A stretch of 64,000 nt of DNA from Chrysoperla carnea (lineage: Eukaryota > Arthropoda > Insecta > Neuroptera > Chrysopidae), in NCBI RefSeq assembly GCF_905475395.1, contig NC_058337.1:97458368-97522367 (forward strand). The letters run 5' to 3'. The position numbers and the translations under genes were made by a program. The stretch's first letter is position 1; each line of letters starts with the position of its first letter. Below, piece by piece: positions 1 through 64,000 of this stretch. Under the pieces are notes generated by a model that worked only from the letters and a program-made list of their open reading frames with translations, had not been told where the DNA came from and made no database searches.

Positions 1-764
1 GTAATTAAATCATTGAGTTTTGTATAATTAATCATTTTTGTAAATTTTTGGCTTGGTGTAAGAAATAAAAAATAAAAAAATTTGTGCCCGAAAATAAACT
101 CGTCTTTTGATTTATAATGGTATTTTTTTCAGTGCAATCAATTAAAAAATTAAGGTAAAATATTAAAAAAAAATATCGATCTTGTTTAGCCAAAAAAATT
201 AAGCGTTTAACGTTTAATAGGATTTTTTATGGGTTAGTACATTTTATTAGAAAGATAGGACCGTAAGCCAGTATCACTGAAAACAAATTCATAAATATAT
301 TTATCTATATGCATCACATGTCCAAAGGTACATGCAAATAGGTCAGTAAAGTGAGCTTCGATGCCGGAAAATGGAAAAGTAATTTCGAACTGTTTCAAAA
401 CTCAAAAGAAAAGTTTTAAAGTTAACTAGTCATAACCGCAACTAATGCCAATACCAAATAAAAAAAAGAATTTCGAAACAGAATTATCGAATAGCTTTTT
501 CCAAATTTTACATTTCTCAAAGCTAATAATTAGTTTTTCAAGAATTTGTAAAGAGCGCAAATTGTATAGTATGTATGTTATGGCTATATCAGTTATATAT
601 ATGGAACATGTATGTATGTGTAATGTGACAGAGTAATCAACACTGTCTATACATGGTATTTCAACAATTAACTTAGTCAATTGTATTGTTTGTTGTCACT
701 TGTTTTTTTTAATGTTCCTTTTGAATAAAATTTTTTTAAATTAATTTATTTACCTGGTTTTTAG
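1..764. other. Intron upstream of the first visible exon
   Basis: AT-rich sequence with no convincing reading frame. It ends in a polypyrimidine-like stretch and the acceptor TTTTTAG at 758-764, which starts the long coiled-coil exon. An in-frame stop (TAG, 762-764) lies within the acceptor itself, so the coding frame cannot extend further left without splicing. I read this as the last part of an intron of the coiled-coil gene. Confidence 0.6.
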
Positions 765-3700
765 GAAATAAAAAAACTGAAAACTCAAAATGAATGTTTG
801 ATACGTTGTATAGATGAAAAACAACAGCTTTTAAATAATTATGTGGAGAAATTTGAAATAATTAACAAAACTAAAGATGAATTAAAAGATGTGCAAGAAG
901 ATGTAATAAATTCAATACGTGATTTTAATATTCAACAACAGTTAAATGATAATTTATATCAATTATTGTGTACAGAACATAAATTAAATTCAGAACAAAC
1001 GGAAGCGGTCATCGATTACTTGACACAATTAGTTGCATGTGACTATAAAGATTCATCAATTCTTAAATGTAAACTAATAGAAAAAATATCAAATTTAAAG
1101 AGCTTATTAGATAATAACAATCAAAAATTTACTTTAAAAATCAATAATGTATTAAATTTAAATAATTATGTTCATAATGAAAATATTGATGTGTCACGAT
1201 CGATTTATGGTAATGTTTTGGATGAAACACATCGACAATATAACAATGAAATTAGTAAAATGGAACAAATTATTATGAATTATGAAAATCAAATCAAATC
1301 ATTACAACAATTACCATTAAAACTTGATCAAGCACAATATACGAACTTGCAACAATTAACGATTGATCGTAGCCAATGTACAAGCTTACAACAAATAGAT
1401 GAAAGTCAATGTACAGCGGATGATAATAATGAATTCGAAAATGAAATTACTTGTATGTTGTTACATGATATTGAATATAAAACTGTTGAAATTGAGCACG
1501 ATGAAGAAGAGCTCCAACAACTTAGATCACAATCAATGGATTCAACGTTTAATTCAATTTGTGAACAAATTAACGAGATTGTTATTCGTTGTGAATCAGA
1601 ACATAATTCAGTTATGCATGTTGATCTTAATAAACAAATTATTGATTTAATAAAAAGTATTGAATATAAACGTAACGAAATTGAATACATTCAACATGAA
1701 TTAAATGTTTTAATTATAAATAATGAGGATAATGAGCAGATTGAATGTAATATTAATGAAATTATACGTTTACACGATATCATTGAACAAGATTTACATG
1801 AATTAAACGATTTAAAAATACGTGTAAATATATCTGAATCAATTTTACATGAAGATGATCAAATATTACGACAAATAAATTTAATACAAAAGGAAATTCA
1901 ATTAAAAGAGAAGAAAATTCATGAATTACAAATGAATTTAAAACGTTTATATGATAGTAACATCGAAACAGAAGATATGGAAGAATTAACAAAATTAATA
2001 AAAACACTGCAAATTGAAATTGAAAATGATCGAAATGCATTGAAAACATTATTTGATTTAGCATCAAATAATGAAAGTAATGATAATAAACAAAGTTTAA
2101 TGAATTATTTAATGAGCTATTTTAAGAAAACTGATTCAATGGTCACAACTTTATTAAAAAATGAACAAACATTTAATAAATATTTATCAACAGTAAAAAA
2201 ATTAAAAGAATTTATTGAAAAGAATGAAAATGAAATAAAAAATTTATATCATAAATTACAAGAAAGACAAAATGATCGTAAATTTATGTCACAAATAATT
2301 GATCGTATTAATCAATTACAAAATGGTATTAATAAATATCAAAATGATATTCTACGAATTTTAATAAATATACCAACAACGGTTATACATAATATTGAAT
2401 GTGATGAAATTAAAGAATACATACTAACTGTTCAACGTTTAGCTAATGAAAATATTAAAGCGAATAATGAATTAAATTACTTAAAACAACAGCAATCATT
2501 ATTTGAACTTAGTGATAACGTTGATAAATTGAATGAAATTGAAAATCAAATGAAAAAAATTGATCAAAGCGTACGAAAAAATCGTGAAAAAATATATACA
2601 ATTAGTACATTATTAACATTATTCCCATTAAAAGAACGATTACCTGTTCATGGTGGAATATCATCAGTTTCGTGTATTAAAGGTGATAAATATATATTAT
2701 CAATTCGTACTTTACAAGAATTAATTGAACAAAATCAAAAATATGTAAATCGTATAAAAGATCAAAAAACACAAATATCTCAAGATCAAATGCAATATAG
2801 AAATCGAGTTTATCATTTACAAGGTGTAATTAATAAATATATGAGAGAAATATTAAAATTAATTGAATTTTTACCAGATGTCGATATCTTGGCTATGATA
2901 AATGATTTACAATCGAGACAGTTGATTATTTTTAATGATTATACAAAGATATTAAAAATATTAGAACAATTAGAAAATGAAGATGACATTGATAAAGTTA
3001 ATGAAATTCAACATGAAATAACGAATGCACAAAAACAAATATGTTATGATAAAATACAAAAAATAGTACGAGAAATAAATGAAAAATTATCGACTGGTTC
3101 AATATCAACACATCTAGATCTTGAGACAACAAAAATTGTTAATGATATTTGTGATTTATTGACAAAAGTTGAATCAGCTCAACGTAGTTTAGAGCATTGT
3201 GCAATACATTTATCACAGTTATTACATAATTATCAAACAATGAAACTTGATAACGCTAAAGAAATTGAACAAATGGAGAATGAAATTAAACAATTTAATC
3301 ATATTATAAAAATATTAGAACGATGTAAAGAAATTGAAGAAAATGATGGTAATGATGTTGGCAAATATTTAACTGAAATTGAAAAATTAAAACAAAAAGT
3401 TGATGAATTACAAAAGAAATTGGAACAATCGGGGAATATGGTTGTTTATATGGATGCAATAAAACATTTACATTCGCATATTTCTAAATTAGATCAACAA
3501 AATCGTGAAAGGGATCGTATTGAACTTCATCAAGAAATGACAATGAATTATATACAAAAATTAACGCATGCTGTTGATAAATTACATCCATCTAAGAAAG
3601 GTGAATCAACATCAATCGCTCAACAAAATATACAAATTGATATACCAAAATCAGTTGAATATGATCGAGTAGAAATATCATCAGATATACCTATTGAAGT

Positions 3701-6700
3701 GTACAATTTAAGAGTTGATAATGAAGAATTAAAAACAACACAAGAAGATTTACTAACACAAATGAGATCAATTGAAGATGAGAATAGACAATATCGTGAA
3801 GATATCGATGCGTTACAATTGAAATATCAAACAGCACTTCAAGACAATGAAGCGTTACAATTAAAGTATGAAAATGCAATACAAGATCTAGAAAGTTGCA
3901 ATGCAAATTCAAATAACATAACAGCACAATATGAGGAGAAAGAATCAGAAATTAATAAATTAAAAGAACAAATTTCACATTTACGAACACAATTAGATAC
4001 AATTATCGAAGAGAATATTCATTTGATAAAAATTAATCAAAACGGACAAAGTGAGCAGCAAAATAATTATCCACAAGAAACACTTAGTACTGGCTATGAT
4101 GCAGAGGAAAGTGTTAAAAAAATTTTATCAAATCAAACACAACATCAGAACTATATTGATGAACTAGAAAAACGTATTGAAAACTATGACTTTATAATAC
4201 AAACCATTGGAACTGATGGACATTTTACTCATTTATTTTTAATGATCGGTGAATCGATTCGTGCTTTAGAAGGAAAATTACGTGATGCATATGATCAAAT
4301 TGCAATATTACGTTGGAATGCATTAGTTGATGAGAACCTAACAAAAATGGCGAAAAATTGTTTAAAAGACATGCATGATAAGTTAGATGAAAATAGAAAT
4401 GAGGTCACAATTCGAGAATTAATGAATACAATACATCAATTGGAGAATCAAATACAGATAATTAAAAAGGATAAAATGAACCCTAGCCATTATAGTGAAG
4501 CTCAAAAATCAGTTAACTATCACTTCGATCAATATTCAACAGGTTTAGGTAAAACATATACAACTGCTAATGTTCAAACTGCATCAATTAATTTGGTAAC
4601 TGGAGATGCTTATATACAAACCGGCAGACCTGGCATAAGTAGTTTATCCAAAAATTTTGTTCTTGAATTGGACATAGAAGCAGATAACACTGAAGGTACC
4701 ACCGTATCTCAAAGAACAGAAACTGAAATGTCAACATCTGACTCGGTGATGCATGATACGATTACTGCAGCACATGTTCAAATACATTCTGGAAAAATAA
4801 TGGAAAAACAAAAAGAAAATGAGAATTCAAAACAAGATTTAAGTGGACTATCTCAACATTTATTTTCATTCAGATCTATGATTCAAACTAATTATAAATC
4901 CCATGGAAAAATAGCAGATACTGATATATTTCATGACTCAAATCTTGCAGAAAAGGTGTCTAAAAGCTCACACAATACTATTTATTCATCTCCATGTGCT
5001 TCTCAGTATATTATCCAACCTAGTACAAGCACTTTGGGAACATTAAATACAGATTCCAGGCCAGTGCGTCGTATTCATCATTTTGGTCGTGGATATACAA
5101 ATCAGTCAACGCAAGAGGTACCTATGTCTGGGGTTTCTATGCCTCAACGGTATTCTTATCGAGGATCACCACAAAGACATATCATTGGATCACAACATAT
5201 ATCAAGCCAAGTCTTAGGAAATTTGACAAATATATCAGAACCAATTTCGAATTTGTCTGACAGTACACATATTGTGCGTAACCCTTCAAAGCCACACAGA
5301 ATTTGTTCCAATAAGAGTAGCAGGCCTTCATCAGTCACGAGAAAAATTCCCTCAACGGGCAGACATTCATCCCGATCCATTCATATCCATAGTGACAGTG
5401 TTGATTCTGAAAATTCTGAACAAATTGATCAAGTAAATAACTATTCTATTTCACCTGGACCAAGACCAATTAAAAATAATTTATCGACTCTAAGAGGTTC
5501 GAGTCTTAATAAACATAATTTTAATCAGCCTGGCTACTCAAAGAATTATTCTTTGCGGGGAGCTTCAACTACTCCCGATGGTATAATATATTATCAACAG
5601 CCACATGCATCTCAATCTTTGGCGGGCGAGCAACAACAAAGTACCACTCAAACATCAGTACGTAATTGTGGAGGTTTAAGAGGTACTACCTTAGATCATC
5701 AAAATTATCATCAACGTGACTTATATTCTTGGCGTGGTTCTCCAAAAATCGATCATGGGATTCACAATAACGATTGCCGACCGAATACTCTTTCCGCTCA
5801 AAGTCATGTTGGAGGCTCAAATGATGATTCTGTTTATTTACAACGATATGTCAATCTCGGCGGCATTTATTCTTTCCCTAAAAAAACTTCTAAAGAACAA
5901 CCACCCTTCAATGTTGATGACCAACTTCCTCTCAAAGAATCTTTGGCATACTCTGATAGAGGAATGGATGACACACCTTTAAGACGACACAGTTCTTCGC
6001 ATTTACAGTATCCAGTAATGGATGCACTGAATGAAGTTATGGCTTTAAAACGGAAATTAGCAGGTAATATTTAAATACTACTTCAGAAGTCTGATACTAA
6101 TTACCGAAAATTAGTATTCGAAATTAATAATTCGAATTATAACTAATCAATTTTTTTTTTTTTTTTTTGACAAAGATTTTGAAAATAAGGCAGCTCAAAA
6201 TTTAGCAAATTTAAGAAAGCAGTATGAAAGAAATGCAAAAAGCCTTATCCATGAACATAATAAAAGCGTATCGAAATTATCTTTTATGCAAGATGAAACA
6301 ATTCGACAGTTAGAAAATGAAAATGATAAATTACGCAATCAAGTACATCATTTATTACAAAAATTAACTAATCGTGAAAAGAATGTACAAAGCCTGAGTA
6401 GCGTGTCAACGGGAGAGATTGATATACCTCCTAGTCACACAACAATGCACGCAATGCACTTACAAAATAAAAAAGTTTTGGCAAAAACAGAAGGTGATCA
6501 GAAAATATCAGAAAATGTGAAAGGCGGTTGTGAAAATGTATGTGATCCTAAAAAAGTACAAATATGCGATAAGTTAATTTGTTATCATGATGATCTTAGT
6601 TGTACAGACAGTTGTTTCCCAGATGAAGGATGTGCCGAAACCTTCGGAGATTGCGGAGAAAAATGTGTATGTGTATGTTTTGCAGAAAAAGCAACACAAA

Positions 6701-9162
6701 CGAAACCCACACCACGAGCAAAAATAGCTTCTACAAGAAGCATGGCAAACATATTAACTAAATTTTTATATGAAGGTCTACAGGTAGAGTTTAATTTTGA
6801 GAGAACATTGTCAAATTATAATGCAATACTTTTAGATATAAATTACAGTAACCCAGTCAAAGTAAATTTTGAAATTATTTAGATATGGTAGGTATCTTCT
6901 CACTGAATATTGTTTTGTTGTATATTCCCTCTCCTTTTATTCGTATATAAATTTTCCGGAAGGAACGAGAAAAACGATACCTACCTTGAAAACTGTTTTG
7001 CAAGTTTTCTGACTAAAGAATCAATTGTATCACTTCAAAAACCATATCATCATACAATTCAAGTTGTAATCGAAAAACTAAAACCTTTTTTACTGGTCTT
7101 CGATAATTAATTGTTGAAAAACCGACTTACAAATTAAATTAAAATTGCATCCCATTAATTCAAAACAGAACAGAAATACAGTGGAAAACAAGTTTTGAAA
7201 TACATTAAATTTTTTAGAGGCTGGATATCTACGAATTGTCTAAATTGCATTCCCGTATTTGTTATGCGGCACAAACTTTAATTGAGAAGGAAAAAGAAAA
7301 GAAAATGTCTCAAGAAGAAAAAATTATCTACCAAATTAATAAAATGGAAGACAAATTAATTAGAAAACAGAAGAGTGCACAAGAAAAATGTAATGTATTT
7401 AAAATAAATTATCCTTAATGAATATTAGCCGAGAGTCCTGAACTTATCTACAAAGCAACAGACTTTTTTTTCAATTTAAAAACGTTTTAAGGCAGTTTTT
7501 CGTATCCATGAATTTTTGTTGTCGATTGAATTACTTAAAAATGGACAGGGTGATGCAGTGTTTGCCGCTATTTCTCCCATAAAATACATGTCGAAGCAAG
7601 AAAATTGCACCGTGTTAGGTCTGGTAAACGTCCATTTTTTGTACGATTTTCGAAAAAATTTCTATCTATAAAAAACCACCGTTGAATTTAATCAGCCGAA
7701 AGCGTTTTTCGTATGTTAGAGATACCTGCTTGCCCTTACTATTAACTTCAAATGTCGCATAAACTTTTAGACCAAACGGGTGACAGATGGGAATGAGTCA
7801 TGAATTGGATAACGCTTTAGCCAACATGCCCGCCATTATTTGTTTTTTCCGCCCAACATTTTGGCGGAAATGTCTGCCAATCTGCAGAGACCATAGAAAT
7901 GGCGTAAATTTCGAAAGAAAAAGAAGCTTTTATTATTGCTGTAATAGTAAACAAAGTAATATTTAGAGATGAAAACAAAAGCTTAAAGAAAGTTAAAAAC
8001 TAAAGGTAAAAAAATGGTTTCAAGATTTTAAAAATTTGATTTTTGTAACACAGACTGGAAATTATAAGGGTTACTTTTTAAATCTTTAATGACGGAGCCT
8101 TGGTTCTGTTCATATTATATTGTTTACAATTATAGCAATTTACCTACATAAATCAAAAATCATATATATCCTAGCTCAAATAATAGAGCAGTTTTATAAA
8201 TTTCAGTAAAACTATTGGAAATGTGTATGTATCAAGAAAAGCATAGAATTTGTGTGATGAGGGCAGAAATAGAAACTGAAAAATGTCTGGCATTGCCTCC
8301 ATGTTCAAATGAATGCACTGAAGAACTTCATGTATGCCATTCAACGCAAGCTTGCAGCTTCCCGATAGATTGCACATGTAACACATCTCTAGAACCATGT
8401 GCGTCAGATCCATGTAAACCAAAATCAATTTTAAAAACATGCTTGGAGCCTACCAGACCAAAGTCAGTTGTTGTATGTCCTGAACCATGCACCACAAATC
8501 CCAGCTTAAGTTGTACACCTGAAGCGACTCCAGGATGCAATTCTACCAAAATGTTAGAAGATTCTCTTGAACCTTGTACACCAAAACCCATTTTAAAAGG
8601 TTGCGTTCTTTCCTCGACACATGCATTAGATTCGTATGATTCTCCAACTACACGAAAAATGGTTTCAGATCCTTGTAAAGTCAAAAAAATTCAAGAATTT
8701 TCTGACCAATGCGGACCTATAATGTCCTGCAAATCAAGTAAATCTACATCTGTATTGTGTCAACCACCAACATTATGCAAAAGAAGTACTGCATCGTGTG
8801 GCCCACGATCCACATCAATGCTATGTGGATTAACAAAGTCATGTGATCAATCAACAATAACACCAGATTACGTCAAATGTGCTGGCATTCTTCCAAAAAT
8901 TCAATCAAAATTTCCGTACATTAGAGTACCAACAAAATATCAAATTGAAGACAAATCGAAAGACGATAAGCCTAAAGAATGTATTTGTATCAAGAAGGAT
9001 AAATCACGACCAGCTTCTACAAGAACTTGTTGTGGTTGCCGCGACAAAGATAATAATAAAATTTCAGGCAAAAGTAAAAAACCAACAAAGCCAGTAAATT
9101 ACGATTTTCTTGCAAAGTGCGCTCCAAGTTTATATAAGAAATTAAGTAAGCAGAAATCGTAA
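765..9162 (+). CDS. Giant coiled-coil protein with cysteine-rich C-terminus (3' part of gene)
   Basis: I do not recognise the family. Four exons join in frame: 765-6063, 6176-6783, 7218-7389 and 8207-9162 (TAA/TAG-type end at 9160-9162), about 2340 residues in the window; the start codon is left of the window. The first exon (5.3 kb) encodes about 1235 residues of Asn/Gln/Glu/Lys/Ile-rich heptad-like coiled coil, then about 530 residues of Ser/His/Arg-rich low-complexity sequence with degenerate RG repeats. Exon two adds a short coiled coil (LENENDKLRNQVHHLLQKL) and an 11-Cys cluster. Exon three is another charged helix. Exon four has about 33 Cys in 317 residues, repeated PKSILK/PKPILK units and two Cys-Gly-Pro triplets. 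Splice phases agree at all three junctions (1, 0, 1). Long coiled coils are typical of centrosomal, Golgi or ciliary scaffolds, and Cys-rich CGP tails recall sperm-tail proteins; both are inference only. Confidence 0.8.
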
Positions 9163-9507
9163 GTGCACAAAAAATTCAGTTGGTACGCATTCAAACCAAA
9201 AAAGTTTAATTTGAATATACAATATTTTTTTAAGAATCGGCATCAAATGCCAAAAAAATGTTGTTAAAAATTTTTTCAATAGATACGTTGTTAAATTGAA
9301 AAATGTTTTATTTTTTACTTCTTCTTACCTCTTGTTACTTCATTTGAAATCACTTAGCTGCTTCCATACTAATGATGATTCATAGTAGTTCAAATACGTA
9401 TTTATATATCACAAAAAATTTTATTTGAAAAATCCTAGACTTTTCCTTCATTTTCTTTGATAACATTTATAAAATTAGTGTGATCAAATTAACTTTTTGA
9501 ATATTTT

Positions 9508-11911
9508 AATTCTGAGTTCGGAGAAAAAAATTGAATTTAGTAGATCATTATGATACAAATTGAAGAAACTAAAATCTAACATTTTTTGATGTTCGGAAGG
9601 GGTCCAAAAAAAATGGTAAAGTGGCCTAATCCGGTCTTTCGCGTGAGACACCGTCGGATTGAGTTAAAAATAAAAAAGCGTTTAATAAGCTTAGGCGCCG
9701 TAAAAAGGCGAAAAAAATGAGCTGCGAATGAACCCGATTGGTCCATCGATGTCCCCACAAATTGCAAAAAACCATCGATTTTGCTCGAAATTTCAAAACT
9801 TCATAGCTCTTGTTGTTTTAAAGATTCAAAGCTGAGATTTAAATGGATTGTAGCTTTTGTGCCCATGAAGTATCACACACAATTTCAGCAAGATCGAATG
9901 TATACTTTTTGCAAGTCGTAGCTGAATGCAAAAAACAGGACTTTTGTAAAATGGCCCTAAAAAAGTTGTGGTGCGGTAAAGCGCTATTTTTTTTACGCGA
10001 TCATATGCTTCAATAGTTAAAGTAATACATACTAAAGTGCCAACCTCTCATCTTTAGTAAAAGTTACTAAAATATTAATTTTAAATTACTATTATTTAAA
10101 ATTATAACATTAAAAATAGGATGGGAGTAATGGGAGCAATTATTAAGAGACAGAAGTTATGTAACATAGTATGATGCATATGCATTTAATATTGTGATGC
10201 ACTTACTATATTGAACTTTTGCTGCTATTTAGCTGCCTTGCTGGATTATGTTTTGCTCTTTCGTAAGGCAAGAGTAAAAATTTTATCGTATAATACCTTA
10301 TTGTAACTGTACTTTTGATCTCGTTCTACTTGTTGTGTATACCAATCGCGACTTAAAACTTTATCACGTGCATCAATGAGACAAATAATATAATCATCTT
10401 TTATTTTGTACACAATGATGTCGTCGCAAAACAATAATTTCAATTTGTCTACTAAAAATCGCAATGCAGGTTGTGGCGTGATTGGGCACAGGCTCAAAAT
10501 AAATTTTAAAGAAAACTGACATTCTTCGTCATGGGTTTGCAAACACTCTGCGACGAAGTCAATAACTTCCGACGACGATTTAGACATGGGACGACCAACA
10601 GCTACATTAGCTGGTTGCTTATAATAAAATGAACGTATACAGCGATCATGGTACCTTGCCTTCTTTTCGATTAAATCGAAGGCAGTTACACGCTCTAAAA
10701 GTGACAGTGCCCTTGTAGAATTATCTTCTCTCTCTCTCTGACAGATTTTTCAACATTAACTTGAACCATTGCGCTATTAACATATCGTACTCGAGATAAA
10801 TGTAATTTGCAGCTTTGTTTTACCTTTTTCTCATACTCGGGTGATTGCATCTTCAGTGCAAAATAGACACAGATTTTCATAATCGAAATTAAAGTTCGGC
10901 TCGGGAATGATCTAATCGAGATGATGTACTAGCACTTTTCTGCTTCTTCAGGGCCAGCTTGATATTTGATTCACGTAAATATGATGCTCTGCAAGAATTG
11001 TGGACGATAATGGGGCATTGCTTCTTAAACTGTAATTATTCAAACTGTTAACGGCAAATGCAACAATTAAATTCACATGCAAAGAATACAGTTACAATGT
11101 GTTAAATACAGTTACAATAAGGTATTATACGATAAAATTTTTACTCTTACCTTACGAAAGAGCAAAACATAATCCATCAAGGCAGCTAAATAGCAGCAAA
11201 AGTTCAATATAGTAAGTGCATCACAATATTAAATGCATATGCATCATACTATGTCACATAACTTCTGTCTCTTAATAATTGCTCCCATTACTCCCATCCT
11301 ATTTTTAATGTTATAATTTTAAATAAAAGTAATTTAAAATTAATATTTTAGTAACTTTTACTAAAGATGAGAGGTTGGCACTTCAGTAGGTATTACTTTA
11401 ACTATTGAAGCATATGATCGCGTAAAAAAAATAGCGCTTTACCGCACTACAACTTTTTTAGGGCCATTTTACAAAAGTCCTGTTTTTTGCATTCAGCTAC
11501 GGCTTGCAAAAAGTATACATTCGATCTTGCTGAAATTGTGTGTGATACTTCATGGGCACAAAAGCTACAATCCATTTAAATCTCAGCTTTGAATCTTTAA
11601 AACAACAAGAGCTATGAAGTTTTGAAATTTCGAGCAAAATCGATGGTTTTTTGCAATTTGTGGGGACATCGATGGACCAATCGGGTTCATTCGCAGCTCA
11701 TTTTTTTCGCCTTTTTACGGCGCCTAAGCTTATTAAACGCTTTTTTATTTTTAACTCAATCCGACGGTGTCTCACGCGAAAGACCGGATTAGGCCACTTT
11801 ACCATTTTTTTTGGACCCCTTCCGACCATCAAAAAATGTTAGATTTTAGTTTCTTCAATTTGTATCATAATGATCTACTAAATTCAATTTTTTTCTCCGA
11901 ACTCAGAATTA
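9508..11911. mobile_element. Foldback transposon with arms of about 800 bp
   Basis: The left arm 9508-10311 and right arm 11107-11911 are reverse complements with only scattered mismatches. They enclose a unique centre of about 800 bp. Outside the arms, similarity resumes after a diverged gap (TTAGTGTGATCAAAT at about 9475 and its complement ending about 11953), so the element may originally reach 9475-11953. Each arm contains the same spurious 63-codon frame (9767-9576 minus, 11651-11842 plus). The element lies between the coiled-coil gene and the first integrin gene. It looks like a non-autonomous DNA element; I see no DDE transposase. Confidence 0.85.
10246..10880 (-). pseudogene. Broken transposon-type ORF inside the foldback element
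   Basis: Read on the minus strand, a frame opening with ATG at 10880 runs to a (GA)n tract at about 10727-10740. The reading then continues sensibly only in a second frame, which passes through LIEKKARYHDRC and QTHDEECQFSLK to a stop at 10246-10248. The stop codon and last 20 or so residues lie within the left inverted arm. The motif KARYH..C..(F)YY followed by a Q.HDEECQF-like segment resembles an uncharacterised protein family that is common in insect and hydra transposons, where AKYH..C...Y is typical. That resemblance is from memory and not verified. The frame break in a dinucleotide repeat indicates a dead copy. Confidence 0.55.
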
Positions 11912-12689
11912 TCTAAAAATTGACGCCATTTTTTTTTATTTGATCACACTAAATGGTCTATTATTATCAATGGGGATCAAAAAATGACACTTATAGAAAA
12001 AATTAAAAATGAACTTGAAATTTTAACATATGGCCTTTTGGAAGCAAATGCAGCTAATTTTTTTTCAAAAGGGATTATAATATCAAGAAACGGTCTTGAT
12101 ATTTCCAGTTTTTTTTTAAATCAAACTATTCTATATTTTTTTGTAGCAGATTGTTTTTTTTTTGTTTGTCGCAAAAAAAGCTTGTATAAAAATTTTATTT
12201 CCTAGGCCTAAATTTTTGCCACCTGATTTTAGGTATTTCTAGGTTAAAAAGACATTCCCACAATAATTGAAAATTCAAAGTTGCGGTAAACTAGTAGTTA
12301 TATGTTGGAGGGTGAAAAAGGAGAGTGTGAATTAAAATTTGGTTAAAGCTCGTAGGTTTAAAACAGTTTTTGCAGTCAAAACTTTCATAGTTTTTCGGAA
12401 TACTCCAGGATTGCAGTTTCATTTTTACGGATTTTTTGTATTATAATTATAATTTATTGGAAAATGGGAATAAAAGTTAAAATACAATAAATTTTTAATA
12501 GTTAATGTTTGTCTTTGAGATATAATTCTAACAGCGGATGTTGTGTGGTTGATTGTCTTAAGGAAATGGTTACCACTAGTAATTTTAATTGATTTCTATA
12601 GAAGTGAAATCTCGTGATAAAAATAGCAGCTTAAGGATTTTAATTAATTTCAATTGTAATTATTCAACCATTAAAACTGGACCTTTACA

Positions 12690-15600
12690 ATGCATTTTAT
12701 GCTATATATTTATATTCATATAAGTTTTGCTTTATTTATTAATTCACAAAATTTAAATAAAAACATTTGCAATAGCAAAGAAACTTGTAGTGAATGTATT
12801 CAAGATGGGTGCATTTGGTGTTCGAAAATTGTAAGTCTATCTTTAACGAATATTTGATTCTAATTTCGTCGTAATTAATTTGAAGTATTTGAACAACTCG
12901 GCGTTCTTATTTTAGCCATGTTTAGTCATTTACGCATTACCACCCCTGTATTTTCTAATAAAAACAATATTATTTCTATGGATTCTTTTTTCGCGATATT
13001 CGTGTTCAGCGACTCTAAAAACCCCCTTGTAATAAGAAATCATTTTCATCATTGTTAACCGAATTGTGAAGTTAGTATTTACGGTCAATTTATGCAATTA
13101 TAAAATGCATATACAAAATTTCCTGACGCTCTAACGAATCGAATGTCGAAAACCGCATTCAAATCCAATTTACTTTTCAAATTTTTCGAACTTGAACCAT
13201 TTTTTGTGTTTTTTTTCTTCGTCTAAAAGTAATGTTATGAAAACTGTTATTATCTGCTAGCCTATTATAATAGCTGTCAACTGTTGCTTGAGATGATTAC
13301 TTGCATTTATAACATTGTTTCGAGTATAAGCATTATTTTATCATAACAAAATTTACAGGAAGATTCAAAACCAGAAAGTACATCATTTACTAGATGCATT
13401 GAAGAATCAACAAGATATTCTGAATGGTGTCCAGATAATTTTGTAACAATTCCAAAATCTAATTTAACAATATTAAAAGATTCTGATCTTAATTCAGATA
13501 CAAATAAAAACGATTCAATCGTACAAATTCGACCACAAAGAATTCATTTAAAGTTACGCCTTCATGAAGAGCAAATAATAAATTTTCAATATTCTCAAGC
13601 TATTGATTATCCAGTGGATTTGTATTATTTAATGGATGTATCACTCTCAATGGAAAAAGTAAAAGATACTGTATCAAAATTAGGAGGTAAATTAGCAATT
13701 GCTATGCAAAATTTGACCAGCAATTTTCGATTAGGGTTCGGCACTTTTATTGATAAAGTTGTTCTGCCATTTACCGATCGTGACGCGTGAGTATTATTCA
13801 ACAATTAATATTTAAATTATATCATTATTAACTAATCAAGCAAATAAACAGGTATTTATACATTTATGTATGTCAAAATCCTTGCCAAAAAACTATTATC
13901 TACTAAGATCTATGTAAGCAGTAACATAGCGTGAAAGAGCAAATTGCTTATCATGAATGGTAGCGTTATAAACAATTAAACCGAAAACCAGGTCGTTGAA
14001 ACTCAATCAGCCGCAAAAACCAGCTCAGCGGCCGGAGTATACAGATTTAAAAAAATTTGTTGTACGTACCTATCTCGTCTAGAGGGTACCTAAGATATTT
14101 ATCGATAGTGTCTAAGATATCTAGCTTCACAAGTTTTCGTAATGTTTTGTCTTTGTCGTTTTGCAGAAATTAATATTTCTGTACGTCTTAAAAACATGGT
14201 AATTTATTTTTTAGTGTAAATACTGCAAAATATGCGTCACCGTATAGTTTTCTAAACAATTTACCATTAAATGAAAGTGCAAAACTGTTCACGGAAAAAG
14301 TAAAAACAGCGCAGTTATCATCGAATGTGGATCACCCTGAAGGTGGTTTTGATGCCATATTACAATCAATTGTATGCGAAGAACAAATTGGTTGGCGATT
14401 AAATGCTACAAGATTGCTAATATTTTCCACGGATGCATCATTTCATCATGCTGGTGATGGTAAACTTGTAGGTGTTATTGAGCCCCACGATGGTAAATGC
14501 TATCTAGAAAATGGTTACTACACGCAATCATTAAAATTTGACTACCCATCAGTAGCGTTGTTAAACTATTATGTGAAAAAACACAATATTGACTTAATAT
14601 TTGCTGTTACAGAGAAAGTTAAAAATATTTATCAACAGTTATTGGATCGTATTGACGGATCTCAACTGGCAATTTTATCAAGTGATACTGATGAAGTAAA
14701 AAAATTAGTTATGGATAAATATAAAGTAAGTATTTTATACTGTTCGAAATGATTTAGGAGAGTGATAAATACTTTTCAAATCGGTACAAAAATATTCCTT
14801 TTCATTGTCCAAAGTAATGAAACTTTCAATTAGAGACCATGCCCTAATTCTAGAACGTATAAGGTCAAAATTAGAAACTCACAAAAAAATGAATGCCTCT
14901 TTTTACCGATTCAATGAGATCTTTCGGAAGTCACAAAGCTGAGTCTGTTTTCTTGATAGCGTCTGTTTAATTCTGCCAATCTTGATATCCTGGGCGATAC
15001 CTACGACAAGCGTAGTATCCTAAAAGTAACTACGCTTCAACCAGTACTGTATTGTTTTCTTATAAAAAAATCTTTATTCCTTAGAAACTGAAACAATCTG
15101 TGCTAATAACAGATAATGCAACATCCGATATTTACATTGAATATTTTTCATCATGCACTGAACGAGCAGAAGAAAAAAAAACAAAAGAATGTCATGATAT
15201 TCGATACAATAAACCAGTAAATTTTAAAGCTATTATAAAAGCAACAAGTTGTGGAAAGAAAAATCATGTAATTGAGATAAAACCACGATCATTGAGTGAG
15301 AGTTTAATTGTGGAACTTGAATTACAATGCGAATGTGATTGTAAACAACCTGAACACGAGGAATATGAAGAGAATTCCAAACATTGTTCATTAAATGGTA
15401 CTTTAAGTTGTGGAGTTTGTAATTGTAACTCAGGACGATTTGGGAAATTTTGCGAGTGTAATGAAAATGAAGGTAATAGAATATTTTCATTTTTAGAATA
15501 ATGTGTAAAAAAATTATTATTTGAATAACGTCTCAATGAGGAAATGATATTTTTGTGGCAGAGAGTCGCTACGTTGTTTCAATTTGACAAAAATATTTTT

Positions 15601-17737
15601 TGGCAGATATCGAAAAATAATATTCCTACTTTTCATCTTATATTGTCAAGTTTTAACCAAATTCACCATCAAAATTGCAAATTTATATTTTTTTATATTT
15701 GTGTACTACCGTGCTGATACATCCTTAATTAGTCGGGCACAACGACTTTTTTTTGTTTTTAATTTCCATCTACTAGTTTTGGAGAAATCTATGAAAACAT
15801 ATCATCTATCTCCCGTTTTACCATAAAATCAATCTTATGGCTAGTTTCGAAGTCATTTATTTATTTAAATACTCGGACAACCCCTCCGTAAAATTTTCAG
15901 AATTAATTTAGACTTAGTCCAAACTCTTATAAAATAATCAAGCTTTTTATTCAAAATTGCCATGGTGCTTGCCCTTAACTGTGCCGTATGCACAAATTCG
16001 TAAATTCTTTATATGCGATATTTGTGTCAGAAATGCCCTCACAATATTTTATGTAAAAAAGTCTACTTTCATTTCTCAATTGAAAATTCACTACTCATGA
16101 ACTTATGAATACCATAATGTGAAATCTTATTCTAGGTGCAATTACTGTTGATAGTTGCAAAATGCAAAATACAACCGACGAATTGCCATGTTTGGGACGT
16201 GGTAATTGTATTTGTGGTAAATGTACATGCGACAAGGAATATTCTGGTGCTTATTGTCAATGTGATAATTTTTCATGTAAAAGATATAATAATAAAATAT
16301 GTTCTGGAAATGGTATATGTGATTGCAATCAATGTAAATGTAATCCTGGATTTAGTGGATCAGCATGTGAATGTGACACCAGGGAAGAAAGTTGTATGGC
16401 AACTGGTTCACAAGATATCTGTTCTGGTAAAGGAACATGTGATTGTGGCGAATGTAAATGCCAAACACATCCAATACGTTACTGGGGACGATTTTGTCAA
16501 ACGTGTTCAAATTGTCCAGGGCAACGTTGTTCTGAGTTTGTGGATTGTGTTGAATGTCAAGCGTTTTCCAATATGGGAAAAAATACAACGAGTGATTGTA
16601 GCATTTATTGTGCAAATATTACTGTGAAAAGTGTTGATAAAGTTAAGAAATATACTGAAAATGAGCAAGTAATCGAATCTGTTGACGATAATTTTAAGTT
16701 GTGTGAACACATAAATGATGATGAATGTACCATATTATTTAAGTACACGTATGATTCGAAACAACAAATGACGTCGATTGAAGTCCAAAAGCATAAAATA
16801 TGCCCCCGTAAAATTGATTTTTTGCGTAAGTACCTATTATCATGTAAATATTAATGACATCATATAAAAAAAAACACTGTATTTTACTTTGTCATATTCG
16901 TTGAGCCCATAACGGAGCGTCATATGTAGCAAATTTAGAAATTATATACTAAATAAATTTTTCACTTTTAACAAGAAGTATTCAGGAAGCTGTTAAACAC
17001 TCACTTATCTTTGCTGAATGCCACAAAATACAATAAAGTTTTGGAGAAATTCATTTCCTTACGGCTTCACATTCTTGCTAAAGATATAACCAGAGTACCA
17101 AAATCTTGTTGTTTTTAGTTCTCGAAGTGCATATATGCGTACTTCTACAAAGACTGTTCGCAAATAAATTGTTTAGATTTTTGCAATAATATTATAACAA
17201 ACTGTTTTTTAATAATGTTCTCAGTGTTAAACTTTAGATCACTATAAAATATAAAAATATTTATTATTATTATGGGAAGAAATTTAATTGACAACTAATA
17301 TGTCAAACGCTGGACACATTTTCCAACATGTCATTGCAGGATTAGAATACCTCCTTCTATATTACTTTAGGTTGGTGTACATGGTTGTTTTAGCGTGCTT
17401 TATGGTATTTTTTTGTACTGCCAAAACAACAAAATTTGATCCAACTAAAAAAACTGAATTGAATATTTTTTATGTTATCTATTTTAATTGAACTAAAATA
17501 AATTTTAACCTTCTAGCAATAATTTTATTGGTGAGTGGAACTATATTAATAGGTGGAATGATTATATTAGTTATTTGGAAAATTGTTACCGAAGTACATG
17601 ATAGGCATGAATATACTCGGTTTGAGAAAGAACGACAATCTTCAAAATGGAATAATGATGAAAATCCACTTTATAAAGGAGCGACAACAACCGTAAATAA
17701 TCCAATGTTTAATAAACGAATTAGTGTTAATTGTTAA
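12690..17737 (+). CDS. Integrin beta subunit, first tandem copy (divergent)
   Basis: Beta chain of a heterodimeric adhesion receptor; single-pass membrane protein of about 792 residues. Exons: 12690-12830, 13359-13786, 14215-14725, 15085-15472, 16136-16825, 17517-17737. Domains in order: a weak signal peptide; PSI ([14 protein letters not shown]); hybrid/I-like domain with MIDAS DVSLSM (13635-13652) and the [12 protein letters not shown] loop; I-EGF repeats in exon five ending [18 protein letters not shown]; beta-tail domain; one transmembrane segment (exon six); cytoplasmic HDRHE, NPLY and NPMF motifs. Oddities: the two ADMIDAS aspartates after the MIDAS are Lys-Val, the specificity-loop Cys pair is missing, and one I-EGF is about six residues shorter than in the downstream copy. 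Exon phases match that copy exactly. The tail resembles fly beta-PS more than beta-nu. Start chosen as the first ATG before a hydrophobic stretch with an upstream stop. Confidence 0.93.
15607..15788 (+). repeat. Dispersed repeat in intron 4 of first integrin gene
   Basis: This segment, which includes ATTAGTCGGGCACAACG, is the reverse complement, with divergence, of 21263-21490 in intron 2 of the second integrin gene. The copies lie in different introns and opposite orientations, so they come from a mobile repeat and not from the gene duplication. Confidence 0.7.
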
Positions 17738-20321
17738 ATGTAGTTTGTACAACTAGTGTTTCAAATTCAAAGTTTGTTTTTTCTTATGAGATATGTATAC
17801 GCATGAGCTGACGCTTATACTTCCTTAAAATAAGTGCACGTGTAATTACAACGCAGTATAAGCGAGCGCGAATGCATTATTCTATAGTTCACAAGATAAG
17901 AAAGATTGAGCTATGAAATTTATACAAGATTTACATAGAATAATTCTTTTTAATACCTCGTCTAATACCTAAATTTGTAATACCTAAAAATTACTCGTCA
18001 ATCAATGTGATTTTTCAATGAAGAAAATTTTAATAGCTAATTAATATATGCATTCAAATCGTAAAGGTAACACCATAGAGCTGCAAAGTCGTCGGACAAA
18101 CATTTGATAGCAGTATAGAGAGGCAGATAAAGTAGGCGCATATAGCTGTAGAAAAACAGATAAAGTAGGCAAGTCGTAGCTATTTTCACCTCTCTTATAT
18201 GTCTAGAGTTTATGTGACCTTCTGCCTCTCTCACAGCGGTCATTAATTCGCACTGCTCTATGATATCATCTCTATGATTCAATTGTACGTACAAAATTAA
18301 TACATAGCGACTTATCTTTTTGTTTTCTAAGTGGTTTGTAAAACAGCAGGTTACATGTACTACTGCAAAGTTATTTTACCGCACGCGGGTTCAAAGTATT
18401 TTCCCACACAGATAGGGAAACAAAGAAAATTCAAATTATATTCGTAAATTATACTAAAAAGTCATTGATCACTTTGCTGAGTATATTTTTTGTTCGAATA
18501 TTATAGTTTAGGTAACGGTATTACAAAAAATAATTCTCTAAAAGGTCATAAAATGTTAAAACAACAAATATTAAATAAAAAATTTAAGCATTGTTATATT
18601 ATAAATGCTAAGTAAATAAATTATGTATAGAGATGTCAATTGAACCCTGGCTATAACGATAAGTCACTTTGTTTTTTGAAAATAAACCCTTAAAGGTATA
18701 AAGGGGTGAAAAATCGTATTATATTGACATTTACAAAAAGTACTTTGATTGTTGAATTTAACTTGAAATAAATAAAATTAAATGGTTTACTTGTAATAAG
18801 TGAAATTTACAAAATTTAATAAACATCCGACAATTTTTTCGGATACGGAATCCTAAACTCGCACTTGAAACATATATAAGAACACTCTCTATTAAATTAT
18901 TTTTTTAAAAAAAAAGTATTTTGAAGATCGTTGTCACTTTTAAAATTTTTTTTGGGGTACGGAACCCTAAACTCGCTTTTGAAACAAAGCTAAGAGCACT
19001 GTCCGTTCAACTAATTTTCAAACGAAACTAAAAATATTAAAATCGGTTCATCCGTTTAGGCGCTACAATGCCACAGACATACACACGTAGCGCGGTCAAA
19101 CTTATAACACCCCTTTTTTTGGTTCGGGGCCTAAAATTTATTGATCACAAGTTTGAGATAATACGTGTTAGCCAGTTTTTGTTGATTAGGTACCATATTT
19201 TGAAACTTCGAATATGGTTTGTGTGATGACGAACTTGAAACATTTTATTTTGGGAAAATTATTGAAAATGCTTCGTTTTTTATCACGTTTAAAAGCATAC
19301 CAAGTTTCAAAAAAATTATTATCAATAAATCTTTTCAGCCATGCCGCCATTGACATTATATAATTAATAAAACCTTCTAGGCTAGGATGTTTTGAAAACA
19401 ATTTCCTAGACTTCTACGAGAGACTTTCTATTTATCCTATTAGTGGTAGCTTACATTTAAAGCTTTAAGGGTGTGGTCGGCTTCTAAGTTCATCTATAAT
19501 TGCGGATGGTTATTCATAACACACTTTGTTGAAACCTAGATTAATGTTGCGTATTTAGGTATTATATTATTAACCGACCAAACACCCAAGGAGGAGGTAT
19601 TAATTGTGATGTATTTTTATTGTATATATATCACGAGGTATATTCGCAATTTTGACCGATTTTTTGAACGAGTAGGAATGGGTAAGTATTTGAAATCCGT
19701 TTTATATCCATAGAACACGATTTATACGATTTTGGAGAAAAGGATTATGCGGCGGTTGATTTTTTTATTTTTACACGTTTTAAATGTAGCAGTTGATTTA
19801 AATAATTTGTAGGCAATTCAAGGATAAGAATTTTTTTAACAGAGTATCAAAGGGGTTGGGAAAGTTAATACCAAAATTTGGGAGTTAAACGTTTTCTTAA
19901 AAGTTACCCAATAGATAAAAATATAAAATAGTTTATAAAATAATATACACAGACTTCAAAAACGTACTATTTTCAAATAGTTCTTTATTTTTTTGTGACT
20001 GTTTTTGAAATGTGTTCCATTTTTTGCTATTTATTTATTAATATTTATTTATACATATAATCATATTACCAGAATCGGAAATGTGGTTTATTTTACCACA
20101 GTATTTGTCATCAAATTTGTTGCTTAACTGATAACAGAACATATTTGAAGTTCATAAATACATTTTAATTCAGAATATGAATATAATATTATTTTGGGTG
20201 GTGCACAGAAAAGTTTTCTTATCTTTAGTAAAACATTTTTATTAAGAATTAGTATTTATTATTAAAAAATTTGTACTAATATTTATTTATCATTTGTATG
20301 AATCAGTTGTGAAAATAAAGA
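17738..20321. other. Intergenic spacer between the two integrin genes
   Basis: About 2.6 kb, AT-rich, with no plausible coding exon. It must contain the 3' UTR and polyadenylation site of the first integrin gene and the promoter of the second. The only structure I can name is the pair of tandem dispersed repeats at 18835-19135. Confidence 0.6.
18835..19135 (+). repeat. Tandem pair of GGTACGGAACCCTAAA-type repeats
   Basis: Two successive diverged copies share GGATACGGAATCCTAAACTC (18840) and GGTACGGAACCCTAAACTC (about 18956). The second continues into AAAATCGGTTCATCCGTT and ACAGACATACACACG. A third relative lies at 56670-56820. The string is common as a dispersed repeat in insect genomes and probably marks the tail of a retroelement. 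No ORF accompanies it here. Confidence 0.6.
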
Positions 20322-23300
20322 ATGATGAATAATTTGAAGTTTTTTTTTGTTCTATTCATTGTTGTAAATATAATTTGCATTACTTTTGCACAAAATGTGA
20401 ATAAAAATGTGTTATGTGGTACAAAAGAAACTTGTGGAGATTGTATTCAAGAAGATGGTTGCATATGGTGCTCAAAATTTGTGGTAAGTAAAAAAAGTCC
20501 TATATTAAGCAACGCGTTTTTCGATCTCCGAAATCTTACGTGTCAAATACATTTATTTCAGAAATCTTCAGAATCTGGAACAAGTAATTTTGTAAGATGC
20601 ATTGTAGAATCGGAAAAAACACCAAACTGGTGTCCAGAAGATTTAATAAAATATAATCCTGAACCAGAATTAAAAGTAATAAAAAATTTACCATTAAATT
20701 CAGTACCAAATAAAAATGTCCCGATTATACAAATTAGTCCACAAAGAGTTCATTTAAAATTACGGCGTAATCAAGAATACAATTTGACTTTTCAATATGC
20801 TCAAGCTGTCGATTATCCGGTAGATTTATATTACTTGATGGATTTGTCCAATTCAATGGCCGATGATCGAGAAAATTTGTCAAAATTAGGAGATAAATTA
20901 GCTGATGCAATGCGTAAATTGACCAAAAATTTTCGTTTAGGATTTGGAAGTTTTGTGGAAAAAGTTACTATGCCATTTGTTAGTACTGTTCCTGAAAAGT
21001 AAGTATCTGCCATTTAGTACTCTCACATAATCATCAACAAATCTGTGCATGGGACCATTTTAATGAACTATTCCACATTTTATTTAGAAGTATTCCAATA
21101 TTTTCACAGCTCCAAGCACTGGTAATTGCAACCGATACTGAATTTCAAAATCGGATATCTTCTCAAGCTCTGATCCTTCGTTAAATTAATTTGTGTATGA
21201 AGTATATACGTTGGCTGTTGCCCACACTGTCTTGGGTTTGCTAGAATGTTTCAAAATATTCGTTCTCCAAAACTAGTCAGTGGAAATTAAAAAGAAAACT
21301 ATTTAAATTAAAGTTAAAACCTAAATAAATTATTGAAAACAAAAAAACCCGTTGTGCCCGACTAATTAAGGATGTATGAGCACGGTAGTGGAGACACAAA
21401 TTTAAATAAATATATATTTTCAATTTTGATGGTGAATTATGTTACAACTTGACAATAAAAGACGAAAAGTAAGAATAAAATTTTTCGATACATGGAGTAG
21501 TTTTAAAAATATCGCGAACTGAAAATATACTTCCACCGTTTTTACAAACACCACAATTAGTTATATATTCTTATTTGATTTAAATATATTTATGTATACT
21601 TAATGACCCATTTTTCAGGCTTCAAAAACCATGTTCTTCAGCTAATTGCACCGCTGCCTACAGTTACAAACATCATTTAAAACTTGATTCGGATACATCC
21701 AAATTTACAATAGAAGTAAACAATGCCAGGGTATCTGGAAATTTAGATTCTCCTGAAGATGGATTTGATGCCATTTTACAATCAATAGTGTGCCAAAAAG
21801 AAATTGGTTGGCGTGAGAATGCAACTCATTTGTTAGTATTTTCTACAGATGCTGGATATCATTTAGCTGGTGACGGAAAACTAGCAGGTATTGTTGAACC
21901 TCATGATGGGCGTTGCTATTTAAATGATAAGGGGGAATATACACATGCATTAAAGTTTGATTATCCATCTATATCGTTCATAAATCGTCATGTTAAAAAA
22001 CATAATATTGATCTATTATTTGCTGTTACAAAAAATGTGGAAGAAACGTATAGAAATTTAGCTAAACGCATTGCTGGAGCTCAAGTGGGAATATTAGATA
22101 ATGATTCTAAGAATGTTGTGAGCTTAGTCAGCAATGTATACCAAGTAAGTAATAAGTTTATACATTGTCAATGTTTAAGGGTTGATGGGACATGCTGTGT
22201 ATTCAAAATTCAAATTATAAAAATTTCTGTATTCTAATCATTTACATTATTTTTCTAGAAATTAAAACAATCAGTCTTTATAATAGATAATGCTGGATCC
22301 GATATTCAAATTGACTATTTTTCTAAATGCTTGGAAGATAAAGAAGAACGGAAAACAAAAAATTGTAGTGATATTCGTTACAACAAAATAGTGACTTTTA
22401 CTGCTGCAATAAGACCTACAAACTGTAAAAAACAAATAATTGAAATAAAGCCACGATCTTTAACTGAAAGTTTAGTTATTGAACTTGAAGTCCAGTGTGA
22501 TTGCGATTGTGAACAGTCAGGACACAAATCATTTGAAGCTGATTCTCAATATTGTAGTTCAGCGGGTAATTTGACTTGCGGTGTGTGTTCATGTAATAGT
22601 GGGCGCTTGGGGAAATTTTGTGAATGTGCTGATGATTCAGGTAACAGTATAAGAATCAGAACCAGTTGTCAAAATTTTTACGGACAAAATACATTTAAAA
22701 AGTCTGGAAATAGTTTCCACAATCCCTAGTTTCATCCAGATTACGCTGTTGATGATTGTACAGCTAGCTTGCATGTACCTATACACAAATACCTACTCAA
22801 GGGAGTTTGTTTTTGTAATTTGTTCATAGAGATCACGATGCCGCAATCTGAGTCTAAAAAATTTAAAGAACTCCGCAATATTAGGTAGGAAAATGGCTTT
22901 CTGTGAAACTTTTCTAATCACCTAAAAATGTTCTTTGGATCATTCTGATCAAAAGCTCTCACGGCCACAAAAGTTTTCAGAGAGAAGTTTTTGAGCTACG
23001 GGCGATCAAAGCTATACGAATATATTACAGTTTTATTACATGACTAGGAAAATGGCTTTGTGTGAAACTTTTTCAAACCACCCCAAAATATTCTTCAGAT
23101 TGTTGTGATCAAAAACTCTCCCAGCCACAAAACTTTTCAACGAGTAATTTTCGAGCTACGGACGATCAAAGCTACTATATTATATTTATAGTACTTATAT
23201 GACGAGGAAAATGGCTTTCTGTGAAACTTTTCAAACCGACCACAAAATGTTCTTCGGATCGTTCTGATTGAAAGGTCTCACGCCCACAAAAGTTTTAACG

Positions 23301-24772
23301 AGTAGTTTCTAGCTATGGTATAATGTATGTGTACCTTTGATTGCTCGTAGCTTGAAAACTACCCGTTAAAAATTTTTGTGGCCGTGAGAGCTTTTATTCA
23401 GAATGATCTAAAGAACATTTTAACATTTTAGGGTGGGTTAAAAAAAGTTTCATCGGAATCCATTTTCCCATCTAATATTGCGGGGTCCTTTTTCGTTGCA
23501 ATATTTCATGAAAATTTAAGCGATTATGTTTACAGGTTTATCAAATAGTGCGGATTTGAATAGTTGTAAAATATCTAATAAAACCGATGAACGTGTATGT
23601 TCAGAGCGAGGTAAATGCAAATGTGGAAAATGTGTTTGCGATAAAGGTCGACAACCTGGTGAAGAATATTCTGGTCCTTATTGTCAATGTGATAACTTTT
23701 CATGTAAAAAACCAAACAATAAAATGTGTTCAGGCCATGGTACATGTGAATGTCGTCATTGTATTTGTGATCCCGGTTTTACTGGATCTGCCTGTGAATG
23801 TGATTTACGACCAGAGAGTTGTATTGAACCCGGGAAAACAGAAATATGCTCTGGTAAAGGATCATGCAGATGTGGTGAATGTATTTGTCAGACACAACCA
23901 ATTCGTTATTGGGGACGATATTGTGACATGTGCTCAGATTGTCCTGGACAACGTTGTTCTGAATTTGTCGATTGTGTTGAATGTCAAGCATTTCCTAATA
24001 CTGGAAAATATTCTATTGAAGAATGCAAATTGTATTGTAATTTTACAACTCACTTTGACGACGGTGATAATAATGATGTTAATTTCAAGATCTGTGAACA
24101 TATTGATAATAATGGATGTACTATGTTATTTAAGTATACCTATGATATGAATAAGCCAACCGTTTATGTCCAAAAGGAGAAAAAATGTCCTGCTAAAGTT
24201 GAACTTTTACGTAAGTATTATTCTTAAAAGTGGCATAGTTTCCCTTTTTTCTTTAAATTATTTCAAAATGTTTAAATGGTTCGGTATAATCACAATAATC
24301 AGTTGTATTAACATTTTTGTGCATCAGTTGTATTCACATTTTTGGAATTGGTGAAGGAGGTTAAGGGATATAAAATAAGCTTATGTCCTAGCAGCAAAGT
24401 TGGAGGGTGTTTTTGAGAGATGAAAAAGGGGTGGGAAATTGTGGTCAAAATGAAATGTGTTTAGTAAAAAAGTTCTAGATCACGCCAAAATTTAGCCAAA
24501 ATTTATAACTTAACTTATGGGTAACTTATTGGTTTAAAAAATAATTGTTATATTATATTGTTTCAGCCATAATGCTGCTTGTAATTGGAACAATTGTGTT
24601 AGCTGGAATAATACTTTTAGTAATATGGAAAATTGTTACTGAAGTGCATGATAGACGTGAATATGTACGATTCGAAAAAGAGAGACAGAATGCAAAATGG
24701 GATCGTGGGGAAAATCCACTTTATAAAGAACCAACGACAACTATTAAAAATCCATTGTTTGAAGAATCGTAG
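20322..24772 (+). CDS. Integrin beta subunit, second tandem copy (conserved)
   Basis: About 795-residue beta-integrin. Exons: 20322-20483, 20562-20998, 21619-22144, 22259-22640, 23536-24210, 24567-24772. A clear signal peptide (FFFVLFIVVNIICITFA) is followed by PSI ([15 protein letters not shown]), an I-like domain with MIDAS and intact ADMIDAS (DLSNSMADD, 20841-20867), the specificity loop Cys pair PCSSANC, the NLDSPEDGFDA loop, I-EGF repeats, a beta-tail domain, one transmembrane helix and a tail with HDRRE, NPLY and NPLF. All metal-coordinating positions I can check are present, so this copy looks like the functional standard. Intron 1 is only 78 bp and has no in-frame stop. Intron 4 carries a transposon. 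The five intron phases (0, 2, 0, 1, 1) equal those of the upstream copy, showing tandem duplication. The last residues of the distal motif are Phe, where fly beta-PS has Tyr. Confidence 0.95.
21263..21490 (-). repeat. Second copy of the integrin-intron dispersed repeat
   Basis: Reverse-oriented relative of 15607-15788. It includes CGTTGTGCCCGACTAATTAA and lies within intron 2 of the second integrin gene. Confidence 0.7.
22865..23490. mobile_element. Inverted-repeat element with internal 159-bp tandem repeats
   Basis: Three direct repeats beginning AGGAAAATGGCTTT start at 22887, 23046 and 23205 (period 159 bp). They are followed by an inverted copy to about 23472. The ends CCGCAATATTAG (about 22873) and CTAATATTGCGG (about 23473) are inverted, so the whole is an element with long TIRs and expanded inner units. 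It fills most of intron 4 of the second integrin gene. Confidence 0.75.
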
Positions 24773-24954
24773 GATATAAACGATTGTCACACTTTCTTCT
24801 CAAGAATATTCAATTTTTTCTTTTTAACTGAAAACCCTTTTGTGTATGTGTTCTGACTTGAGTTTTTGAAATTAAATTATTTGAAGTTTTAATATGTTAG
24901 AGCAGGTTTGACGAACCAATGATATACGTGCCATTGATGAATAATTAAAAGGAA

Positions 24955-25251
24955 TATACTATGTGTTTTTGTACCATTTAGATATAAGAATATCACTAGT
25001 ATGACAGAATACATGCGTTAAGCAATGCATCTAAGTGAGAGGTATTATAAATATATATATCTGTTTAGCATGTAATAATCTCTACAAATACGATACGACA
25101 GATCTTCTGTTGTGTGCATGCAGAAAGTGGGAGTTTTGTTGCACACATGTATATAATACCTCTCCTCTCACTTAGATGCATTGCTTAACGCATGTACTCT
25201 GTCATACTAGTGATATTCATATATCTAGATAGAACAAAAACACATAGTATA
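24955..25251. mobile_element. Hairpin MITE, family D, copy 1
   Basis: Arms of about 110 bp are inverted: TATACTATGTGTTTTTGT at the left and its complement at the right. The inner core TGCGTTAAGCAATGCATCTA occurs in both arms. The same core recurs at 37676-37997. No coding capacity. Confidence 0.8.
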
Positions 25252-25993
25252 AAGGTTCACCACTTCAGCGTTAGAGTCTACTTAGACAGAACGGACCCTA
25301 GGGGACTAGATCTATGAATTTGACTAACATTTTATTATTTTAAACCATTAGCAGTCGTCGTTTCACCAAATATTCAAAACATTTTTCTATAAATTTTCCA
25401 TTCAACAATTTCAAAATGATTTTAAAAGTGTTCTCAATTGACGACGCTGGGCACTAATGTTTTAATACAGTAATATCGTATAAAAAAGAGATTAAATTCG
25501 CGTTAAAGTGAGGTTAATAAGAAAGAAACAATAAATTTTAGTTATTTATTTGTTATAAATTTCACAGAAAATAGATTTAAATGTTTAATAAATATAAATT
25601 GTAAATAACTAAACAAATATTATCCCTTTTAAGTGTACCTTGAATTCTCTGCTGTAGGAAACTCAGTACACTTTAATATAGAACTTTAAATAATTTTTAA
25701 AGTAATTTGGAAAAGTTGATAAATAAAAGACTTATTTTAGTTTTATAGAAATAAAGAAATGTAAATAATCAAACTTGTCTGTTATTCATAATAGTTAAAT
25801 AAAGTGTCGTTAAATTTCCTATTCCATATCAGCGGTAGTTATGCTAAAAGTAAATTTTCGCACACTCAACGACTGCAAGTTATTTCCATAAATTATCTTA
25901 AGTCGCTAGACGTTTAAAGGGCAGCATATTTTCTCAATGCATATATCTTTTCTTGCTTAAAAAATCTTTCTTACTAGTACATACAATATAACG

Positions 25994-26556
25994 ACTTAAT
26001 CCGGACAACTTAGTTAAAAAACTAGCGGTAAGTTAACAATAATTCGCATACAGCTGTAAATTGGTACAGATGCTGGAAACACTATTACAAATATAATTCC
26101 TACATCGATCCTACATCCGCTAAACAATTTATTCATGGTTGAAGATCGATATTATCGGTTGTTTACTTTTAAAACGTTGGGTTCGGGAAAAAATTGTAGA
26201 TAAGGCAATTATCTAAAAAAAATTTTAAATAAAAGAGATGACGAGACTCTACCTCACAGGTGATGGGGAATTCCGTGCATACGACTTAATTTTTACTTAT
26301 GCAGGACAAGACTTATTTTTTCAACTTTCACAATTGCTATATCTGAGAAATGGTGATTCTTAGAATGAAAATGTCAGAACAATTTTTGTGGATTGTTGCA
26401 GGATCTACAATTTTTACCTGGTCTATTTTTATGATTACCATTGGCTAGAAAAATGCAATAAACCTGTAATTTTGGTTTGGCGATGTAGGATCGATGATAC
26501 CAATTATGAGCTCTTTGGGATTAATTAAAATGTGTACTTTGTCCGGATTAATTTCT
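25994..26556. mobile_element. Possible MITE with TTAATCCGGACAA termini
   Basis: TTAATCCGGACAA at about 25997 is inverted at about 26540, and ATCGATCCTACATC at about 26105 is inverted at about 26487. Symmetric spacing of two pairs suggests an old element with TIRs. The rest has diverged and there is no ORF. Confidence 0.45.
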
Positions 26557-26660
26557 ATGACAGCCTGGGTGGCAAGTGTGCGGATGTCCTAGGGACTTTT
26601 AAGTTCCTAATTTTTGTCGTTTTAATAAATTTATAATTATAAATTAAACAAAGTCTGCTT

Positions 26661-29600
26661 CTACAGGTCAATAACAGGTCCTTCAATAAAAACTCCTGGA
26701 ATTAATTCCATTGAACCAACTACCTCCGATGTGCAGTTTCCATTCATCAAATTTTCTTTAGAAGTTGACTTCACTCTACTTTCATAAATAACAGTATTTA
26801 AATTTTTGTCAGGCTCAATAAACTCATCGTCATCATAATTATTGTAAATTTTTCTGGGTGGTGATTTTGTACGGTACTCGTTAATAGGTACTCTAAAATC
26901 ATTATCATTTCTTCTACGTGTTGGAGTAAGATATTCTTCCGAAGGTTCTTGGCGCGGTGAACGTTTCATTGACTCACGGTTATAATTAGTTTTCCTTAAC
27001 ATTCCTTGAAAGTTGAAAGGTGGGTCGTCTTCATTGAGATTATTGTTACTTCCCGTTTTTCGACCAATTAATTCCAATTCTTTGATTGGATTTATGGTTG
27101 GCTTATTTATAATAAATCGTGAGGGAGAATTACTAAACTCGAAATCTTGAGTAGGTGGTGATCTGTTATGAATAGTTCTAGCTGGACTCGATGTATAAAT
27201 GTTCCGTTTTGCTGGTGATGGATAATATGAAGTAGTTTCTTTCAATTGATTTATTGGAACATTGGGATCACGACAAAATGGTACGTTTATTGGCGGCTGT
27301 GATATTTTTTGGCTGATATATGGTCCATGTTGCGTATTTGTATTTGATGTTATGTCAATATTTAATGACTGAGCAACTTGACTTGCTATTGTATTACGCC
27401 AGCGTAAAGGTGCATCCCAATCTTCGGTACCATCTTCAGTAGTCGTTGGCCTGTTACCAAAAACAAAAACAAAGATAAAAAACATCACAAACTTTTGTAG
27501 GAATAAAAATAATCTTATTTATTTAAAGTAGTGTGAAAATGTAAATTCGGTTCTGAACGGAACGAATAGGGAAGTTATCTCTACCCGTTAAGGAAAAATA
27601 TCCTAGGTGAGTAATAATTTGATCAGAGCCAATTGGTCTGGATTACAACAGTTATGCCGCCCAAAAGCCATAAAAACGCAGAAAAAAACGGTTGTGAATT
27701 TATAACACACTCCGCTCTTCCTCGATGAGCTTTGATACAGTGCATACGTCTACATTTTCGGAGAAAATATAACTAAAAGGCCTAAAACTAATAAACTTAC
27801 CCTTCGCTTGTATAAGGATCACACATATAACTAGTATCAAAGTATGGTAATTGATCAAATTTGAACGGTAATTTCCAAACAGTTGGTTTTTTATCAGTCA
27901 AGAATTCGCATAATATTGCTTTTGTGTTTATTTTATCCAAGTTTATAGAATTATTTGTTATTTGTAAATTCTGCACCACGTTTTGATTAAAAATATGCAC
28001 CTATAAATTAAAAAGAACGCTCAATATTGTTATTAGAAACTGAAGTATGGAAAATTTTGTTTTCATTTTGTCACAACTATAATTTAAATGAATTTTTTTC
28101 GAAATTATTTAAATGTATATTAAATTCTAGCATAGGTATTTAATAATAATATTAAGCTAGCACAATAATAATTTATTGGGGATATCACTATGTGAGTATC
28201 AGTGTGAATTCCATACTGTATACTGTATTGAAGAAATAGTAACATCAGCAATAGGTATGGCGCACGAGTCAATATGGGTATGACACCCATACTAGGCGAT
28301 ACCTACAAAACTTCTGGTGGATAGCCCTATTTAATACTGTAATATTACTAATGCTAACATAGATACTAATACCTGGATGACCGACGATCTTACTCGGTAT
28401 TTTTTTTAGTAAATCATGTGTTGCTTAACTACACCATCTACTGAAATCTAGCTTTAGTTGCAATGTCGATAATGCATTTAGTTGCTATCAATTTAAAAAA
28501 ATTATGGTATTGCTACTCCCCTATAGATGTGAGGAAAAGGCATTATTTTAGTTTTTCCTGAAAACACGGATAAAACGACGTTTTCTAAAAATGAAACCCA
28601 GCTAAATCGATTTTGTGCCCCAAAAATCCCCTGCATGCTAAATTTCACGAAAAACGTTGGAGCCGTTTCCGAGATTCCAGATATATATACAAGAATTGAT
28701 TGTTTAAATATATAAGATAAGATACGTATCTGTCACTATACCATACCGATATTGTAGTAAATGACATGCATTTCTTACCGTGTATTTGGGCAATGCTTGA
28801 TTTTAATTCACTTTTCAATTTTTTGTGTGTTCTACAATTTTTAAAACATGTTAGCTTGCTTAATATTAAGTTAGCACATGTTATACTATATTAAAGAAAA
28901 AAAAACGTAATTTTTTATTGGATTAACTTTGCCCTGCTAGAATATACTAACTATATGTACAAATAGTTTTATAGCAGTTACCAAGTGCGATATCTATTGA
29001 GACTTGTGCATACCTGTTGGGACAAATTCACAATATCTTGAAATTTGGCTGCTCGATAGTGTAATATTACTTGGAACATACTTTTGGTTTTCCATTTATA
29101 TACATATGGTCGAATGAAATTTGCTGTGTCTTCATTTAATTTACCCGAATGTTCTTGTATTAGTGGTTGATAAGTTTTCCGTACTGCGTAACCTCGATAA
29201 GCTAAAAATTGTTTAGTAGGTTTTATTGATTTGTATCTGTTGTTTGTACTTGAACTATTTACCTTTTTGAATAATTAATGCAGCTTGATCCTTATCGTTT
29301 ACGTCCAAAGTAGGAGCTGGTGCCTTTTGCTTTTTTTCTTTTAATTTTTTATCTACATTTCGTTTTGCCAAAAATGCTCGCATCATACTTTGTACCTTGA
29401 TAATTTTTTTCACTTGAGTTTCGTAGAGCCTGAAAAATTTTATATTTCTCATCAAAGTTCTACATAACTAGATTTGTTTATTATACCTTGCCAAATATTC
29501 CTCATTGTAATATTTAAGAAAAACTTTTGATTTTCCAATAGCCCATCCTTCCATTTTAAGTCGAACTAATAATAATCGACAATTTTCTTTAGAAATATCA

Positions 29601-32600
29601 ACATTTTCATCAAAATCAAATGCTAAAAATTTATATCGCCGAAGAAATTCATTAAAAGGAACACGATGTGGATAGCCATTTTGTCGTGCTTTTGCCGTAT
29701 CTAACACAGCCAACGCACGAATTTGTTGTCGTACTAAATCAGTTTGAAATCCTCTTGCAATACCTGATAAATCAGAGCGTATACATCGTACAAAATGTGT
29801 TCCACCACTTCCTGCACCAATTGCTAATGTCTTTAGTACTTCTAAACCCGTTGTTCGGAATATATGACTTGCAGTACGCATTTTACGAGTTTGGGAGAAT
29901 ATACTACCGGGTACATCAAAATTGACCTTCTACAAAAATAAATGAATTGAGTAAAGTAAATTAAACAATGAAATTGCTATTATATTACCCTAATTTTTTG
30001 GGCTTCTTTGACAACAGCTGCACTCCAGCGTGCTTTTCGTGTTGTATTTGCCATAACTGATTTTTCTTCGTCTAACGATAAATTACCTGTTTTAGTTAAA
30101 GCATTTGTGAAAAATTGTCGAATTTCAGTATGTTTTGACATTCGAAATACATCAATTACTTCTGGTGGTAGAAAATCACGATTTCGTTCGGGCATTTCTT
30201 TTACCGAATATTGTACAGTTCCAGTGTAATGTGCGACCGCGAATTCTCGTGTACTAAGAACTTTAATATGTGGAGTTTTTGATGAATTTTGCAATGCATC
30301 TAAAAAAATTAATTCGAGTAATTGTAATGATTTGAGTCCTTGCGATTCTACTGTATTTCATGTTACCTGTAATTGCTTGCCCTGTATAATAATTACGAGA
30401 TGCGTCATCAATATAGGAAAACAGCCCATATGATTTTGCTAAAAGTTCATCGACGGTGGCACGATTGTCGTAATATGTCATTGGTGGTGCTGGAACATGT
30501 TCTTCTTGTTGCTCCAACATTTCCCATGCAAAAACACGTTGAGAATAATGATATTGCATTTGTTCGTTAAAGGAATTGATAAAAAGTTGTTCGAGACGAT
30601 TCTCTTTATTGCATTCAAAACCAAAAAGATCCAAAACATTGATAATATATTTATCGCCACTAAAAATGATTTACATTCATTATAAAAATTGCAAGGTGTA
30701 TAGGGGAAGGTAATACAAGATGATCCCATTGGGTTAGATCACTCTATTCAGTCGAATGAAATTTTTTGGTAGATATAAAAATTACATAGCGTTCAATGCT
30801 GACTCTAATACTGATTAATTTTTTTCGTATTTAATTGAATAAAATGACTTAATTTAAATTTTCTAAAATAATTCAACATTGTTTGAAACGTAATATGGCA
30901 GTACCCAGATAAATAAAATGACATTGAAAAATGCTTTAGGACATGTTAACATTATGTTGAATATTTTTTTATTTATGAGCATTCTCCCTTAAAAGGATCA
31001 TATTTTACCTTCTTCACTGTACAAAATTTAAAAAATACGTACAAAACTGCACGGCCAAATGATAATTTATAATTAATTAAATTAATAATCCAGTCAACTA
31101 AGCGAGAATACAAATTATTCGCTAAATTATCTCTGGCATCCCTAGCTTCATCACTTGTATGTTTTTTTCTAATCGCAGTACCCTCTTGTATACTGCAATA
31201 ATTTGTGAGTGCCCAACTTAATTTTTTTTCGTCCAACTGCAATAATTCAGCAATTATGGTAATTTCTTCTGGATTATCAATTTCAGCAATTTTATCAGAA
31301 GTATCCTTAAATTGCACATCACCTAAGTGTAAAATTGCCGCTAGCACAGTCCAAATTACATCACAATGTGTTTCTTCTATGCCTAAATCTAGGAGATTTT
31401 GTTGAATAATTAAAAATTGTTTAAAATTTGATTTCGGATTATCACGTGGCCTAGACGATAATTTTGCTTTTGTATCCGGTAATCGAAAATATCTGTATGG
31501 TCTACCAGGTTGTAATTTATATTCAGATAATTTATTTTCGGCTTCCAAAGCATCATAAAAATAGTAGAAAATATGAAAATTGGCTTGAGACATATCTGTT
31601 GATGAAACACGCCACTTTTCAAGTTGATAAAGCCAAAATATGGCGCCGCTTATTTTACCAGCACTTCCAAACGTCGTCTGCGTTTGTAAAATGCATCTGG
31701 TTGAATTTGGATTTAAAGCTGACGATGCATTGGCAAAGCCATGTATCACTGTTATAGCTTTTAACACTTGCTCTCCACTCTTATTGTTTGGACTTTGCCC
31801 CAAGAATGCCAAATGTTCAATTAAGTGAAGAAATGACGTGGTTTTTCCCGACATACTTTCACCAGCCAAAACAATATGTTGAGGTTCTTCATGATGTAAT
31901 ACATCTTGAAATGCGCTATCTGCGACAGCATAAATATGCGGAGCATTATCCGATCGAGATTTACAGCAGTACTTGACGTGATACTAATCAAAAACAATAA
32001 AAGAACAATTGTTAAATGCGCAATTAACTATAACGTACTATAACGTTAGTTGTATTATAAAGTTAGTTGTAAGAATAATTGCTTATTTATGAACGATATT
32101 TTTTATATTTTCTAATCAACTTTATATGTATCGAAGACTGTGATCTTTCGAACCTAAGATAATGAATACTGTATGTTTCAATGTCGAATCACTTAATGTT
32201 TATTGCAATAAATCGAACATAGTAAACAAAATTTACTCACATCGTGGCTATAAATATCTTGTCTTTCATTTGGATTTAGCACTAACAAAACATCTCCGAT
32301 AAACGTATAAAATTGGCCAATATTCATTCGTTCTCGTAAAAGTGAAATAATACTTTCTTCTGTAAGCTTTTCTAGTGCTGCTAAATCTTCTTCAAGCATT
32401 GATTTGAGTTCACCATCTAATCCAGTTTTCAGCTTTTTCTTATATAAAATACATTCGGGTTTCTTCTCGGCATTTGTTGCAAAATCATTTTTTAACTGGC
32501 GCAATTCTTGTGCCAACTATATGTGGGAAAGAAATCAAGCATAACATAAAAAAATCAGATGATGGATACCAGAATTCATATCAACTACCTTCAAACTACC

Positions 32601-35600
32601 CTGATTTTGATATTTTTTTAAATAAAGATATTATACAAAAAACATCGTATGATAATAACTTTAATAATCAAATACATATGTCGGTTAAAATTCTCTAGAT
32701 AAACAAAACAGTTATTATCAACAGATGTGTAGAAAAGGGTTTAAAATTTCGGTTCACAAATGCGCTACAATTCGTGTTAGATAAGATGTTTTTCTTTATA
32801 TTCATACATCTGAATATTTTTAATAATTTCTAAAATGGGAGGAAATATTAGAGCAAAGTAGGACCATTTTACGATAGTTTTCTTTTAGAAGTAAAAATCT
32901 TTACTTACATAATAATCATTTTCTGGAAGATTTTCAAAAAATGGATGCTCCTGTATTTCAATCATAAATGGTCGATGTTCTGGATTTTTAATTAAACATT
33001 CAGACACAAAGTCATTGAAAATAACAGACCAATTAGAAGGGCGTGCAAATCCTGGCGGTGGATTACGAACAATTTGAAACATGGCACGTGTTGGATGATA
33101 ATCTTGAAATGGTGGTTTACCATCGGCTAGCTCAATTGCTGTTATTCCAACTGACCACACGTCAGCTCGACTTCCGTACCCACTTGACTGTCTAAAGAGT
33201 AAAATAAAAATCATTGTACGTTTATACAAAGTGTATGAAAAGCATTATTTACCCATCGCTTTGTAAGTGTTCGCTGGTAACAACTTCTGGTGCCATCCAA
33301 CATGGTGAACCAATACACGTTTTACGTTTACCTAGAGGTCCATCCAATTCACGGCATAAACCAAAATCCACCAATTTCACTTCTCCATTACTTGTCAATA
33401 AAATATTGCTACCTCGGATATCGCGATGCAACACATTCTTTTCATGTAAGAATATTCCAGCCTAAAGAAATGTCGAATTCATATAATATTTTTGTGAATG
33501 TTTTTTAGTAATTCAATATCTTTATCAAATGTTAACTGAAAAGCGTTCAACTAATGCTTATTGAACAGACAAATACTTTAAGGAAAGATATTTGAGGCAA
33601 CCCTGAAAATTCATGGCACATTTTATTACAATCATTGGGTGCAAAATCGGGGTCCTGATTGAAAAGTCATGTCGCATAGCCTCCTTGCACTCATGTGTCA
33701 CGTTCGCTGATGTGTAAAATTTCACCTGGTGTATAAAATGTCACATAAAATGGTACGTCTTTATCTAAGAGTAAGTATTAATTTTATTCTGTCTGCTTTG
33801 TATCCATTTTTGGATATTTACAAGAAACAATTTAAGTATGCCTGCCTAAAATTATGTGACTTTTTAGTTTTTGTTTTCTGGTAATTAATCAAGTCTGAGA
33901 TTTTATATTGAGGCATTACAAAAGGTTAAAATGTTACTCCAATTTTCCGGTTGCTTCGTACATCTTCCCTAAAATGTTTTACCTCTCTCACTATAAAGGA
34001 TTAAGAAATTGAATAAAAAAAATTCCATTTGGCGATTCCAAAGAGAATGTGATATACCTCAATATGTTCTTAAAAACCGCTCCACGGGGTAGCGATAAAA
34101 AATTGTAATTCTAGCACATATACAGTAATAATCCTAAAAAATTCTGCATACAGAATGTTGTTGATATCATGTTTATTTTCGTCAATTTTAGAAACATACG
34201 GTAACAAGTAGACAATATTGACACTATTTCGAAAGGTTGTGCGTTGGGATTTGTCTCTCCTTCGCAAAGGCTTCCGATTTCGTGATTCATATCTTTCTTG
34301 CATACACTTATGTACAAACAGAGGTAAACGTGAAACTTTCGTATGAAATGTCGAATTTGTCCCAGTTTGAACCAGTTCCCAGTCTATTCCAATATTTGAT
34401 AATTTCCAACGGAAATACCTATTTATAGCAAAAATGCTAGATACCGGTTTGTTACCAAACAATGGTTTACCGCGAGAATACTTTAAAGTAAAACAAAACC
34501 CTGAAGGTCCAATTAGATTATTATTTAATATCGCAAAGGTGACATCAATCTTAAATAAATAAATTTATAATTTATGTTACATAAATTTTATCATAAGGTT
34601 ATTAAACTTTTTTAAAAAGACATTAAATAGTTATAATTATTATATTTTTATTGGTTACAAAAAAAAGCTGATTAGTTAATGAACTGGTAATAATCTTTAC
34701 TGGATACTTACGGTACAAACATTGCTTGGCATTTTAATTGCAACAAATATGTTTTGTTTTTTTTTAACCATTTAACAAACAGAAATATTTATGTATTATA
34801 ATGAAGTCAAACAAATTAACTAAACACTATCATAGTCTTTTATATAAGGAGGTATGTAAATGTTTAGATTGGTCGTAAAAAAATTTTTAATAAAAAATAC
34901 TTTTTAAGGGGCAAGCTTTTATTTTACTAAAAAGTAGAAAATAATTCTATAAGCCACTCATACCCGATTATTTGTAAAAGCTTGAGGCGGTTAATTTAAA
35001 ATATCAAAAATGAAAGGGAACGCCTCATCTAGTCCACATGCCTTATTACTTTTCGATTAATCCTTGATATTAAGCGCCTCAAGATTTTACAAATAGTCGG
35101 GTATAAGTGACTTAAAGATAAAATTATTTTCTACTTTTTAGTACAATAAAAGCTTGTCCCTTAAAAAGTATTTTTTATTAAAATTTTTAATTTAAGACTA
35201 AAAAAATGTATTTATATAAAATGTAGTGGAAGCGATAGGAAAATCAGGACGGCGCAACCTTACCATGCGCCAGCTCAATCGGTTGAATATATCTACTTCA
35301 AAATTGAGTTCAACGAATCCACCGTAACATACATACATTGCAAGTTAAATAAAAGCTTTTAAAATAGCATTTACAGTAGTACGTTTGCAATAGACCAGAG
35401 AAATAGGAGAGTACGAGAATAAGTGGACGAGCTGCTAACACTGTACGACAAATTGGACTTTTTACAGTAGGGCTGACTAAAATAGCTATTTTCCATCGTC
35501 ATACTCACGAAATATAACGCCAAAACTATTTTTGATCTCCTACATTTGTTCTACGAGCTGATTTTTTGGTTCAAGGCTTCATTCTAAAGTTTAGTCTGAG

Positions 35601-38600
35601 AAACTTAGATTTTTACCAAGGCAGATACTCCTGCTGTTCTTAAACAGCTCCAAATGGTTCATGGAGTAGTGGCCGGGGATGGGCCAACCTCGTTTCGGTA
35701 TTATAACGGACCCTATGGTCTAAGGCTTTCCCACCCCAGGACAGCCACTCTAACCTAACCTAACCATAAGGTACATAAAGACAAAAGGTTTTTGGCCTCC
35801 TAAAATTATTCCATAAGCTGATTTTGGTTCATGGCTTCATTCTAATAGTGACTAACAGGGTAAACAACCTTCGAAATTTTGTTTTTCGAAGTATGTCGGC
35901 GTGAACATAGTCGGTTTGAATTTCGTAATTGCCTAGCGCTATGAGTTGTTCTCGAATTGAAAATGGAGGGTTATCATAACTCAGAAACGTCACATAATAG
36001 AAAAGTTTAGTTGCGACATTCGATTCAAGGGAGAGGAACCCTTTGCGAGCACAGCGGGTACTTATACATTCTAAACTTATGCCTGTACTTAATTGAGAGC
36101 CTCTGTGGCCGAAGGCCGAAGACCGCCTTATTGTCAAAAAGATGCAGTGAAAATTCAGTGAAAGTGGAGGGGGGGTTTGGTTAAAAAGCGGCAAGTGAGT
36201 TGAAAATAGTATGTGGTGGCTTTGTTTTTAAAGTTGAAATTTCTATATTGCGAGGGCTGTTGAGGGGAGATAAGTGAGGACAGACAATAATCTTCTTAAT
36301 GAATCAATGATTTTTTAAATGAATCATTTATTGAGTTCATTGAAATGAATCATTAACGCGGACGAATCCGCAGATAAAAGCTAGTATTTATACCTAACTA
36401 AAATCGAAAAAAGTGTATGGATTTGGTAATTTGACCCTGGTATTACATTTCACACAAAAGGGTATAAATTACTAATAGCTCAAAAATTTATTTGATATGG
36501 AAAATTCTATACGTAAAACAAATCTGAAAGTGTATAGACTGTTTATTGGACCACCGACAAGATTATAGCGAAGCAAATGGTATACCTACCTATAAAGTCA
36601 TTATTATCATAATTATAATATAGCTATTTAATAGCTGATAATTTGTGTTTAATAATAGTTAATTGTCATTTATGGTTTTTACATGTATTTTAATAATTAA
36701 AAACATTTAGAGATAATTTTTTTATAATCTCATGTATCAATTTTATAGTTTTTATACTTAGGTAAATTTATTATAAAGAAATTATTTACCTTGATTACTT
36801 CACGTAAAATATATGCAATATGCTCTTCAGACATTCGACGATTGTTGTTTAATAGACCATGCACAACATCCGTAATTGGTCCACCTTCACAATACTAAAA
36901 ATAAAAATCTTCATTAAAAACAAGTGAAAATAGCAACTAACAGAGTTAATTATTTGATATTTTGTTTGTGTTTGGATCAATGTTTGAATTTCACATATTC
37001 TTTATATTTGAGATTATAATTATTAATATTTTATTTAGGGACCATGTTATGTCCATATTTTAAAAGCTCAGTTCAAGATTTCTGAAGTCATAATCTTTAA
37101 AAAAATCCCCGGTCGAATTTATTCCATCCTAACTACTTATTATAATTTGACAAATGATATATCGTTGAAAACGTCTTGATCGTCCGCTGGTAATATGCTT
37201 TATGACGAAACATTAAATTGAATATGCGGCCCTCTAGAGGGCATAAAGTTGTGTACTAAAAACAAATTTTAATTAAGTAATACCGTGTTAGGTATCAAGT
37301 GAAAAGGTATAACTAAGGCACTGTTTAGTAAGCACCAAAATAGTTTAATTAAAATAAAGTTCAAAAACTAAAATCCCTCCGCCTAGTTCTTAAATGTAGG
37401 AAAACAAGAAAATATTTTCATCTAAATTGTTATGATAAGTATCTTAGTGGTTTCCTGACTGTAATGACGATTTACTTATCATAACAATTTCAGATGAAAA
37501 TATTTTCTTGTTTTCATACTTTTAAGAACGCGATTTTCTAGACGGAAGGATTTTAGTTTTTAACTTTATTTTCTTTAAACTATTTTTACTTCGTAGTTTC
37601 CATATGAATATGTCTTTTTGGGTGTAATTTTCCACCCATTATCACTACATTTTACAATATGATATTGTAATTATATACAGAATGTTCGATTTACTACTAG
37701 GCATATAAATATCACGAGTATGACAGAAACATGCGTTAAGCAATACATCAAAGTGAGAGGTATTATATACATGTGTTGAATCTTCGATATGCGTTGAGAT
37801 AGTTGTAAGACAGACGCTTGGAGAGTGGGAGTTTCTAAGTTGAATAGATGAACTACAACAGATAAGTCACGATACCAGTCACTTTTGCAATTTTATAAAA
37901 CACCTATAATACCTCTTATTTAGAGGCATTGCTTAACGCATGTACTCTGTCATACTCTTGATATTTATATGCCTAAATGTAAATCGAACATTCTGTATAC
38001 AACTATGTGGACTCTTTCTCATTTGAAGAATGCTTTTCTGACTTCCTACACTGATGTTTAATATTTATGATGATATTAATTATAGCGAATAAAAATCTGG
38101 ATGCGTTTAATATACAAAAAAAAAAGCTGTAACATATTCGATTCAATAAGATTAAAAAGTTTTAATACACACACGTATTAGTGCAAAGCATAACATAATA
38201 TGAAGATGATTTACAAAAAAAAAAACTTTTTGTTGTTAATATTCTGGTAGTGTGCAGCATTTCATAGTATATACACAGGCTGGTCCACTAAAAACGTAAA
38301 ATATTTAATCATGTACTTCGGGATAATAAGTTTTATGACAAAATTTTAACGTCTAAAGATTTCTTTCAAAAATATTCTATTCAAAATATTCAACAACTAT
38401 ACATCTAAGCAGAAAATAATTGGCACTAGCAATGTCTAATAATCTGTCTAATAGTATATCGTACCATGCAAGAATATCTAACTTAGAAACATCAGCGACG
38501 TCAGTTAGATATATGTGCATAAGATACTTTTGTTTGAAGATATTTTTAAGATACTTTTGTTTGAAGATATTTTTAAGATACTTTTGTTTGAAGATATTTT

Positions 38601-41600
38601 TATATACGCTTATTCGTTGATTTTGTCTTGATTTTTCAAATGAATCACAAGGCCAACGTTCCTTTAAAAGACGTACTTCGCTTACCCCTGGTCCATCTAA
38701 AAGGATTTCAAGAGTCATAGTGTCGTTATAAATTTTAGCTCTTTATCTTAAATCGTTTGGTAGTAATTTGAGGGTTACATAATTTTATCCAGTTGAATTT
38801 CTAATCAAACATTTCATCAAAACCAGATAATCGTCAAATTTTTTGATTTGCATTTTAGCCTAAAAAGGTTTAAAACGTTGACATCTCGAAAACGGCGAGG
38901 TAAGGTGATATAATTTTTATAACAAAACTGTTATGAACTAAAAATTTCCAAAATATAAGATACAAATGGTTTTGATCAAAACCACACAATACTTAATCGT
39001 TATTTTTGTTAGGACTAAATTTTCGTCGAAATAACGAATTTTTTGAAAACGGCGAGGTTTAAGGAAAAATGTCGGAGGACAAAAAATGCTAAGAATAGTT
39101 CAAAATATGACATTCAATAGCTTTTTTTTCTATTTTCATGATTTTTCCCGTGACGCTCACCATTGTTCTTCGAGCTTCATACCAAAACGGTCCTGATTTC
39201 GCAACTTCAGTCGGTTTATATTTATATATGACTTGAACTTGCCGAGAAAAAACAGGCTCTAACACAATGGAGGTCGTGTGATATGGATACCCAAAACTTT
39301 TTGCATCAAATTCCAAAGTAGCTCATTTTTGATAGAATTTCAAAATTATTAATTAATTTCGAAATGCAGACCATTCTGTATAAAAAATACATGTAATGAT
39401 GTTGTAGTTGTAACACGGTAACGCATCAGTGCACTTTTAAAAACTGAAATACGATCTGGGAATCTTTCAACGAACTCAGCATGTGTCCCATATTACATAC
39501 ATATCATCATATATACACTAGATACGAGGGTATGAAATGTATAAATATATTTAATACCACTTATTTTATGGGTTTTATTGTTTTAAAGTGCCCATTACTA
39601 AGTCAACTTTTAAGTATAAGATTTTATACCCTTTGTATATACTATATATTGTAAAGGAAATGTGTTAAAAATATTCTTAAGTGTGAAATACATTTAGATT
39701 TTACTATAAGTTACTAAATTATGCATTTTGAGTCAAAATGCCCAGTACTTGCGTTATGAGCATATTTTCGAATTATGAATTTCTCAAATTTTTTCAACCT
39801 ATTTAGTTTTAAAAAATATATATTTTTTTCAAGTCCTTCAGAAATCGTGAGAACTTCTTTCATCACCTGAGTAAAGATGTATGCAAAAAAATAGTAGAAA
39901 TACTTTTTAAGGCTTTGAAAGGCTATATAAGGAGTTTGCTCTAACTCGACATTCGTGCATTTTCTGCCCATAGTTAAGTGGTCAAATTTGTTGCAAATGA
40001 GCTCTGATATACCCCTCCCCCCTTCTCAGGTTGGCTATCGATTTCCTAACTACTCTGTATATAGTATTTGTGATATATTAAAATATATTGAATCACACAG
40101 GGTATAATCAATATAATTGGCTTAAGTCAATTGTTATCGTCGACCTGTTTTTTATCACTTTTTTTTGTGTAAATATTATTCTACGCTTTTGGAAGTAAAA
40201 TGATGTTATAAAAACTATTCAAAATTTGTAAATTGATGACGGTATACAGTAATATAAATTTTAATAAATACTTCAAGAGACATTATTTATCTTCTTCCAC
40301 TGGAATAAATTTTTACATTGTTGCGAATTTTTTTTAAAGCTAATTATAAAATTTTTTTTTCTTTAAAATCTTTTGGGTATAATTTTGATTTTGATACTTC
40401 TGTAAAATTTAGATTAATTTTTTTGATTATTTTATTTTTTACAATTTCGGTGCATACTTAAAAATGAAAATAATTATTGAATTCATTAAACTTGAATAAT
40501 CAGCAGATTCCGAGCTCTAAAAACATGGTAAATAGACATACAGTAGTAATTTTTGTCAAAGTACTTAAGTAAAAAAATTAGTTAGCCTTATATCTTGCAG
40601 TGTGATTAAATTCTGTCTAAAGATCATCATAGAAATGCAACTTGATTTTTATGACATTGTATTTGTGAAGCTGACAATCACCAACTTTTTAGTAATATAA
40701 TACAATTTCTCTTTTTAGCAAAAACCAAAGTGGGACTTCCGGCAATGTTCCAAAATCTATTGAAGTTATCATTTTGCATGAAATATTTTCATTGACTTAA
40801 AATATTCTTGAATTTATTTTTGGATCTTTTCCTATATTCTAGAATATGGCAAGTAAAAAAATCCACGAACCCTAACTTTCTGTCGCGTGGTAAATAAGCT
40901 AAAAAATGTGCATTGTGGAAACTATTTTAATTTTAACATTATTAAGTGAGTTTTTGTTTAAATAATTAGATTTCTCTTTTTCTTAGATACTAAAAGCTAT
41001 ACAATTTAATAGAAAAACTGTTTGTGAGCATAAAAATAAATTTGAAGAATTATTTATTAGCTCTAAATCCCTATCTTCGATGAGGGCTATATAAAAGAGT
41101 AAAGATTTAGTTGCGTTCAACTGTATCATTTCAAAACAAAGTACTAATTACAAACAATGCAAATGCAGTAAATGTTCTCTTATGTTGTGGATGTTAATTA
41201 AATTAAAAGAAACCTTTATAATCAACTAAATAATTTTAATTTAATTACAAATATGTTTAATAAGGATACTGAAAAATTATATTCTTTGACATTAAAATTG
41301 CACCTGTTAGAACATCTAAATGTAAATTCATCACATATAACATTATATGGTAACAACAATTTTAGATTGTTTTAACTAATGCGTTTGGTGATATAAAGTA
41401 TTCAGCATTCTTATTATACATATTTGTAAATAAATTAAAATTTTACTAATATGAAGCATAATATAAATAATTACAATTTATAGAAATTAAAATTTATTTA
41501 AATGGCATAAAGAGACGAAATTTTTATAAAAATATCTTTAAAAGGTAAAATGAAAGTAAAAAAATTTTAAACGTTTGATAGATTCTCTTAAATCTATATA

Positions 41601-43226
41601 TTTCCCCTGGCCACCCTAAAACTTGAGAACGGGTGGAACAATTTCGCTAATTCTTTCTTGTGTTGTGTTAATTATTATGAAAGAAAAAATTAAGGAAGTT
41701 GAGCGGAATATTAGAAAATTTCAGACAAAATATTGAGTGCAATAAATGGTGGAAGCGCATATAAATCATGCATTATATTAATTTATTATGTACTTATGTA
41801 TTTATTTGCGCTCCGATCATATACATCTAGAACGGGTATTTATGGCACGCCATTTTACTATTTAATAGGCTAATTTTTATCGAGAAAAAAATTAATTAAT
41901 TATTTTTTTTCAATCAGAAATTTTATATTTTGTAAAATAAATCTTAGTAAAAGAGAGGTTGATATAAGATAAGATGAGAAAAGAGAGATGAGAATTAAAA
42001 TTATGATGATAACATAATAAAAATGTATTATTATTATGTATCATCATAATAATAATGTATTATTATTATGATGATACATAATAATAAATCAGTTAATTTT
42101 ATTCGAATTAGATTAAAAAAAAGTGATTGAATTAAAATTATGTACATAATGGAAATATATGGCACGCCGTTTTACTATTTAATATGAATTAAAATTATGT
42201 ACATAATAAAAATGATTGAATTAAAATTATGTACATAATGAAAATGATTATTATTATGATGATAACATAATAATAATATATTATTATTACGACCATTTTT
42301 TTTCGGACATTAAATAGTAAAATGGCGTGCCATAGGTATTTGAATAGTATTAAGGTAGTATTTATTATTATTCATAAATTTTGAATAGGTATTTATCAGA
42401 GCTATATCCGAGCACAGCGAGGTCCAAGGCCGAAGGCTTCAGCCAGGCCGAAGGCTTGTCTAAGAGACAGTAGTAAAATTTATGTTTAGCGGACGAGGCA
42501 AGCAGAGCCTGGGGTTGTGGGTGGGCTTAATGGACTTAGGGCACGGGCTAAGCAAAGTATAGCAAAGTATTAGCTATTAATCCCTAAAATTTTTGAGCTC
42601 AAAATCTTTATTTCTTCTGCTATTATCCAAACCACCTAAATTTTCTTCTTCCAACAATCTCGCAGCAAACCCGGAGATCAATGAACTGCCACATGACAAC
42701 GATAATTTGGCCCTAGTCTAAATTGTATATTTTCTTTTAGGGTAAATTTAGATTGAGTTAAGTAAATCAATAGTTTTTGTAAATTTATTATATTTCTTAA
42801 ACGGTGTATTCAGGTTTATAAAACATGATTTAATTATATGATGACACTGTTTTCATATTGTAGGTAAAGTATAGGCTAGCAACAATAGTTTTAGATGTGT
42901 TGTATTCATAAATAAAACTTGATACTTACTTCCATTACAAACCAAATCTCATCGCATGGTTGGCTATTTTTCTTATACACTCCATAAAAGTCTGGTAAAT
43001 TGGTATGATCTGAATAATCACGCAATATTTTATACTCTTCTTGAATAAATTGTGAATTACTGTCAGTATATTTTTGTATTTTTATGGCAACTTTTTTGTC
43101 ACTTGCTTTTTTATCAATTGCCAAGTGTACTTCACCAAATACACCACTTCCAATACATTCTTGTAAATCATAACGTTGTGTCGGATCTTGTAAGTTTGAT
43201 ATACGCAAGGGTGATTTTGAAGCCAT
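26661..43226 (-). CDS. ninaC: NINAC-type class III myosin (kinase-myosin)
   Basis: Phototransduction motor/kinase of photoreceptor rhabdomeres, orthologous to Drosophila NINAC p174. Thirteen coding exons, minus strand, all in phase: 43226-42930, 36894-36790, 33461-33253, 33191-32909, 32516-32241, 31983-31043, 30659-30367, 30299-29989, 29929-29487, 29429-29263, 29201-29014, 28000-27801, 27450-26661; about 1500 residues against 1501 in the fly. STE20-like kinase first: glycine loop GSGVFGEVH, lysine in [20 protein letters not shown], all intact (Arg replaces the usual catalytic-loop Lys). Then the myosin head with P-loop [14 protein letters not shown], and [12 protein letters not shown]-like segments ([34 protein letters not shown]); the conserved NINAC tail ([15 protein letters not shown]); and a Ser/Pro/Asn-rich C-terminus ending VIDL, a possible class II PDZ ligand. 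Start MASKSP follows an acceptor at 43262-43263, so 43227-43261 is 5' UTR and further 5' UTR exons lie upstream. Confidence 0.95.
28541..28730 (+). repeat. Dispersed repeat in ninaC intron
   Basis: Non-coding segment in the 1-kb intron between the exons at 29014 and 28000. It contains GAAACCCAGCTAAATCGATT and GTTGGAGCCGTTTCCGAGAT. Such strings occur as dispersed repeats in insect genomes, probably retroelement tails; this is from recall. Confidence 0.45.
34877..35191. mobile_element. MITE family A, complete copy
   Basis: About 315 bp with long arms: AATAAAAAATACTTTTTAAG at the left and its complement at the right, continuing through ACTAAAAAGTAGAAAATAAT and CTTGAGGCG. A fragmentary relative lies at 53877-54068. 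Confidence 0.8.
35711..35765 (+). repeat. Dispersed repeat ending in (CCTAA)3
   Basis: CCTATGGTCTAAGG leads to a CTAACCTAACCTAACC tail. A related sequence in the opposite orientation is at 62237-62290 (GGTTAGGTTAGATTATATTG...AGGCCATAGG). The tail resembles the insect telomere unit TTAGG, but the context is interstitial. Confidence 0.5.
36357..36384 (+). mobile_element. Helitron-like 3' end
   Basis: The hairpin GCGGACGAATCCGC is followed by AGATAAAAG and CTAG, with T as the next base. Helitron 3' ends have a short hairpin a few bases before CTRR and insert before T. Only the end is recognisable, and a retroelement tail is an alternative. Confidence 0.45.
37337..37587. mobile_element. MITE family C
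   Basis: Near-complete palindrome of about 250 bp. The left arm AAACAAGAAAATATTTTCAT...TTGTTATGATAAGTA is mirrored by TACTTATCATAACAA...ATGAAAATATTTTCTTGTTT. The outer parts include AACTAAAATCC and its complement. Confidence 0.8.
37676..37997. mobile_element. Hairpin MITE, family D, copy 2
   Basis: Termini TACAGAATGTTCGATTTA and the complement. The inner arms carry the same TGCGTTAAGCAAT core and GTGAGAGGTATTATA as the copy at 24955-25251, but the outer termini differ. This suggests a second subfamily sharing the subterminal core. Confidence 0.8.
38521..38601 (+). repeat. 27-bp tandem repeat, three perfect copies
   Basis: Units start at 38521, 38548 and 38575, each beginning AAGATACTTTTGTTTGAAGA. 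They lie in ninaC intron 1. Confidence 0.95.
41690..42560 (+). mobile_element. Dispersed repeat family R, copy interrupted by a MITE
   Basis: AATAAATGGTGGAAGCGCAT at about 41742, GAGCTATATCCGAGCACAGC at about 42400 and TTTAGCGGAC at about 42485 match, in order, the forward copy at 56880-57185 and the reverse copy at 56374-56670. Here the order is broken by an insertion at 41841-42334. The reverse copy ends in a Helitron-like hairpin with CTAG, so the family may be Helitron-like. Confidence 0.6.
41841..42334. mobile_element. 494-bp MITE with 26-bp TIRs and 6-bp target duplication
   Basis: Both ends are the same perfect 26-bp inverted sequence starting TATGGCACGCCATTTTAC. They are flanked by GGTATT at 41835-41840 and 42335-42340. 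A further direct copy of the end with one mismatch lies inside at 42158-42183. The interior is rich in ATTATT/ATAATA runs and repeated AATTAAAATTATGTACATAA. Confidence 0.88.
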
Positions 43227-43320
43227 TTTTTTAATATCTTTAATTTTGAAGTAAAATTTTTCTGAAAAAAAAAAATACAATTTATATGCAGTTAAAAATA
43301 GAAAGTAATTTATTTGTTTA

Positions 43321-43350
43321 CTAGCTGTGAACTACTCGCTTCGCTGTTAA
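43321..43350 (-). mobile_element. Helitron-like 3' end, reverse orientation
   Basis: CTAGCTGTGAACTACTCGCT followed by TCGCTG. Read on the minus strand it ends CAGCTAG before T, preceded by an imperfect GCGAAGCGAG hairpin. It lies just upstream of the first ninaC coding exon. Confidence 0.4.
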
Positions 43351-43475
43351 TTTTCAATTTTAAATACAAAGATAATTGTGTTAAAACCTTCACTTCATAT
43401 GACGTCACTTATCGTACTTTTGTTCACAATTTCGTCGATTTTTTTCGCTAGTTAAAGTGCAATACATCTTTTTAA

Positions 43476-43859
43476 GTGTTTTATCACGTGCATGTGGGGA
43501 CTCTTGTAGCCCTATTTGTGGCCAAGAGGGAGAGAGCAATCCCGCCTTTCTAGAGATTCACAAAAAAGGCAATTGAACGTTTACTAAAAGGCAATTGAAC
43601 AGACTAGCACATCATTAATTAATATTTTGACAAATCATTTAAATCATATAATTAGAGAAAGCGCGAAAATGGTAGGGTTTTAAAATTCGATCTATTTTAC
43701 CATTAATTAATCTGAAATCAGTTCTATCAATATCTACTTTGAGTGTGAAATTAAATTTTGAAATCACTAGAACTTTACTTTTTTAAAGCAAATGAGTGGA
43801 ATTATTTTTCACATGCCTACAAGAGCCCCTTGATAAAGCATTCATGTGATAAAACACAC
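43476..43859. mobile_element. Foldback element upstream of ninaC
   Basis: GTGTTTTATCAC at the left and GTGATAAAACAC at the right are inverted, as are GGGACTCTTGTAG and CTACAAGAGCCCC. The arms are imperfect. No ORF. Confidence 0.6.
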
Positions 43860-44961
43860 GATCTGCCAAATAATATTTACCATCAAGTTCAAGTTCGATT
43901 TTTATTGTTTTAGCGGGATGCTCGGTTTACAAAAATACCAATATCTCTCCCATTTCTCCTAAGGAACACAGAACTACGAGAACTTTCCATGTTAACGTAA
44001 CACATCTCTTTTATTCAAAAATTTAAAACATGAAATAGTGAATATATATTAGACACGGATTTTTTACAAGTTCTAGACTTATTGGTTGTTACTTTACATT
44101 TAATATATAAAACGCAATTAATTGTATTTTGGGTTATTTCTAAATAACGCAACTTAGATCGCAAAGCTTTCCAAAGTTTTTCTCTGAAACTTTAAGAGAA
44201 AGACTGTCTATTGTTTATCATTTCATACCAACGATCTGATAATATTTAAGGGGTAAAAACGGGGTAAAGTTGCATTAATTTGATAGAGACTTTGTAATAT
44301 TATCAGAATGGACGATGGTGATTAATTATAGGGAACAAAACTGTTTTCAGGTTTGTTAATTACTATTTCTACCATTTCAACATTACGAGACAATTTAGAA
44401 ATGATATTTCAACAATATACCTTATTAGATAGAATAAATTTTAAATGTCAGAATATTAAAGATTGTTACATGCAAATGATTTTTCACTTAGTACTCGTTG
44501 TACTAATTCAAATTTTTTACAATATTAAATTTTTTTTTTAAAAGTTGTCATTTGAGCATGAAAGATTTTATTCCAAAAACTGTGCTTAATTTTTTGATAG
44601 TTAACAACAAAAAAAAAAAGATGATACTTACAATGACTTCATTAATATTCACACAAACAAAATGATATTAAATCACCCACAAAAAAACAGTATGCATAGA
44701 TTTCACGTCAGATTGTTACAACTGCAACAATTCAACTAAACAGAACATCTACAATTAGAAATACAACTAATCTGTACAGAAAAAATACTCTACAATGTCA
44801 GGTCATAGTGAATCCTTAGAAAATTATTTTTCCTATTCATAATATATCGAAAAGGTTTCTTAAATCGTTTTATATACTTGCTCTATATGTATGTATCAAG
44901 TGTGTTGAGATATTTTTCACACACAATGCCCTTTCATTAAACAGAAAATTGTTATGGTCTA

Positions 44962-45541
44962 AGAGACGGCATAAGGTCGATCTTCACCCATTTGATAACA
45001 AGATTAGACATATTTATTATGAAATTTTTTTGATTTTTAGACATGCTTATCATTGTTTTTTTATCGAAATGTGTTCATGGCTAATTTTAATTTAATTAAT
45101 TTTTTCCATGAACGGTTTTTTTCAGGCCTATACCATTAAATTATATTATATTACCTATACCATTCGTAATTAAATTATCTTTCTTCTGATACTAATTTCG
45201 ATTAGCTAATAGACGGGCGAAGTTACCTCATCAAGTATGAACAGATAAGTCAATATAAGTAACTACACCGATCTGTTAGGCATTCGAAATTTATATCAGA
45301 ACAAAGACAAAAATAAGAAATTTTATAACGAAAATAATGGCATCGGCTGGCATGAAAAAAACCGCTCATGGAAAAATTTAATTAAAATTAATATAAGCCA
45401 TTAAAAATATTATTAAAAATAGCCATGAACACTTTTCGATAGAAAAAATCTGTTAGACATGTTTAAAAATCAATAAAATTTTATAAAAAATATGTCTTAA
45501 CTGGTTATCAAATGGGTGAAGATCGACCTTATATCATCTCT
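44962..45541. mobile_element. Foldback MITE of about 580 bp
   Basis: The left arm has ATAAGGTCGATCTTCACCCA then TTTGATAAC, and the right arm has their complement. The similarity continues inward through ATCGAAA.GTGTTCATGGC for about 200 bp per arm. Confidence 0.8.
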
Positions 45542-47700
45542 TGTACTATTATAAAATTTTCTCCTAAGTAAATAGAGCTATTAATTTTGTATTGATGATG
45601 GACTTTTGCATCCTACTAATTTCCAATTTAGTAAGGTTTAAGTAATTCACGATTAAGTTTTATATATTACACGGCAAACGAACTACGGTATGTTTGGATT
45701 TTGGAGACTCTATCTACTGTATAAACGTTTATGTGCCTCCGGACTCTTTAGCCTCCACAATTCGAGTCCTATTTGAATGATATTTGGTATGTAATGAGTC
45801 CCTTGAAATTTTGAATTTAGGGCTTAGTTTTTGAAAAAATATATATATATAGGCTTGTTCGCGCTATACGCCACGGAGGATTATGGTTAAGCGGCTTGAT
45901 TTTAACAAAATTTCTTTCAGGAATAGATAGACGGTTATTGCTTGTACATTTTAAAATTATTTTCGTTATATACAGGGTGGCCGGAAATGAGGAATGTATC
46001 AAAGTTGTGTTTTTCATCAAGGTTTACTTCACTTTAACTTTTCGAAATATTCTGTATTTACTGAAACTATAGTAGCAATTTTAACGTATAATTTTTCAAA
46101 GCTTATAGCAGTTTTTCAAATCAAATATAATTTGCAGTCAACTAATCGATTGAACTTCTTGTCGCAACTGTGAATAATTGAATAACGTATACAGGTTGTC
46201 CAAAAATTATGAATAAAGAATTACAAGTTTTAAACGATAATAATTTGTTTAACTTAAATACAACACAGGGTTTATGTCAACAGAAAAATGATTGTTTTAA
46301 CTAAGAGAATGTTTTAACAAAAATGGAACTCCGGACACATCGAGTTCCCTTCTATCATGGGGTGAGCATGTTTGTCAAAGAACCATTGAAGAGTCTGATA
46401 CTTAGAAAAAGCTCAGAACATGCAATAATTTTGTAAATAACCATTTTTTCTAAGTATTTATCTCTTTGAAATGTGATAGAGATATTTAATCCGACTTACA
46501 ATTAATATTCACTTAAATTGTAAAATAGGTAGATTTAAAATGGATCGAAATGGAGGTAAGTGATATGAAAAGAAATTTTATTTTAAATTGTGTAGTTAAG
46601 CCCATTTAACACGGTCAAGCTAACTTTTCAAGTCTTTAGATGTGTCCATCAACAAGTTTTTACATGTAAAAATACAAAAATTTTTGTTTGTATGAGACCT
46701 ACCGGCAATATAATTGTTATCAATTGTTACAAATAAATTATTACGCTTGATTTATGATATAAAATTTCGAATGAGAATGGTAGCATGCTACTTTAAATTT
46801 ACCTTTATGGTATTAGTCATACTTATAGATGATATTTCCTTATTGTAATAAACTCAAGTTGGCTATTGTACATAGGGTATATTTATTAAATGAACCTTTT
46901 AATGAAAGTCTTAATCCGTTAATAACTTATTCCTCCAATTAGTTTCAAAGTACCACATACTCCGTTATATAAGATGTGGTAATACTATCTCCGTTATATA
47001 AAATGTGAAAGGTTTTTATTGCTTTAAACATCAGTATATTCTTTGCAAATTGAACTAGAAGGTTGAAAATGTATGGTTAATTTAGCTATTCAAAGATATG
47101 GCTTCAACTTTCCAGTTCTTTTCTTGCTTCTTTATACGGCAATATTTTTACGGTTTTTAAGGATTTTCACACATCCATAGTAACTCCAATTTGAATAAGG
47201 AACTTAAAATGCTTTTTTATCACTCTTGAATCACTCTATCTATTAGAAAAAACTAGATCAAAATCCATTGCGTAGTTTTAAAGATCTAAGCGTACATAGG
47301 GATTAGGGACAGATAGGTGGAAGCGACTATGTTATAATAATGCGACTATTGATTATATAAAAGAATAACTGACTGATTGACATATCAACGCACAGCCAAA
47401 ACTCCTGGGGTTGTATATGGTTTTTTTGACACTACAGATTAGCCTAAGAAAAGATTTTAGAAAATTTGATTCTTAAGGTGATGGAAAAACATATGAAAGT
47501 TTTTGGATACATTAATATAGGTGTATATTTTATACACCTGCAGAAGGCTACATTATCAGCAAGTAACATGAGCTGTATTTTAAACAAATTAGGGTTTCAC
47601 GTCAAATAATTAAAACCCATCAAACTAGCGGGGATAAATGGTGGCAAATGAAGTGAAATTTTATAATGAATTATAAGTCTTTGTATTTAAAGTTGCAGTG

Positions 47701-47729
47701 ACCCAACGAACGGGTGGGTTAACTGCTAG
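47701..47729 (+). mobile_element. Helitron-like 3' end
   Basis: ACCCAACGAACGGGTGGGTT followed by AACTG and CTAG, then T. It is preceded at 47370-47650 by dispersed-repeat-like text (ATCAACGCACAGCC). Confidence 0.4.
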
Positions 47730-49091
47730 TTTCATCATAAAAATAATATTTTATTTCGATTTTTGGTATCTTGCCAGTATGAGAATTATGCTTTATCTTT
47801 TTTGCCTAAGTAAATGTTAATTTAGAAATTTGTACAATTAATTCATGTGTAACAATTTCTTACAACACAAAAAAGAACTTCTAGATTTCTGATCTACAAG
47901 GTAACTTATATATGAAGCAAAAAAACGAAGCTCATTACATTATTTTGAACAATAAACTTTAAATATTTTAAATAAAGTACTTATTTTTGAATTGTTTTCA
48001 CAATAGCAATACAATCTATCCATTGGGGCGGTACATTTAAAAGGATATTTACGAGCTATAATGTTTAAGATCATTTTTAAGATGAATTTAAAGATAAAAT
48101 TTTAACAAATTCACTATTAGAATCCAGTAAGTATAATTCTTTTACTTGTTATAGAGACAATTCAAGGGGAATAATAAGATTACATTGTCATATCAGTCAA
48201 GGCAGAAGTTAGACATTTAAGTGAACATTGCATCGAAGAATAATTGAAATAAAACATGCATTTATGCAGAAAGTAAACATGACAAATGAATATTACAGGT
48301 AACTGAGTTAATTGTTTAAATATCGTATACATTTTTAAGTAGCATATTTTATTACCAACAATTTATTATACATAACCGTGATTGAATATCATTGTTTGAA
48401 CCATTATATTGTAAATTTAAAAAAAAATTGAGATAAATAAATCAGCGGCCTATTTCGGTGGACAATTCCCATTTTATCAACAAACTTACCCTCACTTATG
48501 CCCCCTTTTGTTTACAATTTCACCAGTTTGAATTTTTTGGCGCAGGACCTTAATTTAAAAAAACAAAAAAATACAAGCCGCATAACTTGCTGATAATTTA
48601 TATAAGAAGAAGGTAGCTATTTATATAAGAAGAATTTTTAAAATCGGTTAAGAAGTTTTTAAGTTTATTCGTAATAACATCCTTTCTTTTTCGCCACTTA
48701 AAATTTCCAAAACTTGAGCAATTTGTACTTTAAAAAACAAAGATTACCGCATAATAGCTTTCAGTTCACATGCCCTCACCTACCCCCTCCTTAGTTCAAA
48801 ATTTTATGGGTATTCATTTGGAATAAATTAAAACCCATCAAAGAGAGATTGCAAAAAGGTAAGAGACGTCTCTTGCCTCTCGCAAACTTGAGAAAATATT
48901 TAGAAAATTTATCCCCGCAGTCCTCCTGTAATTTTGGTAATGAAACACTTAATGTTTTGTCAACATGGTAACATTTAATTTCTGTAATATGTAGTAGCAG
49001 TGACACCATATTGACAGATAAGTTTGGCCAAAAAACGGTAACGCCACCTGCATAAAATGGTAAACAAACTTTATTGATAAATGGTAAGTAA

Positions 49092-49275
49092 TCAGGTGGT
49101 CTAAATTGATACTACTGAAAAAGTGGTCTACTTCTTGTTTGATAGTAAAAATTTATATCGCTAGTTAGCGGGATTTATGTGAATTGTATTGCCATCTGGT
49201 AGTCGAAATTGTAACTACTGAATTCGGGTCTACTTCTGATTTTAATTAGTACGAATTATTATCGCCAGTTAGCGA
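49092..49275 (+). repeat. Two diverged tandem copies of about 100 bp
   Basis: ATCAGGTGGTCTAAATTG...CGCTAGTTAGCGGG is followed by ATCTGGTAGTCGAAATTG...CGCCAGTTAGCGAG. Each unit ends in a small palindrome CGC.AGTTAGCG. Confidence 0.6.
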
Positions 49276-50087
49276 GTTGTAACTCTCAGTTATCAATACA
49301 AGTGGTAAAGCAACGTCCTACTTGTTTCTAAAATTCGATTGCTGACGATTTTTGAATGTCAAGAGCTTCAATAATTTTTAATGTTCTAAGTGTCAACTTG
49401 ACATTTATTTTTTTATTTTTTAACATAAATTTAAAGTTTCTAAAAAGGGTAGATTAAGTAAAAACTTTAGAATGGAATGCTAGAAATGATAAAAAATGTA
49501 TATCTACGGCTTAAACGGTAAATATGGCAGAACTGTTTAGTGGTTGTGTGTATTATAGAATAAAATTTTTAAAGCCAGGCGCATATTACCAGTAAGTTCT
49601 TAATCTTATAAAAATTGCTTGTAAAAAATATAAACATTTACAATACGTTTTCATACATATTTACAACATCAAATTCTGTTCATATAATATTAAATGTATA
49701 TTCGTTTCCCATAGGAATTTCTGATAATATACTGCCGGTCCAAAATTTTTTTCTTATTAAATAAAGTGTACAAACATTTTTTTATTTAATTAGTTTATTT
49801 TATTTATTACATTATACATAATTTTTTTACATCAATTTTTTCACTAATAAATAATTAATTATTTTACTAGAGCAATCACTATTAAATCAGTTAAAATAAT
49901 ATAAATAATTTTTAATAAATAGAAAAAATAATTTACAAAAGTATATAATAAATGAAAATTGAACAAAAAATTTAAATAATTATTAATAAAAATAAATAAT
50001 TAAATAAATAAGTATCTAATATGAGTACATTTGGTCTCCGTTTGGTAGCTTATAGAAACTTATTGAAAAGGAGCTAGAGCAATGTTT

Positions 50088-50378
50088 TTAAGAGAAAATT
50101 TTAAGTACATGATTAAATTTACAGCTCGTTCGCTGATCGAAACTTTGAGTTATCAAAGTTGTCCACATATTGCCTGATCGATACGTGTGCAAATTCATCA
50201 GGCCTGTCAATAATTTTAATTTTACATTTACTATATTGCATGTAAAAAATTGAAAATTAGTCATAACAGCCTCCTTTAACGTCAAAATTAACCACAGCGC
50301 AGGTGTCGGTTTGATTGTCCCTACTATGACTACGTACCCAACGAATCCAACACATAGGAGGAACAAAGTTATATTCAT
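50088..50378 (-). CDS. Doubtful small ORF with signal-like N-terminus
   Basis: A 96-codon frame starts at a true ATG (50378) with a hydrophobic stretch FLLCVGFVGYVVIVG, like a signal peptide. I recognise no family. The sequence after the hydrophobic part reads as well in the neighbouring frame, where a Cys-containing hydrophilic stretch appears, so it could be a broken secreted-protein gene or chance. No splice support. Confidence 0.15.
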   Translation of the reverse strand: MNITLFLLCVGFVGYVVIVGTIKPTPALWLILTLKEAVMTNFQFFTCNIVNVKLKLLTGLMNLHTYRSGNMWTTLITQSFDQRTSCKFNHVLKIFS

Positions 50379-51536
50379 TGCCTAGATTTTTCATTAAATG
50401 GGAATTATATTTAGTCGGTACAAAAACATTTTTTAATATGACATACTTTTACCGAAATTCTTTAAAAGTAAAATTTAATTTTTTAACGAAATTGTGCCTA
50501 AAATCATTTGAAAAATATTACCAAGTGTCGACTAAGTTTTCAAAGTAGAAGTAAATTCAAAGTCTCTGATCAGCCAGGTCGCTCGCATGCATAATGGGGT
50601 ATTAAAAGCGTGAACATGTAAAAAAATTAGGCTACTCAAATTTTTTTTTTGATGACGTTTCCCTTATATAATTATAAGCTCTTTTCAATTTTAAATGATG
50701 TTTTCAACTTTGGTGTATGCAATCGAATAATCGTTCTACATCGTTCACAAAAAGTTCACGAAAAGAATAGTGGATTTTTTCAAAATCCATTTTATTCGTC
50801 TTGAAAAACTGTTTTTAATGAGGTATCACTCAATCCCATCAAAAAAATGTACTTTATCCTCTTGAACTCATATTAATTTCAGCCCCATATCTCGAACTGT
50901 TTGAAAGTAATTACGAGTTCTATCAGCCACAATTTGAATTTTGGTATGTGATATGCTTTTGATGTTTAAAAGATTTCGCAAATTAGCAAAACATGGATCA
51001 TAAACAAGGGAAGGGCAGAGCAATATTTTTTCAATCAAAATATTTTTGATTATTTTTTAGTAATTTTAAACAAAAAAATGTTATTGTTACTCTTCTTTCA
51101 TGCTATTTTTCACGCTTATAATTTCCAAAAATTATAAACATTGAAATGAACACATAAATAATGTGCTGATTGGCCTTATTGGAAAAATAGTTTTATGACA
51201 AATGTAGTTAAATATGAGTTTGAGCCAAAGTCCATCGTGGCGTATCATGAAAAAACGAAACATGACTTATAGAGTTTTAATCGGGGGTCAATTTGACAGC
51301 TGACAAAAGATTTGTGCTCAGTTTGTTTTGTTTTTTTATGACAAAATGACCAGGATAACCAGCATCAAAAATATTACTATTTACTGCATTTGTAAGAACT
51401 CACGCTTATGGATTGTTTCCTGTGAGAATACGTATAGTCGCTAGATCGGTAAATTATAGGCATTACTCACTAGACCTTTTTAACTTCAAATTTTGCCATT
51501 AAATTGTCGCATACGCTCCTAGTGGATTAAGAGCTA

Positions 51537-52185
51537 TTCCAAAAAAATCGTTGAATTTACTAAAGCTGATAATTTGAGGATTGGTTATAGTAGTTGAGTA
51601 CACACACATTCTACGGTCAGTCAAACGATAGAACAGGGATCAGATATATACTATCGAAAAGTTTTACGTGGTACTGAAATGAATTTATTAAAGCTGGAAA
51701 TTGTTATACTGCTTGAATATTGCAAATAGATAACAATTATGACAGTCAGTCAGTTAAACATTAGAACAGGGATGGTGAGTCAGCCCTTATTTAAGAACAA
51801 TAAATAGATAAAATTAATTTATGATTTCCGTGTATATTACCTGTATATTGCTGTACAACAATTTTCAGCTTTAATAAAATCATTTAAATACCACGGAAAT
51901 CATAAATGAATCTGATCATATTATTTTTCATAAATAAGGGCCGCCTGACCAGCTCTGTTCTAACATTTAACTGCCTGACTGTCATGCAATATACAAGCTG
52001 TATAACAATTTTCAGTTTTAGTTCATTCATTTTAGTACCTTGTAAAACTTAGCCGTTTCAATAGCATATATCTGACCCTGTTCTATCGTTCGCTTGACTG
52101 ACCGCAGTATATGTGTGTACACAACTACTATAACCAAACCTCAAATGAGCAGCTTTAGTAAATTCAACGAATTTTTTTGGCCTGG
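51537..52185. mobile_element. Nearly complete palindromic element of about 650 bp
   Basis: Left end AAAAAAATCGTTGAATTTAC is inverted at 52158-52180. Successive matching pairs include AACGATAGAACAGGG and CCCTGTTCTATCGTT, and TTATTTAAGAACAATAAA near the centre. The arms are about 300 bp. It lies just downstream of the Wnt10 stop. Confidence 0.85.
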
Positions 52186-52509
52186 CCCTTTCATTACAGC
52201 TGCAGGATTAAAAATAAATTAAAAATACGGCTTCCTGATTATAAATACTTTTAACACAAATGGTATAAAATTAATTTTCCAATAAAGCTAATGTCGCGGA
52301 GACTGATATTATTTTTATGTGTTTAATTTTATATAAACATATAAAAACACCCGTTATTATCTAATATAATACGTTAAATATTTATAGGATAAGTATACCC
52401 TACTAAAGCTACAAATCTTGTACAGTCAATGTTAGCTCCGGGCTACTAAAATGCTACAATATATTTACAATTACAATTACCTAGATACTTGGTAATTTCA
52501 ATTAAAAAT

Positions 52510-53106
52510 TTATTTACAAACAGTAATCCATTCTTCATATGTACAATTTTGACATTCAACAAAACAACACCAATGAAATCGACAATGACAGCGTTCAATA
52601 CGTCTCTGTCGGACAATATTATAGCCACGACCACAACACAAAGACGCACAACCGTCACCTCCCGTACTCGTACGGTTACATCGTCGCCCAACCGTACCTG
52701 GTACATCCACAGATACATCTTTTTCACAAAAATTTGGTGAACGTTGATAATATAACAAATCACTTGTTAAATCACGTTTACGATGTAATTTCATTTTACG
52801 TGATGTTCCACCGCGTGGTTTTTGTCGTGGCCTTTTATTTGGATGATTATTATTGCTATTAGCACCGCGTTGATTTTTTGGTGGGCGTTTTCCACGCCGC
52901 GTACCACGTATTTTATTGTTAACATACAGTAATGGTGTACCATTACCTAAATTTGATTGATCCACTAAAATGGCTTGACGAAAACGTTCTTTTAAAATTT
53001 TACCAACAACACGAAAATCTGGTGCAGATTTCCAACACGTTTTTAATTGACAACTGCCTGACATTCCATGACATTTACAGCGTACTTGCATGTTGTTCGC
53101 AACTGC
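52510..53106 (-). CDS. Wnt10: Wnt10, last coding exon (partial)
   Basis: Secreted lipid-modified ligand for Frizzled receptors. The exon encodes the C-terminal 198 residues, phase 0, after the acceptor TTTGTTTCAG (53107-53116), to TAA at 52510-52512. The motif CKCHGMSGSCQLKTCW carries the Ser that Porcupine acylates (first Ser of SGS). The C-terminal Cys domain is complete: NFCEKD, GTVGRRCNRTS, GDGCASLCCGRGYN, ERCHCRFHWCC, and a final VCK. The pattern CGRGYN..RQ.R.ERCHCRFHWCC and YYQRSPNFCE is that of Wnt10 and not Wnt1 or Wnt6. Between the two halves is an Arg/Lys/Pro/Asn-rich insert of about 45 residues. Upstream exons are not visible and should lie to the right, at or beyond the window edge. 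Confidence 0.93.
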   Translation of the reverse strand, partial: AVANNMQVRCKCHGMSGSCQLKTCWKSAPDFRVVGKILKERFRQAILVDQSNLGNGTPLLYVNNKIRGTRRGKRPPKNQRGANSNNNHPNKRPRQKPRGGTSRKMKLHRKRDLTSDLLYYQRSPNFCEKDVSVDVPGTVGRRCNRTSTGGDGCASLCCGRGYNIVRQRRIERCHCRFHWCCFVECQNCTYEEWITVCK

Positions 53107-53454
53107 CTGAAACAAATAAAAAAAAGTTTGTAGTTCATAATTAAATTATAGACACTTCATCCATCGTTTACCAAAACACATGTGATCTTTCGGGTAAGTC
53201 ATTCTACGAAATGCAAATAACTTGAATTTTGATTTCGTCCAAAGTAAATTTCTTAACGATAATTAATCAATTTTCAAAAAATTTGTTTTATAAAATTCTC
53301 TGTGAATGGCTGAGACTTGCGTAAAGGCAATTAAGTTAGGATATAAGCTGTTTTCAATTTTAAATACAGAAATATCCTATGTAATTATTTGATTGAAAAC
53401 TTTGTTGCTTGATTACCAAAATTGCATTCATTTAGACATTTTTTTATCTCAGCC

Positions 53455-53720
53455 AACCCTAGTAAGTCAGTTGGTTAAAGGGTAACCAATTCCGTTCGCA
53501 GTATGCCTCGTGGGTTCGATTCCCATCGTTACAGCAAAAATTAATTTTATTAATTGGTATATGCATGATGGAGGGGCACTCAGCCTCTTAAAATAATTGA
53601 GCTGCTAAATAAAATTGCTAAAAGAAATTGGAAATGTGGTAAAACACATATATGGTATCGCAATGGCTTCTATAGCCTAAGTGTAACCATATAACCATCT
53701 ACGCAAATATCACAACTTGA
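53455..53720 (+). mobile_element. tRNA-derived SINE
   Basis: A perfect RNA polymerase III B box GGTTCGATTCC is at 53513-53523. An A-box-like TAAGTCAGTTGG is at 53463-53474, about 40 bp earlier, as in tRNA genes. There is no acceptor stem, so it is not a functional tRNA. The unrelated body includes GGGGCACTCAGCCTCTT and GGTATCGCAATGGCTTCTAT, which resembles known insect SINE bodies. The 3' limit is approximate. Confidence 0.65.
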
Positions 53721-53876
53721 TCACTCGACTAAATGTAAATCTCTATTACAAAGGGAAAGTGGCTGTATGGCATTCAGGATGTTCTTCTGAGGGATTATAT
53801 ACATATTAAGTACTTTAATTGAAGCGTCCTGATTTTCACATCGTTTCCACCATATTTGATATACATGCGCGATATA

Positions 53877-54068
53877 TACACTCATAAATGACTATTCGTA
53901 AAAACTTGAGGCGCTCAAAATAAATCAAAGTTGCAACATTGTTGATATTTTATATTGAGCGCATCGAGCTTTTAGAAATAGTCATGTATGAGTTACTCAT
54001 AGAAAAAATTATTTTCTACTTTTTAGAACAATAAAAGCTATGCTCTAAAAAGTATTTTTATTAAATTT
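53877..54068. mobile_element. MITE family A, truncated copy
   Basis: Shares CTTGAGGCGCT, ATTGAGCGC, ATTATTTTCTACTTTTTAG and AAAAGTATTTTTATTA with the complete copy at 34877-35191. The outer left arm is missing. Confidence 0.7.
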
Positions 54069-55234
54069 TACCATTTTTAAATATTTCCTATTTTCAATTT
54101 AATTTTATAGGAAATTATGGTACTAGCTGGTGGAAAAAAATTTAAAATATTTGATAAAAAACTGTTCCGTGACAATTTCTGTAATATCTGATTGAGCTAT
54201 TAGTTATAAGTTTATTAGTTATTAATGCACACACAAACACAAACATGTTATGAAGTTTTTAAACAAATTTTTTAAAATTTCATTCTTAATGAATATAAAA
54301 TATTTTTATTAGAGCTATAAAAAAACCATTTAAGTTGTTAATAGGTCTTAAAAAAATATGTAAACAATGTTACTGCTGCAGTACATTACATATTTATTTA
54401 TTTATTTATTTTTAATGAATAAATTTCTATTCAAAAGAAAAAAAAAATTTGAGGATTTGTTTGCGGTTTGAGTATCAAATTATTTTTCATATATTATGAA
54501 TACATATTATATATAGATGCATATATGCGTTATTATGATTATATATGTGAGGTGTTAAGGTGCTCCGCCCTTTTGGGCCACTAACTCTCTCTTCATGTTT
54601 GTAAGGTAGGTGGCCACTGGTGCTTCTGGCAATCATCTTTTCTGTTTTTGTGGGCAAGTCTGTTGTTTGTTGGTTTGCTTGCTTAAAATATATTATCGTC
54701 TCACGATTTATATTTATAATCGTGACTATTATATTTGTACGCGTATATAATTTTTTATATGTGTAATATATTTTGTTTGATGACGGATTCTTAACAGTTT
54801 GATTTTTTACCTATCTCCAAGACAGATTTGCTAATTCAACTGCTTTCCATTAAGAGCGCTCAAAATTTAAGTCTAAGGTGAAATACCCTAGTCAAATTTA
54901 TTTTAACTGTGACACAAGCAATGGAATATTTTATTTGATAAGTGGTGGAATAAACCGTCAACGATAGATATATAATAATTAGAAATTTTTCTCAATTTTT
55001 ACTAATTTGATGAAACACCCCCCTCTCTATCTCGAAAATGGCCGCTCTGATTAAGTGAGACATCAAGGGCCTACAAATTTGTTTCACTTATAGAGGTATT
55101 CCATTTAACCAGTGTCTCAGATATCCAAATATAAATAAATATCTGTCTCATTTACAGAAGATTCCATTAATAGAGGTTATTATTATTAATAAATAATAAT
55201 AAGGTATTATCAAAATCATTGTTGCTACAAAAAT

Positions 55235-55923
55235 TACGAATACCGAGCTTCCGAGCGAAATCTTGTGCCTTGTTTTTCAATCATCGGTCCACTTAACGGA
55301 ATGTTTTTGTTAAGACGTTGCTTGACCCATGTTAGCAAACACTGTTCAAGTTCAGGGTATTCTGATAAACGTACACGTTTTAGTTTTCGTTGTCTTTCAG
55401 AACATGAACATGTGATTGAATTTATCTTTATTCTGAATTATTCTACAAAGAGCAGATTTTGGGACATTAAATTCAACACAGACTTCATCGCGTGTCTTCT
55501 CACTTTCATAAACGAATATTAACTTCAGCTTTTCACGTACTGATAACAATTTGAGTCGTCGTTTCAGCATTTTTCAAATAAACATTCTTACGATAGTAAT
55601 GCAAATCTAAAACTGAGGGTCTTTGAGGTTTAAAATTAGTGTGGAATTTGTGGGTAGAATAAGAATAAGTAATTAAACATACAACACCGTATGTGTTATC
55701 TCAGTTCTCAGTTACAGAGGTTAATGCATAAAAAATTTGCTCGCTGACTCAGTTATAGAGGTAACGGTGACGATATAATCGAAAGAACGAATACCAGATA
55801 TAGAGGTTTGCTTCGTTTCACTAACAGAGATATATAACAGTGCTACAGTGTTGGTACCTCAGCATGAGTTCCAGTTATGGAGGTTTCTCACTTATTCAGG
55901 TCCTACTTAACCAAGTTCCACTG
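55235..55923 (-). pseudogene. Tigger/pogo transposase remnant with one terminal repeat
   Basis: On the minus strand from ATG at 55570, KRRLKLLSVREKLKLIF and VEFNVPKSALCRIIQNKDKF match the psq-type helix-turn-helix of Tigger/pogo transposases. A stop and frameshift follow. The next frame gives RLSEYPELEQCLLTWVKQ and NIPLSGPMIEKQ, the CENP-B-type DNA-binding segment. The DDE domain is absent. The right terminus CAGTGGAACTTGG (minus strand, from 55923) is flanked by TA, the duplication typical of Tc1/mariner-like elements. The left end is not clear but related text runs to about 55040. Confidence 0.8.
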
Positions 55924-56373
55924 TATATGTCCTATGAGAGACAATGCTCCACATTGACACAGAAGCTTATTTACTACGCGATAGAAAGTTAGGGTTCATG
56001 GGAAAGTTAGGGTAAAAGTTAGTAATCCCACCTGTAAACGAATTAGAAAACTGAAAACAATGTAAATGACTTGATTATTCACGAGTAATAATATTGAATT
56101 ACAAACATATCTACTTTTAAAAATTTTAGTTTAATTGAACATCCCTACGTTTGAAAGTAGATATAAGAATTATCGTAGAAAAGTAGATATTATCATTTAA
56201 CTTGACCTGGTGTTAGAACTACAATAATTCTAGTGTTATTTTATGATACATATGTATAAAAAGAAGAAATCTGAAAGTACAATACAAAAACAACAATAAT
56301 GATAATAATTGTTAAGCTTAAAATGTTAAGCAACTTAACTCATTCATAATATGTTTCTATTATTATAGTCTTA

Positions 56374-56670
56374 CTAGCGGCCCCGACGGACGTTGTCCCG
56401 TAAAAACGTAACTCCAATTCATGAATACCTATACTACGTTTAGCCTGTCCGCTAAACCCATCCCGCTAAACCCCAATTTAACTCCTATTTATTGGAGTGG
56501 CCTGACCTTCGACCTTTGGCCTGACCTTTGATAGTAGAGCTCGCTGCGCTCGCATATGGCTCTAATAAATGCCTATTGACAATACCTGAATACTATTAAA
56601 AATACATAGTACATATAGTATACATAATGTGATATGATTTATATGCGCTCCCACCATTTAATGAAATTTC
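56374..56670 (-). mobile_element. Dispersed repeat family R, reverse copy with Helitron-like end
   Basis: On the minus strand: TAAATGGTGGGAGCGCATAT, ATGCGAGCGCAGCGAGCTC, then TTTAGCGGACAGGCTAAAC, ending in a GC-rich segment and CTAG (56374-56377) followed by T. The order matches 41690-42560. Confidence 0.55.
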
Positions 56671-56835
56671 ATTTTTTTGGTACGGAGCCCTCAAAAACAG
56701 TTGTACTGGACCAAATTCTCTAAACCATTCTCGAATCTCCACGAACACACAAAAAAAATTTCATCAAAATCGGTCCAGCCGTCTAGGAGGAGTTCAATTA
56801 CATACACACGCACACAAGAAATATATATATTAAGA
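56670..56835 (+). repeat. GGTACGGAGCCCT-type repeat
   Basis: GGTACGGAGCCCTCAAAAAC and AAAATCGGTCCAGCCGTCTA with ACATACACACGCACAC. A relative of 18835-19135. A 89-codon plus frame here (56677-56946) is repeat text and not a gene. Confidence 0.6.
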
Positions 56836-56879
56836 TGTATATATATTATATATCTAAATATTTTTGTGAATATCTGTGT

Positions 56880-57185
56880 AATACAAAGTGGTTCTAAAGA
56901 AATTGTGTATGAGAAAAAAAAATTAAGGAAGGTAAACGGAAATTAAAGAAAAAAATTAAATGCAATAAATGGTGGAAACGCATATAAATAATGCCGTATA
57001 TTAACTTATTATGTACTTATCTATTTATTTGCGCTCCCACCATATTTAACTAGAATCACTAACAGGTATTTGAGTTGTATTGAGGTATTATTTATTATTA
57101 TTAAGGTATTGTGAATATGTATTCATTAGAGCTATATGCGAGCACAGCGAAATCGACTGCCAAAGACTTCAGCCAGGCCAGATTT
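56880..57185 (+). mobile_element. Dispersed repeat family R, forward copy
   Basis: AATAAATGGTGGAAACGCAT (about 56963), TTATTATGTACTTATC, TTATTTGCGCTCC and GAGCTATATGCGAGCACAGC. It is uninterrupted at the point where the 41690 copy carries the MITE. Confidence 0.6.
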
Positions 57186-58741
57186 ATCTATCTTTTCTGA
57201 AAAGTTTCATATCGATTTTCTGCTCGGTTTATGAGTAATTAAATATCAAAGTTAGAGTTTTCACCAAAAAGGCAATTCCTTTTAGCAAAACACGTGTATC
57301 GGCGCATATCTACCATTTCTATATTTTGTAATTTACTAAAAAATTTATTTTGTCAATATCTGTGAGGTTAAATGAAATTAATTCTTGAAAAGGAAAATTA
57401 ATTCTTGAAAGAATGATATTTAGGAAAATATGCGTAATAAATCAATAGTTCAAACCTGCTTACACATTTGAAATCTTTGAAAAGCTTTCTAAAAAATGGA
57501 GAAATCAAAATTTACGTAGTAGGTGAACGCTAGAGAAAATAAAGCCACGATTGACTATATCGTGTGCAATATATCTTTCGGCTGTACAGCAATATGTTAT
57601 CTTTTTGCATTAATCTGCAAAAATGATGAACATATGAACACCTGAGCTAAGAAGAAATACTTTTTGTAACATATTTGGATTGATGGAGCGAAAAGAAAAT
57701 ACAGCAAGCATTAAAAGTAAATAAGATTTAAAAAAAAATACAAATCAGTTCAGTTTCCTTTCCTTTTAGAAAATATGTAAACTTTAATTTGGTTTACATT
57801 GTAATTTCGTTTTAAAATATACATTATAAGTTATTATATTTTTATTATATATTCATATATATACATACATACTTTTCGTACTAATGATAAATAGAGGCAG
57901 CAAATATAAAAAGTACATATTAAACAAAGACAAAATTATTATATCTAAAATACTGCAGCGTATTTTAAAACCTAAGACCACCCATATTTAATCTATGTAT
58001 ACCGTGCGTTTTTTAAATCATTTTACATTGATAAGACACGGGCCAACGTGTTCTTTATCCCCAGCTAGGCAACTTCTTACATAAGATGTTCTCTTTCACA
58101 GCTCCTCGACTATTTATTTTTGGCTACACAAGCTTGAAATTAACGAATATTGGGTTTTTGTTCTGTTATTTTCACAGGAAGATCATTGAATAACAAATGG
58201 AATACCTATTTTGTCCGGCATTCGTCAAAATCATTGACCGACACATTGAAAATTGTATTTTCGAAGTTGAATTTTCCCGGGTCCTAAGAAAGGACATTCC
58301 GTTACCTTGAATGTTCTATTGAAAAATTTTTCCCAGCAGGACATAAAAAAACTCATACAACACACACAACCACTAAGTTTTAGGAGTGGGCTTGTGGTCT
58401 AGTAGAGATGCATTTGCTCATTCAATTCATCATATTATACTTTATTTTAAGTAAATTACAAAATAAATATCTAAGAGAACATAAGATACATGTTGTATTT
58501 AATGTGATAGAATGAATAAACAATAAACGTGTATATATATGTATACATAGTATAAAAGGAATTCACCTTCCGCGTATGTCTAAACCACGCAACAAATTTT
58601 AAAGCGTTTTCATCATGTAGATAATTTTTTCCGATAGGTTGATATGTATAAAACATCCAAATTAACATTTCGTAATTGTAAATAATAAAGATATTTTGGT
58701 ACCAAGTTTTACTTCCTTTTTTACTTCAAAATCTAAATTGT

Positions 58742-58770
58742 ACCCGTCCGAAGCCGAATCGGGTTGCTAG
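58742..58770 (+). mobile_element. Helitron-like 3' end
   Basis: ACCCGTCCGAAGCCGAATCG closes with GGGTTG and CTAG, then T. The hairpin ACCCG/CGGGT precedes CTAG by two bases. Confidence 0.45.
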
Positions 58771-60344
58771 TGAATTTAGAAAAAATTAGAAAACAAACGG
58801 TATATATTTATAAAAATTATCAAAATAATTTTTGTAAATTAAAATTTATTATGTTTCAATAAAATGCGTACCCTTTGGACACTTAATATATACAACTAAA
58901 GCGTTGCTGAAAATGTCTTTAGGCAAAAGGGTTTTGTATAACAGCGTTTTAAAGAGTTTTAATCAGCGTCTTAAAGGAAACCGTAAAGTGGTCATCCAAA
59001 CGGTTGATCGTTATAGAGAGGGACCTGAATAAAGTACACTGTCTAGCTGTCTTTGTCTTCTTATATTACTTCTATGAGAGAAACAGACATGCACGGGTTT
59101 ATACAAAATATTAATATTCGCGCTTAGTCAGGCTGCAAGACAATGAGGGAAGATGGTCCCTTATTTCGGTCTATTTTTTAGCGGTCAATAATTCACTTAT
59201 TGCGTTTTCTATGCTTTTAAGCCTCAATGTTATATAACCATGTATAGAGTGCGCGAATGCCCATGCTAGCCATAAGTGAGAGTGTCCGCAGGTAAGAGAG
59301 GGAGGACGCCGCCGAACTACCAAATCTCTCTGTATTATATGATGACGTCACATAGAGGAAATGATGTGGCAACTCGACAGCATTCTCAATCTCACTGTTC
59401 TCATGCATAATTTATTAAGTATCGAATTTAATAACTTATAAACATTCTACACGTTACAATATTTTGTAACCTGTTGATCGGAATTTAGACAAATAAACAG
59501 ATACAGTGTTTCACCGACACTACGAGGCAGCCTTGCCTCGCCTCGGTGTCTTGATTACGAGACACGAGTTCATAATAATCCTATTCAATAAAATACAGAG
59601 GCTGAATGGGAGAGTGAAAGTTTTCTTAATAAAAAATTTTGTCTTCAAATTCGTTTAAGAACACACAAATCCATTACTAGAATCCTTTTTACGTGGAAAA
59701 AAGATGTCAAAAGGGAATAGAAGTTTGTGTGGAATATTTGTAGTGTTTTTTTTAGATGAGATTATTAGGTGTATATGATGATTAATAATAATGATTAGGT
59801 TTATAAATATTAGGTGATATACGATGTTATGATGTTAGATATATATATAGAGACTAGTTAGATATATGTAATATTCACACAAAGTTATTGTTTTTTTTTG
59901 TTTTTTTTGTACCCAAGGAAGTCATTTGTGTCCGCATCTAGTTTTTAAAGCTAATCTTCTGTATATACGTAGATTGTAATATTAAAATCATGATGTAGTA
60001 TTTAAAACAAATTAATAAAAAATTTAAAAAATAAAAATACAGAACTTGAAGAGAGATAACTTATTAAATTACTTTTATAAAGAAGTAATCAAAATATTAA
60101 AATAAGTGAGAAAACATTATACGTTTGTGTACATAGTATTTGATATTATTTATTCATTCTAATAAGTAGATATGGAATATTTCACGTGGAATGGACGAAA
60201 TGACTCAAGCAGTTTCTAGCGAAAAACAAATATCTATATTATACGTTTATATTAATAACGACTTACTTTGCAAATAATGTATGGTACCCAAACAGGTTTC
60301 TTATGATGGTCACCTTTACGATTAGCTTATATTTTTCTTCTTCC

Positions 60345-61250
60345 TTACAGTACAGACGTACGGTTTAAATCCAAGTTACGGCTGGATAGGTGAAATATTT
60401 GGATGCCATGCTTCCACAATGTATCTTGGGTGGTATTTCGGAGAAGTGATAATACTGCTTGATTTTTTTTTATAGCAAACATATCCTGCGAGAAAGACTC
60501 GCTACTAATAATCTTACCTATGTTAGGATTTTGAAATCGACACTGCTTGAATATGAACTTTTTCTTAAGCAGCTTCGTCTTTTGAAGAGGGTTTATAGCC
60601 TTGTGTTCGTACAGTGTTTTGTACACGTCAATTTATGCAAATTCCGAAGGCCAGCCTAGCTTCCGAGTCGTCAGTTGGTTTTTTTGATCGATGGTCAAGT
60701 ACAGCTTCATAAGCAGCCAGATTGCAGTTGTCGCAGTTCTTGTAGAATATCAAGGTATGTACTCCGGTTTGGATCTCTTTCGAAGCTATGATTTTACGGG
60801 TGCAAATGTTGGAGCTTTATATTAGACTCAATAGCGGAAAGCTTCCTGGTAAATGCGAACAAAAAGTTCTAGAAGAAGTTACAGAATGCATTTCTTCTTC
60901 ATATGGTAGACTGGCGTGGGATCCATTTCATATTTGTATCTCAGAAAGTAGTACAGCTCAGATAGGTGGTACGCACAGAAGTAGCGTTTCCTTCTGTGGT
61001 TAGCCCGTTCTGCACATATCGATGAAAACTTCTTGCTTAATTACATGCATAAGCTCTTTGTGAACTTCGAAGCTCAGCTGATCAAAGGAAGGACAACGTG
61101 AGATCAACGGAAAGCCCACAGGAGTCAAGATGATGGTAGAACATACCCCGGTGATCACGATTACGATCATATTCAAAGAGAGCGTATTTCAGTTCTTAGG
61201 TTAGAAGAGCCAAATTATTATCTAGTTTACGATTAGTCGGATCAAACACA
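60345..61250. other. Less AT-rich island with decayed reading frames
   Basis: Base composition and codon-like texture differ from the surroundings. On the minus strand several interrupted frames read like degraded protein, for example FDQLSFEVHKELMHVIKQ near 61080. No family is recognised. Probably an old transposon or pseudogene. Confidence 0.35.
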
Positions 61251-61267
61251 AGGTGCAAGACGATGCA

Positions 61268-61268
<1 letters not shown>

Positions 61269-61306
<38 letters not shown>

Positions 61307-61307
61307 C
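61269..61307 (+). repeat. (ATT)n microsatellite
   Basis: About 13 perfect trinucleotide units followed by ATCATT. Confidence 0.95.
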
Positions 61308-62236
61308 ATTATTTATATTATCTATCATTAGTTAATATACATTTCTTAATTATGTTTTGTTATATGGTTTTTGAAAAAGTGTGGGAAATATATTTTACAT
61401 TTTAGACGTTATTATAAATTTTATTATATGCAATTATATATGTGTTTAGTTTAGTGTTTAGTAGTACTAATTTTATTTTATAAAATCATAATTTATTATT
61501 ATTTTTATTCATAATTAAATTTCATTGTTTGTAATTAACAATTGTAGTAATTACAAATTATTAACTGTTAATTTTTTTTAAATATTTTATACATTTGAAT
61601 GAGGCGAACAAAAATCTAGTTCAACGTATTTAAGTTAAAAAAATTTGTATTAAATTCCCAGTATTCCCATTATAGGGAAGTTCGAATGAGTTTGTAAGAG
61701 CAATGACACAGGGCATTTTTTTATACCCTTTATGTAACTCTCAGAAATGTTGATTGAAACACCAGCATTTTGATATAAAAGTCTCTAAAACCACCTAATC
61801 CGTACATTCCGTATGGGCATATGCGTGTATGTCCGTGACCATGATAAATAAAAAATAAGACAAGAGGGCAAGGGGGAATTTTTATAGCGAGTCGCGATCG
61901 TTCCTTGGGTCACGCGTCCACAGCAGCCAATCGTATGTGATAGAAGAAAAGTTTAGTACATGACTTTAGCTTTACTGAAAGCCTCTAGTTTTATCTTTCA
62001 AGGTATTTTTTTCGGTCAAATACTTCCGGTAGTGAATAAATTTTGTTTTTCAAACGAATTAAGTTAATCGTCTCTATCCCATTGTGTCTATCCCATCTAG
62101 AATTATTATTTGAAAGAAGTTTGAGTTTCGGGGAGCTAATTCTTGAAAAAAATAAAAAGTTAGATCAAATCCCTTTATGTAATTTTGACTAAAGTAGCTA
62201 AGACTATGTATAGAAATTTTTTGAATGATCAGAAAA

Positions 62237-62290
62237 TAGGTTAGGTTAGATTATATTGGCTGTTCACGAGAGAGACACTTAGGCCATAGG
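62237..62290 (-). repeat. TAACC-tailed repeat, reverse copy
   Basis: GGTTAGGTTAG leads through TATTGGCTGTTC to AGGCCATAGG. The reverse complement parallels 35711-35765. Confidence 0.5.
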
Positions 62291-64000
62291 ATCGATTGTG
62301 ATCTTGAACTTTTAATATTGAACTTTTTGGTCTCATTTTAATAAAAGCATATTTTTTGAAATATAATTTTCTTCATTTATCTATATTGCAGTTTTATACC
62401 ATAAAATATACACTAATTTAAAATAAAAAGACAAAGTGAATATCACAAATTATAAAAGTAATAAGATATTTTGTATTGTCATTAAAAATAAATTACGAGA
62501 TTTGAGTGGCGATTCTAATTTATAAATTTATGTGACACTCAGTTACTAGAAATTATGTCATTATTAATAATAAAATATAAATAATATACCTTTAACATAA
62601 TGAATGAAACAAGGCCGCAAAAAACACTTATTTTGAACGGATATATTATTTATATAAGATACAAATTAAATGGGATATATCTTTAAATCTCTCATATATT
62701 ATTATATGTGTTTATATACAATTTTATTATGAGTCTTTTTTGTACAAATTATTATTATTTTGAAATAAATTATTGTCCTTTTGGTCGGATATAGTGTGAT
62801 TATGTCGAATAGAAATAATTTTTTGTTATGATTTTCAATTGTATGCTTTAGGTATAGTGTTTTTTGGTATTCTTTCTTCTATATAAACTACTTATAACGT
62901 GTAAGCTAAGTCAGTACATTTTTTAAACTATTTTGACAAAAAGATATCATGAATAATTTTAATCGAGTAAATAACATTTTAAAACTCCTGCGAATATCTT
63001 GTTAATCGTTTCAAAAGACGTAGAATCCCGGACAAATTATTCCGTCATAAAACTATACCAATATAAACAGTTCTTGTAAAATAGTATTAAAAAAAAAAAG
63101 ATTTCAAAATTTCACCATCTAGCGTCTAAGCGAAGCAATTTTGTACTAAAGCAGACTTACATTAATCGAATAATTTTACTAAATCTGGTGGGGAATTGAC
63201 CTTATAACTCACCCTTTGTATTTGAAATGATTTGTACTATAATTGGATTTGATCCATCTGATTCATGAATTAAAAGAGATTAATAATAGTAGTTATATAT
63301 ACAAGTTATATATACAATTATATTTATCATAAAGGACTCTTATTTAATATAAATGTTCAATATAATACCATATTATTTTACATACGGAGTGCCCATAAAT
63401 TCCATGTTTTTTGCTAAAGTAATCCTATTCGGTACACCTTGTCCTTATGTTTTACAATTTTGATCTCAAGTTCATACGTTTGTTACTAATTTTTTTTGTT
63501 TTTTTGTTTCTGTAAAAGCGACAAAAATATTAAAATGGCTGCTTGATAGAAGTCTTAACTTGCCCTAATTATATTTGTATTTCAAATGAAAAGTTCCTAC
63601 TAGTTTGCAGTTTTGCGTGCTTAAGCTACCTCAAAATTGGTTAAGACATAAATACGTGATTATTTGAAATTTATTATTGAAGTCACTTGATAGATATAAC
63701 TAAAATGTGAAATAATGCAATTCCTAAACAATTTAGTTGAGTTGAGTGAAATCACATACAAAATAAATAATTTCTAAATAAAATTTTACACCATGTTACT
63801 TGTGCGCTTCAATTATTGAATCGAATCGAACCATTTCTGGGTCCATGGATCTCAAAAGAGAAGAAATCAAAATAATATTACTTTTCTTAGTTTGAAAAGA
63901 TCACTTTTTTGATTCAGCTTCCCCAAATTGAGATAGGATTGAAAATTTAGTTTTTAATATCGCAAGGCTTTGCACACCTCTGCGAGTGACTATACAGAAA

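Follow-up and report, generated by a model that had tools for sequence, protein, structure and literature searches.

What kind of receptor, if any, is encoded by a beta-integrin gene that has kept its ligand-binding metal site and lost the aspartates of the regulatory ADMIDAS? The window considered here, i.e., the whole stretch of 64,000 nucleotides that was analyzed (C1:97458368-97522367 in a 559-Mb genome), carries two beta-integrin genes in tandem, both on the plus strand, and raises this question for the upstream gene, referred to below as copy 1. Its downstream paralogue is referred to as copy 2.

The tandem pair and the other integrin genes

12690-17737, plus strand: copy 1 beta-integrin gene, six exons, 792 aa from a putative signal peptide to the NPxY/F tail
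12690-12830, 13359-13786, 14215-14725, 15085-15472, 16136-16825, 17517-17737 (stop included), plus strand: copy 1 exons
12690-12830, plus strand: copy 1 exon 1, putative signal peptide and start of PSI, with a hydrophobic N-terminus in an open frame
17657-17710, plus strand: copy 1 cytoplasmic NPLY and NPMF motifs, read from the model (PF08725)
20322-24772, plus strand: copy 2, tandem paralogue, six exons, 794 aa, consensus splice sites, one open frame
20322-20480, 20562-20998, 21619-22144, 22259-22640, 23536-24210, 24567-24772, plus strand: copy 2 exons

The gene models were built from the DNA alone, using splice sites and homology. In copy 1 the splice sites follow the GT/AG consensus, a single open frame runs through the gene and the exon layout is the same as in copy 2. 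The betaI domain is matched by the Pfam model PF00362 (E=1.4e-88, residues 129-366), and the EGF modules, the beta tail domain and the cytoplasmic tail are covered by PF23105, PF18372, PF07965 and PF08725 (1.8e-12 for the beta tail domain and E=3.4e-21 for the cytoplasmic domain, PF08725). One transmembrane (TM) helix is present, as judged by eye. The PSI cysteines align with those of copy 2 and betaPS; among the Pfam matches at E<=0.001 there is no PSI model. Judged by its sequence, copy 1 is a member of the integrin beta subunit family.

The introns of both genes carry repeats. Intron 4 of copy 2 holds at 22865-23491 a direct repeat with a period of ~160 bases, in three copies (66-100%) and with inverted arms of 104 and 49 nt, which resembles a small repeat or a transposon remnant. 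Inverted repeat arms are also present at 15608-15758 in copy 1 and 21336-21490 in copy 2 (97 and 78 nt, 88 and 79% complementary), and these probably represent one family inserted in both copies. Elsewhere in the window, one open frame at 765-6074 encodes 1769 aa, apparently coiled-coil by eye, without a Pfam match at E<=0.001. The minus-strand neighbors at 26661-53145 include a myosin head (30976-31983), a protein kinase fragment (42909-43331) and a Wnt exon (52513-53145), all assigned by Pfam.

The genome search, in which only the best candidates were scored, returned at least four beta-integrin genes. Two form the tandem pair, the third lies on C3 and is of the betaPS type, and the fourth, on C5, is divergent. 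When exons 2 and 3 of copy 1 served as queries, the candidates scored fell at the same four places. The first-pass annotation treats the animal as an insect, with which the presence of a betaPS-type gene agrees. The betaPS-type model comprises 833 aa in 11 coding exons, with a tail ending NPIYKQATTTFKNPTYAGK, and has a Gly/Ser-rich insert of ~40 residues before betaI (in the hybrid-domain exon) that is absent from both tandem copies. The C5 sequence (~49.771-49.772 Mb) was assembled by eye from tblastn pieces and covers the head only. In it, the ADMIDAS Asp-Asp and the cysteine pair of the specificity-determining loop (SDL) are present, while NLDNVDGG stands against NVDHPEGG of copy 1 (a Glu to Asp change in the MIDAS) and ASDS against STDA of the others. 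The ligand site of the C5 gene also looks altered, in a different manner from that of copy 1. More than two beta subunits are known in insects, with five in Spodoptera litura and Bombyx mori (excerpts of PMC10379305 and PMC9218073). On the alpha side, PF08441 gave one match (C2) and PF20806 three (C2, C3), too few exons being caught to count genes.

Metal sites and specificity-determining loop of copy 1

13635-13661, plus strand: copy 1 beta-MIDAS motif DVSLSMEKV, ADMIDAS D8-D9 replaced by Lys147-Val148
20841-20867, plus strand: copy 2 DLSNSMADD (GAT TTG TCC AAT TCA ATG GCC GAT GAT)
13746-13757, plus strand: copy 1 FIDK, equivalent of the SyMBS aspartate (D179) kept, by alignment
14318-14347, plus strand: copy 1 SyMBS/MIDAS loop (NVDHPEGG), coordinating residues kept, by alignment
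14429-14440, plus strand: copy 1 TDAS, beta4-alpha5 aspartate D263 kept, by alignment
14678-14698, plus strand: copy 1 beta6-alpha7 loop SSDTDEV (SNDSSNV in betaPS), by alignment
14216-14233, plus strand: copy 1 SDL VNTAKY, aligned to CSSANC of copy 2; both c8-c9 cysteines lost, loop six residues shorter
21629-21649, plus strand: copy 2 SDL PCSSANC with the normal disulfide pair, by alignment

The first-pass annotation read DVSLSMEKV in the first gene and DLSNSMADD in the second, with Lys-Val in place of the ADMIDAS aspartates, and the codons bear it out on both points. The copy 1 motif is encoded by GAT GTA TCA CTC TCA ATG GAA AAA GTA, with Lys147 at 13656-13658 and Val148 at 13659-13661. The corresponding motifs are DLSKSMEDD in the betaPS-type gene on C3 (ADMIDAS codons GAC GAC) and DASYSMMDD in the fourth gene, on C5. 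Lys-Val is therefore found in one of the four beta-integrin genes scored by the genome search and Asp-Asp in the other three, which makes Asp-Asp most simply the ancestral state and Lys-Val derived in copy 1. With Lys-Val at these positions, copy 1 also departs from the typical talin-activated pattern, DXSXSXXDD. From GAT or GAC, D to K and D to V take two nucleotide changes each, four altogether, and the alignment is ungapped there.

The same annotation had described the MIDAS and the NxDxPEGG loop as intact. When copy 1 is aligned with copy 2, betaPS and two human subunits (beta1 and beta7), equivalents of all its MIDAS residues are present (D140, S142, S144, E232 and D263), as are those of the SyMBS (D179, N227, D229 and P231). 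The description thus holds for every coordinating residue, although two normally conserved, non-coordinating neighbors in the SyMBS loop differ (Gly to S226 and Leu to V228). MIDAS and ADMIDAS positions are named here as in the excerpts of PMC6889490, where the beta6-alpha7 loop forms the other arm of the ADMIDAS in typical integrins. This arm has changed too, since Ser is replaced by Thr348 and Asn by Glu350 in columns that are invariant in the other three paralogues.

The cysteines point to a second loss. Of the 56 canonical cysteines, 54 are retained in copy 1, and the missing two are the c8-c9 pair that forms the SDL disulfide, now V191 and Y196. The excerpted text of PMC2397394 and PMC1538996 links the c8-c9 loop with the choice of both ligand and alpha subunit. 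The loss of this pair, together with the altered beta6-alpha7 loop, suggests that ligand and partner specificity has probably shifted as well as metal binding, so that the earlier reading of copy 1 was incomplete. The cysteine count does not bar copy 1 from the family, as accepted integrins (vertebrate beta4 type, coral AmItgbeta2 and Podocoryne IntB) are also without c8-c9.

Are these losses real? The copy 1 model comes from splice sites and homology only, and the SDL change falls at the exon 2-exon 3 junction, where an error of sequencing, assembly or gene modeling might take this form. The reading frame of exon 2 stays open up to 13790 and that of exon 3 from 14192 onwards; neither stretch beyond the chosen splice sites contains a Cys codon, and shifting the sites would consequently not restore c8-c9. 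A micro-exon in the intron was likewise sought: of 24 in-frame candidates, three contain Cys and none is like the copy 2 loop. The ADMIDAS change, moreover, consists of four separate nucleotide changes in mid-exon, and apart from copy 2 and the C3 and C5 genes no other copy with Asp-Asp appeared among the best candidates scored in the genome searches. An artifact as the source of the copy 1 losses is hardly credible on these grounds.

Divergence of copy 1

In a tree of the betaI domains of the four paralogues, copy 1 groups with copy 2 as its sister (ultrafast bootstrap 95%; the next topology is 7.4 log-likelihood units worse), with branch lengths of 0.53 for copy 1 and 0.23 for copy 2. Identity over betaI is 56% between copies 1 and 2, 52% between copy 1 and betaPS and 62% between copy 2 and betaPS. 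Unique replacements were taken as the Tajima counts of copy 1 vs copy 2 with betaPS as the outgroup. They amount to 90 vs 47 over the whole protein (p=0.0002), and by region to 41 vs 18 in betaI (p=0.0028), 8 vs 1 in TM plus tail (p=0.02), 7 vs 2 in the second hybrid part (p=0.10), 10 vs 4 in the beta tail domain (p=0.11), 7 vs 6 in the first hybrid part, 5 vs 3 in signal peptide plus PSI and 12 vs 13 in the EGF modules. The copy 1 excess is greatest in the betaI domain, yet extends beyond it.

Within betaI, copy 1 deviates at 21 of the 87 columns that are identical in the other three paralogues. These deviations comprise 15 of the 26 columns in the beta-MIDAS motif, SDL, SyMBS and beta6-alpha7 loops vs 6 of the 61 elsewhere (Fisher p=6e-6, an optimistic value because the loop regions were fixed after the first list had been viewed). 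The same count gives 6/72 for copy 2, 4/70 for betaPS and 35/101 for the C5 gene, in the last case without a concentration in the loops (5/16 vs 30/85). Between copies 1 and 2, pairwise dN is 0.31 and dS 0.88 (Nei-Gojobori), with a dN/dS of ~0.35 that is rough, as dS is near 1; on this rough measure the pair is constrained overall. Pattern matches in prokaryotic and viral contig collections (24 + 20), a source uninformative on insects, included no relative.

Faster change may also reflect relaxed constraint or early decay, in which case copy 1 would be heading to a pseudogene and its changed sites would carry no new function. Such an explanation accounts for the overall excess of unique replacements and for a betaI branch about twice that of copy 2, as well as for changes that hit normally conserved functional loops. 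At a dS of ~0.9, however, copy 1 still has 792 codons without a stop or frameshift, consensus splice sites, 54 of 56 cysteines, its NPxY/F motifs and all MIDAS and SyMBS residues, and its EGF modules have been spared, which is unexpected under decay. We consider decay unlikely.

Predicted function and comparison with known integrins

In typical integrins, the ADMIDAS ion links the MIDAS serine, the two aspartates and the beta6-alpha7 loop, and restrains the movement of the first helix towards ligand (excerpts of PMC6889490). On balance, and with modest confidence, we favor a reading of the sequence in which copy 1 encodes a tandem paralogue that is functional and diverging, free of ADMIDAS control and altered in its choice of ligand or partner. 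It would have originated by tandem duplication, with its divergence clearest in the ligand-binding head. Ligand would still be bound through the MIDAS metal, but there would be no ADMIDAS Ca2+ to connect the beta6-alpha7 loop with the first helix of the MIDAS. Without this ion, Ca2+ would inhibit and Mn2+ activate less strongly, and affinity would respond little to metal exchange at this site. The rebuilt SDL would probably alter the ligand or the alpha subunit that is accepted, while the tail is expected to reach talin- and kindlin-type adaptors as before.

These predictions differ in strength. The first-pass annotation expected altered metal regulation, possibly with the receptor locked in one affinity state. 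The former part is sound, because the ADMIDAS side chains are lost while the MIDAS and SyMBS are kept in an intact model; on the sequence evidence, loss of metal control is a firm prediction. The latter part goes beyond what the sequence shows, and the precedents disagree on direction. In alphaVbeta6, Asp-Asp to Asn-Asn raised the affinity in Mg2+ 6-fold, while the response to Mn2+ dropped from 12-fold to 3-fold; a beta8-type beta6-alpha7 loop raised affinity 13-fold (PMC6889490, as excerpted). With alanine at both ADMIDAS positions, in turn, affinity fell in alphaVbeta6 as well as in alphaVbeta8. In beta8 it rose 2-fold when one or two Asn were changed to Asp, and the headpiece stayed closed when beta8 was given Asp-Asp plus a third change [same excerpts]. 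The divergence among these mutants indicates that the effect of the ADMIDAS depends on context, and given such opposite outcomes the affinity of copy 1 may be raised, flat or lost. Our preference, weaker than our confidence in the loss of metal control, is for a receptor that can still bind ligand and whose basal affinity is raised or flattened.

A beta subunit of the beta8 type, without the ADMIDAS, would be expected to bind no ADMIDAS metal and to show no headpiece opening. Copy 1 shares with this type the lack of Asp at positions 8 and 9. As in human beta8 (alphaVbeta8), both ADMIDAS aspartates are replaced, the MIDAS is kept and the beta6-alpha7 loop is altered (excerpts of PMC6889490). 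The replacements are not the same, being Asn-Asn in human beta8 and Lys-Val in copy 1, and the excerpts on beta8 mention no loss of SDL cysteines. The beta8 type would be marked by the lack of an (Asp/Asn)-Ser motif in the beta6-alpha7 loop, where copy 1 has Asp-Thr, whose Thr could still hydrogen bond. The two also differ in the tail: according to the available excerpts, human beta8 binds a distinctive cytoskeletal adaptor, whereas copy 1 keeps its NPxY/F motifs. Membership of copy 1 in beta8 was considered and rejected, since it scores 204 bits against human beta8 vs about 283-270 against beta1, beta7 and beta3; the loss of the ADMIDAS is accordingly convergent and independent of that in beta8.

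The zebrafish beta1 duplicates offer a different precedent. In beta1-3 and the truncated beta1 paralogues, as in copy 1, a duplicated subunit has Asp-Asp replaced (by Ser-Asn), an altered SDL and a retained MIDAS, and beta1-3 also keeps the LIMBS/SyMBS residues (excerpts of PMC1538996). Unlike copy 1, beta1-3 has all 56 cysteines, including the SDL disulfide, and the truncated forms are described there as being without TM, tail and the essential LIMBS glutamate. In the same excerpts, the authors suspect that beta1-3 is constitutively inactive and propose that it could be dominant-negative, citing alpha5beta1 that is constitutively inactivated by ADMIDAS mutation and mentioning preliminary, unpublished data on the same double change. 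By analogy, copy 1 might be a low-affinity or dominant-negative subunit, whose binding state is left unstabilized without an ADMIDAS ion and which pairs with alpha subunits and tail adaptors with little binding of ligand, and so damps its siblings. The weakening of alphaVbeta6 and alphaVbeta8 by alanine at both ADMIDAS positions (PMC6889490, in the part available) fits this explanation, and loss of the SDL disulfide could contribute. A pure decoy, however, would have no need of the MIDAS and SyMBS coordinating residues, all of which copy 1 retains, and coral AmItgbeta2 and vertebrate beta4, both without c8-c9, are nonetheless treated as ordinary integrins in the excerpted text of PMC2397394. 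We regard a damping role as possible but rather doubtful.

The SDL loss has its own parallels. The vertebrate beta4 type is without the c8-c9 cysteines, and so are coral AmItgbeta2 and Podocoryne IntB, which resemble copy 1 further in having a MIDAS and two NPxY/F motifs and in being otherwise typical (excerpts of PMC2397394). With its ADMIDAS change of DDL to EDL, AmItgbeta2 is the nearest precedent for the combination found in copy 1 (same excerpts). The coral subunit nevertheless swaps one acidic residue for another, such that a cation could still bind, whereas in copy 1 both positions are non-acidic. The two sister paralogues of copy 1 keep both features, and its losses are therefore independent of the cnidarian ones. 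The nearest insect comparison is betaPS (the C3 gene), with the same domain order as copy 1 and a tail with NPxY motifs; it differs in its Asp-Asp, its SDL cysteine pair, its Ser-rich insert and its 11 coding exons vs 6.

Collectively, the comparisons suggest that each copy 1 loss has a precedent and that what is apparently new is the conjunction of both full losses, with uncharged and basic residues at the metal site, in an otherwise canonical NPxY/F-tailed subunit. Among the titles and abstracts listed from the literature searched, outside which most subscription journals lie, none concerned an insect beta subunit without the ADMIDAS aspartates. The debate on how far the ADMIDAS sets affinity has so far drawn on mutated vertebrate heterodimers, which gave opposite results. 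An animal that has few beta subunits and, among them, a natural tandem pair, one member with and one without the ADMIDAS, would allow the matter to be tested outside vertebrates. Beside beta8, the pair would also add another example of joint change in the ADMIDAS aspartates and the beta6-alpha7 loop, here in a subunit that retains its NPxY/F tail.

A speculative variant, which we hold to be quite improbable, concerns Lys147 itself: its ammonium group might replace the ADMIDAS Ca2+ and bridge the MIDAS-serine carbonyl, the beta4-alpha5 aspartate and the beta6-alpha7 loop. Were Lys147 such a built-in cation, a regulatory metal would have been swapped for a fixed positive charge, and Ca2+/Mn2+ exchange at this site would be ineffective while Mg2+ at the MIDAS would still be required.
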